In this document: piece after piece, positions 1-64,000 of the stretch
How the letters are laid out: every line of letters begins with the position of its first letter
Position numbering within the stretch: the first letter of the stretch is position 1
Assembly: GCF_007829875.1 (NCBI RefSeq)
Contig: NZ_VIWV01000001.1
Location: 310,001-374,000, forward strand
Length of the DNA: 64,000 nucleotides
Direction of reading: 5' to 3'
Source of the DNA: Streptomyces capillispiralis
GTDB lineage: Bacteria > Actinomycetota > Actinomycetes > Streptomycetales > Streptomycetaceae
Notes under the pieces: model-generated
Database searches by the model: none
What the model saw: only the letters and a program-made list of their open reading frames with translations
What the model was told of the DNA's origin: nothing
Translations under genes and position numbers: made by a program

Positions 1-13358
<13,358 letters not shown>

Positions 13359-13737
13359 TTCAACGCAACCCATCTGGAAGAAGACCGGCGGACGGCTGGC
13401 CATCCGGTGGGGACACCGGGTGTTCGGTGCGGCCGTTCGGCGGGACGACCGGGGTGTCCGGGGGAAGAGGGAGAGCGGGGGCGGGGCGGGCGTGCCCGGC
13501 GCGGGACGTCACGCGCCGGGCAGTCCGGGTCGTCCGTGGTGCCGGGGCCCGCCTGTCCGCGGCGGATCCCCGGCACGACGCCGGGCGGGGACCGCCGCGG
13601 CAACTCCTCCGGAGCACGCGCGCAGCGCGCGTGCCGTGCACCCAGTTCCGCAGACCATGCGCCCAGTCTCGGGCGGTACGTCTGCGGAAATCCCTAGTGT
13701 GTGCGGCCGGAGCGCGGGACCCGACGGCCCGAGAGGC
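13359..13737. other. Intergenic region between dehydratase and PKS: operator and leader hairpins
   Basis: No credible gene is present. Reading on the minus strand from the dehydratase stop, there is first a PAS-LuxR-type operator sequence (13682-13697). Next comes a 21-base palindrome (13614-13634, 10-base arms around a single A), then a 10-base-pair hairpin (13494-13521, 8-base loop), then the PKS start. If transcription begins just below the operator, both structures lie in a PKS leader of roughly 300 bases. They could also terminate dehydratase read-through. Confidence 0.6.
13682..13697 (-). promoter_or_regulatory. PimM/AmphRIV-type PAS-LuxR operator upstream of PKS
   Basis: The plus strand reads CTGCGGAAATCCCTAG. 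The published PimM operator consensus, as I remember it, is CTVGGGAWWTCCCBAG; 15 of 16 positions agree. Such sites sit at the -35 region of polyene PKS and tailoring promoters, and here the site is 324 bases before the PKS start. No PAS-LuxR regulator gene lies in the window; it would have to be elsewhere in the cluster. The match is seen directly; function is inferred. Confidence 0.7.
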
Positions 13738-14775
13738 CTACCAGGTGCCGGCGGCCGCCACCAGCCGGCTGTAGTCGCGGTCGCGCGAGGCCTGGCGCAG
13801 GTCGGACTCGACCATCATGCGCATCAGCTGCTCGAAGTCGACCTCGGGCTCCCAGCCCAGCTCCTTGCGGGCGTTGGTGGTGTCGGCGCACAGCGTCTCG
13901 ACCTCGGCGGGACGTACCAGCTTGGGGTCGATGACGACGTGGTCGCGCCAGTCCAGGCCCACGTGCTCGAAAGCGATGCGTGCCGCGTCGCGCACGGTGT
14001 GCATCCGCCCGGTGCCCACGACGTAGTCGACGGGCTCCTCCTGCTGGAGCATCAGGTGCATGGCACGCACGTAGTCGCCGGCGAAGCCCCAGTCGCGCTC
14101 GGCGTCCAGGTTGCCGAGGCTGACCTTGTCCATCAGGCCCAGCTTGATCTGGGCCACCGCCAGGGTGATCTTCCGGGTCACGAACTCGGCTCCGCGGCGC
14201 GGGGACTCGTGGTTGAAGAGGATCCCGGAGACGCCGTACATCCCGAACGACTCGCGGTAGTTGCGGGTGATGTAGTGGCCGAACGTCTTGGCCACGCCGT
14301 ACGGGCTGCGCGGGTGGAACCGGGTCGTCTCGCTCTGCGGGCTCTCCACGACCTGCCCGAACATCTCCGAGGAGGACGCCTGGTAGAAGCGGATCTGGCC
14401 GCGGGAGGCGCCGCCGGAGGACTTGCTCAGTCCGCTGACCATGCGGATGGCCTCGAGCATGCGCAGCACGCCGGTGCCGTTGACCTCGGTGACCAGTTCG
14501 GGCTGCTGCCAGGACATGGGGACGAAGGAGATCGCCCCCAGGTTGTAGACCTCGTCGGGCTGGACCAGGTCGACCGCCGAGACCAGGCTGCCCTGGTCCA
14601 TCAGGTCGCCGTCCACGAAGGACAGACCGGGGATCATCTCGGCGATCCGGTCCTTTCGCGGGTTGGCCTGCCCACGGCAGAGCCCCCACACCGCGTACCC
14701 CTGGCTCAGCAGGTGTTCCGCCAGGTAGGAACCGTCCTGTCCGGTGATTCCGGTGATCAGTGCGCGCTTGGACAT
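13738..14775 (-). CDS. gmd: GDP-mannose 4,6-dehydratase (mycosamine pathway, NysDIII/AmphDIII-like)
   Basis: This 345-residue short-chain dehydrogenase-type sugar nucleotide enzyme should convert GDP-mannose to GDP-4-keto-6-deoxymannose in the cytoplasm, the first step to GDP-mycosamine. It opens with an NADP-binding glycine motif (ITGITGQDGSYLAEHL), has the SSSE segment and the YGVAK catalytic Tyr/Lys pair, and shows GMD landmarks such as NHESPRRG and the RDWGFAGDYV stretch. The start at 14775 has GGAAAG just upstream and begins MSKRALITG. It lies directly upstream of the PKS on the same strand, as the DIII gene does beside the I-subunit PKS gene in nystatin and amphotericin clusters (from memory). 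A primary-metabolic GMD is the alternative, but the context favours antibiotic sugar supply. The aminotransferase and glycosyltransferase needed to finish mycosamine are not in this window. Confidence 0.93.
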   Translation of the reverse strand: MSKRALITGITGQDGSYLAEHLLSQGYAVWGLCRGQANPRKDRIAEMIPGLSFVDGDLMDQGSLVSAVDLVQPDEVYNLGAISFVPMSWQQPELVTEVNGTGVLRMLEAIRMVSGLSKSSGGASRGQIRFYQASSSEMFGQVVESPQSETTRFHPRSPYGVAKTFGHYITRNYRESFGMYGVSGILFNHESPRRGAEFVTRKITLAVAQIKLGLMDKVSLGNLDAERDWGFAGDYVRAMHLMLQQEEPVDYVVGTGRMHTVRDAARIAFEHVGLDWRDHVVIDPKLVRPAEVETLCADTTNARKELGWEPEVDFEQLMRMMVESDLRQASRDRDYSRLVAAAGTW

Positions 14776-15460
14776 CTTCTCTCTTTCCACCGCCAGGGAG
14801 AGGACCGGTCGGCGTGGAGCCGGCACCGCGCCCGCAGACCGGAAGCGGCTTCATCCGAGGCGGGACGCGCGTCCTGAGGCGCACCGGTGCCTGTCCGGTC
14901 CTGCCGCATACCGAGACGCACGGCCTGCGCTGACTCACGAGCCGTCCTCGTGACGGCCATGCAAGCACCGAAACCCCTAAGGAATTTCCGAGTCTTCGCC
15001 GCCGAACCGCGCCGGGAGCACACTCGTGTCCCCGCCGAGACCAACCGCCGAAACACCGGACGCGAACCACCGGACGCGAGGCGCCCGACACCGGCCACGG
15101 GACGCCGGGCGGGCCGCGGGCATCAGATCTCCGGAGGCCGGACGGGCTGTCTGCGGCGGATCCTTTTTCACACCGGTCAGGCCTCGGGCCTCAGCCAACC
15201 CCGCACCGGGCGGGCACGGGACGCCGGTCGGCCCCGGGACGCCGAGCGCCGCGGCCCTGCGGCCGGCCCGGGCTCGGACTCACAGCTCCTGACGGAGTGA
15301 CCGAGTCAAGGCTGAGCTCGACTTCCTCCGAAGGTCGGTGTCAGGTAGAGGGGACAAAACTCCTGCTCGTAGGGGATCTTGCGCCCGTAGGCTGCACACG
15401 TGGCGAAGGAAGACGAGATCAACCCGGTTGTCCGCGTCGGAGGTGACCGGTATCGGACGA
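14776..15460. other. Long intergenic region upstream of the dehydratase
   Basis: About 685 bases separate the dehydratase from the HAD-like gene. The region holds a PAS-LuxR-type operator (14977-14992), which suits a promoter for the dehydratase, and a possible remnant reading frame that begins at 15400. The rest is GC-rich with short imperfect repeats (for example the ten-base CCGGACGCGA twice near 15057-15080). I see no other gene. It probably marks the edge of the polyene cluster. Confidence 0.55.
14977..14992 (-). promoter_or_regulatory. PimM/AmphRIV-type PAS-LuxR operator upstream of the dehydratase
   Basis: The plus strand reads CTAAGGAATTTCCGAG. It agrees with the remembered consensus CTVGGGAWWTCCCBAG at 14 of 16 positions; the two mismatches are symmetric (positions 4 and 11-side). 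It lies about 200 bases before the dehydratase start. Together with the site at 13682 it suggests that both genes answer to the same cluster-situated activator. Confidence 0.6.
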
Positions 15461-15552
15461 TCAGCCTGCGATGGTTCGTGAGGTGTCCAGGGAACTGGCG
15501 AAGTCAGCCAGCGTGTGGAAGTCGTTCTCCCGTAGGCCGATCCGCGGATTGA
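15400..15552 (+). pseudogene. Possible remnant of an unknown gene (50 codons)
   Basis: A GTG-initiated frame opens VAKEDEINPVVRVGGDRYRTIS and looks gene-like for about 26 residues. It then runs antisense into the 3' end of the HAD-like gene, where its composition stops looking like protein, and ends at 15550-15552. I do not recognise the family. It may be the 5' stub of a gene cut when the accessory segment arrived, or chance. No strong Shine-Dalgarno is visible. Confidence 0.2.
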
Positions 15553-16015
15553 CGTGGTGCAGGAGCCCGGGCCCTTGATGATGGGCGGCCACGTACGACT
15601 GATCCAGCTCACTCTGCTCATCGTCCACCCAGGCGAAAGGACGGCCGCCTGCGTAGTCCACCAGCCGCCCGGTCTTCCAGTGAACTCCATCAGGGCGTTC
15701 TTGGAGCAGGACGTCGCCGAAGTCGACGAAGGGAAGTTCGGGAAGGCCGAGGACCGGTGCGATCCACCGGTTGGCGTCGTCCATCCATGTGGTGGCCCAG
15801 CACAGCTCGAAGCCGAGCCGGAGCAGGATTCGTCCGTGCTCTGGGTTGAGCCAGACACGCAGGGGGCGTCGTCGGGACGAGAAGCCCCTGTCGTACTCAT
15901 GGGTGTCGTTCCGGGGAACTCTGAGTGTGGTGTAGCCGTCGGGACGCCTCTCCGGCTGGGCCGCGTAAGGGTTGAGTGGCCCGTCCACGTCGAGGAACAG
16001 CAGCGGTCTCTTCAC
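15461..16015 (-). CDS. HAD-like family protein
   Basis: The 184-residue protein opens MKRPLLFLDVDGPLN, which carries the DxDG nucleophile motif I of the haloacid dehalogenase superfamily. Later it has CWATTWMDDANRW (motif II-like region) and WVDDEQSELD (motif III/IV-like acidic pair). Small actinobacterial proteins of this kind are annotated as HAD-domain proteins of unknown substrate. The GTG start at 16015 follows GGGGGAAACC. GC content is visibly lower than in the surrounding PKS and hydrolase genes, which fits a recently acquired gene. It sits between the polyene cluster and IS relics and has no obvious functional partner. Phosphatase activity is plausible but not shown. Confidence 0.7.
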   Translation of the reverse strand: MKRPLLFLDVDGPLNPYAAQPERRPDGYTTLRVPRNDTHEYDRGFSSRRRPLRVWLNPEHGRILLRLGFELCWATTWMDDANRWIAPVLGLPELPFVDFGDVLLQERPDGVHWKTGRLVDYAGGRPFAWVDDEQSELDQSYVAAHHQGPGLLHHVNPRIGLRENDFHTLADFASSLDTSRTIAG

Positions 16016-16331
16016 GGTTTCCCCCGGTCTTGCTCACTGTGGACTGCCCCGATCAGCGCAGCTGTGGGATTGTCTCGGCATTGGGCCAGCTTGATTGATG
16101 ATCATGATGTGGGGAGTGCGATCACGGCATCGCAGCCTGGATAGCCCCGTTCACGGGGGCTGAGCCCGCGCCGCTTCGGCAAGCTGCTGACCACGTTGCG
16201 GCGCGATGGAGCAGATGTGGTCCACCGAGGCCGGCCGTGGAGTCTGCCGCTGGAGGACCAGGCGGTGGCCCGCTGTGCCCGAGGCGGCCCAAAGATCCTC
16301 ACGGGACAACCCTTAGTGACAGGATCGAGGT
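16016..16331. other. Intergenic stretch dominated by an IS relic
   Basis: The first hundred bases (16016-16120) show no gene. The remainder is mostly the decayed transposase fragment described at 16121-16292, followed by about 40 bases that hold the ribosome binding site of the next gene. Confidence 0.5.
16121..16292 (+). mobile_element. IS5-type transposase N-terminal relic, copy 1
   Basis: Translated in one frame this stretch gives GLSPRRFGKLLTTLRRDGADVV followed by HRGRPWSLPLEDQ. That resembles the start of IS5-family (IS112-like) transposases, where a helix-turn-helix region is followed by a 'GRPWSLPLxDR' segment. The frame is broken by a stop (TAG at 16150-16152) just before the conserved part, and the homology is lost after about 45 residues, so it cannot be active. 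A second copy lies at 17011-17175; the two share DNA sequence from the common ATCACGGCA onward. Confidence 0.65.
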
Positions 16332-16955
16332 GTGCTGATCAAGGGATACGACGTCGGCCCGTTGGTGCCGGGCGAGTCATTGCTGGTCCACCCGGGCTTC
16401 TGGTCGAACTACCTCCTGGCGATGTGCGGCGACGGGGGGTGTCCCGAGAGCCCGGTTCCAGAGTGGTTCGGCGAGGACGGCGCCGACGTCGATGCCCTGT
16501 CCGGGGTCCTCTTCGATCCTGAGCACTGGCCAGCGTTCAGGGTGCCGGCAGAAGACGGCCCCGGAGCCGTGGTGATCTACCGCAACCTGGATGGCGAATA
16601 CGGCACCGACTACCTCCTCACCCGTCCGGACGGAAGCCACGCCGAGCACATCGCGAGCTGGGACGAAGATTTCTCGGGTACTGGTCTGACATGGCACGAA
16701 CTGATCGGGATCGCTGACAGCCCGTCGCTCGCGGACGAAGGCGTCCAGGACACGGCCACCCGCTTCCTGCTGCTGCTTCCCCTCCTCACCGACCCGGACG
16801 TGCCGGAAACAGCATCAGCAAGGCTCGTCGCCGCCCTGACCGCAGTCGGCGCGCCGCAGGACACTGCCTCCATCGCGGCGGAGCACCTCCTGGCCCACCT
16901 CACGAGGAGATCCCGACACGACCCCACGTGGGCGTCTCCGCTGAGCGGCAGCTGA
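16332..16955 (+). CDS. Hypothetical protein between two IS relics
   Basis: The 207-residue protein begins MLIKGYDVGPLVPGES from a GTG with GGATCGAGG upstream. I do not recognise the family. It is acidic, with no signal peptide, membrane segment or known catalytic motif. The second half is Leu/Ala-rich and probably helical (FLLLLPLLTDPDVPE, LVAALTAVGA). Such orphan acidic proteins next to IS debris are sometimes immunity proteins or cargo of old transpositions, but nothing in the sequence proves that. The gene is bracketed by two same-strand copies of the same transposase relic and has somewhat lower GC than its neighbours. Confidence 0.7.
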   Translation: MLIKGYDVGPLVPGESLLVHPGFWSNYLLAMCGDGGCPESPVPEWFGEDGADVDALSGVLFDPEHWPAFRVPAEDGPGAVVIYRNLDGEYGTDYLLTRPDGSHAEHIASWDEDFSGTGLTWHELIGIADSPSLADEGVQDTATRFLLLLPLLTDPDVPETASARLVAALTAVGAPQDTASIAAEHLLAHLTRRSRHDPTWASPLSGS

Positions 16956-17303
16956 GAGGTGGGCCGAGCCGCCAGTCACCCCATGGAACGATCTTGGTCC
17001 GGCTGGTGTGATCACGGCAGCGGAATCTTCCTGGACAGCCCCGTTCCCCGGGCTGAGCCCTCGCGCCTTCGGGAAGCTGGTAGCGCTTCTGCGGCGCCGA
17101 GGTGCGGACGCGGTCCGCACGGGCCGGTCGTGGAGCCTTCCGCTGCCAGACCGGGCCCTGCTGGTCGCGGCCCAACGACAGTCGAAGTGCCGCGAAAGGG
17201 CCACATGTGACCAGCAGGGATGGCGTACCGCAACTGGAGTACTGGGACGTGGTTGCCCCGCACCGACGCGGGCCCGCCGGGGCACCGCGACGCTCCCGCC
17301 GAC
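16956..17303. other. Intergenic stretch with the second IS relic
   Basis: It contains the relic at 17011-17175. From 17176 to the end of the GntR gene I see no gene or clear signal, only GC-rich sequence. A frame that crosses the relic reads into this region but looks like chance extension. Confidence 0.5.
17011..17175 (+). mobile_element. IS5-type transposase N-terminal relic, copy 2
   Basis: This copy is better preserved. It reads ITAAESSWTAPFPGLSPRAF and goes on to a 'LRRRGAD' segment and GRSWSLPLPDRALLVAA, then loses similarity where functional IS5-type transposases continue with 'YWRTNLT'. Both relics break near the same point and end close to a shared GCGGCCCAA. That suggests duplication of an already truncated element, or a short non-autonomous derivative, more than two independent decays. 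Confidence 0.65.
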
Positions 17304-18149
17304 TCACCCGTCCCGCTGCACCACTGCCCGCGGGGAGAAGGTCACCGGCCCGCCGGACAGCAGGTCGCCCGGAGGGATGCCCGGCTGGTGTCCCACCGGT
17401 GGCTCCGTCGGCGCGGCGGCCGGGCCGAGGGTGAGCCGGGAGACGATGCGGTACCTGTCCCCCCGGTAGAGCGAGTGGACGTACTCGACCGGCCGGCCCG
17501 TGGTGCCGGTGGTGAGGCGTTCGAAGAGCAGGGCCGGCGAGAGCTCGGGGACGTCCAGCAGGTCCGCCTCCGCGCGGGTCACCACCGTGGGTTCGATGGA
17601 CTGCACCGCCTCACCGACCTGCACCCCGTGCCGGTCGCGGAAGTGCTCGTACAGATCTCCCTGTTCCAGTTCCTCCCTGGTCAGTTCCGGCACGAGGTCC
17701 GCCGGGACGTGCAGATGCTCGATGGCCATGGGCGAGCCGTCGACCAGCCGGAGACGGGCCACGTAGCGGATCCGGGCGGCCGGCGACACGCGCAGTCTGC
17801 GCCCCACCCGGGCACCCGCCGGCAGGGTGCGCAGCTCCAGGACCTTGCTGGTCCACACGCCGCCGGCCCGGGGCAGGGTGAAGGAGTTCCGCTCCGGGGC
17901 CAGTTCCTGGGTGATCTTCTCGGCGGCCACGAACATGCCGCGGCCGTGCTCGCGCACCAGCAGTCCCGCCACGACCAGTTCGTCCACCGCGGCGCGCAGC
18001 GTCGGGCGCGACACGCCGAGCCGGGCGCACAGGCTGCGCTCCGAGGGGATGGCGTCGCCGGGGCACCGGGCGTCGATGAGTTCGAGGATCGCGTCGCGCA
18101 CCCGTTCCCGCTTGAGCACGGCACCTGAGGCGGCGGGATCGATCTCCAT
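17304..18149 (-). CDS. GntR family regulator, HutC/DasR type (UTRA domain)
   Basis: The 281-residue protein has a winged helix-turn-helix at about residues 12-80 (IPSERSLCARLGVSRPTLR) and a UTRA ligand-binding domain at about 95-245. A run of family landmarks supports this: ARIRYVARLRLVDGSPMAIE and EYVHSLYRGDRY. UTRA regulators of this type sense small sugars or sugar phosphates and repress in their absence. It is transcribed away from the CBM3/GH16-like gene, and the shared region has a TGGTCTATGCCA site that resembles the DasR/HutC operator (TGGTCTAGACCA). Two perfect 16-base tandem repeats lie just before its own start. The likely job is control of the divergent secreted enzyme; the effector is unknown. 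Confidence 0.9.
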   Translation of the reverse strand: MEIDPAASGAVLKRERVRDAILELIDARCPGDAIPSERSLCARLGVSRPTLRAAVDELVVAGLLVREHGRGMFVAAEKITQELAPERNSFTLPRAGGVWTSKVLELRTLPAGARVGRRLRVSPAARIRYVARLRLVDGSPMAIEHLHVPADLVPELTREELEQGDLYEHFRDRHGVQVGEAVQSIEPTVVTRAEADLLDVPELSPALLFERLTTGTTGRPVEYVHSLYRGDRYRIVSRLTLGPAAAPTEPPVGHQPGIPPGDLLSGGPVTFSPRAVVQRDG

Positions 18150-18167
18150 GCGGGACTCCCGTTCGTC

Positions 18168-18199
18168 GTCGGATCGGTGGGCCGTCGGATCGGTGGGCC
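18168..18199. repeat. Two perfect 16-base tandem repeats
   Basis: GTCGGATCGGTGGGCC occurs at 18168-18183 and again at 18184-18199 with no spacer, 19 bases before the GntR start codon. It may be an autoregulatory operator or a slippage product; the sequence does not decide. Confidence 0.6.
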
Positions 18200-18308
18200 G
18201 TGTGACCTTCGGGGCACTGCTGCGGCTTCGACCATAACCGGTCCACCGGTCGGGTCCATTCGGCCCGGCACGTCAATTCCCCGATGTGCGGGGAGGGTTG
18301 ACGGCCAC

Positions 18309-18323
18309 ATTGGTCTATGCCAC
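18309..18323. promoter_or_regulatory. HutC/DasR-like operator
   Basis: ATTGGTCTATGCCAC matches the DasR-type core TGGTCTAGACCA at 10 of 12 positions and lies just downstream of a TTGACG hexamer on the plus strand. The nearest regulator, at 17304-18149, is of the same family, so it is the likely ligand. DasR itself is an alternative. Confidence 0.55.
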
Positions 18324-18526
18324 CTTCGACGGCATCGACTGGTAAAGCCCCGGGGCCAACTGGTCAACCCCGGCGGCCGTGCGGTCCGCCGCTCGTGCTC
18401 CGCCCGCGGGCCGACGCGTCCCGCGGGAGACGGACCATCGGCCTCCGGTCCACGGCGGGCGGCACCGCCCCGCACACCGCCCGGACGCTCCACCGTGCGC
18501 CACCCCCCACTGCGAAAGGAACACGG

Positions 18527-19942
18527 ATGAGTACTCGTCCCACCGGCCGCCGCACCCGCGCGGCACTCGCGCTGACCGCCCTGCTCGGCAGCGCCGCCCT
18601 GGCGGGTCTTCCCGCCGGCACCGCCGCCGCCGCGGACGGCAGCCTCTCCGTGCAGTACCGCACCGGGTCGGGCGGGGCCACCGCCGACCAGAGCGAGCCC
18701 TGGCTCAAGGTCCGCAACACCGGTGCGGCCACCGTCCAGTTGAGCCAGGTGAAGATCCGCTACTACTTCAAGGCGGACTCCCCCGACGCCACGTACGCCT
18801 TCGCCTGCTCCTGGGCGGTCAGAGGCTGCTCCGCCATCACCGGCACGTTCGGCACCCTCGCCCGCCCCACCGCGACGGCCGACCGCTACCTGGAGATCGG
18901 GTTCACCTCCGCCGCCGGATCCCTGGCCCCCGGCGCCGACACCGGGGACATGCAGCTGCGCTTCCACCGGACGAACTGGCAGACACTGCGGCAGAGCGAC
19001 GACTACTCCTTCAACGGCACCCAGACCTCCTACGCCGACTGGAACAAGGTCACCGCTCGGCTCTCCGACGCCACGGTGTGGGGCACGGCCCCCGAGGGCA
19101 ACGGCTCCACCGATCCGACCGACCCGCCGGCCGGCGGCCAGGCCCTGTTCGACGACTTCTCCTACACCTCCCACACCGACCCGGCGATCTCCGCGCACGG
19201 CTGGAGCGTGCGCGCCAACTCCGGCGGCCCGGGGGTGCCCGGCGCGACCTGGGACCCGTCGAAGGTCACCTTCAGCGCCTCGGGCGGCAACTCGGTGATG
19301 AACCTGGAGACCTCCACCGCCGGCACCGGCGCCTCCACCGTCCACACCGAAGTGCTCACCAAGAGCATGAAGTTCAAGAACGGCACCTACGCCGCCCGCG
19401 TCCGGTTCTCCGACACGCCGAAGTACGGGCCCGACGGCGACCGGATCGTCCAGGCCTTCTTCACCATCAACGACCTCAAGGCCCCCATGGCCGACGACTA
19501 CGCCGAGTACGACTTCGAGTACCTGCCCAACGGCGGCTGGGGCGAGCCGGCCAACATCCTCTACACGACCTCCTGGGAGACCTTCAACCCGGACCCCTGG
19601 CAGGCCGTCAACCAGCACACCGAGAGCCGGCAGAGCTTCAGCGGCTGGCACGACCTCGTCGTGACCATCGACAACAGCGCCATCACCTACTACGTCGACG
19701 GCCGGCACTTCGGCACGCACGACGCGGCCTATCTGCCCGAGCGCCCCATGTCCATCAACTTCAACCAGTGGCTGATCGACCTCCAGGGGCAGACCTCGAC
19801 CACGCCCCGCGCCTACGACCAGCAGGTCGACTACGTGCTGCACGTGAAGGACCAGGTCCTCACCCCGGCGCAGGTGGCCGCGAAGGTCACCGCCTACCGC
19901 GACGCCGGCACGTCCTTCGTGGACGAGGTCCCGGCCCCGTGA
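18527..19942 (+). CDS. Secreted CBM3 plus GH16-like polysaccharide-acting protein
   Basis: The 471-residue protein has a signal peptide (residues 1 to about 36, ending GTAAAA). A family 3 cellulose-binding module follows at about 39-190 (LSVQYRTGSG, PWLKVRNTG, VKIRYYF). A short Thr/Pro/Gly linker leads to a catalytic-like beta-sandwich at about 208-455. Near residue 326 the segment AEYDFEY has the E-x-D-F-E spacing of the GH16 catalytic strand. The GH16 assignment is an inference from this motif and the fold-like strand pattern. The start at 18527 has GAAAGGA eight bases upstream. It probably acts outside the cell on plant cell wall glucan under the divergent GntR regulator. A strong palindromic terminator follows. 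Confidence 0.82.
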   Translation: MSTRPTGRRTRAALALTALLGSAALAGLPAGTAAAADGSLSVQYRTGSGGATADQSEPWLKVRNTGAATVQLSQVKIRYYFKADSPDATYAFACSWAVRGCSAITGTFGTLARPTATADRYLEIGFTSAAGSLAPGADTGDMQLRFHRTNWQTLRQSDDYSFNGTQTSYADWNKVTARLSDATVWGTAPEGNGSTDPTDPPAGGQALFDDFSYTSHTDPAISAHGWSVRANSGGPGVPGATWDPSKVTFSASGGNSVMNLETSTAGTGASTVHTEVLTKSMKFKNGTYAARVRFSDTPKYGPDGDRIVQAFFTINDLKAPMADDYAEYDFEYLPNGGWGEPANILYTTSWETFNPDPWQAVNQHTESRQSFSGWHDLVVTIDNSAITYYVDGRHFGTHDAAYLPERPMSINFNQWLIDLQGQTSTTPRAYDQQVDYVLHVKDQVLTPAQVAAKVTAYRDAGTSFVDEVPAP

Positions 19943-19965
19943 CGGCCTGACGGTCGCACACTCCC

Positions 19966-20013
19966 CGCGACGGTGCGGCCGGGGACCGGCCGGTCCCCGG
20001 CCGCACCGTCGCG
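19966..20013 (+). terminator. 48-base perfect palindrome terminator
   Basis: Two 24-base arms pair perfectly around a GGCC centre, 23 bases after the stop of the CBM3 gene. There is no U tract, as is usual for Streptomyces terminators. Confidence 0.8.
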
Positions 20014-20115
20014 CGTGACTTCTCCCGGAGTTCACGTGATCTTCTCCGAGGGCTTCCGCCCACGCGTCCGGAGAGCTGGACCGTGGGGCGCGGCCCGGCA
20101 GCCGGGCCGCGGTTG

Positions 20116-20127
20116 GACAACGTTGTC
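20116..20127. promoter_or_regulatory. LacI-type palindromic operator before the GH92 gene
   Basis: GACAACGTTGTC is a perfect 12-base palindrome with the central CG typical of LacI-family operators, 30 bases upstream of the GH92 start. The LacI gene in this window has a different box (ATGTTTACGTAAACAT), so the regulator for this site is probably encoded elsewhere. Confidence 0.55.
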
Positions 20128-20157
20128 ACGTCCATGGAGAGCAGGGATACGCACACC

Positions 20158-23100
20158 ATGCGCAACGCCACCGAGCCACATCCGCCGACGCCCCCGCCGG
20201 GCCGTCGCAGACTCCTGTCCGCCGCGCTGATCCTCGGCACGCTGGTCGCCGGTCTGACGCCCGTGTCCGGCGCGGCGGCCGCCCCCGGCCGCGACATCGC
20301 GGCGTTCGACGCCGTCGACCCGTTCATCGGCACGCGCCTGGACACCACCCAGAACAAGGGCAACAGCGCCTACGGCAACACCTGGCCGGGCGCCACCGTG
20401 CCGTTCGGCATGGTGCAGTCCTCCCCCACGACGTACCGCTCGTCCGACGGGGACCAGAAGGGCGGGTACGAGTACACGGCGGACAAGATCCGCGGCTTCG
20501 GCATGACCCGGCTCTCCGGCACCGGCTGCGAAGGCCGGTACAGCGGCTTCGACTTCCCGGTGCTGCCCTACACCGGCGGGCTCACCGACGGCGCCCTGCC
20601 GTCCAGCCCGGCCGACCGGGTCACCGACTACTACGTCGGTTTCGACCACGCCGACGAGAAGGCCGACCCGGGCTACTACGCGGTGGACCTCGCCAACGGC
20701 GTCGAGGCGGAGCTGACCGCCACCACCCGCACGGCCGTGAGCCGCTTCGACTTCCCCGCCGACGGGGACTCCACCCTGCTGTTCGACGTGGCCGGCTCCA
20801 ACAACCGGGTCTTCGGCAGCGAGGTGAAGGTCGACGGCGACACCGTCAGCGGCTGGGTGGAGACCGCCTCGGTGTGCGACGAGGGCGGCCGCTACCGGGC
20901 GTACTTCTCCACCACGTTCGACCGCCCCGTCAAGGCCCACGGCACCTGGCAGGGCTCCGAGGTGCGGCCCGGTTCGGCCGGCGCCTCCGGCGGGACCACC
21001 GAACACGGCGCGGGCGCCTACCTCGTCTTCGACCGGGGCGCGAAGGTCACCGCGAAGACCGGGCTCAGCTACGTGAGCGTCGAGGGCGCGGCCCGCAACG
21101 CGGACTCCGAGACCCGCGGCCGTCCCTTCGAGGCCGTGCGCGCGCAGGCCGCACGCGTGTGGCGGGACGCCCTCGGCACCGTCGACGCGGACGGCGGCAC
21201 CCGCGACGAGCGCGTGAAGTTCTACACCGCGCTGTACCACTCCCTGCTGCACCCGAACGTCTTCGACGACGTGGACGGCCGGTACACCGGCTACGACGGG
21301 AAGGTCCACCGGGTCGCCGAGGGCCGCCACCACTACGTCACCTACGCGGGCTGGGACGTCTACCGCAGCCAGGCGCAGTTGGTGGCGCTGCTGTTCCCCG
21401 AGGTCGGCAGCGACATCAACCAGTCGATCACCGACATGGTGACGCAGACCGGCACATGGCCCAACTGGCCGCACCTCAACCAGGCGCAGCAGAAGATGAG
21501 CGGGGACTCGCTGCAGTCCGTGGTCGCCTCGATCGACGCGTTCGGCAGCACCGGGTACGACCGGCGGGCCGCGCTGGAGTCGATGAAGGCCACCCAGGGC
21601 CTGCCCGCCGATTCGACGCTGCGCCGGCACGCCTACCAGTACGCCACGGTCGGCTTCGTCGAGAGCCGCAAGGGCGACTCGGCGACGTCCAAGACGCTCG
21701 AGTACGCCGTCGACGACTTCGGCATCGCCCAGCTCGCCCGGCGCCTCGGCGACCGGGAGACGTACGACCGGTACATGGTCCGGGCGCAGAACTGGCGGAA
21801 CGTGTTCGACGACGCCAGTGACCACATCCGCCCGCGCGACCGGGCCGGTTTCGACCGGGGATTCGACCTGGGTGAGCGCGGCAACCAGTTCGAGCAGGCC
21901 ACCGGCTACCAGTACGGCTGGATGGTCCCGCACAACGTGGGCGCCCTGATCGAGAAGCGGGGCGGCGCCGAGGCCACCGCCAAGGCCCTGGACGACCACA
22001 CCCGGGCGCTCGACGCGGGCGTCCACCACACCTCGGGCGCGTATCTGAGCAACCAGCCCAGTTTCACCATGCCGTTCGTCCACAACTGGCTGCGCCGGCC
22101 GCACCGTACGGCGGACGTGCTGCGCCGGGCGGTGGACGAGATGTACGACACCACGCCGTCGGGGCTGCCCGGCAACGACGACCTCGGCTCGCTGAGCAGC
22201 TGGTACGTGTGGGCGGGCATCGGCCTGTTCCCGGCAGTGCCCGGCACCGCCGACCTGGTGGTGAGCGGCCCGATGTTCGACCGGGTCGTGGTGGACAGCG
22301 CCGACAGCCGGCGCCGGATCGTCCTCGACGCGCCGCGCGCCGACGAGGCGCCCTACGTGAGCGCGCTGAAGGTCGACGGCCGGGCCACCACCCGGTCCTG
22401 GCTCCCGGCGGACTTCACGCGCGGGGGTGGCGAGCTGCGCTTCACGATGTCGGCGGCGCCCGGCCCCTGGGGCACCGGCGCGGCCGACGTCCCCCCGTCG
22501 CACACGGACGGCACGGACGCCCGGAACAACATCGGCGTCACCCCCGACGGCCGGGGGAACCTGGGCTCCCTCGACCTGAGCGACAACTCCCTGTCCCGGG
22601 AGCGGCTGGCGGCGGCCGGAGCGGCGCCGGGCGCGAAGCTGCCGCTGAAGGACACCGGCGTCGAGTTCACCTGGCCGCGCACCGAGGCCGGGCAGCCCGA
22701 CAACTGGATCCCGCACGGCCAGCGCGTCCCGCTGGGCGGGGAACACGCGACCGGCATCTCGTTCCTCGGCCTGGCCACCAACGGGCCCGCGCAGGGCACG
22801 GCCGTGGTGGAGTACACCGACGGCTCCACCCAGTCCGTGCCGGTGGGCTTCACCGACTGGACGCCCGGGACGACCTACCAGTTCGGCAACGAGCCGTTGG
22901 TGACCACCACCGGCCGCAACCGGGCCGCGGGCGGCTCCGACACCGTGCAGACCAAGGTCTTCGGCACGCGTCCGCAGCTGCTCGACCCGGCGAAGCGGGT
23001 CGCCGCCGTCGTCCTGCCGCAGGGCACCGACCGCGGCGTCATGCACGTGTTCGACGTCGCGCTCACCGACAAGCCGGACCTGGAGGTGCCCGGTTCGACG

Positions 23101-24465
23101 CCGGAGCGCATCGTCCTGACGCCGACGGAGAAGCCGGCGTCGTCGCAGGCCGTCACCTGGAGCACGGCCGCCGCCCTGACCTCCGGCGAGGTGCGGGTGC
23201 GCGAGGCCGGGACCGGGCAGTGGCGGACCGTGGCGGCCCGGGCCAACGAGGAACGCAGTGCGGGCGGGGTGCGGGTGCGCACGCACTCCGCGGTGATCGA
23301 CCGTCTCTCCCCGGGCACCGAGTACGAGTACCGGGTGGGCACGAACGGACGTTTCAGTCCCGCCCACCGCTTCACCACCGCCCGCGCCGCGGGCGAGGAG
23401 TTCACGTTCCTGTACTTCGGAGACGCGCAGAACGACCTGTCGGCGAAGTGGGCGCCCGTGGTGAAGCAGGCGTACACGCGCTTCCCGGACGCCGTCGGCA
23501 GCGTCAACGCGGGTGACCTGGTCAACAGCTCGGGCAACGACAGCGAGTGGCGCGACTGGTTCGGGGCGATGGACGGCTACAGCCAGACCACCAACGTCAT
23601 CGCCGCGCCGGGCAACCACGAGTACGCGGGCGACACCTTCCTCACGACGTGGAAGTCGACGTTCGAGTACCCGGGCAACGGTCCGGTCGCCTCGCCCGCC
23701 GCCGGTGACTCCCCCGCCGAGCGGCAGCGCGCCGCGTACGAGGCGCACATGGCGAAGGCGCTCGCCGAGACCGCGTACTACACCGACTACCAGGGTGTGC
23801 GGTTCATCGCGCTCAACGCCTCCACGCACGACGCCCGTTCGCTGATGACGCCGGAGGACCTGCCGGAGTGCGGCGAGGGCTGTCCCGACCCGGAGAAGCT
23901 CTGGCTCGATCTGCAGGGCCGCTGGCTGGACCGGATCCTCGCCGACAACCCGAACAAGTGGGCGGTGGCGGTGTTCCACCAGCCGGTGTTCTCCGGTGCC
24001 GAGGGGCGTGACGAGAAGGCGGTGCGCGACGCCTGGCTCCCGGTGCTCCAGCGCGGCGACATCGACCTGGTGCTCATGGGTCACGACCACGTGTACGCCC
24101 GTGGTCACGTGAACGCCGACGCCACCTCGACTCCGGGCGTCACCACCGGCCCGGTCTACACGGTCGCCGTCTCGGGGCCGAAGTACTACGAGGAGGCCCC
24201 CGAGGACGACAACGTGTGGACCCGCAACGGGGCCACCCAGGTGGTCCGCGCCGGGCACACGTCCACGTTCCAGGGGATCACGGTCTCGAAGGACCGGATC
24301 CGCTACGAGTCGGTCGTCGCCGCCAAGTGGGACGACCGGTCGACCACGGACAAGGAGGTCGGCGAGGTGCTGGACGCGTTCACCGTCACCAAGTACGACG
24401 ACGGCACCAAGTACGTCACGGAGGACGGGGTGCCCGTGCCGCCCGCCGGGTCCACCGGCGGCTGA
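20158..24465 (+). CDS. Secreted GH92 alpha-mannosidase fused to a purple-acid-phosphatase-like domain
   Basis: The 1,435-residue protein has an N-terminal Arg-rich signal peptide (ending SGAAAAPG). A GH92 domain lies at about 35-760, with the family landmarks DPFIGT, RLSGTGCEGRYSGFDFPVLP and LPGNDDLGSLSSWYVW. GH92 enzymes are calcium-dependent exo-alpha-mannosidases. A beta-sandwich module follows at about 788-975. From about 977 there is an Fn3-like purple acid phosphatase N-domain and then a calcineurin-type metallophosphatase with GDAQ (1088), AGDLV, GNHEY and GHDHVYARGH (about 1307). The start at 20158 was chosen over an ATG at 20134 because the signal peptide begins there. The enzyme probably trims mannans, and the phosphatase could remove phosphate caps that block GH92; that pairing is an inference. 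It is followed by a terminator. Confidence 0.9.
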   Translation: MRNATEPHPPTPPPGRRRLLSAALILGTLVAGLTPVSGAAAAPGRDIAAFDAVDPFIGTRLDTTQNKGNSAYGNTWPGATVPFGMVQSSPTTYRSSDGDQKGGYEYTADKIRGFGMTRLSGTGCEGRYSGFDFPVLPYTGGLTDGALPSSPADRVTDYYVGFDHADEKADPGYYAVDLANGVEAELTATTRTAVSRFDFPADGDSTLLFDVAGSNNRVFGSEVKVDGDTVSGWVETASVCDEGGRYRAYFSTTFDRPVKAHGTWQGSEVRPGSAGASGGTTEHGAGAYLVFDRGAKVTAKTGLSYVSVEGAARNADSETRGRPFEAVRAQAARVWRDALGTVDADGGTRDERVKFYTALYHSLLHPNVFDDVDGRYTGYDGKVHRVAEGRHHYVTYAGWDVYRSQAQLVALLFPEVGSDINQSITDMVTQTGTWPNWPHLNQAQQKMSGDSLQSVVASIDAFGSTGYDRRAALESMKATQGLPADSTLRRHAYQYATVGFVESRKGDSATSKTLEYAVDDFGIAQLARRLGDRETYDRYMVRAQNWRNVFDDASDHIRPRDRAGFDRGFDLGERGNQFEQATGYQYGWMVPHNVGALIEKRGGAEATAKALDDHTRALDAGVHHTSGAYLSNQPSFTMPFVHNWLRRPHRTADVLRRAVDEMYDTTPSGLPGNDDLGSLSSWYVWAGIGLFPAVPGTADLVVSGPMFDRVVVDSADSRRRIVLDAPRADEAPYVSALKVDGRATTRSWLPADFTRGGGELRFTMSAAPGPWGTGAADVPPSHTDGTDARNNIGVTPDGRGNLGSLDLSDNSLSRERLAAAGAAPGAKLPLKDTGVEFTWPRTEAGQPDNWIPHGQRVPLGGEHATGISFLGLATNGPAQGTAVVEYTDGSTQSVPVGFTDWTPGTTYQFGNEPLVTTTGRNRAAGGSDTVQTKVFGTRPQLLDPAKRVAAVVLPQGTDRGVMHVFDVALTDKPDLEVPGSTPERIVLTPTEKPASSQAVTWSTAAALTSGEVRVREAGTGQWRTVAARANEERSAGGVRVRTHSAVIDRLSPGTEYEYRVGTNGRFSPAHRFTTARAAGEEFTFLYFGDAQNDLSAKWAPVVKQAYTRFPDAVGSVNAGDLVNSSGNDSEWRDWFGAMDGYSQTTNVIAAPGNHEYAGDTFLTTWKSTFEYPGNGPVASPAAGDSPAERQRAAYEAHMAKALAETAYYTDYQGVRFIALNASTHDARSLMTPEDLPECGEGCPDPEKLWLDLQGRWLDRILADNPNKWAVAVFHQPVFSGAEGRDEKAVRDAWLPVLQRGDIDLVLMGHDHVYARGHVNADATSTPGVTTGPVYTVAVSGPKYYEEAPEDDNVWTRNGATQVVRAGHTSTFQGITVSKDRIRYESVVAAKWDDRSTTDKEVGEVLDAFTVTKYDDGTKYVTEDGVPVPPAGSTGG

Positions 24466-24487
24466 CCGCCGCCGGCCGGCCCCCGTT

Positions 24488-24509
24488 CCGCCCGGACGCG
24501 TCCGGGCGG
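24488..24509 (+). terminator. Palindromic terminator after the GH92 gene
   Basis: A 22-base perfect palindrome centred on ACGCGT lies 23 bases after the stop codon. Confidence 0.7.
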
Positions 24510-24525
24510 GGCGGGGGCCCCGCTC

Positions 24526-24554
24526 TTGCCTGCGGCGGTGGGCCGGGGCAGGCT
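24526..24554 (+). promoter_or_regulatory. Likely leaderless promoter of the IclR gene
   Basis: TTGCCT (24526-24531) and CAGGCT (24549-24554) are separated by 17 bases and end six bases before the ATG at 24561. No good Shine-Dalgarno is present, so a leaderless transcript is likely. Confidence 0.45.
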
Positions 24555-24560
24555 GGTCCC

Positions 24561-25313
24561 ATGGGTGGCGGCCCCACGCTCATCGGCTCCGTGCAGCGTG
24601 CCTTCCGGCTGCTGGAGGCGGCGAGCGCCCATCAGAACGGCGCGCCGGCGAAACAGCTGGCACGGGAGACGGGCCTGCCCCTGGCCACCGCCTACCACCT
24701 GCTGCGGACGCTGGTGCACGACGGGTACCTGCGCAAGCTGGACGACGGCGCGTTCGTCCTGGGCGACCGGCTGCGCACCCTGCACACGGCGGGCCCCGGA
24801 CAGGCACTGCTGAGCCGGGTCCGGCCGGCCCTCACCGCGCTGCGCGACGAGCTGTCCATGGCCGCCTACCTCACCTTCTACGAGGACGGCGAGATCCGTG
24901 TCGCCGACATCGCCGACAACGCCCGCATCCCGCGCGCGCCCCTGTGGGTGGGGTTCGAGGACGCCGGGCACGCCACCGCGCTGGGCAAGTCGGTGCTGCG
25001 AGAGCTGGACGGCGAGGCGCGCCAGGAGTACCTCTCCCGGCACCCCCTGAACGACCTCACGCCCCGCACGATCACCACGGCCGAGGAACTGGTCCGCCGG
25101 CTCGACACCACCGCGCTGGCCCCGGCCGTCACCGATCTGGAGGAGTACTCCCTGGGGACCGTGTGCGTCGCGGTGCCCGTGTACAGCGGCACCACCCTGG
25201 GCTCCCTGGGCGTGTCGATGCCCAGGGACCGGCTCTCCCGGCTGGCGGAGATCCGCGAACGGCTCCTGCCTGCCGCAGCACGGGTGACGAGGGGCCTGTC
25301 TCTCACTATGTGA
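24561..25313 (+). CDS. IclR family transcriptional regulator
   Basis: The 250-residue protein has an N-terminal winged helix-turn-helix (residues 6-65: SVQRAFRLLEAASAH, LARETGLPLATAYHLLRTL) and a C-terminal IclR effector domain with the family segments GHATALGKSVLREL and AVPVYSGTTLGSLGVSMPRDRLS. IclR proteins bind small metabolites and act as repressors or activators. It stands alone between the GH92 gene and a PP2C phosphatase, so its targets cannot be read from context. The start at 24561 fits the domain start and a promoter placed for leaderless transcription. Confidence 0.9.
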   Translation: MGGGPTLIGSVQRAFRLLEAASAHQNGAPAKQLARETGLPLATAYHLLRTLVHDGYLRKLDDGAFVLGDRLRTLHTAGPGQALLSRVRPALTALRDELSMAAYLTFYEDGEIRVADIADNARIPRAPLWVGFEDAGHATALGKSVLRELDGEARQEYLSRHPLNDLTPRTITTAEELVRRLDTTALAPAVTDLEEYSLGTVCVAVPVYSGTTLGSLGVSMPRDRLSRLAEIRERLLPAAARVTRGLSLTM

Positions 25314-25482
25314 GGCCACCGGCGCCCTTTCGCGCACGATCCGAAGGCGAGGTGTCCGGAGGCCCGTCGTTCACTATCTGAAAAGCACACCCTTGTGACG
25401 TCTCCGACGATCACCTTTCCTGATTAAGCAGACATTTCGGGACGCGCGCACGCCGCGTAAAGGTGAGGACAGCGGACGACAC

Positions 25483-26748
25483 ATGAGTCACGCCCGTCAG
25501 CTTGGTCGCGACCATTGGCCGTTTCGGCACTACAAGAGGGGGGTCGGTCCTGCATCGTCACCCCGGGCATGGGCCGTGGCCCACTGGGCCGCGGCGACCC
25601 CGGCACTGCCCCTACTGATCATCTTCGTCGTCGTGTTCACCGACCTCGCCGACGGAACCGGGAAGATCTGGCTGCCGCTGCTGGCGGCCGCGCCTGCTCT
25701 CGCCGCGGCCACCAGCCGGCCCCTCGGGGTCCTCGGCGTCGGCCTGCTCGCCTCGCTCCTCGGCGCGGTGATCGGCGTCCGGCACGGCATGCCCGTCTCG
25801 GAGCTGACCGTCGTCCTCGCCGCGCTGATCACCGTCGCCGGGGCCGGCGCGCTGGCCAGCGCCCTGCGCGGACGCCGTGAGCGGGTGCTCGCCGCGGTGC
25901 GCTCCGTCGCGGAGACCGCGCAGCACGCCCTGCTCAAGCCGGTGCCGGAGACCGTCGGCCCGTTCCAGGTTGCCGTCCACTACAGCGCCGCCGCGGCGGA
26001 GGCTCGTATCGGCGGTGACCTCTACGCCCTGATTCCCACCCCGTACGGGGTCAGGATGATCGTCGGCGACGTGCGCGGCAAGGGACTGCCGGCCGTCGGG
26101 ACGGCCGCGCTGGTGCTCGGTGTCTTCCGGGAGGCCGCCTACGACGAACCCGATCTCCTGGACGTGGTCTGCCGGATCGAGCGCAGTCTGGCCCGCAATC
26201 TCGGCCACGACGACTTCGTCACCGCCGTGGTCGCCGGCTACCCGGAGCCGGGGCGCCTGGAGATGGTCAACTGCGGCCACGCGCCGCCGCTGATGGTCAG
26301 GGGCACCGAGGTGGTGGCGGTGGACCCCGTCCGCCCGGCGCCGCCGATCGGCCTGCGGGCGCTCTCGGGCGAGTCGCCCAGTCTCCAGGTGGTGCCCTTC
26401 GGTGAGGGTGAGCAGCTGCTGCTCTACACCGACGGTGTCACCGAGGCCCGCGACGCCGGCCGCGCGTTCTACCCGCTGGCCGACGGCCTGTCCCGGCACC
26501 TGTGCGACGATCCGGCCCGGACGCTGGCCGCGCTGCACGAGGAACTGCTGGACCACGTGGGCGGCCGGCTGCACGACGACGCCGCGCTGCTGCTGGTCCG
26601 CAAGCCCGTCGTCGCGGACCCGGCCGTGCCCGCAGGCCCGGTCCCGGGCGGCCTCGCCCTGACCGGCACCTGTGTGGTCCGGCCGCTCACGGACCTGCCG
26701 GAGCCGGCCGGCGGCGACGCCCTCGACGACCGCGAGGGCGCCGCCTGA
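25483..26748 (+). CDS. Membrane-anchored SpoIIE/PP2C-type protein phosphatase
   Basis: The 421-residue protein has about four hydrophobic segments in residues 35-130 (for example PLLIIFVVVF, LGVLGVGLLASLLGAVIG), then a cytoplasmic SpoIIE-type PP2C domain at about 150-370. Metal-binding motifs are present: GGDLYAL, VGDVRGKG, LYTDGVTEARD and HDDAALLLV. Such proteins dephosphorylate anti-sigma factor antagonists or other Ser/Thr phosphoproteins. No anti-sigma or antagonist gene adjoins it, so the partner is unknown. A Pro/Ala-rich tail of about 50 residues follows the domain. The start is preceded by GTGAGGA at a rather long spacing. It ends 18 bases from the convergent beta-glucosidase gene. 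Confidence 0.9.
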   Translation: MSHARQLGRDHWPFRHYKRGVGPASSPRAWAVAHWAAATPALPLLIIFVVVFTDLADGTGKIWLPLLAAAPALAAATSRPLGVLGVGLLASLLGAVIGVRHGMPVSELTVVLAALITVAGAGALASALRGRRERVLAAVRSVAETAQHALLKPVPETVGPFQVAVHYSAAAAEARIGGDLYALIPTPYGVRMIVGDVRGKGLPAVGTAALVLGVFREAAYDEPDLLDVVCRIERSLARNLGHDDFVTAVVAGYPEPGRLEMVNCGHAPPLMVRGTEVVAVDPVRPAPPIGLRALSGESPSLQVVPFGEGEQLLLYTDGVTEARDAGRAFYPLADGLSRHLCDDPARTLAALHEELLDHVGGRLHDDAALLLVRKPVVADPAVPAGPVPGGLALTGTCVVRPLTDLPEPAGGDALDDREGAA

Positions 26749-26766
26749 GCCGGTGGCCCCGGTGCG

Positions 26767-28146
26767 TCAGGCCCGCTGGGCGGCGATCATCCGCCGGTAC
26801 CAGTGGTAGCTGTCCTTCGGGGTGCGCCGCTGGGTGGCGTAGTCGACGCGGACGATGCCGAAGCGCTTGTCGTACCCGAAGGCCCACTCGAAGTTGTCGA
26901 GCAGGGACCACACGTAGTAGCCGCGGACGTCGACCCCGGCGTCCATCGCGGCCCGCAGGGCGGCAAGGTGGTCGCGCAGATAGGCCACGCGGCCGGTGTC
27001 GTGCACCGCGCCGTCGGGGCTCACCTCGTCGTCCTCGGCGGAACCGTTCTCGGTGATGTGGATCGGCGGCAGGGCCTGCCCGTACTGCTCCTTCAGCTCC
27101 ACCAGGAGGTCGGTGAGCGTGCCGGGGGCGACCGGCCAGCCCATCGCGGTGTGCCGGACGCCGGGCATCGGCGTCTCGGCGTAGCGGTTGTCGGTCGCCA
27201 CGCGCAGGGCGGGGTCGCTCTCGCGGTACGGGGCGTCGGCGACGACGATCGGGCGGTAGTAGTTGACGCCGAGGAAGTCCAGCGGCCGGTTGATCAGCTC
27301 CAGGTCGCCGTCGCGGCGGACGTCCTGTCCGGTGATCAGCTCGCCCCAGGTGTCCTCCTCGGTGTCCGGGTAGCGCCCGGCGAGGATCGGCTCCGTCCAC
27401 ACCAGGTTGTGCAGGGTGTCGGCGCGGACGACGGCTTCCCGGTCGGCGGCGGAGTCGGTGGCGGGCAGGTGGTGGTCGAGGTTGAGGGTGATGCCCACCT
27501 CGCGGACTCCGGCTGCCCGCAGCGCCCGCACGGCCAGCCCGTGGCCGACGAGCAGGTGGTGCGCGGCGGCCAGCGCGCCCCGTCCCTCACGGGCGCCAGG
27601 CGCGTGCCGGCCGACGGAGTAGCCGAGGAAGGCGCTGCACCACGGCTCGTTGAGGGTGATCCAGCGGGGCACCCGGTCGCCCAGGTGCCCGGCGACGACG
27701 GCCGCGTACTCGGCGAACCGTTCCGCGGTCTCCCGCACCCGCCAGCCGCCCCGGTCCTCCAGGGCCTGCGGGAGGTCCCAGTGGTAGAGGGTGGCGGCCG
27801 GCTCGATGCCGGCGGCGAGGAGTTCGTCGACCAGGCGGGAGTAGAAGTCCAGGCCCTTGGGGTTCACCGGGCCGGTGCCGTCGGGCACGATGCGCGGCCA
27901 GGCGATCGAGAAGCGGTACGAGCCGACGCCGAGGTCCTTGAGCAGGGCCACGTCCTCGGGGTAGCGGTGGTAGTGGTCGCAGGCGACGTCACCGGTGTCG
28001 CCGTTCGCGACCAGGCCGGGGGTGTGGCTGTAGGTGTCCCAGATCGACGGGCCGCGGCCGTCCTCGTACGCCGCGCCCTCGATCTGGTACGAGGCGGTCG
28101 CGGCGCCGAGGACGAAGCCGGGCGGGAAACGGGGGAAGTCGGTCAT
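26767..28146 (-). CDS. GH1 beta-glucosidase
   Basis: The 459-residue cytoplasmic enzyme hydrolyses beta-glucosides taken up as oligosaccharides. Residue landmarks are [15 protein letters not shown] near the start, TLNEPW with the acid/base Glu, ITENG with the nucleophile Glu, and [13 protein letters not shown] near the C-terminus. The length is standard for GH1. It is the last gene of a minus-strand importer operon. An upstream GTG at 28182 overlaps the permease stop as GTGA and could give a protein 12 residues longer by coupled translation. The ATG at 28146, with GGGATGGA upstream, fits the family N-terminus better. With the divergent alpha-xylosidase it suits xyloglucan-oligosaccharide breakdown. 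Confidence 0.93.
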
Positions 28147-28178
28147 GTGGTGCGAGTCCATCCCGGTGCGTGCGGTGA

Positions 28179-29006
28179 TCACTTGACGGAGCCCCCGGTG
28201 ATCCCGGCGGCGATGTACTTCTGGGCGAGGACGAGCAGGATCGCGGCGGGGACGGCGGAGAGCACGGAGGCGGCCATCACCGCGCCCCAGTCGCCGACGT
28301 GGGCGCCGATGTACTGGTAGATGCCCAGCGTGACCGGCTTGACGTCGTCGGTGGTGTTGAGGGTGAGGGCGAACATGAAGTCGCTCCACGAGAACAGGAA
28401 CGCGAACAGCCCGGACGTGATCAGGGAGTTGCGGCTCATCGGCAGCACCACCCGCAGGAACGTCCGTACCGGACCGGCGCCGTCGATCTCGGCGGCCTCG
28501 ATGACCTCGCCCGGGATGGACACCATGAAGGAGCGCATCAGCACGATGGAGAACGGGATGCCGAGCGAGGCGTCCGCGAGCATCAGGCCGAAGTAGGAGT
28601 TCACCAGGCCCAGGTCGACGTAGGAGTTGTAGAGGGCGTTGGCGATGACGATGCCCGGCACCATCTGCGTGATCAGCGTGCCGAACACGATGGTGCGCGA
28701 GCCGCGCAGCCCGAACCGGGCCAGCCCGTAGGCGGCCGGGGCGGAGATCGCCAGGCAGATGGCGACGGCGCCGAAGGAGACCAGCAGGGAGGTCAGCAGG
28801 TGCCCGCCCTGGTCGTCGAGGGCCTTGGAGAAGCCGGACAGGTCCAGGCCGGCGGGCACCGGGTCGACCTGGAGCAGGCCCGACTCGGGCTGGAGCGCGG
28901 TGTTGAGCATCCAGTACAGCGGGAAGAGCATCACGCCGAGGACGAGGACACCGGCGACGGTGGAGCCCCAGCGGCGCCGGGACGCGGTGGGCGCGTGGGC
29001 GGCCAT
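28179..29006 (-). CDS. Sugar ABC transporter permease (MalG type)
   Basis: The 275-residue membrane protein of the CUT1 carbohydrate importer family has six predicted helices. It carries the EAA loop that contacts the ATPase ([23 protein letters not shown]). The C-terminus is [12 protein letters not shown], typical of MalG-type subunits. It overlaps the MalF-type gene region: a GTG at 29015 forms GTGA with that stop, but the ATG at 29006 has GAGGGG at good spacing and was chosen. No ATPase gene is in the locus; Streptomyces CUT1 importers usually share the MsiK ATPase encoded elsewhere. Confidence 0.93.
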
Positions 29007-29011
29007 GTCGG

Positions 29012-29962
29012 TCACTTCCCCTCGGTGCGGTTGGCCCGCAGGTAGAACACCGCGAACACCGCGGAGACGAGAATGAGGACGTTGCCGACGACCGCGCCGG
29101 CGCCGAAGTCCAGCTCCACGAAGGAGTTCTGGTAGGTGAGCGTGCCCAGGGTCTGGGTGGCGTCGGCGGGGCCGCCGTCGGTGAGGGCGAGGATCAGGTC
29201 GAGGATCTTGACCGTCGACATGAAGCCGAGCACCAGGACCACCGTGATCACCGGCTTGAGCAGCGGCAGGGTGATGGAGCGGAAGGTCCGCCAGGCCGGG
29301 GCGCCGTCCAGGGCCGCCGCCTCGTACAGCTCCTTGGGAATCTCCTGGAGACCGCCGTAGAGGATGACCATGTTGAACGGGATGCCGATCCAGATGTTGA
29401 CCAGGATCACCGAGAGCAGGGCCATGTCGGGGCTGGTCAGCCACGGGGTGTCGCCGTCGAGGCCGAGCGTGCCGAGGAAGGTGTTCAGCACGCCGGTGTC
29501 CTGGTCGAGGATGCGGCGCCACACGATGCCGGAGACCACCATGGGCACCAGCCAGGGCAGCAGGATCAGCGACCGCAGGACGCCGTTCAGGGGGAACCTG
29601 CGGGTGAAGAAGACGGCGAGGGCGAGGCCGATGCAGAACTGGCCGAGCAGGGAACCGGCGGTGAAGACGAGGGTGTGCCACAGGGCCTTGCCGAAGAGGA
29701 CGTCCTGGAAGACGGACGACCAGTTGTCGGTGCCGTTGAACGGGGCCTCGCCGGTGAAGAACGTCTTCGGCGTGTAGTGCTGGAAGCTCATCAGCACGTT
29801 GCGCACCAGCGGGTAGCCGAAGAACAGCAGCATGAAGACGACGGCGGGGGCGACGAAGCCCCAGCGGGCGACGCGGCGGCGCAGGCGCGCGCGGGCGGGG
29901 TCGGGAGCGGACTTCCCGGGGGTCGGTGCGGGGGCCGCGGCGGTGACGGTGGACGTGGTCAT
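29012..29962 (-). CDS. Sugar ABC transporter permease (MalF type)
   Basis: This 316-residue CUT1 permease partners the MalG-type gene that follows. The N-terminus is a Pro/Ala-rich cytoplasmic tail, then six helices beginning [19 protein letters not shown]. The EAA loop is [23 protein letters not shown]. The start at 29962 has CTGAGG upstream, only 11 bases after the stop of the binding-protein gene, so the genes are co-transcribed. Confidence 0.93.
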
Positions 29963-29973
29963 GGGCGCGTACC

Positions 29974-31233
29974 TCAGTTCCCGCTCGTGGCCCGCTGCTG
30001 GGCGCGCTTCAGGGCGGCCTCGCTGGACTGGCCGGTCAGGGCGGACTGGAAGGCGCTCTGCAGGGCGAGCGAGACGCCCGACCAGCCGGCGCCGAGCTTG
30101 GCGGTGCGGGAGCGGGCGGCGGCGACCTGGTCGGCCAGCGCGTCCAGTTCGGGCACCTGGGCACGCCACTGGGCGGCGGCCTTCTCGTTGGCCGGGACCA
30201 TCCAGCTGTTGCGGGCGTAGGTGAGCTGTTCGCGCTCGCTCGCCAGACACGCGACGATCCGGCCGGCCGTCCGCTCGCGCTCGGTGTCACCGGTGCGGGG
30301 GACGGTGAGCACCGCGCCGCCGAGCGGTCCCACCGAGTCGGCGCCCGCCTCGGGGACGGGGATCCGCGCGATCTCCCAGTGCAGCGACTTCTTGGTGTTG
30401 AGGGTCTCGACCTGCCACGGGCCGTTGATCATCATGGCGGCGTTGCCCGCCATGAACTGGTCGTTCACGTCGGCCTGCGTCCAGTTGACCGTGGACTTGG
30501 ACAGCGAGCCGTCCCGCAGCAGCGCCTTCCAGTAGTCGAGCGCCCCGACGACCTCCGGGCTGTCGAGGTCCGTCTCGTCACCGCCGTTGGACCACATGAA
30601 CGGGGTGAACTGGAAGACGCCGTCCTCGGCGCCGCCCGCGCTGAGCGCCAGTCCGTACCGCTTGCCCTCGGTCAGCCGCTTCGCCGTCTCCCGCAGCTCG
30701 TCCCAGGTGGTGGGCACCTTCACCCCCGCCTCGTCCAGGATGTCCTTGTTGTAGAAGAGGGCGAGGGTGTTCACGGAGCGGGCCGCTCCGTAGTAGGTGC
30801 CCCGGTACGAGCCGAAGTCGACGATGCCCTCGGGGACGTCCTCGGTGCTCAGGCCCAGGGTGCGCAGGTCGACGAGTCCGCCGGCCTCGGCGAAGGTCGG
30901 CATCTCGGAAGCGTCGAACTGGACGATGTCCGGCAGCGACTTCGAGGAGGCCATGCGCAGCGCCTTGGTCATCACCTGGGCCGCGGGGACGCTCTGCTGC
31001 TCGACGGTCACCCCCAGCCGCTCGCCGCAGCGGGCCATCGCCTCGGCGTCCCAGCGGTGGTACGTCTCGTCGGTCGAGGAGTTCATCACGGTGTACACGT
31101 CGCTGTCGCGCTGCTGTGCGCAGCCGGTCAGTGCCGCTCCGCAGACCAGGACGGAGACGGCGGCGAACGACGTGACGGCCCTGCGCGAGCGTCCACGCGC
31201 GCGGGGGGCGGCAACCGGAGGATGTGCTGTCAC
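29974..31233 (-). CDS. Sugar ABC transporter substrate-binding lipoprotein
   Basis: The 419-residue extracytoplasmic binding protein of the CUT1 family has a lipoprotein signal ending LTGC, whose Cys would be lipidated. It shows family 1 binding-protein features: NTLALFYNKDILDEAGVKVPTTWDEL and NDQFMAGNAAMMINGPW. The GTG start at 31233 follows AAGG and gives a compact signal sequence with a twin-Arg-rich head. It is the first gene of the operon and transcribed divergently from the GH31 gene, so it probably delivers xyloglucan oligosaccharides or another alpha-xylosylated glucan fragment; the ligand is inferred from the enzymes. Confidence 0.92.
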   Translation of the reverse strand: MTAHPPVAAPRARGRSRRAVTSFAAVSVLVCGAALTGCAQQRDSDVYTVMNSSTDETYHRWDAEAMARCGERLGVTVEQQSVPAAQVMTKALRMASSKSLPDIVQFDASEMPTFAEAGGLVDLRTLGLSTEDVPEGIVDFGSYRGTYYGAARSVNTLALFYNKDILDEAGVKVPTTWDELRETAKRLTEGKRYGLALSAGGAEDGVFQFTPFMWSNGGDETDLDSPEVVGALDYWKALLRDGSLSKSTVNWTQADVNDQFMAGNAAMMINGPWQVETLNTKKSLHWEIARIPVPEAGADSVGPLGGAVLTVPRTGDTERERTAGRIVACLASEREQLTYARNSWMVPANEKAAAQWRAQVPELDALADQVAAARSRTAKLGAGWSGVSLALQSAFQSALTGQSSEAALKRAQQRATSGN

Positions 31234-31527
31234 GGTGGGTGCCCTTGTGTGGGACCGGCTCGGCACACGCCGAGCCGGTGACTCTTTCGGGGAGGCCGGT
31301 GAAGCGCTTCGACTACTGGCGGCTCCAGCCAAGGTGTTGCCTGGCGCTGCACCGGGTGTAATTTGTTTTGCCTGATTACTAATACGTCAGTGGAAGCCGG
31401 TCGCGCTAGACCCCCAGCGATACGATCTGCTTGCGCCAGGGCGTGACAGGTTCTGCGGCTCCTGTCATAGTTCCTGGTCAGAGGCTTCCTCCCGCGCCTC
31501 GTCCGCCCTCCCCCTCCGAGGAAGATC
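31234..31527. promoter_or_regulatory. Divergent promoter region of the importer and the alpha-xylosidase
   Basis: An AT-rich block at about 31357-31392 (TTTGTTTTGCCTGATTACTAATACG in part) stands out from the GC-rich surroundings and is the likely core promoter/operator for both directions. I see no CebR (TGGGAGCGCTCCCA) or LacI-type box, and no regulator gene adjoins. Confidence 0.5.
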
Positions 31528-33798
31528 ATGAAATTCACCGACGGATTCTGGCGCATCCGCGATGGCGTCCAGATCGCGTACGCCACGGAAGTGCGTGATG
31601 CGCGCCCGGAATCGAAGCGCTTCACCGGCTACGCCGCCGTAAAGCATGTGACCCGCAGGGGCGACACCCTCAACGCGCCGCTGCTGACGGTCGAGTGCTT
31701 CTCCCCCGCCGAGGGCGTCATCGGCGTGCGGGTCACCCACCACGCCGGCAAGCACCGCCCCGGTCCCGACTTCGCGCTCACCGGCGCGGCGGACGGCGCG
31801 GGCACGGTGCGCCGGGACGGCGGCGTCACCGAACTGACCAGCGGCCCGCTGACGCTGCGCCTCGACGGGGCGGGCCCCTTCGCCCTCACCTTCCACGACG
31901 CGGACGGACGCGAACTGACCCGCGCCGGGGCCAAGAGCACCGCCTTCGCCACCACCGCCGAGGGCGCCCACCACGTGCTGAGCCGGCTGGCGCTGGGCGT
32001 CGGCGAGCAGATCTACGGCATGGGCGAGCGCTTCACCCCGTTCGTCAGGAACGGCCAGACCGTCGACATCTGGCAGGCCGACGGCGGCACGAGCAGCGAG
32101 CAGGCGTACAAGAACGTCCCGTTCTACCTGTCCTCCCGCGGCTACGGCGTCTTCGTCAACCACCCGGGCGCCGTCTCCTTCGAGGTCGGCTCCGAGTCCG
32201 TCGGACAGGTGCAGTTCAGCGTCGAGGACCAGTCACTGGAGTACTACGTCGTGGCCGGCCCCACGCCGAAGGAGGTCCTCACCCGCTACACGGGCCTCAC
32301 CGGCCGCCCGGCCCTGCCGCCTGCCTGGTCCTTCGGCCTGTGGCTGAGCACCTCCTTCACCACCTCCTACGACGAGGAGACGGTGACGTCGTTCGTCGAC
32401 GGCATGGCCGACCGCGGCATCCCGCTGTCGGTGTTCCACTTCGACTGCTTCTGGATGCGCGAGTACCAGTGGTGCGACTTCCAGTGGGACCCGGACGTGT
32501 TCCCCGACCCGGACGGCATGCTGGCCCGGCTCAAGGAGAAGGGCCTGCGGATCAGCGCCTGGATCAACCCGTACATCGCCCAGAAGTCCCCCCTCTTCGA
32601 CGAGGCCGCCGCCCTCGGGCACCTGGTGCGGCGCGCGAACGGCGACGTGTGGCAGTGGGACCTGTGGCAGGCGGGCATGGGCCTGGTCGACTTCACCAGC
32701 CCCGACGCCCGCGCCTGGTTCCAGTCGAAGCTCAAGCCCCTCCTCGACCAGGGCGTGGACTGCTTCAAGACGGACTTCGGCGAGCGCATCCCCACCGACG
32801 TGGTCTGGCACGACGGCTCCGACCCGGAGCGGATGCACAACTACTACACCCACCTCTACAACCGGACGGTCTTCGAGCTGCTGGAGAAGGAGCGCGGGCA
32901 GGGCGAGGCCGTGCTCTTCGCGCGGTCCGCGACCGCGGGCGGGCAGCAGTTCCCGGTGCACTGGGGCGGCGACTGCTGGTCGTCCTTCGAGGCGATGGCC
33001 GAGTCGCTGCGGGGCGGTCTCTCCCTGTCCCTGAGCGGCTTCGGGTTCTGGAGCCACGACATCGGCGGCTTCGAGGGCACCCCCGACCCGTCGGTGTTCA
33101 AGCGCTGGCTCGCCTTCGGCCTGCTGTCCTCGCACAGCCGGCTGCACGGCTCCTCGTCCTACCGGGTGCCGTGGGAGTTCGGCGACGAGGCGGTCGACGT
33201 CGCCCGGCGCTTCACCCTGCTCAAGCACCGGCTGATGCCGTACCTGTACGGCGCCGCCGCCGAGGCCCACCGCACGGGCGTCCCGATGATGCGGCCCATG
33301 GTGCTGGAGTTCCCGCACGACCCGGCGTGCCGCACGCTGGACCGCCAGTACATGCTGGGCCCCGACCTCCTGGTCGCGCCGGTGTTCGACGAGGACGGCG
33401 CGGTGGAGGTCTACCTGCCCGAGGGCACCTGGACCCACCTGCTCAGCGGCGAACGGGTCACCGGCCCCGCCTGGCGCACCGAACGGCACGGTTACGACAG
33501 CCTCCCGCTGTACGTCCGGGAGGGCGCGGTGCTGCCGCTGGCGGGCGACGACTCCCGGCCGGACGGCGACTGGCTGGACGCCCCGGTCCTGCTCGCGCAC
33601 CCCCCGGCCGCGTCCGGCTACTCGGCCGAGGTCACCGTGCCGGACGGGACGGGACTGCCGGCCGCGACGTTCCGGGTCCGGCGGGACGGCGACGTCCTGC
33701 GGGTCACGGCGTCCGGGACCGACCGCCCGTTCACGGTGCGGGTGGCCGGCGGGCCGGAGGCGTCGGGCACGGGCGAGGTGACGGTGCCGCTGGGCTGA
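31528..33798 (+). CDS. GH31 alpha-xylosidase (YicI-like)
   Basis: The 756-residue cytoplasmic enzyme is close in length to E. coli YicI (772). It begins MKFTDGFWRIRDGVQ, the usual YicI-type start. The catalytic nucleophile Asp is in KTDFGERIP and the acid/base Asp in HWGGD. The substrate region includes FHFDCFWMREYQWCDFQWDP, in which the 'CFWM' segment is typical of alpha-xylosidases, not alpha-glucosidases. It would remove alpha-1,6-xylosyl units from the non-reducing end of xyloglucan fragments, after which the GH1 beta-glucosidase can act. It ends 13 bases from the convergent PPK2 gene, leaving no room for separate terminators. Confidence 0.92.
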   Translation: MKFTDGFWRIRDGVQIAYATEVRDARPESKRFTGYAAVKHVTRRGDTLNAPLLTVECFSPAEGVIGVRVTHHAGKHRPGPDFALTGAADGAGTVRRDGGVTELTSGPLTLRLDGAGPFALTFHDADGRELTRAGAKSTAFATTAEGAHHVLSRLALGVGEQIYGMGERFTPFVRNGQTVDIWQADGGTSSEQAYKNVPFYLSSRGYGVFVNHPGAVSFEVGSESVGQVQFSVEDQSLEYYVVAGPTPKEVLTRYTGLTGRPALPPAWSFGLWLSTSFTTSYDEETVTSFVDGMADRGIPLSVFHFDCFWMREYQWCDFQWDPDVFPDPDGMLARLKEKGLRISAWINPYIAQKSPLFDEAAALGHLVRRANGDVWQWDLWQAGMGLVDFTSPDARAWFQSKLKPLLDQGVDCFKTDFGERIPTDVVWHDGSDPERMHNYYTHLYNRTVFELLEKERGQGEAVLFARSATAGGQQFPVHWGGDCWSSFEAMAESLRGGLSLSLSGFGFWSHDIGGFEGTPDPSVFKRWLAFGLLSSHSRLHGSSSYRVPWEFGDEAVDVARRFTLLKHRLMPYLYGAAAEAHRTGVPMMRPMVLEFPHDPACRTLDRQYMLGPDLLVAPVFDEDGAVEVYLPEGTWTHLLSGERVTGPAWRTERHGYDSLPLYVREGAVLPLAGDDSRPDGDWLDAPVLLAHPPAASGYSAEVTVPDGTGLPAATFRVRRDGDVLRVTASGTDRPFTVRVAGGPEASGTGEVTVPLG

Positions 33799-33811
33799 GC
33801 ACGGCCGGCGG

Positions 33812-34819
33812 TCAGCCGTCCGGGTGACTGCCCGGGCCGTGACCGGGACCGGCCAGGGGGGTCGGTGAGAGGGCCGCGGGTTCCTCACCGGCCTCCAGCA
33901 GGGTGTCCGCCGAGCCGACGATCAACGGGTCCGGCTTGCCCAGGGCGGCGTGGTCCTTGGCCGGGTAGTCGCAGCGGTCGAGGAGGGAGCGCATGGCCTC
34001 CAGCCGGCCCCGCCGCTTGTCGTTGTTCTTCACGACCGTCCACGGCGCGTGCGGGGTGTCCGTCGACCGGAACATCTCGACCTTGGCCGCCGTGTAGTCG
34101 TCCCACAGGTCGAGGGAGGCGAGGTCCATGGGGGACAGCTTCCAGCGCCGCACCGGGTCGACCTGGCGGATGGCGAACCGGGTGCGCTGCTCGGCCCGGG
34201 ACACCGAGAACCAGAACTTCACCAGCATGATGCCGTCGTCGGTGAGCAGCCGCTCGAACATCGGAGCCTGCTCGAGGAATTGGCGGTACTCGGTCTCCGT
34301 GCAGAACCCCATGACCCGCTCGACTCCGGCGCGGTTGTACCAGGAGCGGTCGAAGAAGACGATCTCGCCCCGGGCCGGCAGGTGGGCCACGTAGCGCTGG
34401 AAGTACCACTGCCCCGCCTCCCGCTCGGTGGGCTTCTCCAGGGCCACCACGCGGGCACCGCGGGGGTTGAGGCGTTCCATGAACCGCTGGATGGTGCCGC
34501 CCTTGCCGGCCGCGTCCCGTCCCTCGCAGATCACCACGATGCGCTGGCCGGTGTCCTTCACCCACCGCTGCATCTTCAGCAGCTCGATCTGCAGGATGCG
34601 CTTGGTCCTGTCGTACTCCGCCCTGCGGATCCTGCGGTCGTAGGGGTGGTTCTCGCGCCAGGTCTCGATCGGGGTGCCGTCGGCGTCGAGCAGCACGGGC
34701 CGCTCCGGGCGCCGGTCGTCCACCTCCAGCCCGTGGAGCAGGTCGTCGCCGGTCGTGCCGGGGTGGTTCCCCTCGGCCCGCGTCCCGCCGTCCGGCAGGT
34801 CCCCATGCTCGGCCGTCAC
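33812..34819 (-). CDS. ppk2: Polyphosphate kinase 2 (PPK2)
   Basis: The 335-residue enzyme transfers phosphate between polyphosphate and nucleotides. Walker A is in CEGRDAAGKGGTIQRF, and the lid and Walker B-like segment is FFDRSWYNRAGVERVMGFC. The conserved KFWFSVSRAEQ stretch follows. It is a single-domain PPK2; the nucleotide preference cannot be told. The GTG start at 34819 has GGGAG six bases upstream and gives an acidic, probably flexible N-terminus of about 45 residues. The C-terminal tail is Gly/Pro-rich. It diverges from an SDR gene. Confidence 0.92.
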   Translation of the reverse strand: MTAEHGDLPDGGTRAEGNHPGTTGDDLLHGLEVDDRRPERPVLLDADGTPIETWRENHPYDRRIRRAEYDRTKRILQIELLKMQRWVKDTGQRIVVICEGRDAAGKGGTIQRFMERLNPRGARVVALEKPTEREAGQWYFQRYVAHLPARGEIVFFDRSWYNRAGVERVMGFCTETEYRQFLEQAPMFERLLTDDGIMLVKFWFSVSRAEQRTRFAIRQVDPVRRWKLSPMDLASLDLWDDYTAAKVEMFRSTDTPHAPWTVVKNNDKRRGRLEAMRSLLDRCDYPAKDHAALGKPDPLIVGSADTLLEAGEEPAALSPTPLAGPGHGPGSHPDG

Positions 34820-34992
34820 GTCGTCTCCCGCCTCTTCGAGTGCGCTACAAGAAGCGTATGCCCACCGGCCCCTTCGCGGTGATTCGGCCGCCGTGGTCCG
34901 GGGAAACAGCAGGACCGGGCGGGCAGCGCGCACAGGCACCCGGTGCGCGGGCGGCGCCTTCCTACCGCATCCCGGCAGAGGGGACACAGGAC

Positions 34993-35787
34993 GTGCAGAT
35001 CGACCTGACGGGCCGCACAGCGCTGGTCACCGGTTCCACCCAGGGCATCGGTGCCGCGATCGCCACCGGGCTCGCGCGGGCGGGCGCCCGGGTCGCGGTC
35101 AACGGGCGCTCGACCGAGCGCGTACGGGAGGCCGCCGCCGCCCTGGAGCGGGAGGTGCCCGGCGCCGACGTGGTGCCCGTCGCCGCGGACGTGGCCACCG
35201 GGGCCGGCGCCGAACGGGTGGCCGCGGCGCTGCCCCGGGTGGACATCCTCGTCAACAACCTCGGCATCTTCGGGTCCGCGGACCCGCTGGAGATCACCGA
35301 CGAGGAGTGGCGGCGCTACTTCGAGGTGAACGTCCTGGCCGCCGTTCGGCTGACCCGGCTCTTCCTGCCGGGGATGACCGGGCGCGGCTGGGGGCGCGTG
35401 CAGTACATCGCGAGCGACTCGGCCATCGTCACCCCCGCCGAGATGATCCACTACGGGATGTCGAAGACGGCGGTGCTCGCCGTGAGCCGCGGCTTCGCCA
35501 AGCAGGCCGCGGGCACCGGCGTCACGGTGAACTCGGTCATCGCCGGCCCGACGCACACGGGCGGGGTGGAGGACTTCGTCTACGAACTGGTGGACCGGGA
35601 GCTGCCGTGGGAGGAGGCGCAGCGGGCCTTCATGCGCGAGCACCGGCCGCAGTCGCTGCTGCAGCGGCTGATCGAACCCGAGGAGATCGCCAACATGGTC
35701 GTCTACCTCAGCTCCGAACAGGCCTCCGCCACCACCGGCGGGGCGCTGCGCGTCGACGGCGGCTACGTCGACTCGATCCTGCCCTGA
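34993..35787 (+). CDS. Short-chain dehydrogenase/reductase (classical SDR)
   Basis: The 264-residue Rossmann-fold oxidoreductase has TGSTQGIG for cofactor binding, NNLGIFG, the catalytic Ser in IASDSAIVTP and YGMSK with the catalytic Tyr/Lys. It ends with the classical GGALRVDGGYVDSI. An Arg (NGRS) after the second strand suggests NADPH. The substrate is unknown. The GTG at 34993 (CACAGGAC upstream) aligns with the family start QIDLTGRTALVTG; the frame is open further up to an ATG at 34840, but that part is not SDR-like. It stands alone, diverging from ppk2. Confidence 0.9.
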   Translation: MQIDLTGRTALVTGSTQGIGAAIATGLARAGARVAVNGRSTERVREAAAALEREVPGADVVPVAADVATGAGAERVAAALPRVDILVNNLGIFGSADPLEITDEEWRRYFEVNVLAAVRLTRLFLPGMTGRGWGRVQYIASDSAIVTPAEMIHYGMSKTAVLAVSRGFAKQAAGTGVTVNSVIAGPTHTGGVEDFVYELVDRELPWEEAQRAFMREHRPQSLLQRLIEPEEIANMVVYLSSEQASATTGGALRVDGGYVDSILP

Positions 35788-35793
35788 GGCCGC

Positions 35794-35829
35794 ACCGGCC
35801 CGCCCGGCAGGGGCGCCGGGCGGGCCGGT
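35794..35829. terminator. Bidirectional hairpin terminator
   Basis: A perfect 15-base-pair stem with a 6-base loop lies between the convergent SDR and GH5 genes, so it can serve both. Confidence 0.75.
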
Positions 35830-35846
35830 CCCGCGTGCGTGCCGGG

Positions 35847-36974
35847 TCAGTGCGCCGGGAAGCCGTCCGGGGTCCGGACGCGGTCGCGGATCCAGGCACC
35901 GGCGGGCTTCAGCGCGGAGGTGCCGGTCCAGGGGCCGTCGCGGTGACAGGTGCCGGGTGCGAAGACGGCTCCGGAGCGGTGGTCGTCGGAAAAGTTCCAG
36001 TTGACCCAGCTGATCTTCTCGCTCGCCATCAGGTCGAGGTAGCGCTGAGACATGGCGAAGTCGTCGGGGCCCTCGCCGGCGTAGTTCTGCGTGCCGAACT
36101 CGGTGACGAACACGGGGATCCGGTCCGCGGCCCGGGTGAGGGCCGCCAGGTACTCGTCCCGGTGCGAGGCGGCGTAGAAGTGGAAGGTGTACATGATGTT
36201 GGAGGCGTCGACCGGGTCGTTCACGACCTCCGACTCGTCGGCGCCCTCGGAGACGCCGAACGAGGACCAGGCGCGGGTGCCGACGAGGACGGGGGCGTCG
36301 GGGTCCACGGCGCGGATGACCGGGATGATCTGTTCCGCGTAGCTCCTGATCCGTGACCAGCTCACACCGCTGGGCTCGTTGGCGATCTCGTAGAGGACGT
36401 TGTTCCGGTCCTGGTTGCGGCGGGCGATCTCGGTGAAGAACCGCCGCGCGCTGTCGAGGTTCAGGTGCGGGTCGCCGGGGTCGAGCATGTGCCAGTCGAC
36501 GATGACGTACATGCCGCGCTCGCTCGCCCGCCGGATCAGGGAGTCGGCCAGGTCGGTGAAGTGCGCGGGGTCGGTCTCGTAACCGCCTTCCTGGACGTAC
36601 GTGGAGACGCGCAGGACGTCGGCGTTCCAGTCCCGGGCCAGGGCGTCGAGCGAGCCGTCGGTGAGGCAGTGGGGGTACCACTGGGTGCCGTGGGTGCTCA
36701 TGCCGCGCAGCTGGACCGGGGTGCCGTGCTCGTTGCAGAGCTTGGTGCCGCAGACCTCGAGCTGTCCGTTGACGGCCACCGGCGTGCCGGCCGCGGGCGG
36801 GCCGGCCGGGGTGGTGTCCCGGGTGTCCGCCGCGGACCGCGCGGCGGGGGTGGTCGCGCCGGTGGGGGCCGGTGCGGCGAGGGTCGCGGGCGCGCCCGTC
36901 AGGGTGAGGAGGAGGGCACTGGCGAGGGCCGCGGCGGTCGCGGCGGGGCGCAGGGGGAAGCGGGCCGGTGTCAT
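35847..36974 (-). CDS. Secreted GH5 endoglucanase
   Basis: The 375-residue enzyme has a signal peptide (ALASALLLTLTGAP to about residue 33) and a disordered Thr/Pro/Ala stretch to about 65. The GH5 barrel follows: LRGMSTHGTQW near its start, VIVDWHML, the acid/base Glu in YEIANEP, and the nucleophile Glu in VFVTEFGTQ. It should cut internal beta-1,4-glucosidic bonds in cellulose or related glucans outside the cell. There is no binding module. A perfect 19-base palindrome of CsnR-box type sits 25 bases before the start codon, so a ROK-family repressor probably controls it. Confidence 0.92.
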   Translation of the reverse strand: MTPARFPLRPAATAAALASALLLTLTGAPATLAAPAPTGATTPAARSAADTRDTTPAGPPAAGTPVAVNGQLEVCGTKLCNEHGTPVQLRGMSTHGTQWYPHCLTDGSLDALARDWNADVLRVSTYVQEGGYETDPAHFTDLADSLIRRASERGMYVIVDWHMLDPGDPHLNLDSARRFFTEIARRNQDRNNVLYEIANEPSGVSWSRIRSYAEQIIPVIRAVDPDAPVLVGTRAWSSFGVSEGADESEVVNDPVDASNIMYTFHFYAASHRDEYLAALTRAADRIPVFVTEFGTQNYAGEGPDDFAMSQRYLDLMASEKISWVNWNFSDDHRSGAVFAPGTCHRDGPWTGTSALKPAGAWIRDRVRTPDGFPAH

Positions 36975-36999
36975 GTGGGGGGCTCCGTCCGGATGGATG

Positions 37000-37018
37000 G
37001 TTAGGAAAGTTTCCTAAC
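37000..37018. promoter_or_regulatory. CsnR-type (ROK repressor) operator
   Basis: GTTAGGAAAGTTTCCTAAC is a perfect palindrome around a central G, and its core matches the CsnR box AGGAAASTTTCCT described for the chitosanase gene of S. lividans (from memory). It sits at the promoter of the GH5 gene. No ROK gene is in the window. Confidence 0.7.
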
Positions 37019-37081
37019 GTGACGGAACCAGAGCCGGGCCCGGTTTGCAAGGTGCACGACAAGTGCGGGCCCGGGGACGGG

Positions 37082-37846
37082 TCAGCGGAGCAGCAGCTGC
37101 ACGAGGGCGACGGTGCCGACCGTGACGATGAGGGCGCGCAGGACCGCGGGGCTGAACCTGCGGCCCGCGCCGGCCCCGAACCGGCCGCCCAGGGCGGAAC
37201 CGGCGGCGATGAGCGCGACGGCCGTCCAGTCGAAGTCGGCGACGAAGAGGAAGAAGGTCGCGGCGACCGCGTTGACGATCGCGGCGAGCACGTTCTTGAC
37301 GGCGTTCAGGCGCTGCAGTGGCTCGTCGAGCAGCAGGCCCATCAGGGAGACGTAGATGATGCCCTGGGCGGCGGCGAAGTAGCCGCCGTAGACGCTGGCC
37401 AGGGTCAGCCCCGCGAGCAGCGGTGCGCCGCCGTCGCGCCGGGAGGAGGGCCGCTCCCCTCGGCGGGCCCGCACCGCCCTGCTGATCAGGGGCTGGAACG
37501 CGACGAGGACGAGGGCGAGCCCCACCAGGGTCGGCACGATGGTCTCGAACGCCTCGGCGGGCAGGGCCAGCAGCAGTGTGGCGCCGGCCAGACCGCCCAG
37601 CGCCGCACCGGCCCCGAACCTGCGGAGGCGCCGGCCCTGGCCGGCCAGTTCCCTGCGGTAACCGATGGCGCCGCCGACGGAGCCGGGGATCAGCCCGAGG
37701 GCGTTGGAGACCGTGGCGGTGACGGGGGACAGCCCCGTGGCGAGCAGCACGGGAAAGGTGATCAGTGTTCCTGAGCCCACGACGGCGTTCAGGGCGCCGG
37801 CGCCGGCTCCCGCCGCGAAGACGCCCAGCATCTCCGGCGGGGTCAC
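37082..37846 (-). CDS. TauE/SafE family membrane permease (TSUP)
   Basis: The 254-residue protein has about eight hydrophobic segments in two repeats. Family landmarks are GALNAVVGSGTLITFPVLLATG in the first half and SVYGGYFAAAQGIIYVSLMG in the second. TSUP proteins export or import sulfite, sulfonates or other small organic anions; the substrate here is unknown. The GTG start at 37846 has GGAG seven bases upstream, and a stop in the frame above excludes a longer protein. No sulfur gene adjoins. Confidence 0.88.
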   Translation of the reverse strand: MTPPEMLGVFAAGAGAGALNAVVGSGTLITFPVLLATGLSPVTATVSNALGLIPGSVGGAIGYRRELAGQGRRLRRFGAGAALGGLAGATLLLALPAEAFETIVPTLVGLALVLVAFQPLISRAVRARRGERPSSRRDGGAPLLAGLTLASVYGGYFAAAQGIIYVSLMGLLLDEPLQRLNAVKNVLAAIVNAVAATFFLFVADFDWTAVALIAAGSALGGRFGAGAGRRFSPAVLRALIVTVGTVALVQLLLR

Positions 37847-37933
37847 GCCGCGGCTCCGGTCACGTCGTCGCCGTCCGAGGGCGGCCGGTGCCGGCCGGGG
37901 TCCGCTGAAGCATTCATGGGACGACGCTAGCCC

Positions 37934-37965
37934 GTGGACCCTTCGGCGCTCGCCGAAGGGTCCAC
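37934..37965 (-). terminator. Hairpin terminator after the SCO5918-family gene
   Basis: A 15-base perfect stem closes over 2 bases (more likely a 4-base loop), about 50 bases beyond the stop of the gene at 38016-38333. Confidence 0.75.
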
Positions 37966-38015
37966 GTCCAGGTCTCCCGGGCGGCCCGGTGCGGCCGCCG
38001 TTCGGTCGCGGTGGC

Positions 38016-38333
38016 TCAGGCCTGCCCGGTGGCCGGGCTGCCCAGCAGTTCCGACGCCGTCTCGAGCGGGGAGAGCTCGCGCGCGGGCGGCGCGGCCTCA
38101 GGGTGCGCGTGGCAGGTGAAGCCGAGGCGCGCCATGGCCCGGACGACCTCGCCGCTCGAGAAGTCGCGGCGGTCCTGCCGGGTGATGACCTGCCCGACCT
38201 GCTTGGCGGGGTAGCGGCGGCGGCCGATGGTCACGGACTCACCCGTGATCGGTTCGGGGGTGATCCCCTTCATCGACTCCAGGACTCCGGCCTTGGTCAG
38301 GTCGAACGGGTAGCGGGCGATGACACAGCGCAT
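38016..38333 (-). CDS. SCO5918 family small protein
   Basis: The 105-residue basic protein starts MRCVIARYPFDLTKAGVLESMKG... and contains VGQVITRQDRRDFSSGEV. I recognise the pattern as the SCO5918 family, found in Streptomyces beside DEAD-box helicase and cold-shock genes, as here. The function is not known; the basic, compact make-up and neighbour would suit a role in RNA or cold adaptation, but that is inference. GGAGGAGAAGG lies close upstream. It follows the helicase gene on the same strand with a hairpin between them, so expression may be partly linked. Confidence 0.82.
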   Translation of the reverse strand: MRCVIARYPFDLTKAGVLESMKGITPEPITGESVTIGRRRYPAKQVGQVITRQDRRDFSSGEVVRAMARLGFTCHAHPEAAPPARELSPLETASELLGSPATGQA

Positions 38334-38516
38334 GTTGCCTCACAGGAGGAGAAGGAAGACGGGCCCACCCGGGTGGGTGGGTGGTCCGCGGCGGACTGGG
38401 GTCGATCAGGGGGGCGACAGGCGCCACGGCGGCCGGGCCGCATCCACGGCCGTACCACCGGGTCGCCATGTCGCCATGTCGCTATCTCGTCATGGACGCG
38501 GTGCGTCCGAGGTCCT

Positions 38517-38562
38517 GTCGTCGGACGCCCGCCCTCCGGGCGGAGGACGGGAGTCCGACGAC
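38517..38562 (-). terminator. Nested hairpin terminator after the helicase gene
   Basis: An outer 10-base stem (38517-38526 with 38553-38562) encloses an inner CCGCCC/GGGCGG stem, starting 6 bases beyond the helicase stop. Confidence 0.7.
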
Positions 38563-38567
38563 GGGTC

Positions 38568-40244
38568 CTAGGCCGCGCGGTCCGCGGCCGGCTCCCTGCG
38601 CGCCCTGCGGCGCGGCGCCTCACCGGCGCGCCGTCCCTGGCCGGTCCGGCTCTGCGCCGTGCGCTCCTCGGCCGGGCGGCCCCCCTGGGTGACGCGTCCC
38701 TCGGCGGAGCGGGACTGCCCGCCACGCCCCTGCCCGCCACGGCCCTGCCCCGTGCGCTCCTCGGCCGGGCGGCCGCCCTGCGCGGTACGCCCCTCGGCGG
38801 AGCGGGACTGCCCGCCACGCCCCTGCCCGCCACGGCCACGGCGGCCGCGGGACGACGAGGACGCGGCGCGGCGGGGCCGCTCCACGACCGGGGCGGCGAT
38901 GACGACCGGGATGCCGGAGGGGGCCTGGGCTCCCGTGATCCGGGTCAGCTCCGCGTCGCCGGACCGCACCTGGGTGATCCGCGGGGTGATGCCCGCCTGG
39001 GTCATCAGCCGGCTCATCTCACGCCGCTGGTCGCGCGTCACCAGGGTGATGACGGTGCCGGTCTCGCCGGCGCGGGCCGTACGGCCGCCGCGGTGCAGGT
39101 AGTCCTTGGGGTCGCTGGGCGGATCGACGTTGACCACCAGGTCGAGGTTGTCGACGTGGATGCCGCGCGCCGCGACGTTGGTCGCCACCAGCACCGTCAC
39201 CAGTCCGTCCTTGAACTGGGCGAGGGTCCGGGTGCGCTGGGGCTGGGACTTGCCGCCGTGCAGGCCCGCCGCGCGGACGCCGCTGCTCAGCAGGTGCTTG
39301 GTCAGCTTGTCCACCGCGTGCTTGGTGTCCAGGAACATGATCACCCGGCCGTCGCGCGCCGCGATCTCGGTCGTCGTCCGGCGCTTGTCGGTGTCGTCGA
39401 TGTGGAGCACGTGGTGCTCCATCGTCGTGACCGCGCCCGCCGACGGGTCCACGGAGTGGACCACCGGGTCGCTCAGGTAGCGCCGCACCAGCTGGTCGAC
39501 GTTCCGGTCGAGCGTGGCGGAGAAGAGCATCCGCTGGCCGTCGGCCCGCACCTGGTCCAGCAGCCTGGTGACCTGGGGCATGAAGCCCATGTCGGTCATC
39601 TGGTCGGCCTCGTCGAGGACGGTGATGGCGACCTCGTCCAGCCGGCAGTCCCCGCGGTCGATGAGGTCCTTGAGCCGCCCGGGCGTCGCGACGACGACTT
39701 CGGCGCCCGCCCGCAGGGTCCCGGCCTGCTTGCCGATCGACATCCCGCCGACGACGGTGGCCATCCGGAGCCTCAGGGAACGGGCGTACGGCGTGAGCGC
39801 GTCGGTGACCTGCTGGGCCAGCTCGCGGGTCGGCACCAGGACGAGGGCGAGCGGCTGCCGGGGCTCGGCGCGCCTGCCCGCCGTACGGGCCAGCAGCGCC
39901 AGACCGAAGGCGAGGGTCTTGCCGGACCCGGTGCGGCCGCGACCGAGCACGTCACGGCCGGCCAGGGAGTTCGGCAGGGTGGCCGCCTGGATCGGGAAGG
40001 GCACCGTGACGCCCTCGTGGCCGAGGGTGGCCAGCATCTCGGCCGGCAGGGCGAGTTCGGCGAAGTCCCGCACGGCGGGGAGGGCGGGGGTCACCGTCGT
40101 CGGCAGGGCGAACTCGCCCTGGACGGAGGACCCTCTGCCCGACGAACCCCGGGAGCGACGCGGAGCACCGGAGCGGCCTGATGCCGTGGCTCCGGTGCGG
40201 GTGTGCGTGCGGGTGGAACGATTATTGGTGCGGGCGCGATTCAA
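38568..40244 (-). CDS. DEAD-box ATP-dependent RNA helicase
   Basis: The 558-residue helicase unwinds RNA duplexes in the cytoplasm. Its motifs in order are the Q region (FPIQAATLP), I GRTGSGKT, Ia PTRELA, Ib TPGR, II DEAD, III SAT, V TNVAARGIHV and VI HRGGRTARAG. The core ends near residue 430. A C-terminal tail of about 120 residues is built of Arg/Gly/Gln/Ser repeats (GRGGQ, SRSAEGR, GGRPAEERT), encoded by a 93-base tandem repeat, and is likely to bind RNA. A TTG at 40244 is chosen because AAGGAAGG lies 6 bases upstream and the product begins MNRARTNNRS; a GTG at 40268 would need no visible Shine-Dalgarno. Confidence 0.92.
   Translation of the reverse strand: MNRARTNNRSTRTHTRTGATASGRSGAPRRSRGSSGRGSSVQGEFALPTTVTPALPAVRDFAELALPAEMLATLGHEGVTVPFPIQAATLPNSLAGRDVLGRGRTGSGKTLAFGLALLARTAGRRAEPRQPLALVLVPTRELAQQVTDALTPYARSLRLRMATVVGGMSIGKQAGTLRAGAEVVVATPGRLKDLIDRGDCRLDEVAITVLDEADQMTDMGFMPQVTRLLDQVRADGQRMLFSATLDRNVDQLVRRYLSDPVVHSVDPSAGAVTTMEHHVLHIDDTDKRRTTTEIAARDGRVIMFLDTKHAVDKLTKHLLSSGVRAAGLHGGKSQPQRTRTLAQFKDGLVTVLVATNVAARGIHVDNLDLVVNVDPPSDPKDYLHRGGRTARAGETGTVITLVTRDQRREMSRLMTQAGITPRITQVRSGDAELTRITGAQAPSGIPVVIAAPVVERPRRAASSSSRGRRGRGGQGRGGQSRSAEGRTAQGGRPAEERTGQGRGGQGRGGQSRSAEGRVTQGGRPAEERTAQSRTGQGRRAGEAPRRRARREPAADRAA
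38659..38844. repeat. 93-base tandem repeat, two copies, inside the helicase gene
   Basis: The copies begin at 38659 and 38752 with GTGCGCTCCTCGGCCGGGCG and are nearly identical. The period is a multiple of three, so each copy adds 31 residues to the RGG-like tail without breaking the frame. Confidence 0.8.
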
Positions 40245-40250
40245 GCGGAA

Positions 40251-40258
40251 CCTTCCTT
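40251..40258 (-). promoter_or_regulatory. Shine-Dalgarno site that decides the helicase TTG start
   Basis: AAGGAAGG reads on the minus strand and is 6 bases before the TTG at 40244. It would lie inside the coding region if translation began at the GTG at 40268. Confidence 0.6.
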
Positions 40259-40491
40259 GAAGTGGCACCTGTCAAGGAACGCCCACAGCGAGATGCTTCC
40301 GGCAGCGGACCGGGGCCTGCGTCGCGGTGGACGCGGGCCCCAGCTGCGAAGTGAACGTTATGAGGAAGAGAGGCGTTTCGGTCGCCCCTCGAGCCTTTCG
40401 GCTACCACAACTGCAACTGACCTCACAGTACACGCCCGCGCAACCCCCCGGTCCACCCGTGGCGCCGTACGGCCGTGACCGGGCGCGGGTG

Positions 40492-41283
40492 TCAGGGCAG
40501 CCGGGCCACGCCGGCGTAGATGCCGCTGTCCTCCGCAGCCGGGGCGGGGGGCGTCCGGTACCACTCCGGAGCGGTCACCAGACCGGGTTCGACCAGGTCC
40601 AGGCCGTCGAAGAAGCGGGCGACCCCGGCGCGGGTGCGGAAGCCCAGGCGTATTCCCGCGCGGGCGTACTCGGCCGTGACCTGCTCGGCCAGCTCGGAGT
40701 GGAGGTCGGAGGCGGCGTGCGACAGGACGAGGTAGCTGCCCGGCGGGAGGGCGGCCCGCAGCTCGCCGACGATGCCCAGGGGGTCCTGGTCGTCGGGGAG
40801 GAAGTGCAGGAGGGCGATGAGGGACAGCGCGATCGGGCGCTCGAAGTCGAGCACGCCGCGCGCGTGCCGGATGATCTCTCCCGGCTCGCGCACATCGGCC
40901 GCGACGTAGTCCGTGGCGCCCTCGGGGCTGCTGATCAGCAGGGCCTCCGCGTGCCGCAGCACGATCGGGTCGTTGTCGGTGTAGACGACCTTCGCGGACG
41001 GGACGAGGCGCTGCACGATCTGGTGCAGGTTGGGCTCGGTGGGGATGCCCGTGCCGATGTCGAGGAACTGGTCGATGCCCTGCCCGGCGAGCCAGGCGGC
41101 GGCGCGGTGCATGAACCGGCGGTTCTGCCGGGCGGCGTCCCGCGCCTGGGGCGGCAGCTTCTCCCCCACGGCCTCGTCGACCGGGTAGTTGTCCTTGCCG
41201 CCGAGGAGCCAGTCGTAGACCCGCGCCGGGTGCGCCTTGCCGGTGTCGATCCGCGGAGGGTTGGCGGGGGTGCCGGTCGGCAT
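40492..41283 (-). CDS. SAM-dependent methyltransferase, DUF574/Methyltransf_19 family
   Basis: The 263-residue protein has the family start: PRIDTGKAHPARVYDWLLGGKDNYPVDE, then the SAM-binding region FLDIGTGIPTEPNLHQIVQ and VYTDNDPIVLRHA. LIALLHFLPD and the ARFFDGLDLVEPGLV segment are also typical. Streptomyces genomes carry many paralogues of unknown substrate. The ATG at 41283 follows GGGACGGA. It is followed by nothing co-transcribed and lies 92 bases from the LacI gene, same strand. Confidence 0.9.
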   Translation of the reverse strand: MPTGTPANPPRIDTGKAHPARVYDWLLGGKDNYPVDEAVGEKLPPQARDAARQNRRFMHRAAAWLAGQGIDQFLDIGTGIPTEPNLHQIVQRLVPSAKVVYTDNDPIVLRHAEALLISSPEGATDYVAADVREPGEIIRHARGVLDFERPIALSLIALLHFLPDDQDPLGIVGELRAALPPGSYLVLSHAASDLHSELAEQVTAEYARAGIRLGFRTRAGVARFFDGLDLVEPGLVTAPEWYRTPPAPAAEDSGIYAGVARLP

Positions 41284-41375
41284 GGCGGTGTCCGTCCCGA
41301 GGAGTGGAGCGAGAGTGCCTGACGGTCGCCAAGTCTCGCACACCAACCGGCGCGGGCAGGAGGGGAGTTGGCTCC

Positions 41376-42494
41376 TCAGACGGAGTCCGGGGGCGGCGCC
41401 GTGCTGGCGCGCGGCACCAGTCGCGCCGGGACCAGGGTGGTGCCCCGCTCCGGTCCGACCTGGCGCATCTTGCGCAGCACCGCCTGGACGCAGAGCCGTC
41501 CCACCTCGGCGAAGTCCTGGTGGACGGTGGTCAGCGGGGGCAGGAAGGAGGACGCCTCGGGAATGTCGTCGAAGCCGATGACGCTGACGTCGTCGGGGAC
41601 GCGCCGGCCGCGTTCGTGCAGGGCGCGCAACAGGCCCAGCGCCATCTGGTCGTTGGCGGCGAAGACGGCGGTGCACTCCTCGCGGGCCGCGAGGTCGAGA
41701 CCGGCCCGGTAGCCCGAGTCCGCCGACCAGTCGCCGCGGACCAGGGGCGGCGGCACCCGCCCGGCCTCGGTGAGGGCGGCGCGCCAGGCGTCCGTGCGGC
41801 GCTGCGCGGCGAAGGAGCCCTCCGGGCCGCCCAGGTGCCACACCGTGCGGTGGCCGAGGCCGAGCAGGTGCTGCACGGCGGCGCGGGTGCCGCCGGCCTG
41901 GTCGGTGTCGACGACCGTGTAGTGGTCGCCGGCGTCGGAGTCGACGACCACGACCTGGACGTGCGGGGGCAGGGTGACCGTCGCCGCGTCCAGCAGGTGG
42001 ACCTCCATGATGACGATCACGGCGTCGACGGCGAGTTCCTCCAGCCGGGAGAAGGCGCCGCGCACCTCGGCCTGGGTGGGCACCGCGACCGGCAGCAGGG
42101 TCACCGCGTAGCCCTCCGCCGCGGCGGAGGTGGCGATCGCCTCCAGCGTGCGCACGTTGCCGGTGGTGGACAGGGTGAAGGTGATGACGCCGATGGTGCG
42201 GAACTCGCCGCGTTTGAGGGCGCGGGCCGCGCTGTTGGGCCGGTAGCCGAGTTCCTTCATCGCGGCCAGCACCTGGCGGCGGGTCTCCTCCGTCACCCCC
42301 GCGTAGCCGTTGGACACGCGGGAGACGGTCTGCGACGAGACTCCCGCGAGGCGGGCCACGTCCGCCATGGAGGCCGTGGCGCGGGCCCGGGTGCGCCCGG
42401 GAGGCGCAGCGCCGCCGGCCGCGTCCCGCGCGGTCCCGGCCGTCCCGGTGGCGGGGCCGGACAGGTGCGCCGACCCTCCCTCGACCGTGTCCAC
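41376..42494 (-). CDS. LacI family transcriptional regulator
   Basis: The protein of 372 residues has its helix-turn-helix preceded by an unusual Gly/Ala/Pro-rich extension of about 42 residues. The helix-turn-helix is MADVARLAGVSSQTVSRVSNG and is followed by the hinge helix (RPNSAARALKRGE). A periplasmic-binding-protein-like sugar domain then runs to the end (VVVDSDAGDHYTVVDTDQAGG, FAANDQMALGLLRAL, VSVIGFDDIPEASSFLPPLTTV). It diverges from the ABC importer, and two palindromic boxes lie between them, so it should repress both directions until a sugar, probably galactose or a galacto-oligosaccharide, binds. The GTG at 42494 is the best of several starts; the ATG at 42368 would remove the extension but has no Shine-Dalgarno. 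Confidence 0.9.
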   Translation of the reverse strand: MDTVEGGSAHLSGPATGTAGTARDAAGGAAPPGRTRARATASMADVARLAGVSSQTVSRVSNGYAGVTEETRRQVLAAMKELGYRPNSAARALKRGEFRTIGVITFTLSTTGNVRTLEAIATSAAAEGYAVTLLPVAVPTQAEVRGAFSRLEELAVDAVIVIMEVHLLDAATVTLPPHVQVVVVDSDAGDHYTVVDTDQAGGTRAAVQHLLGLGHRTVWHLGGPEGSFAAQRRTDAWRAALTEAGRVPPPLVRGDWSADSGYRAGLDLAAREECTAVFAANDQMALGLLRALHERGRRVPDDVSVIGFDDIPEASSFLPPLTTVHQDFAEVGRLCVQAVLRKMRQVGPERGTTLVPARLVPRASTAPPPDSV

Positions 42495-42591
42495 TCGACG
42501 TCCGCCGCCTTCCTGTCGGTTGCTCGCACCTCGGTTCCCCGGGGAACCCTTGACCGTCGTCCTCGGGGGAGTGTAAACATTCCGCCATCGG

Positions 42592-42607
42592 ATGTTTACG
42601 TAAACAT
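42592..42607. promoter_or_regulatory. LacI operator, site 1
   Basis: ATGTTTACGTAAACAT is a perfect 16-base palindrome with central CG, between the LacI gene and the importer operon. A further half site (TGTAAACATT) lies at about 42572-42581. Confidence 0.8.
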
Positions 42608-42636
42608 AACAGCTCGGCGCCTCCTCGCGGTCACTG

Positions 42637-42652
42637 ATGTTTGCGTAAACAT
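42637..42652. promoter_or_regulatory. LacI operator, site 2
   Basis: ATGTTTGCGTAAACAT differs from site 1 by one base. Its centre is 45 bases from that of site 1, close to four helical turns, which would suit cooperative binding or looping. Confidence 0.78.
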
Positions 42653-42728
42653 CACGTGCTGGGGCATGCCGCCCGGCTCCGGGCCGCGACAGCCGCCGGT
42701 TCCGGAATGGTGACGAGCGAGGTACGAC

Positions 42729-43658
42729 ATGACGACGCTGCAACCGCCGGTGGACGCCGCCGAGCCGCGGCCGGCCCCGCCCCCGGCGGGACGGGACCGC
42801 CGCTCCTGGACGGGGTGGGGGTTCATCGGCCCCTTCGTGGCCGTGTTCGCCCTGGTCTTCCTGGCGCCGATCGCGTACTCCCTGTACCTGAGCCTCTTCC
42901 GCGACCAGCTCATCGGCGGGACCACCTTCGTCGGCCTCGACAACTACCAGCAGGCGCTGCGGGACGACCGCTTCTGGGCCGCCCTCGGCCGGGTCTCGCT
43001 CTTCCTGTGCGTCCAGGTGCCGGTCATGCTCGGCATCGCCCTGCTGGTGGCCCTGGCGCTGGACAGCGGCCGGCTGTACGGCAAGGACTTCTTCCGCATC
43101 TCGGTCTTCCTGCCGTACGCGGTGCCCGCCGTCGTCGCCACGCTCATGTGGAGCTTCATGTACGGCACCCGCTTCGGCCTCGTCGGCGACATCAACGACG
43201 CCTTCGGCGTCTCGCTGCCCGACCCGCTCTCCCCCGGCCTGGTGCTGGCCTCGATCGGCAACATCGTCACCTGGGAGTTCGTCGGCTACAACATGCTGAT
43301 CTTCTACTCGGCACTGCGGGTCGTCCCGCACTCCCTCTACGAGGCGGCCGAGATCGACGGCGCCGGCCAGATCCGCGTGATCACCGCCATCAAACTGCCC
43401 GCGATCCGGGGCGCGCTCGTCATCGCGACGATCTTCTCCATCATCGGCAGCTTCCAGCTGTTCAACGAGCCCAGCGTCATGCAGAAGCTGGCGCCCAACG
43501 CCATCACCACCGACTACACGCCCAACTTCTACACGTACTCGCTGTCCTTCTCCGGCCAGCAGCACAACTACTCCGCGACGGTCGCCATCGTCATGGGGCT
43601 GATCACCATGGTCATCGCCTATGTCGTCCAGCTGCGCGGCATGCGCAAGGGAGTGTGA
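42729..43658 (+). CDS. Sugar ABC transporter permease (MalF type)
   Basis: This 309-residue CUT1 permease has a Pro-rich cytoplasmic tail, then six helices from WGFIGPFVAVFALVFLAPIAY. The EAA loop is [23 protein letters not shown]. It is the first gene of the LacI-controlled operon. GAGCGAGGTACGAC lies upstream of the ATG, and the next gene starts 7 bases after its stop. Confidence 0.93.
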   Translation: MTTLQPPVDAAEPRPAPPPAGRDRRSWTGWGFIGPFVAVFALVFLAPIAYSLYLSLFRDQLIGGTTFVGLDNYQQALRDDRFWAALGRVSLFLCVQVPVMLGIALLVALALDSGRLYGKDFFRISVFLPYAVPAVVATLMWSFMYGTRFGLVGDINDAFGVSLPDPLSPGLVLASIGNIVTWEFVGYNMLIFYSALRVVPHSLYEAAEIDGAGQIRVITAIKLPAIRGALVIATIFSIIGSFQLFNEPSVMQKLAPNAITTDYTPNFYTYSLSFSGQQHNYSATVAIVMGLITMVIAYVVQLRGMRKGV

Positions 43659-43665
43659 AGCAGCG

Positions 43666-44607
43666 ATGACCAGTACCGTCACCCCCGCCGCCACCGGTTC
43701 CACGGCCTCCCGGTCCGCCTCCGGCGCACGGCTGCGCACACCCCGGCGCCGGCACTCCCCCGGCCGGCCCCGCCGCAGTGTCCTGCTGACCGTGCTCACC
43801 GGCCTGGTGCTGCTCTACAGCCTCGTGCCGCTGGTGTGGCTGGCCGTCAGCGCCACCAAGACCCAGGAGGGGCTGTCCCGTTCGTTCGGCCTGTGGTTCG
43901 ACGGCGACTTCGCCCTCTGGGCCAACATCTCCGAGACGTTCACCTACGACGACGGCGTCTTCACCCGCTGGCTGCTCAACACGCTGCTGTACGTGCTGGC
44001 GGGCGCCGGCGGCGCCACCCTGCTGGCGGTGCTGGGCGGTTACGCCCTCGCCAAGTTCGACTTCCCCGGCCGCCGGGCGGTCTTCGCCGTCGTCATCGGC
44101 GCGGTGGCCGTGCCGGGGACCGCGCTGGCGGTGCCGACCTTCCTGATGTTCAGCAACATGGGGCTCACCAACACCCCCTGGGCGGTGATCATCCCCTCGC
44201 TGATCTCCCCGTTCGGCCTGTACCTGATGTGGGTGTTCGCCAGTGAGGCCATCCCGACCGAGCTGATGGAGGCGGCCAGGATCGACGGCGCCGGCGAGAT
44301 GCGCACCTTCTTCCAGGTCGCGCTGCCGCTGCTGGCGCCGGGCATCGTCACCGTCTCGCTGTTCACCATGGTCGCGACCTGGAACAACTACTTCCTGCCG
44401 CTGATCATGATCAAGGATCCGGACTGGTATCCGCTGACCCTGGGCCTGAACAGCTGGAACGCCCAGGCCGAGACCGCCGGTGGCCAGCCCGTCTTCCATC
44501 TGGTCGTCACCGGCTCACTGATTACCATCGTCCCGCTGATCGCCGCGTTCCTGCTGCTCCAGAAGTACTGGCAGTCCGGCCTCGCCGCCGGAAGCGTCAA
44601 GGAATAG
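43666..44607 (+). CDS. Sugar ABC transporter permease (MalG type)
   Basis: The 313-residue CUT1 partner of the preceding permease has an Arg-rich cytoplasmic N-terminus of about 38 residues. The EAA loop is ELMEAARIDGAGEMRTFFQVALP. The C-terminus is QSGLAAGSVKE, typical of the type. No ATPase is encoded in the locus, so the shared MsiK ATPase is presumed. A gap of 163 bases before the binding-protein gene is GC-rich and hairpin-prone and could allow its separate expression. Confidence 0.93.
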   Translation: MTSTVTPAATGSTASRSASGARLRTPRRRHSPGRPRRSVLLTVLTGLVLLYSLVPLVWLAVSATKTQEGLSRSFGLWFDGDFALWANISETFTYDDGVFTRWLLNTLLYVLAGAGGATLLAVLGGYALAKFDFPGRRAVFAVVIGAVAVPGTALAVPTFLMFSNMGLTNTPWAVIIPSLISPFGLYLMWVFASEAIPTELMEAARIDGAGEMRTFFQVALPLLAPGIVTVSLFTMVATWNNYFLPLIMIKDPDWYPLTLGLNSWNAQAETAGGQPVFHLVVTGSLITIVPLIAAFLLLQKYWQSGLAAGSVKE

Positions 44608-44770
44608 CGCCACCCGCCCCCTCCTGTCCCCACCACCGCTGTCCCTGTCCGCCGCCGCGCGGCACCGTCCGCCCCGCCGCCGCGCCCGGACGGACGGTGC
44701 CCGCACGGTGGTTGTCCCCGCCCCCGCCCACCGGTCCCGGTGTCGGCCACGAAGAAGTGGAAGCACGACC

Positions 44771-46114
44771 ATGCGCACACACCCCCGCCGCCTGCTGCGC
44801 GGCACCGCCCTCGTCTGCGCCCTCGCCCTGGGCGCCACCGCCTGCGGCGGATCCGACGACGAGGGATCCGCACCGAAGACGGTCTCCGAGGCCGACGTCC
44901 GCGCCGCGCTCGACAAGGGCGGCTCCCTCACCGTCTGGGCGTGGGAACCCACGCTGAAGCAGGTGGTCGCCGACTTCGAGAAGGAGCACCCGAAGGTCGA
45001 GGTGAACCTCGTCAACGCGGGCACCGGCAACGACCAGTACAAGGCGCTGCAGAACGCCATGTCCGCCAAGAAGGGCGTCCCGGACGTCGCCCAGGTCGAG
45101 TACTACGCCATGGGCCAGTACGCGCTGACGAAGCAGCTCACCGACCTCGAGGGCTTCGGCGCCGACAAGCTCGCCGACCGGTACTCCCCCGGCCCGTGGA
45201 ACGGCGTGAAGGCCGGCGGCGAGGGGATCTACGGCCTGCCCATGGACTCCGGCCCGATGGCGCTGTTCTACAACAAGGCGGTCTTCGACAAGCACAAGAT
45301 CAAGGTGCCCACGACGTGGGACGAGTACGTGGACGCGGCCCGCGACCTGAAGAAGGCGGACCCGAAGGCGTACATCACCAACGACGCCGGCGACGCGGGC
45401 TTCGCCACCAGCCTCCTGTGGCAGGCCGGTTCACGCCCGTACGACGTCGACGGCACCACGGTGGGGATCGACTTCTCCGACGAGGGCGCCAAGACCTACA
45501 CGGACACCTGGCAGAAGCTCCTCGACGAGAAACTGGTCGCGCCCGTCACCAGCTGGTCCGACGACTGGTACAAGGGCCTCGGCGACGGCACCATCGCCAC
45601 CCTGGCCATCGGCGCCTGGATGCCCGCCAACCTCGCCTCCGGAGTGAAGGACGCCGCCGGTGACTGGCGCGTCGCCCCGCTGCCGCAGTGGCAGGCGGGC
45701 GGCCGGGCGAGCGCCGAGAACGGCGGCAGCGCCCTCACCCTGCCCGAGCTCGGCGGCAACGAGGCCCTCGCCTACGCCTTCGTCGAGTACGCCAATGCCG
45801 GCAAGGGTGTGGACACGCGGGTGAAGGGCGGCGCCTTCCCGGCCACCACCGCGCAGCTGAACTCCCCGGCGTTCCAGAACACCGAGTTCCCCTACTTCGG
45901 CGGCCAGCAGGCCAACAGGATCTTCGCCGAGTCGGCCGCGAACGTCGCCGACGACTGGTCGTACCTGCCGTACCAGGTGTACGCCAACTCGATCTTCAAC
46001 GACACCGTCGGCAAGGCCTACGTCTCGGGCACCAAGCTCGCCGACGGACTGAAGAGCTGGCAGGACGCCTCCGTCAAGTACGGCGAGGAGCAGGGCTTCA
46101 CCGTCGAGAAGTAG
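44771..46114 (+). CDS. Sugar ABC transporter substrate-binding lipoprotein
   Basis: The 447-residue protein has a lipoprotein signal ending GATAC followed by GGSDDEG, so it is anchored by a lipid-modified Cys. The binding-protein fold shows in LTVWAWEPTLKQVVADFEKEHP, MALFYNKAVFDKHKIKVPTTWDEY and WMPANLASGVKDAAGDWRVAPLP. It captures sugar for the two permeases upstream. The enzymes downstream suggest galactose-containing oligosaccharides, probably beta-1,6-linked. A short perfect hairpin after the gene may protect its transcript and raise its yield over the enzyme genes. Confidence 0.93.
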   Translation: MRTHPRRLLRGTALVCALALGATACGGSDDEGSAPKTVSEADVRAALDKGGSLTVWAWEPTLKQVVADFEKEHPKVEVNLVNAGTGNDQYKALQNAMSAKKGVPDVAQVEYYAMGQYALTKQLTDLEGFGADKLADRYSPGPWNGVKAGGEGIYGLPMDSGPMALFYNKAVFDKHKIKVPTTWDEYVDAARDLKKADPKAYITNDAGDAGFATSLLWQAGSRPYDVDGTTVGIDFSDEGAKTYTDTWQKLLDEKLVAPVTSWSDDWYKGLGDGTIATLAIGAWMPANLASGVKDAAGDWRVAPLPQWQAGGRASAENGGSALTLPELGGNEALAYAFVEYANAGKGVDTRVKGGAFPATTAQLNSPAFQNTEFPYFGGQQANRIFAESAANVADDWSYLPYQVYANSIFNDTVGKAYVSGTKLADGLKSWQDASVKYGEEQGFTVEK

Positions 46115-46133
46115 CCGTCGAGCAACAGCACGC

Positions 46134-46161
46134 CGGGCGGCGCGCACCCCCGCGCCGCCCG
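46134..46161 (+). terminator. Intra-operon hairpin after the binding-protein gene
   Basis: An 11-base perfect stem with a 6-base loop lies 20 bases after the stop codon. Such hairpins between binding-protein genes and the next gene often attenuate or stabilise transcripts. Confidence 0.55.
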
Positions 46162-46187
46162 ACGGCCCCCACCCCGGAAGGACCGCC

Positions 46188-48230
46188 ATGATCTCCACCC
46201 TCCTGTCCCGCGCCGGCGGGGCGGACGGTGACCCCGCCCCCCGTCTCGTCTACGGCGCCGACTACAACCCCGAGCAGTGGCCCCGCACCGTGTGGGAGGA
46301 GGACGTCCGGCTGATGCGCGAGGCCGGCGTGAACCTCGTGTCCGTGGGGATCTTCTCCTGGGCCCGCATCCAGCCGGCCGAGGACACCTGGGACTTCGGC
46401 TGGCTCGACGAGGTCCTGGACCTGCTGCACGAGGGCGGCATCGGGGTCGACCTGGCCACCGCCACCGCCTCCCCGCCGCCCTGGCTCACCACCGCCCACC
46501 CGGAGATCCTCCCCGTCACCGCCACCGGCGGGACGCTGTGGCCCGGGGCGCGCCAGCACTGGCGGCCCACCTCGCCGGTCTTCCGCCGGTACGCGCTGCG
46601 CCTGGTGCGGGAGCTGGCGACCCGCTACGCCGGACACCCGGCGCTGGTCGCCTGGCACGTCAACAACGAGCTGGGCTGCCACAACGTCTACGACTACTCC
46701 GACGACGCCGCCCGCGCCTTCCGGGACTGGCTGCGCGCCCGCTACACCACGCTCGACACGCTCAACAGCGCCTGGGGCACGGCCTTCTGGTCGCAGCGCT
46801 ACACCGACTGGGAGCAGATCCTGCCGCCCCGGCTGGCCGCCTCCCACCCCAACCCCACGCAGCAGCTGGACTTCAAGCGGTTCTCCTCGGACGCGCTGAA
46901 GGACCATCTGCGCGCCGAGCGCGAGGTCCTGCGGGAGATCACCCCGGACATCCCCGTCACCACCAACTTCATGGTGATGGGCGGCACGAAGGGCATGAAC
47001 TACCCCGACTGGGCCGCCGAGATCGACTTCGTCTCCAACGACCACTACGTGCACCCCGGCCCGCACGACCGGGACGAGCTGTCCTTCTCCGCCAACCTCA
47101 CCAGCGGCATCTCCGGCGGGCGGCCCTGGTTCCTGATGGAGCACTCCACCAGCGCCGTGAACTGGCAGCCCGTCAACGTGCCCAAGCGGCCCGGTGACCT
47201 GGCCCGTGACTCACTGCTGCACGTCGCGCACGGGGCGGACGCGGTCTGCTTCTTCCAGTGGCGGCAGTCGGCGGCGGGCGCCGAGAAGTACCACTCCGCG
47301 ATGGTGCCGCACGCCGGCGCGGACAGCGACCTGTTCCGGGCGGTGACCGAGCTGGGGGCCACCCTGAAGGCGCTCGCCCCGGTCGCCGGGACCGAGCGGG
47401 AGCCCGCGCGGATCGGCATCCTCTACGACTGGGAGTCGTGGTGGGCCAGCGAGCAGGACTCGCACCCCACCTCCCTGCTGGACTACCGGCAGGAGGCGCT
47501 CGACTGGTACGCGGCCCTCCTCGCCCTCGGGATCCGCGCCGACCTCGTCACCACCCGTGCCGACCTGCACCGCCACCACATGGTGATCGCTCCGGTGCTG
47601 CACGTGGTCCCCGCCGACCTGGCCAAGACGCTCACCCGGTACGCCGAACAGGGCGGCCACCTCGTCACCACGTACTTCTCCGGTGTCGTCGACGAGCACG
47701 ACCACGTCCTGCTCGGCGGCTACCCGGGCGCCCTGCGGGACCTGCTCGGCATCCGGATCGAGGAGTTCGGCCCGCTGCTCCCCGGTGTCGGCGTGGAGCT
47801 GGACGACGCCACGACCGGCACCCTGTGGACCGACCGGATCACCGTGACCGCCGCGGACACCGAGGTCGTGTCCCGCTACCGCACCGGACTGCAGGCCGGC
47901 CGGCCCGCGGTCACCCGGCGGCCGACGGGCTCCGGCTCGGCCGCGTACGTCTCCACCCGGCTCGGCGTCGACGGGCTCACCTCCCTGCTGCCCCGGCTGC
48001 TGGGCCCGGCCGGGGTGGAGAGCGAACTGCCCGCCGGCCTCCGCGGGCTGGTCGAGCCGGCCGTGCGCCGGGGACCCGGCGGCAGGTTCCTGTTCCTGGT
48101 GAACCGTACGGACGAGACCGTCGTGGTGCGGGACGTCCCCGGCGAGGCACTCGTCGGCACCACCGGCGCCGACGGCGCCCTCACCCTCGGGCCCCGCGCG
48201 GTCGCCGTGCTGCGGCAGCCGGCCGTCTGA
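46188..48230 (+). CDS. GH42 beta-galactosidase
   Basis: The 680-residue cytoplasmic enzyme has the GH42 start YGADYNPEQWPRTVWEEDVRLM, the acid/base Glu in WHVNNELGCHNVYDYS and the nucleophile Glu in FLMEHSTSAVNWQ. After the barrel (to about 400) come the trimerisation (ILYDWESWWASEQDSHPT) and C-terminal beta domains; full length for the family. It would release galactose from imported galacto-oligosaccharides. GGAAGGACCGCC precedes the ATG. It lies in the operon between the binding protein and the secreted GH30 enzyme. Confidence 0.94.
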   Translation: MISTLLSRAGGADGDPAPRLVYGADYNPEQWPRTVWEEDVRLMREAGVNLVSVGIFSWARIQPAEDTWDFGWLDEVLDLLHEGGIGVDLATATASPPPWLTTAHPEILPVTATGGTLWPGARQHWRPTSPVFRRYALRLVRELATRYAGHPALVAWHVNNELGCHNVYDYSDDAARAFRDWLRARYTTLDTLNSAWGTAFWSQRYTDWEQILPPRLAASHPNPTQQLDFKRFSSDALKDHLRAEREVLREITPDIPVTTNFMVMGGTKGMNYPDWAAEIDFVSNDHYVHPGPHDRDELSFSANLTSGISGGRPWFLMEHSTSAVNWQPVNVPKRPGDLARDSLLHVAHGADAVCFFQWRQSAAGAEKYHSAMVPHAGADSDLFRAVTELGATLKALAPVAGTEREPARIGILYDWESWWASEQDSHPTSLLDYRQEALDWYAALLALGIRADLVTTRADLHRHHMVIAPVLHVVPADLAKTLTRYAEQGGHLVTTYFSGVVDEHDHVLLGGYPGALRDLLGIRIEEFGPLLPGVGVELDDATTGTLWTDRITVTAADTEVVSRYRTGLQAGRPAVTRRPTGSGSAAYVSTRLGVDGLTSLLPRLLGPAGVESELPAGLRGLVEPAVRRGPGGRFLFLVNRTDETVVVRDVPGEALVGTTGADGALTLGPRAVAVLRQPAV

Positions 48231-48278
48231 GACCCCCACAGCTCCCCGGGACGGCACGCACCCGCCCCGGGGGCCGTC

Positions 48279-48310
48279 CCCTCCCGCCGACGGCGTACGC
48301 GGCGGGAGGG
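48279..48310 (+). terminator. Hairpin between GH42 and GH30 genes
   Basis: A 10-base stem, CCCTCCCGCC paired with GGCGGGAGGG, closes over 12 bases, 48 bases after the GH42 stop. It may be a terminator with the GH30 gene having its own promoter, or an attenuator. Confidence 0.55.
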
Positions 48311-48354
48311 TCCACTTGAGCGCGACCACACCTCAATGTTGGGAGCACACACCG

Positions 48355-50394
48355 ATGGCACGCCGCACCCGCAGCAGACGGCTCCTCACAGCCGCCGGGC
48401 TCACCGCCCTGGCCACCGGGGCCGCCCTGCTGTCCGCCCCGTCCTCCACCGCACAGGTGGCGGCGGACACCCCCTCCGTCACCGTCCGGCCCGACCCCTC
48501 CTACCAGCAGGAGGAGTTCGAGGGCTGGGGCACCAGCCTCGTCTGGTTCGCCAACGCCACCGGCGACTACCCGCCCGAGATCCGCGAGAGGCTCGCGCGG
48601 CTGCTCTTCGGCGACGACGGGCTGGCCCTGAACATCGCCCGGTACAACATCGGCGGCGGCAACGCCCCCGACGTGAAGGACTACCTGCGCGCCGGCGGCG
48701 CCGTCGAGGGCTGGTGGAAGGCGCCCGCGGGCACCACCCGCGAGGACACCGGCTGGTGGGACGCCGAGGACCCCGCCGACTGGAACGAGCACGCCGACGC
48801 CACCCAGCGCTGGTGGGTGGACCGCATCAAGAAGGACATCACCCACTGGGAGACCTTCAGCAACTCCCCGCCGTGGTTCATGACGGTCAGCGGGTACGTC
48901 TCCGGCGGGTTCGACGCCAACGCCGACCAGCTCAAGCCGGAGTCGGTCGACGACTTCGCCGCCTATGTGGCGGGCGCGACCAAGCGGCTGGAGAAGGCGC
49001 ACGGCATCGAGGTCGACACCGTCGACCCCTTCAACGAGCCGAACACCACCTACTGGAGCACCCGCCTGGGCGCGGACGGCGAACCCGTCGGCGGACGCCA
49101 GGAGGGCGCCCACATGGGGCCCGGACTCCAGGAGAAGGTGCTGCACGCCCTCGCCCCCGCACTGAAGGAGGCGAGGACCGGCGCGGAGATCTCGGCGATG
49201 GACGAGACCAACCCGTCGATCTTCGCGCAGAACTGGAACTCCTACTCCCCCGAGGCCCGCGACCTCGTCGGGCAGATGAACGTCCACACGTACGGCACCG
49301 GTCAGCGCACCACCGTGCGCGACCTCTCCAAGGCCGCGGACAAGCCGCTGTGGATGAGCGAGGTCGAGGGCGACTGGGGTGACGGGCAGAGCTTCACCGA
49401 CATGCGCCCCGGTCTCGGCCTCGCCCAGCGCATCGTCGACGACCTGCGCGAACTGGAACCGCGCGCCTGGGTGTTCTGGCAGCCGGTCGAGGACCACGAC
49501 AACATGAAGCCGGGCGGCGAGTCCGCCAAGGGCGGCAACTGGGGCGAGATCCAGGTCCCCTTCAGCTGCACCTCCGAGGACACCCTCGAGACCTGCCCCG
49601 TTCACACCAACACCAAGTTCGACACCGCCCGCAACTTCACCCACTTCATCAAGCCCGGCGACCGGCTGATCAAGGTGAACGACACCTCCAGCGCGGCGGC
49701 GGTGACGAAGAACGGCAAGGGCGCCTCCCTGGTCCACGTCAACAGCACCACGGCGCCGCGCGAGGTCACCCTCGACCTGTCCCGGTTCCGCCGCGTGAGT
49801 GCCGGCGCGACCGTCACACCGGTCGTGACCAGCGCCGACGGCAAGCTGGCACGGCACGACGCCATCAGGGTCGACGGCCGCGCGGCCACCTTCACGGTGC
49901 CGGCCCAGTCGGTGACGTCGTTCGTCGTCGAGGGCGTCTCGGGTGTCGCGCAGGACGCCCCGCTGCTGCGCAAGGGCCACTCGTACACCCTGACCGGGGT
50001 GCAGAGCGGCAAGGCGGTCGAGGTCGCCGGCGACGGCACGTCCCTCGTCATCGGCTCCGGTGACGGCTCCGCCGCCCAGCGGTGGCGGCTGAGCGCGGTG
50101 CGTCCCGACGACGGGGTGCGCCAGCGCTACGAGTTCACCAGCCCGGTGGACGGCAGGCGGCTGGCCGTGCGGGACGGCGTCCCGGTGGCCGAACCGCACA
50201 CCGGAGAGCGGGACCCCGCCGCCGAGTGGATCATGTCCACGACGGGCGACGGCACCTGGACCCTGGTCAACGCGGACACCGGACGCCTCCTGGAGGTCGG
50301 CGGCCAGGCCACCCACGAGGGCGCCGCGGTCACGACCTGGCCGCCCAACTCCGGCGCCAACCAGCGCTGGACGGTCACGGACGTGACGGACTGA
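48355..50394 (+). CDS. Secreted GH30 endo-beta-1,6-galactanase-like enzyme with ricin-type module
   Basis: The 679-residue protein has a signal peptide (residues 1 to about 37, with [16 protein letters not shown]). A GH30-type barrel plus beta side domain follows at about 40-530: [19 protein letters not shown], the acid/base Glu in DPFNEPN, and the nucleophile Glu in [11 protein letters not shown]. The 'GWGTSLVWF' opening and the NTTYW after the acid/base are as in bacterial and fungal endo-1,6-galactanases. Residues about 540-679 are a beta-trefoil lectin-like module with QRW repeats. It should cut the beta-1,6-galactan side chains of arabinogalactan outside the cell and supply the adjacent importer and GH42. 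The substrate is inferred from family and context. GGGAG lies upstream of the start. Confidence 0.88.
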
Positions 50395-50410
50395 CCGGAC
50401 CCCTTTCCAC

Positions 50411-50457
50411 GGCGGCCCGGGCCGCACCGCCCCCGCGGCGGGTGCGGCCGGGCCGCC
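50411..50457 (+). terminator. Strong hairpin after the GH30 gene
   Basis: Arms of 17-18 bases pair nearly perfectly (one bulged base) over an 11-base loop, starting 17 bases after the stop. The next gene begins 24 bases later, so it either escapes by read-through or the hairpin marks the operon end. Confidence 0.7.
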
Positions 50458-50480
50458 GCCACGACACCCTGGGAGCACCC

Positions 50481-51116
50481 GTGGCACACGACGACACCGC
50501 CGAGCGCGAGGTGCGCCGCCGCATGGCGGAGCACGAGCTGTACACCGACTCGGCGCCCGGCCTCGAACGGCTGGAGGAGCAGCGGCTGCGCGGCAAGGAA
50601 CTCGCCGCGCGGTACAACGGCACCGGCCCGCGCGACCGGGGGGCCCGCGACGCGCTCCTCGGCGAACTGCTCGGCTCGGTGGGCCGCGGGGTGTGGATCG
50701 AGCCGCCGCTGCACGTCGCCTACGGCCGTCATGTGCGCCTCGGTGACGACGTGTACGCCAATTTCGGTCTCACGCTGGTCGACGACGTCGAGGTCGTCGT
50801 CGGCGACCGGGTGATGTTCGCGCCGCACGTGACGGTCAGCACCACCGGGCATCCCGTCCATCCGGAACTGCGCCGGGACGGCAGCCAGTTCTCGGCTCCG
50901 GTGCGCGTCGAGGACGACGTGTGGATCGGGGCCGGCGCGGTGATCCTGCCGGGCGTGACCGTCGGGCGGGGCTCGGTCGTCGGCGCGGGCAGTGTGGTGA
51001 CCGCCGACGTGCCGCCGATGACGGTCGTCGCCGGGACCCCGGCGCGCGTGCTGCGGCACATCACCGACGCGGACCGGGAGTGGACGTACCGGCCGCCGGG
51101 CACCGCGCGAGCCTGA
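50481..51116 (+). CDS. Maltose/galactoside O-acetyltransferase family protein (LacA/NodL type)
   Basis: The 211-residue cytoplasmic enzyme has the N-terminal Mac domain ([32 protein letters not shown]) and a left-handed beta-helix of hexapeptide repeats. The catalytic His is in [15 protein letters not shown], and the end has VIGAG-like turns ([27 protein letters not shown]). It would move acetyl from acetyl-CoA to a sugar hydroxyl, perhaps to detoxify non-metabolised galactosides as in lac operons. GGGAGCACCC precedes the GTG start. It is last in line after the galactan genes. Confidence 0.9.
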
Positions 51117-51157
51117 GCGGGGGCCTGAGCTGGGGCCTGAGCGGGGACCGGCGCGGC

Positions 51158-52447
51158 TCACCGCGCGCCCGGTCCCGGGTCGATGGTCACCACGCGGGCC
51201 CAGTCGGGCGGGGTGTCCGGCACGTAGTCGGGATCGTCCTCGTCCACCGGCGAACCCGCGCGCTGCCGGGGGAACAGCCCCACCACCGTCCGGCACGCCG
51301 GCCGTGCGTCCGGCCAGGGCGTCTGTCCGTCGGTGAGCACGACCACCACGTCCGGGCGGGGCCGCGCGGCCAGTGCCCGGGCGAAGCCGGTCCGCAGGTC
51401 CGTGCCGCCGCCGCCGGTCAGCGGGATGCCCTCGGCGCGGCACAGCCGGTGGACCTCACCGGCGGCCGCGTCGCAGGGCACCACCGTCACCATGTCGCGC
51501 CTGCCGCCCACGGCGCGGGAGATCGCGGCGACCTCCAGCAGCGCGCTGCCCAGCTCGCGGTCGCTGACCGAGCCGGAGGTGTCGATGACGACCGACACGC
51601 GGGGCGGCGTGCGGCGCAGGCTCGGCAGGACGACGCCGGGCACCCCGGCCGACCGCCGTGCGGGACGGCCGTAGGTGTAGTCGTCGCCCGCGCCGGCCCC
51701 GGAGACCGCCGAGCGCAGCGCCGCGCCCAGCAACTCCCGCCAGGGCTGCGGCGGGTGGAACGCCTCCTCCGCCCACCGCCGCCAGCCCTTCGGCGCGTCG
51801 CCCGGCCGGGCGGTGATGCCCCGCGCCACCCGGAAGCGGACCGCGTCGCGTTCCTGCTCGCTGAGGCCGTGCGCACCGTCCGGGCCCAGGTCCCACTCCC
51901 GTTCCCGTCCGTCGGCGCCGCTGCCGCAGTCCAGCCAGGCCATGCCCTGGGTGTACGGGCCGAGGCGGAACTGGCGCAGGTAGTCCTCCATCAGCTGCCC
52001 GGCGGGCAGTTCCAGCAGGTGGGGCAGGACCACGTCGGCGGGGGCCGGCAGCCCGTCGCCGTACACGTCGTCGTTGATCTCGCAGTCGGCCGCGATGTTC
52101 ATCCGCAGCCGTTCGGCCGGGCCGTGCAGTCCGCGGGCGCGGGCGACGCGGTCGCTGCGGCCGTGGTGGTCGCGCAGCAGGTGCGACACCTCGTGCACCC
52201 AGACGCCGGCCAGTTCCTCCACGGGCATGCGGTCCACGAAGGCCGGTGAGACGTAGCACCGCCAGTGCCGGTCGACGGCCATCGTGGGAACGTGCCGGGA
52301 CGCGACGACGTGCAGGGCGAACAGCGCGGTGGCGAGGTAGGGCCGGACGCGGGCGGCGTGCAGCCGGGCGGCGAGGAGCTTGTCGAGGTCGAGTGCGGGG
52401 TCCGGGGGCCGGGGCGGGTGCGCGGTCCGGTGCGGGTGCGCGGTCAT
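51158..52447 (-). CDS. VWA-like protein with putative metallopeptidase domain (DUF2201 type)
   Basis: The 429-residue protein has a zinc-peptidase-like N-terminal domain with HEVSHLLRDH at about residues 86-95 (HExxH) and a second region with NIAADCEINDDVYG. The C-terminal part is a von Willebrand A-like domain with the MIDAS-type DTSGSVSD at about 290 and LTGGGGTDLRTGF at about 345. Such proteins are found next to MoxR-type ATPases. Its ATG overlaps the stop of the ATPase gene as ATGA, so the two are translationally coupled and probably act as a complex. The role is unknown. Confidence 0.9.
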   Translation of the reverse strand: MTAHPHRTAHPPRPPDPALDLDKLLAARLHAARVRPYLATALFALHVVASRHVPTMAVDRHWRCYVSPAFVDRMPVEELAGVWVHEVSHLLRDHHGRSDRVARARGLHGPAERLRMNIAADCEINDDVYGDGLPAPADVVLPHLLELPAGQLMEDYLRQFRLGPYTQGMAWLDCGSGADGREREWDLGPDGAHGLSEQERDAVRFRVARGITARPGDAPKGWRRWAEEAFHPPQPWRELLGAALRSAVSGAGAGDDYTYGRPARRSAGVPGVVLPSLRRTPPRVSVVIDTSGSVSDRELGSALLEVAAISRAVGGRRDMVTVVPCDAAAGEVHRLCRAEGIPLTGGGGTDLRTGFARALAARPRPDVVVVLTDGQTPWPDARPACRTVVGLFPRQRAGSPVDEDDPDYVPDTPPDWARVVTIDPGPGAR

Positions 52448-53664
52448 CGGCCGGTCCCTGCCGCGACGGCGGCCCGGTCGGCCCGCCGGGAGAGCTCCAT
52501 GGCCGGGGCGAGCCGGTCGATCGTCGCCGGTACGTCCCAGTCCGCGCGGCGCAGGGTGGCGAGGGTGGTGGCGGGGACGACCACGACGTCGGGCGTGCCG
52601 GTGTCGACCGCGCGGGCCAGCAGCGCCCAGGCGGCGTCCCAGCGGGACTTCTCGGGGCGTGCGCGCACGGCGGCGACCACCGCGTCGAGCACGGCCTGGC
52701 GCAGATCGCCGCGTTCGGGCAGCTCGGCGCGGGCCGGGTCGGCGAGCAGCGCCTCGGGGTCGGGGAGGTCCATGCGGTCCAGGCTCGCCAGGAGTTCGAG
52801 GCCCGGCCCGTCGCCGACGGTGCCGCGGACCAGCAGGGACAGGACGTCGCGGGAGGAGCCGGCGGCGGTGGCGAACGCGATCAGGTGCAGGGTCATCTCC
52901 CAGCTGCGCGGGGAGGGCCAGGGGCCGCCCCGCCGGGTTTCGCCGCTGGGCAGCCGGTGCACCAGCGGCGGCCGGGCGGTGAGGAAACGGCACACGGCGC
53001 GGCGGGCGAACTCCACGGCGCCATGGAGCCGTGCGGGGTCGAGCCGGGGCAGGATGGCGTGCGGCCAGGTGCCGCCGAGGCCGCGGACGACGACCTCGGG
53101 GTCGTGGGTCCACTGAAGGTGCACGAAGCGGTTGGCCAGCGGCGGGCTGAGTTCCCACCCGTCGGCCGCCGAGGCGCGTGGGTTGGCGGCGGCGACGATC
53201 CGTACGCCGGGCGGCAGCCGCAGGGCGCCGATCCGCCGTTCCAGCACCAGGCGCAGCAGGGCCGCCTGGACGGCGGGCGGCGCGGTGGACAGTTCGTCGA
53301 GGAAGAGCAGGCCCCGGCCGGCCCGTACCAGGCGGACGGCCCAGTCCGGCGGGGCCATCGGGATGCCCTGTCCGGCGGGGTCGTCGCCGACGACGGGCAG
53401 TCCGGAGAAGTCGGACGGTTCGTGGACGCTGGCGATCACGGTGGTCAGGGGCAGGTCGAGGGCGGTGGCGAGCTGGGTGAGGGCGGCCGTCTTGCCGATG
53501 CCGGGCTCGCCCCAGAGCAGGACGGGCAGGTCGGCGGCGACTGCGAGGGTGAGGGCCTCCAGCTGGGTGTCGGGGCGGGGTTCGGTGGTGGTGTCGCGCA
53601 GGAGGGCCAGCAGGTCACCGGCGACGGCGAGCCGTGCGGCGGGGGAAGGGGTGTGCGGGGGCAT
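52444..53664 (-). CDS. MoxR-type AAA ATPase
   Basis: The 406-residue AAA+ protein has Walker A WGEPGIGKTAAL (about residue 51), Walker B LLFLDELSTAP, sensor 1 AAANP and an arginine-containing LANRFVHL segment. MoxR-type ATPases insert metals or remodel VWA partner proteins; the partner here is the next gene, which overlaps by 4 bases. The gene follows a 463-residue unknown by 69 bases on the same strand. The C-terminal 150 residues are helical and not typical of small MoxR proteins. Confidence 0.9.
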   Translation of the reverse strand: MPPHTPSPAARLAVAGDLLALLRDTTTEPRPDTQLEALTLAVAADLPVLLWGEPGIGKTAALTQLATALDLPLTTVIASVHEPSDFSGLPVVGDDPAGQGIPMAPPDWAVRLVRAGRGLLFLDELSTAPPAVQAALLRLVLERRIGALRLPPGVRIVAAANPRASAADGWELSPPLANRFVHLQWTHDPEVVVRGLGGTWPHAILPRLDPARLHGAVEFARRAVCRFLTARPPLVHRLPSGETRRGGPWPSPRSWEMTLHLIAFATAAGSSRDVLSLLVRGTVGDGPGLELLASLDRMDLPDPEALLADPARAELPERGDLRQAVLDAVVAAVRARPEKSRWDAAWALLARAVDTGTPDVVVVPATTLATLRRADWDVPATIDRLAPAMELSRRADRAAVAAGTGR

Positions 53665-53733
53665 GGGTGATCACCTGTGGGTGTGTCGGTGGTACGCGAG
53701 TGGGAGGGGTGCGGGGACGGCGGTCCCCTGGTG

Positions 53734-55125
53734 TCAGGTGAGGGTGGCGTGGCGCGTGCGGTCGCGCAGGCGGCGCGGCCGGGGAACGGCCGGGCGGAGG
53801 CGGTCGGGTGCGGGTCCGCGCAGACCGGTCCGGTACAGGCCGTAGGCGATCCGGCGGTCCGCGGCTGCCTCGAGTGCGTCCCTCAGGGGTCCGCCGCGCA
53901 GGCGCGCGCGGGCTCCCAGCAGGTTCTCGACGACGGCGAGCGCGCCGGCGGTGTCGCCGTGGAGCAGGCGTTCGCGTACACCGGTGAGGCAGTCCGGGCG
54001 GCGGTGTGCCCGGTCGATGGCCTGGAGGCAGGGCAGGGGCGGGCCGGTGAACGCGGCCAGCAGTTCCTCCCGGCGGATCTCCTCCGGGTCGTGGTCCAGG
54101 GGGACCAGGACGCCGTCGACCAGGCCGATGCGGTGCCGTGTGCCGCGGCACTCCACGAGGTGCGGCTGTCCCGCCCGGTCCGGTGGCGGGGGCGGGCCGG
54201 TCGCCGTGCGGCCCGGTGCGAGGGCGGCGGCGACCAGCGGATGCAGCCGACCGGCCTCGATCGCGCCGGTGCGGAGCAGTTCGAGGTCGGGCAGGACGTG
54301 GGTGGCCGCGTCGGGCAGGACGGGCAGCGCCGGGCCGTGGGCGGCGGGGTCCGGCGGGCCGGCCCGTACGCCCGGGGAGCCGGGTCCGCCGGCGTCGTCG
54401 GTGACGGTCAGCACCAGCCGGTGCCCGCCGCCCGCCCGTACGGCGACGGAACCGCCGGTGCGGCCGGCGTCGCGCAGCACGATGCGCGCCTCGTCGGCCC
54501 ACCGGTCGACGGCGCAGTGGTGGCCGGGCGGCAGCAGTTCCGCGTGCTCTGACGGGGCGTCACCGCCGGTGCGGTCGGCGCCGGAGCGGTGGCGCAGTTC
54601 GTCCGTGCGGCGGGCGTCCCACAGGTGGCGGTGGAGGTCGAGGCGGAAGCGCGGTCCGGGGCGCGGGTGCGGGTGGGCGCGGGCCCCGTCGCGGAGCCGG
54701 GAGCCGTCCCACAGGGTGAGCTCGATGCGCCGGCCGCCGTCCGCCCAGGCGGGCGGTGTCCGGACGACCAGGTGCACCGGGTGCGGTCCGCCGGGGTCGG
54801 GGACGTCGTAGCGGGCCAGGGCGATGGTCAGGCCGGGGCGCAGGAGTCCGTCCGGGGCGATCCTCGGCATGTGCCAGCGCAGCAGGTCGGGTGCCAGGTG
54901 CCGCAGGTCGGCGCGGACCCGTGCCGCGAGGTCCCGGCCGTGGGTGCGGGCGAGGGGGCGGAGCCGGAGGTCGGTGTCGATGCCCGCGGCGGCGCATGCG
55001 CCGGCCCAGTCGCCGACGTGGCGGCGGGCGGTCGCGGTCTCGATCATGGAGGGCGGCACGGCGTAGGCACGTACGCGCTGCCAGAGGGAGAGGCGGGTGT
55101 CCCCGTCCGAAGGGTGTGTGCGCAT
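53734..55125 (-). CDS. Unknown protein, first gene of a MoxR-VWA unit
   Basis: The 463-residue protein has no family I recognise. It is rich in Arg, Ala and Pro, with no signal peptide or membrane segment. The N-terminal 100 residues look helical (LWQRVRAYAVPPSMIETATARR). The middle is probably beta-rich with long Pro/Gly loops. The end is strongly basic (RRLRDRTRHATLT). It precedes the ATPase and VWA genes on the same strand. Third components of such MoxR-VWA ternary units are poorly known and vary between lineages; this may be one. The ATG at 55125 has AAGGTGAG eight bases upstream. Confidence 0.8.
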   Translation of the reverse strand: MRTHPSDGDTRLSLWQRVRAYAVPPSMIETATARRHVGDWAGACAAAGIDTDLRLRPLARTHGRDLAARVRADLRHLAPDLLRWHMPRIAPDGLLRPGLTIALARYDVPDPGGPHPVHLVVRTPPAWADGGRRIELTLWDGSRLRDGARAHPHPRPGPRFRLDLHRHLWDARRTDELRHRSGADRTGGDAPSEHAELLPPGHHCAVDRWADEARIVLRDAGRTGGSVAVRAGGGHRLVLTVTDDAGGPGSPGVRAGPPDPAAHGPALPVLPDAATHVLPDLELLRTGAIEAGRLHPLVAAALAPGRTATGPPPPPDRAGQPHLVECRGTRHRIGLVDGVLVPLDHDPEEIRREELLAAFTGPPLPCLQAIDRAHRRPDCLTGVRERLLHGDTAGALAVVENLLGARARLRGGPLRDALEAAADRRIAYGLYRTGLRGPAPDRLRPAVPRPRRLRDRTRHATLT

Positions 55126-55454
55126 CAGCACTCACCTTGCGTGGACGGGTCCCCCAATCTGTGAACGGAGTGAGTGGTCATCGCGGCGAGCATAGCCCGC
55201 CGCCTCACGGCCTGTCAGGTGTCTTTTTTCCGCTCGGGCCGCGGTTGCCGGTGGGGGGACCTCCGGTTCGGCGATCGAGGGGAAGGGCTGGTTGCGGCGG
55301 GCCCTTCTCCGGTTCACCTCCCCCTCGCCGGGCCCTGCCAAGAGTTAACGGATCATTGGGCGGCCCCGGGTGTGAGGGGACACCGGCCACGGGCATTGTC
55401 TTGTCATGAACCTGCGGTCCGATGGTCGGGCCGCAGTTCTCATGGAGGTATGGG
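55126..55454. promoter_or_regulatory. Divergent region between the MoxR-VWA unit and phospholipase gene
   Basis: No gene is visible. It holds the Shine-Dalgarno of the unknown gene near 55133-55140, a short T run (55222-55228) and GGAGG (55444-55448) six bases before the phospholipase ATG. I see no strong palindrome. Promoters for both directions must lie here. Confidence 0.45.
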
Positions 55455-55907
55455 ATGCACCGCAAGCTCGCCACCGCGCTCGCCGCCCCGGCCCTGGCGC
55501 TCGTCAGTGTCCTCGGCACCGCCACGGCCGCCGACGCCGTGCCCGCCGACAAGGCCCAGGTCCTCGCGAGCTGGACGCAGACCAGCGCGTCGAGCTACAG
55601 CCTCTGGGCCGCGGCCCGGGCCAACCAGTCCGCGTGGTCCGCCTACGAGTTCACCTGGGCCACCGACTACTGTTCCACCTCCCCCGACAACCCGTTCGGC
55701 TTCCCCTTCTCGATGTCCTGCGCCCGCCACGACTTCGGATACCGCAACTACAAGGCGATCGGCCGCTTCGACGCCAACAAGGCGCGCCTGGACAGCGCCT
55801 TCTACGAGGACCTCAAGCGTGTCTGCGCCCGCTACAGCGGCGGGACGAAGAGCGCCTGCGACAGCACCGCGTGGACGTACTACCAGGCCGTCAAGGCCTT
55901 CGGCTGA
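55455..55907 (+). CDS. Secreted prokaryotic phospholipase A2
   Basis: The 150-residue protein has a signal peptide (residues 1 to about 28, AATAADAVPA) and a mature part close to the size of the S. violaceoruber enzyme (122 residues). The catalytic helix reads SCARHDFGYRNY, with the His/Asp pair of PLA2 enzymes. Four Cys residues (in DYCS, SCAR, RVCAR and SACDS) would give the two disulfides of the family. It releases fatty acids from the sn-2 position of phospholipids outside the cell, with calcium. The ATG at 55455 has GGAGG six bases upstream and is preferred to one at 55422. Confidence 0.94.
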   Translation: MHRKLATALAAPALALVSVLGTATAADAVPADKAQVLASWTQTSASSYSLWAAARANQSAWSAYEFTWATDYCSTSPDNPFGFPFSMSCARHDFGYRNYKAIGRFDANKARLDSAFYEDLKRVCARYSGGTKSACDSTAWTYYQAVKAFG

Positions 55908-56128
55908 GCCCTCCGCCCGAACGGGCCCGGTGCCGCCGGCCGGTGAACGGACCGGCGGCTCCCGGCACTTGTCACCACTCCCCCGGTTGACCCGCCCGCG
56001 CCCAGGAACGGCGGACGCCGGTCTCACTCGCGGAACGCCTCCGGCGGCGGAGGAGGACACCGCGAACTCCGCGACGAGGTGTTCCCCTCCTCACCCTCGC
56101 GGGGCCCGCGGTACCCGCCCGGCGTTCC
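55908..56128. other. Convergent intergenic region
   Basis: The region lies between the phospholipase stop and the end of the permease gene. Imperfect inverted repeats at about 55932-55960 and 56048-56096 may act as terminators. No gene seen. Confidence 0.4.
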
Positions 56129-58195
56129 CTAACGGCGTCCGCGCATCAGCACGTAGAGGAAGTACGGCGTTCCGATCACGGCCGTCATGAGGCCGGCGCC
56201 CAGCTGGGCCGGTGAGATCACGGTGCGGCCCAGCAGGTCCGCCGTGCACACCAGGACGGCGCCGAGCAGCAGCGCGACCGGGAGGACGCGGGCGTGGCGG
56301 CGTCCGACGAGGGCGCGCGCCGCGTGCGGGGCCACCAGGCCGACGAAGCCGATGGTGCCCGCGGCGGCCACGGCGGTGGCGCTCAGCAGCACGCTCAGCA
56401 CGAGGAAGCCCAGCCTCCCGCGCGGCAGGTCGAGGCCGAGCAGCCGGGGGGTGTCCTCGTCGAGGGAGACCAGGTCGAGTTCCCTGTGCCGTACGGCGGC
56501 CACCGCGACGGCGACGGCGAGCACGCCGGCGAGGGGCAGCACGTCGGGCAGGGTCCGGCCGTACGTGGAGCCGGACAGCCAGGTGAGCGCCTTGGTCGCG
56601 TTGAACGGGTCGGTGAGCACGATCAGCAGGCTGATCAGTGCCGTGGTCCCGGAGGCGACACCCACACCGACGAGGACCAGCCGGTTCTGCTGGAAGCCGC
56701 CGCGCGCGGCGAGGCCGAACACGACGACCGCGGTGAGGGCGGAGCCCGCGAAGGCGGCTCCGGCGACGCTCCACGCCCCGGCGAGCGGGACCGTCGTCAC
56801 GAGGATCACGGCGCCGAGCGCGCCGCCGCCGGAGACCCCCAGCACGGCGGGTTCCGCGAGCGGGTTGCGGGTGACGGCCTGGACCAGGGTCCCGGCGAGG
56901 GCGAGGGCCGCGCCGGCGAGCAGCGCGGCGAACACCCGGGGGGTGCGGGTGTCGAGCACGAAGGACACGGTCTGTCCCGCCCTGCCCTGCACCCAGTGGG
57001 CGACGTCGCCGAGCAGCAGTTTGCTGTCGCCGAGCAGGACGGCGGCGACGGTGAGGGCGACCAGGGCGACGGCGAGGACGGCGAGGGTGGTGAGGAAGAC
57101 GGCGCGGCTGCGGATGCGCAGCCGGTCCGGTGCGGCGGCCTGGGCGGTGTCGCGGAGCCGGGCCGCCATCACGACGAGGAAGACGGCGCCGACGAGGCTG
57201 GTGACCACACCGGTGGGAACGGCGACCGCGGTGTCCGGGTCGACGCACGCGCGCAGCAGTACGTCCGCCCCGAGCACCAGCCCCGCGCCGACCAGACCGG
57301 CGGCCGGCACTGCCGTGCGCACCCGTGCGAACCCCCGGAACCGGCGGGCGAGCGGGCGGACGAGGGCGGGGGCGCACAGGCCGACGAAGCCGATCGGGCC
57401 GGCGAGGGTGACGGCGGCCGCGGAGAGCAGGGTCGCCAGCACGACCGCCGTGATCCGGGTGGCCCGCACCGGCACACCGAGGCCGCGGGCCGCGTCGTCG
57501 CCGAGGGCGAGGGCGTCGACCCGGCGGGCGATGAGCAGGAGCCCCACGAGTCCGAGGACGGCGACGGGCAGCATCTGGACGACGCCCTCGAAGCCGTTCT
57601 GGCCGATGCTGCCCTGGTTCCACTGGTAGAGGCCCTCGGTCTGCTCGGGGAACAGCAGCAGGAGGCCCTCGGTGACGGCGGTGAGGCCGAGGGCGAGGGC
57701 GGTGCCGGCGAGCACGAGGCGTACGGTGCCCGCGCCGAGCCCCGACAGGCCGAGCACGACGGCCGCCGCGGCGAGGCCGCCGGCGAAGGCGATGCCGGAG
57801 GAGGCGAGCAGCGGCAGCGACACGCCGGTGACGGCGGCGAGGCCGAGGGCGAGGTAGGAGCCCGCGTTGACCGCGAGGGTGTCCGGGGAGGCCAGCACGT
57901 TGCGGCTGACGGCCTGCAGGGCGACGCCGGCCATGCCGAGGGCCGCGCCGACGAGGAGTCCGGCGGCCGCCCGGGGCAGCCGGGAGGCGATGACGACGGA
58001 CGCGTCGGCCGGGTCGGCCCGTCCGGTGAGTGCCTTGAGGACCTCGGCCGGGCCGACCGCGGCGGTGCCCTGGGTGATGTCGACGACGGCGAGGGCCGCG
58101 ACCAGGAGCACGAGCGCGGTCGTCACCGCGGCCGCACCCGCCCGGGACGTGACCGTCGCCGGGCGGGCGGGGGTGGTGGGGGCGGTGACGGCCAT
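56129..58195 (-). CDS. Iron-siderophore ABC permease, two FecCD domains fused (FhuB-like)
   Basis: The 688-residue membrane protein consists of two FecCD-type permease halves in one chain, as in FhuB. Each half has the landmarks: SRLPRAAAGLLVGAALGMAGVALQAVSRN (first) and TRTPRVFAALLAGAALALAGTLVQAVTRN (second). Both have GTIGFVGL or GPIGFVGL loops (in GPIGFVGLCAP and GTIGFVGLVAP) that meet the ATPase. It moves ferric siderophore across the membrane. It follows the binding-protein gene by 4 bases, so the order is ATPase, binding protein, permease. Confidence 0.94.
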   Translation of the reverse strand: MAVTAPTTPARPATVTSRAGAAAVTTALVLLVAALAVVDITQGTAAVGPAEVLKALTGRADPADASVVIASRLPRAAAGLLVGAALGMAGVALQAVSRNVLASPDTLAVNAGSYLALGLAAVTGVSLPLLASSGIAFAGGLAAAAVVLGLSGLGAGTVRLVLAGTALALGLTAVTEGLLLLFPEQTEGLYQWNQGSIGQNGFEGVVQMLPVAVLGLVGLLLIARRVDALALGDDAARGLGVPVRATRITAVVLATLLSAAAVTLAGPIGFVGLCAPALVRPLARRFRGFARVRTAVPAAGLVGAGLVLGADVLLRACVDPDTAVAVPTGVVTSLVGAVFLVVMAARLRDTAQAAAPDRLRIRSRAVFLTTLAVLAVALVALTVAAVLLGDSKLLLGDVAHWVQGRAGQTVSFVLDTRTPRVFAALLAGAALALAGTLVQAVTRNPLAEPAVLGVSGGGALGAVILVTTVPLAGAWSVAGAAFAGSALTAVVVFGLAARGGFQQNRLVLVGVGVASGTTALISLLIVLTDPFNATKALTWLSGSTYGRTLPDVLPLAGVLAVAVAVAAVRHRELDLVSLDEDTPRLLGLDLPRGRLGFLVLSVLLSATAVAAAGTIGFVGLVAPHAARALVGRRHARVLPVALLLGAVLVCTADLLGRTVISPAQLGAGLMTAVIGTPYFLYVLMRGRR

Positions 58196-58199
58196 CGCG

Positions 58200-59174
58200 C
58201 TACTTCGTCAGCGCCGCGACGAGGGAGTCGGCGTACGCCTCCATCGAGCCGGTGCCGCCGAACATCCAGACGCCGTCGGAGAGCCGGTGGACGTCGCCGG
58301 ACTTCACGAACGGCAGCGACGTCCAGACGGAGTTCTTCGCCAGCTCCTTGCCGAAGGGGTCGCTGCTGGGGTCGTCGTCGTTGCCGATGTAGACGAAGTG
58401 GACCTTCCCCAGGCCGGTCAGGCCCTCGACGTCGGTCGAGGCCAGGCCGTAGGCCTCGTCGCCCTTCATCTTCCAGGCGTTCTTCAGGCCGAGCCGCTCG
58501 TTGACGGCGCCGATGAGCGATCCGGCAGTGTAGGGGCGCACGGAGACCTGGTTGGAGGTGACGTAGCCGTCGGCGAAGGCGATCTCCGCGCCGTCCAGGC
58601 CGGCGTCGGCAAGGGCCTTCCTGCCCTCGGCGAGCTTGGCCTCGAAGTCCTTCTTCAGGGTCGCCGCGCGCTCGGTGGTGCCGGTGGCCCGGGCGATGAG
58701 GTCGACGTTCTCCAGCATCCGCCCGATGGGGTCGGCGGCGTCGGCGGAGGTGACCTGGAGGACCGGCGCGACCTCGCGCAGCTGCTTGACGGCGCCCGGC
58801 TGCAGGTCGGAGGTGGTGACGATGAGGTCGGGCTTCAGCGAGGCGATGGTGTCCATGCTGGGCTCGCCGCGGGTGCCGATGTCCTTGGGGTCGTTCTTGA
58901 GCGGGACCGCGGTGTCCCAGGTCTTGTAGCCCTTCACGTCGGCCACACCGACCGGGTCGACGCCGAGCGAGACCAGGCTCTCGACGACGTTCCACTCGGT
59001 GCCGACGACCTTGGTGGCGGGGCCGTCGAGTTCCACCTTCGCGCCGGTGGCGTCGGTGAGGGTGATGGCCTCGGTGGACGCCTTGGCGTCGTCGGCGGCG
59101 GGTTCGGTGGTGCCGCAGGCGGTCAGCAGGAGGGCGGCGGCGGCCAGGGGCGCGGTGAGCAGGAGGCGTCTCAT
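58200..59174 (-). CDS. Iron-siderophore binding lipoprotein (FecB/FhuD type)
   Basis: The 324-residue extracytoplasmic protein has a lipoprotein signal with LLLTACGTTEP, so the Cys at about residue 20 is the anchor. It has the class III binding-protein pattern: VVGTEWNVVESLVSLGVDPVGVAD and LKPDLIVTTSDLQPGAV, joined by a long helix. It captures a ferric siderophore for the fused permease. The ATG overlaps the ATPase stop (ATGA). No siderophore synthesis gene is here, so the ligand may be an own siderophore made elsewhere or a foreign one. Confidence 0.93.
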   Translation of the reverse strand: MRRLLLTAPLAAAALLLTACGTTEPAADDAKASTEAITLTDATGAKVELDGPATKVVGTEWNVVESLVSLGVDPVGVADVKGYKTWDTAVPLKNDPKDIGTRGEPSMDTIASLKPDLIVTTSDLQPGAVKQLREVAPVLQVTSADAADPIGRMLENVDLIARATGTTERAATLKKDFEAKLAEGRKALADAGLDGAEIAFADGYVTSNQVSVRPYTAGSLIGAVNERLGLKNAWKMKGDEAYGLASTDVEGLTGLGKVHFVYIGNDDDPSSDPFGKELAKNSVWTSLPFVKSGDVHRLSDGVWMFGGTGSMEAYADSLVAALTK

Positions 59175-60025
59175 GAGGTGGTGCTGAGCCTTTCGCTTCG
59201 GGTGTGGTGGCGGCCGATGGCGCGGGTGCGCAGCCGGCCGGTGAGGGGGTCGGTGTCGACCTCGATCCGGATGCCGTAGACCTCGGTCAGGCGCTCGGGG
59301 GTGAGGACGTCCTCGGGCCTGCCCTCGGCGACGACGCGGCCGGAGGCGAGCAGGACGATCCGGTCGGCGACGGCCGCGGCCTGGTCGAGGTCGTGCAGGA
59401 CGACGCCGACGGCGATGCCGTGCTCGTCGGCCAGGTCCCGCACGAGGTCGAGGAGTTCGACCTGGTAGCGCAGGTCGAGGTAGGTGGTGGGTTCGTCGAG
59501 GAGGAGGACGCCGGTCTCCTGGGCGAGGCAGCCGGCCAGCCACACGCGCTGGAGCTGCCCGCCGGAGAGGTGTTCGGCCCCGCGCTCGGCGAGTTCCGCG
59601 ACGCCGGTGAGGGCGAGGGCGCGGTCCACGGCGGCCGGGCCGCCGGGGTCGCCGCCGCCCCATCGGCCCCGGTGCGGGTAGCGGCCGAACTCGACGACGT
59701 CCCGCACGCTCAGGCCGCTGGGCGTGGGGCGGGACTGCAGCAGCAGGGCGACGCGGCGGGAGAAGTCCCGCGGGCTGAGCGCGAGCGCGTCGGTGCCGGC
59801 GTCGATCGTGAGTGTGGCGTGCCGGGGGCGTTGCAGCCGGGCGACGGTGCGCAGCAGGGTCGACTTGCCGCTGCCGTTGGGGCCCACCAGGGCGGTCACT
59901 TCGCCGGGCCGCAGGGTCAGCGCCGCGTCGTGCACGACGTCCGCGCCGTCGTACGCCACGGTCACGTCCGTGGCCGACAGTTCGTGCCCGCGCGGGCCCA
60001 GGGGCGTCTCTTCACCAGGAATCAC
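59171..60025 (-). CDS. Iron-siderophore ABC ATPase (FecE/FhuC type)
   Basis: The 284-residue ATPase has Walker A GPNGSGKST, Q-loop LLLQSRPTP, signature LSGGQLQRVW and Walker B LLLDEPTTYLDL, with the H-loop in LHDLDQAA. It drives the fused permease. The GTG start at 60025 has AGGTTAGCC sequence around it that belongs to an iron box, so expression should rise when iron is short. First gene of the unit. Confidence 0.94.
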   Translation of the reverse strand: MIPGEETPLGPRGHELSATDVTVAYDGADVVHDAALTLRPGEVTALVGPNGSGKSTLLRTVARLQRPRHATLTIDAGTDALALSPRDFSRRVALLLQSRPTPSGLSVRDVVEFGRYPHRGRWGGGDPGGPAAVDRALALTGVAELAERGAEHLSGGQLQRVWLAGCLAQETGVLLLDEPTTYLDLRYQVELLDLVRDLADEHGIAVGVVLHDLDQAAAVADRIVLLASGRVVAEGRPEDVLTPERLTEVYGIRIEVDTDPLTGRLRTRAIGRHHTRSERLSTTS

Positions 60026-60029
60026 GTGG

Positions 60030-60048
60030 CAAGGTTAGCCTACCCTTA
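60030..60048. promoter_or_regulatory. DmdR1/DtxR-type iron box
   Basis: The minus strand reads TAAGGGTAGGCTAACCTTG, which matches the 19-base consensus TTAGGTTAGGCTAACCTAA at 15 positions. It lies a few bases upstream of the ATPase start codon. Confidence 0.78.
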
Positions 60049-60103
60049 TTCCACGTTATCGGGCGGTGACCTGCGACAACGCCGGAGAAGGTCTGGCGGA
60101 CCG

Positions 60104-61288
60104 TCAGAACGCGTAGCGGATGCCGAGCCAGGGTGCGTGGTGGGCGACCAACTCGCGCAGCTCCGCGAGGGCTTGGCGTTTGACGCCGTTGCGGTAGCGG
60201 AGGTTGAGGGCGCCGTTCTCGGAGCGCTTGGTCTGCTGCGCGGCGGGCTGCCACAGCACGTCCTCGCCGCGCGGGTGCCAGCGGAGGTTGACCTCGTGCA
60301 GGTCCGCGTTGTGCGTGAGCATGATGACCTCGGCCAGCGCCTGCCGCTTGACCCGCTGCGGCAGTACGTCGTCCAGCTGCCGCAGCAGCTCGGCCCAGGC
60401 GTCCTGCCAGCCGGGGCGCAGGACGACGGGCGAGAGGTTGAAGTGCACCTCGTACCCGGCGTCGAGGAAGTCCTGGGCGGCGGCGATCCGCCGGTCGACG
60501 GGGCTGGTGCGCAGGTCCAGCAGGCGGGAGTCGTCGGCCGGCATCAGCGAGAAACGGATGCGGGTACGGCCGCGCGGGTCGAGCTCCAGCAGGTCGGGGT
60601 TGACGAACTTGGTCGCGAAGGACGCCTTCGCGGTGGGCCAGTCCCGGAAGGCGCGCACCAGGTCGGCGGTGTTGTCGCAGATCAGCGCGTCGACCGAGCA
60701 GTCGCCGTTCTCCCCGATGTCGTAGACCCATGCCTCGGGGTCGCACTGGTTGGGCTCCTGCTTGGGGCCCTGGGCGGCGATGTGACGTCCGAGGTGGGCG
60801 ACGATGCGGTCGATGTTGGTGAAGACGGTGATCGGGTTGGCGAAGCCCTTGCGGCGGGGCACGTAGCAGTACACGCAGGACAGCGCGCAGCCGTTGGACG
60901 GGCCGGGGGCGATCCAGTCGGCGGAGCGGCCGTTGGGGCGGGTGGTGAGCGTCTTCTTCACGCCCAGCACCAGGGTCTCACGTTTGATCCGCATCCAGCG
61001 GTCGGCGCTGCCCTCGTTGCCGTGCAGCTCGGGGATGCGCCAGTGGGAGTCGACCTCGATCAGCCGGGCCTCGGGGAAGCGGGCGAGGATCTGCCGGCCG
61101 CGGGGTGAGGCGGCGGCGGCCGGTTCGGCGTGGATCTCCCGGATCGCGAGCAGCCTCCGCGCCTGCGCGGAGTCCCGGAAGGCGCCGCCGGCCGGGGCGG
61201 CCGGCTCGGCCACCGGGGTCCGGGGCATCGCGTCCAGGCCGAAGAGCGGTTCCTGGGAACCGCCGGGCGGGGTGGGGTGGGGGTGCAT
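60104..61288 (-). CDS. Spore photoproduct lyase family radical SAM protein
   Basis: The 394-residue protein has an iron-sulfur motif CALSCVYCYVPRRKG near residue 133 (C-x3-C-x2-C), preceded by PGPSNG. It continues with segments of the SplB family, such as FATKFVNPDLLE, IRFSLMPAD and FNLSPVVLRPGW. SplB repairs the spore photoproduct thymine dimer in Bacillus. Actinobacterial homologues are common, but their substrate is not settled, as these organisms do not have Bacillus-type endospores. The start at 61288 gives a Pro/Gly-rich N-terminus of about 40 residues. It follows the catalase gene on the same strand, across a terminator. Confidence 0.88.
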   Translation of the reverse strand: MHPHPTPPGGSQEPLFGLDAMPRTPVAEPAAPAGGAFRDSAQARRLLAIREIHAEPAAAASPRGRQILARFPEARLIEVDSHWRIPELHGNEGSADRWMRIKRETLVLGVKKTLTTRPNGRSADWIAPGPSNGCALSCVYCYVPRRKGFANPITVFTNIDRIVAHLGRHIAAQGPKQEPNQCDPEAWVYDIGENGDCSVDALICDNTADLVRAFRDWPTAKASFATKFVNPDLLELDPRGRTRIRFSLMPADDSRLLDLRTSPVDRRIAAAQDFLDAGYEVHFNLSPVVLRPGWQDAWAELLRQLDDVLPQRVKRQALAEVIMLTHNADLHEVNLRWHPRGEDVLWQPAAQQTKRSENGALNLRYRNGVKRQALAELRELVAHHAPWLGIRYAF

Positions 61289-61601
61289 GGGCTCGTCGGC
61301 TCTCGGACGGACGGGAGGGCGGTACGGGAGGCCCGCCGGGCGGGATCGGGAGCCGGCGGGGCACGGCCGTCCTCCCCACTGTACGGCGGCTACACGGTGA
61401 CCTGCGGTCCCGCCGTGCGCCGACGGGCCCCGGGCCCGCGCCCCCGCCCCGGGACGCCCGTCACCGCACGGCTCCCGCGTTGCGGCGGAACGCCGCGGTG
61501 CGCCGCCCGCGACCGGTCCCGCGGCTTCGCGGCGCGCGTCGCGTCCGCCCCGCGCGGTGGCCGAACCGCTCGGAGCGGACCCGCTCGGAGCGGCCCCGTC
61601 G
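61289..61601. other. Intergenic region upstream of the radical SAM gene
   Basis: About 310 bases without a gene. A direct repeat of CCGCTCGGAGCGG occurs at about 61567-61594, and the rest is GC-rich. The promoter of the radical SAM gene should lie here. Confidence 0.45.
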
Positions 61602-61634
61602 CCCGCCGCCCGCTTCCGGGTGGCGGGCGGCGGG
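61602..61634 (-). terminator. Hairpin terminator after the catalase gene
   Basis: A 12-base perfect stem (61602-61613 with 61623-61634) with a 9-base loop starts 8 bases beyond the catalase stop. Confidence 0.78.
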
Positions 61635-61642
61635 CCGGGGTG

Positions 61643-63922
<2,280 letters not shown>

Positions 63923-64000
63923 GGGGTGACACTCCTCCGCTTCGTCGCGGCCACGGACGGGGTGGCCTGCGTAGGGTCGGGCGCCGACTGGCGAACATCC
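63923..64000. other. Upstream region of the catalase gene at the window edge
   Basis: Contains the GGAGGAG ribosome binding site. No gene is seen; the promoter is probably beyond the window. Confidence 0.4.

Follow-up and report, generated by a model that had tools for sequence, protein, structure and literature searches.

The PAS-LuxR activators PimM, AmphRIV and NysRIV of the pimaricin, amphotericin and nystatin systems have operators with the consensus CTVGGGAWWTCCCBAG, which is common to the sites analyzed here. PimM operators sit at the -35 hexamer according to the available part of one review (PMC4700089), and the available part of another records binding of PimM to the amphDIII, nysDIII, amphI and nysI promoters, the amphotericin and nystatin counterparts of both sites described below (PMC9774167). 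For the candicidin regulon of FscRI (S. albidoflavus S4, Streptomyces sp. FR-008), sites at fscMI, fscA, fscB1, fscB2 and fscD are described as experimentally verified in the accessible portion of PMC5143413, and were found by ChIP-seq according to the portion of a further review at hand (PMC6627628). The fscMIII transcript drops in a delta-fscRI strain, as stated in the available part of PMC9774167. Because PimM binding to DIII and PKS-I promoters is already published, the locus described here is an expected instance of a known regulatory system, and the new pieces that it contributes are small: a conserved fscMIII operator, an operator map of the cluster and a stray activator.

Two operator-like sequences in the window

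The window, by which is meant the whole 64-kb stretch of Streptomyces capillispiralis DNA analyzed, begins at C1:310001 of the 8.43-Mb genome. A PAS-LuxR-type operator sequence preceding an fscD-like PKS gene lies on the minus strand at 13682..13697 (forward-strand letters CTGCGGAAATCCCTAG; CTAGGGATTTCCGCAG when read in the direction of the gene) and has one mismatch to the 16-bp dyad CTVGGGAWWTCCCBAG, and another preceding an fscMIII-like dehydratase gene lies at 14977..14992, also on the minus strand (CTAAGGAATTTCCGAG on the forward strand, CTCGGAAATTCCTTAG in gene direction), with two mismatches. The preliminary description had reported these 16-mers as matching at 15 and 14 of 16 positions and as lying upstream of a PKS and a GDP-mannose dehydratase gene, and both statements hold. 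The sites are intergenic in our own gene calls and precede the probable ATG starts of the PKS gene (13358, minus) and the dehydratase gene (14775, minus) by 323 and 201 bp respectively; both are biosynthetic genes of a cluster that contains a PAS-LuxR gene. The fscMIII-like GDP-mannose 4,6-dehydratase gene (13738..14775, minus strand) was assigned by a match to Pfam PF16363 (E 1.5e-121); its ATG start is probable by inspection, the open frame reaching further, to a GTG at 14826. The fscD-like modular PKS gene exits the left end of the window, with its 5' part at 1..13358 (minus strand) as judged from the open frame, the KS positions and a probable ATG; the whole gene spans C1:294712-323358 and encodes six KS domains.

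A candicidin-like cluster and its activator

The cluster extends over approximately 136 kb, from about C1:188,973 to 324,826. Its left end consists of genes for a GH64 glucanase, a pabC-like aminotransferase, the PAS-LuxR protein and three large LuxR regulators, followed by glycosyltransferase, aminotransferase and P450 genes, a small ferredoxin-like frame (assigned by eye only), and thioesterase and pabAB genes. The right end is made up of PKS A, which carries the AMP-binding head, a pair of ABC transporter genes, then PKS C, B, F, E and D, and finally the dehydratase gene. PKS A, C, B, F, E and D contain 1, 6, 3, 1, 4 and 6 KS domains respectively, 21 in total. The cluster is candicidin/FR-008-like, having a PABA synthase, an AMP-binding (CoA-ligase) starter head, the PKS order A, C, B, F, E, D and fscMIII in last place. 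Gene order from pabC to fscMIII is the same as in the available part of a candicidin gene list (PMC11678301), and the lengths of PKS B, C, D and E in that list are within about 1% of those found here. An amphotericin/nystatin-type cluster was ruled out, since the presence of PABA genes, the AMP-binding starter head and the order of the PKS genes all fit candicidin.

The cluster differs from the same list (PMC11678301, available part) in its fscF-like gene (C1:266520-271346; L162:120-4946), which encodes the last PKS module and measures 4,827 bp rather than 6,150 bp, being shorter than the expected length of about 6.15 kb by approximately 1.3 kb. KS, AT, DH, ACP and TE domains were assigned to this module by Pfam and a KR domain was not; the product may differ from candicidin. 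The place beside the pabC-like gene, held by fscO in the list, is taken here by a GH64 beta-1,3-glucanase gene (C1:188973-190262; L163:73-1362), and the cluster is therefore called candicidin-like and the strain is not asserted to be a candicidin producer. Among named relatives, the dehydratase of S. calvus is closest (97%), followed by those of Streptomyces sp. NRRL S-37 and S. caelestis (both 96%).

The cluster-situated activator that had been expected outside the window is present approximately 118 kb to its left, in the same cluster, as a gene (C1:191302-192003) encoding a 233-aa protein with PAS_4 and GerE domains. The earlier assignment of the regulatory system to the PimM/AmphRIV type is right in kind, but FscRI is the better reference since the cluster is candicidin/FR-008-like. 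The protein has the PAS domain, the C-terminal LuxR HTH and the near-identity to known members that are characteristic of an FscRI-type activator. Its DNA-binding region is identical at 54 of 54 positions to that of S. calvus and at 51 of 54 to that of an S. albidoflavus strain, with 49 of 54 for the best-matching protein of S. natalensis ATCC 27448, the pimaricin producer, and 48 of 54 for the S. noursei match, the latter two unlabelled records being taken as PimM and NysRIV from their species. Upstream of the activator gene, a TTGACC-17/18-TAnnnT promoter was read by eye in this strain, S. albidoflavus and S. beigongshangae, the S. calvus stretch being too short for this comparison, and no operator within three mismatches was found in the stretches inspected. 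Autoregulation of the fscRI-like gene is not supported, the sole upstream match having four mismatches and overlapping the -10 of the TTGACC-type promoter. As a separate observation, the PAS-LuxR match of Streptomyces sp. NBRC 110035 (G005:C51:56349-57050, L114) holds one in-frame TAG.

Operators across the cluster

Seven matches with three mismatches or fewer were found in the cluster, six of which are intergenic although noncoding DNA makes up only approximately 3,718 bp (about 3.7 of 136 kb); the other lies inside a PKS gene, at C1:236983. The six intergenic operator-like sequences precede fscMI/fscRIV, fscA, fscB (two, with starts 84 bp apart), fscD and fscMIII. Where the preliminary description had marked out the regulon by two operators, both sites stand, but a scan of the rest of the cluster gives six. 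One or two operators head each of five gene groups, which we drew from strand and spacing (fscMI to pabAB; fscA-TI-TII; fscB-C; fscD-E-F; fscMIII), and none precedes the pabC-like gene next to the activator gene. Those at fscMI, fscA, fscB1, fscB2 and fscD are present in corresponding positions in the candicidin FscRI regulon, as given in the accessible portion of PMC5143413. Sites equivalent to those at fscMI, fscA, fscB1 and fscB2 were found in S. calvus and S. albidoflavus NRRL B-1271, and all ten nearest relatives have a site with one or two mismatches between the dehydratase gene and the PKS. Across the 80 dehydratase loci compared, such a site after the dehydratase gene was found in 19, a count that does not itself establish the presence of a PKS there in each locus.

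Conservation of the fscMIII operator

In comparison with the candicidin regulon (S. albidoflavus S4, Streptomyces sp. FR-008), the well-kept operator at fscMIII is an extra one. It is absent from the verified FscRI list in the available part of PMC5143413, and could be in print in the FR-008 regulator or PimM literature. The 80 loci were collected via the dehydratase and are related, so that counts from them are not independent. In the 300 bp upstream of the dehydratase gene, a site with three mismatches or fewer is present in 55 of the 80, with two or fewer in 39, with one at most in 14 and with none in eight, and 60 dyad-preserving permutations of the motif over the same loci gave means of 2.0 at three mismatches and 0.1 at two (maxima 17 and 2). 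Presence of the site tracks that of a PAS-LuxR protein of at least 60% identity, being observed at 41 of 46 loci with such a protein vs 14 of 33 without (P = 1.3e-5; 79 loci, with L035 left out). The five of 46 loci that have a close PAS-LuxR yet no site within three mismatches are L021, L037, L066, L087 and L091.

Alignment of the fscMIII promoters of this strain and ten relatives revealed a sharp block that contains the operator, the sequence TGCTTGCATG and an inverted repeat, upstream of which the DNA is poorly alignable. S. albidoflavus NRRL B-1271 retains the block as a whole, but its operator departs from the consensus at four positions. The inverted repeat, CACGAG-GACGG-CTCGTG, is conserved and lies just after the operator at 14936..14952 on the minus strand. 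Its core, ACGAGGACGGCTCGTGAG, is exact in 10 of the 11 aligned promoters, and no second copy within two mismatches was found in the genome.

Promoter architecture

A predicted -10 element of the fscD-like promoter, GAGACT, is located 11 nt after the operator (13665..13670, minus strand). In this strain and ten relatives, the fscD operator is followed at 11-12 nt by the hexamer (C/G)AGACT, which also comes after the fscB1 operator in three species that were compared; CAGCCT or GAGCCT is found 11 nt after the fscA operator in four. Only fscD, fscB1 and fscA have a -10-like hexamer at a fitting distance, fscMI, fscMIII and fscB2 being different, and a scan of 13300-15300 for sigma-70-like promoters found none. 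The -10-like hexamers lead us to predict that at fscD, fscB1 and fscA the operator takes the place of a -35 box.

A further element, a TTGAC box, follows the operator in 23 of the 55 site-bearing dehydratase promoters at a distance of 15 nt (21 loci) or 16 nt (two loci); these are L034, L036, L038, L040-L044, L046, L053, L054, L056-L058, L060, L065, L069, L070, L073, L079, L086, L090 and L093. The S. natalensis and S. noursei dehydratase promoters carry this box after the operator whereas the window's own does not, and of the ten nearest relatives the nine whose promoters bear the site all lack it. As the promoters with the box are in this respect unlike those of heptaene type, the promoters of one orthologous dehydratase gene seem, from their sequences, to be of two designs.

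Chance matches and other regulators

The count of matches in the window is at chance level, four with three mismatches or fewer being found vs a shuffled mean of 2.40 with 24 of 100 shuffles reaching four, and a scan of the window by itself is therefore no proof of the sites. In the whole genome, 22 places match with two mismatches or fewer and the reversed pattern also matches 10. Both sequences might on these counts be chance matches, a reading to which we nevertheless attach next to no probability and which was rejected on conservation despite the window-only count. Five of the 22 genome places lie in the 136-kb cluster, where 0.36 were expected (P = 3.5e-5, for cluster limits picked after the map had been seen), and of the 17 outside it nine are inside a called gene and eight are not, according to crude ORF calls. 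In the 80 loci, the density of matches with two mismatches or fewer in the 300 bp upstream of the dehydratase gene is 160 times that of the rest (39 in 22,436 bp vs 7 in 646,022 bp), the stretch directly after the dehydratase gene being excluded from both sides of the comparison. This local enrichment, together with conservation of the sites in relatives, is the strongest evidence against chance. The preliminary description had named, among outcomes that could refute the operators, the lack of a PAS-LuxR gene in the cluster and an equal match density in random DNA; the gene is present, and cluster density and conservation proved far above background, though the window-only count did not. Instead of the PAS-LuxR protein, the reader of the dyads could be any of three large LuxR (LAL) regulators that are GerE-bearing and encoded in the cluster adjacent to the PAS-LuxR gene, but the consensus derives from PimM, such sites are reported for FscRI in the available parts of PMC9774167 and PMC5143413, and presence of the site tracks a close PAS-LuxR, all of which makes a LAL reader very improbable.

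The genome also contains a second, stray PAS-LuxR gene at C1:639940-640689 (L144:4941-5690), which is intact and encodes PAS_4 and GerE domains. Its product is 69% identical to the cluster protein by HMMER (65% by blastp) and 72% identical to the S. albidoflavus FscRI-like protein, and the DNA-binding regions of the stray and cluster proteins are nearly identical and have in common the stretch LSRQGVEYHV, which we take to be the recognition helix. Such similarity would be expected if the stray protein, alone or with the cluster copy, worked these operators, but this is unlikely given that its gene is 448 kb from the cluster copy and outside any ketosynthase cluster, no ketosynthase having been found near it, that the cluster retains its own activator as do candicidin clusters (PMC11678301, available part), and that two PAS-LuxR proteins of S. 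ahygroscopicus do not substitute for one another (PMC9774167, available part). Proteins of the stray type (E 1e-60 or better) were found in 15 of 199 genomes of the genus, this strain included, the best outside this strain being 65% identical, and the stray gene may be left over from a cluster that has been lost. Close to the stray gene, a sulfatase gene (C1:636953) has a match with two mismatches approximately 50 bp ahead of its probable start; this match was counted above among the nine in-gene places, yet precedes that start.

Proposed regulatory model

The locus has conserved sites, an activator gene and operators heading five gene groups. The two window sites very probably represent two of six operator-like intergenic sequences to which the FscRI-like activator is predicted to bind, thereby switching on the fscD-like PKS and fscMIII-like dehydratase genes. 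The activator, probably as a dimer, would bind the dyad in place of the -35 box and, once bound, would recruit RNA polymerase. Its own gene, operator-free and with a TTGACC-17/18-TAnnnT promoter, would be expressed first under other controls, and the activator would then turn on assembly, sugar and export genes together. A broader reading is possible but doubtful, in which a sixth candicidin-type operator at fscMIII was overlooked because the mapping of the regulon was done in the S. albidoflavus lineage, which has a decayed copy of the site, and in which two PAS-LuxR proteins, the cluster's own and the stray one, read the six operators and that of the sulfatase gene, giving two PAS-sensed inputs to antifungal production.

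With the FscRI-like activator of the cluster as the predicted reader, the operator code published for PAS-LuxR proteins allows the wiring of a hitherto uncharacterised polyene cluster to be charted, and the fscMIII operator is the likely cause of the FscRI dependence of fscMIII reported in the available part of PMC9774167. The stray activator provides a test case for cross-talk between two PAS-LuxR proteins of one strain, the need for which is named in the same part of that review (PMC9774167).
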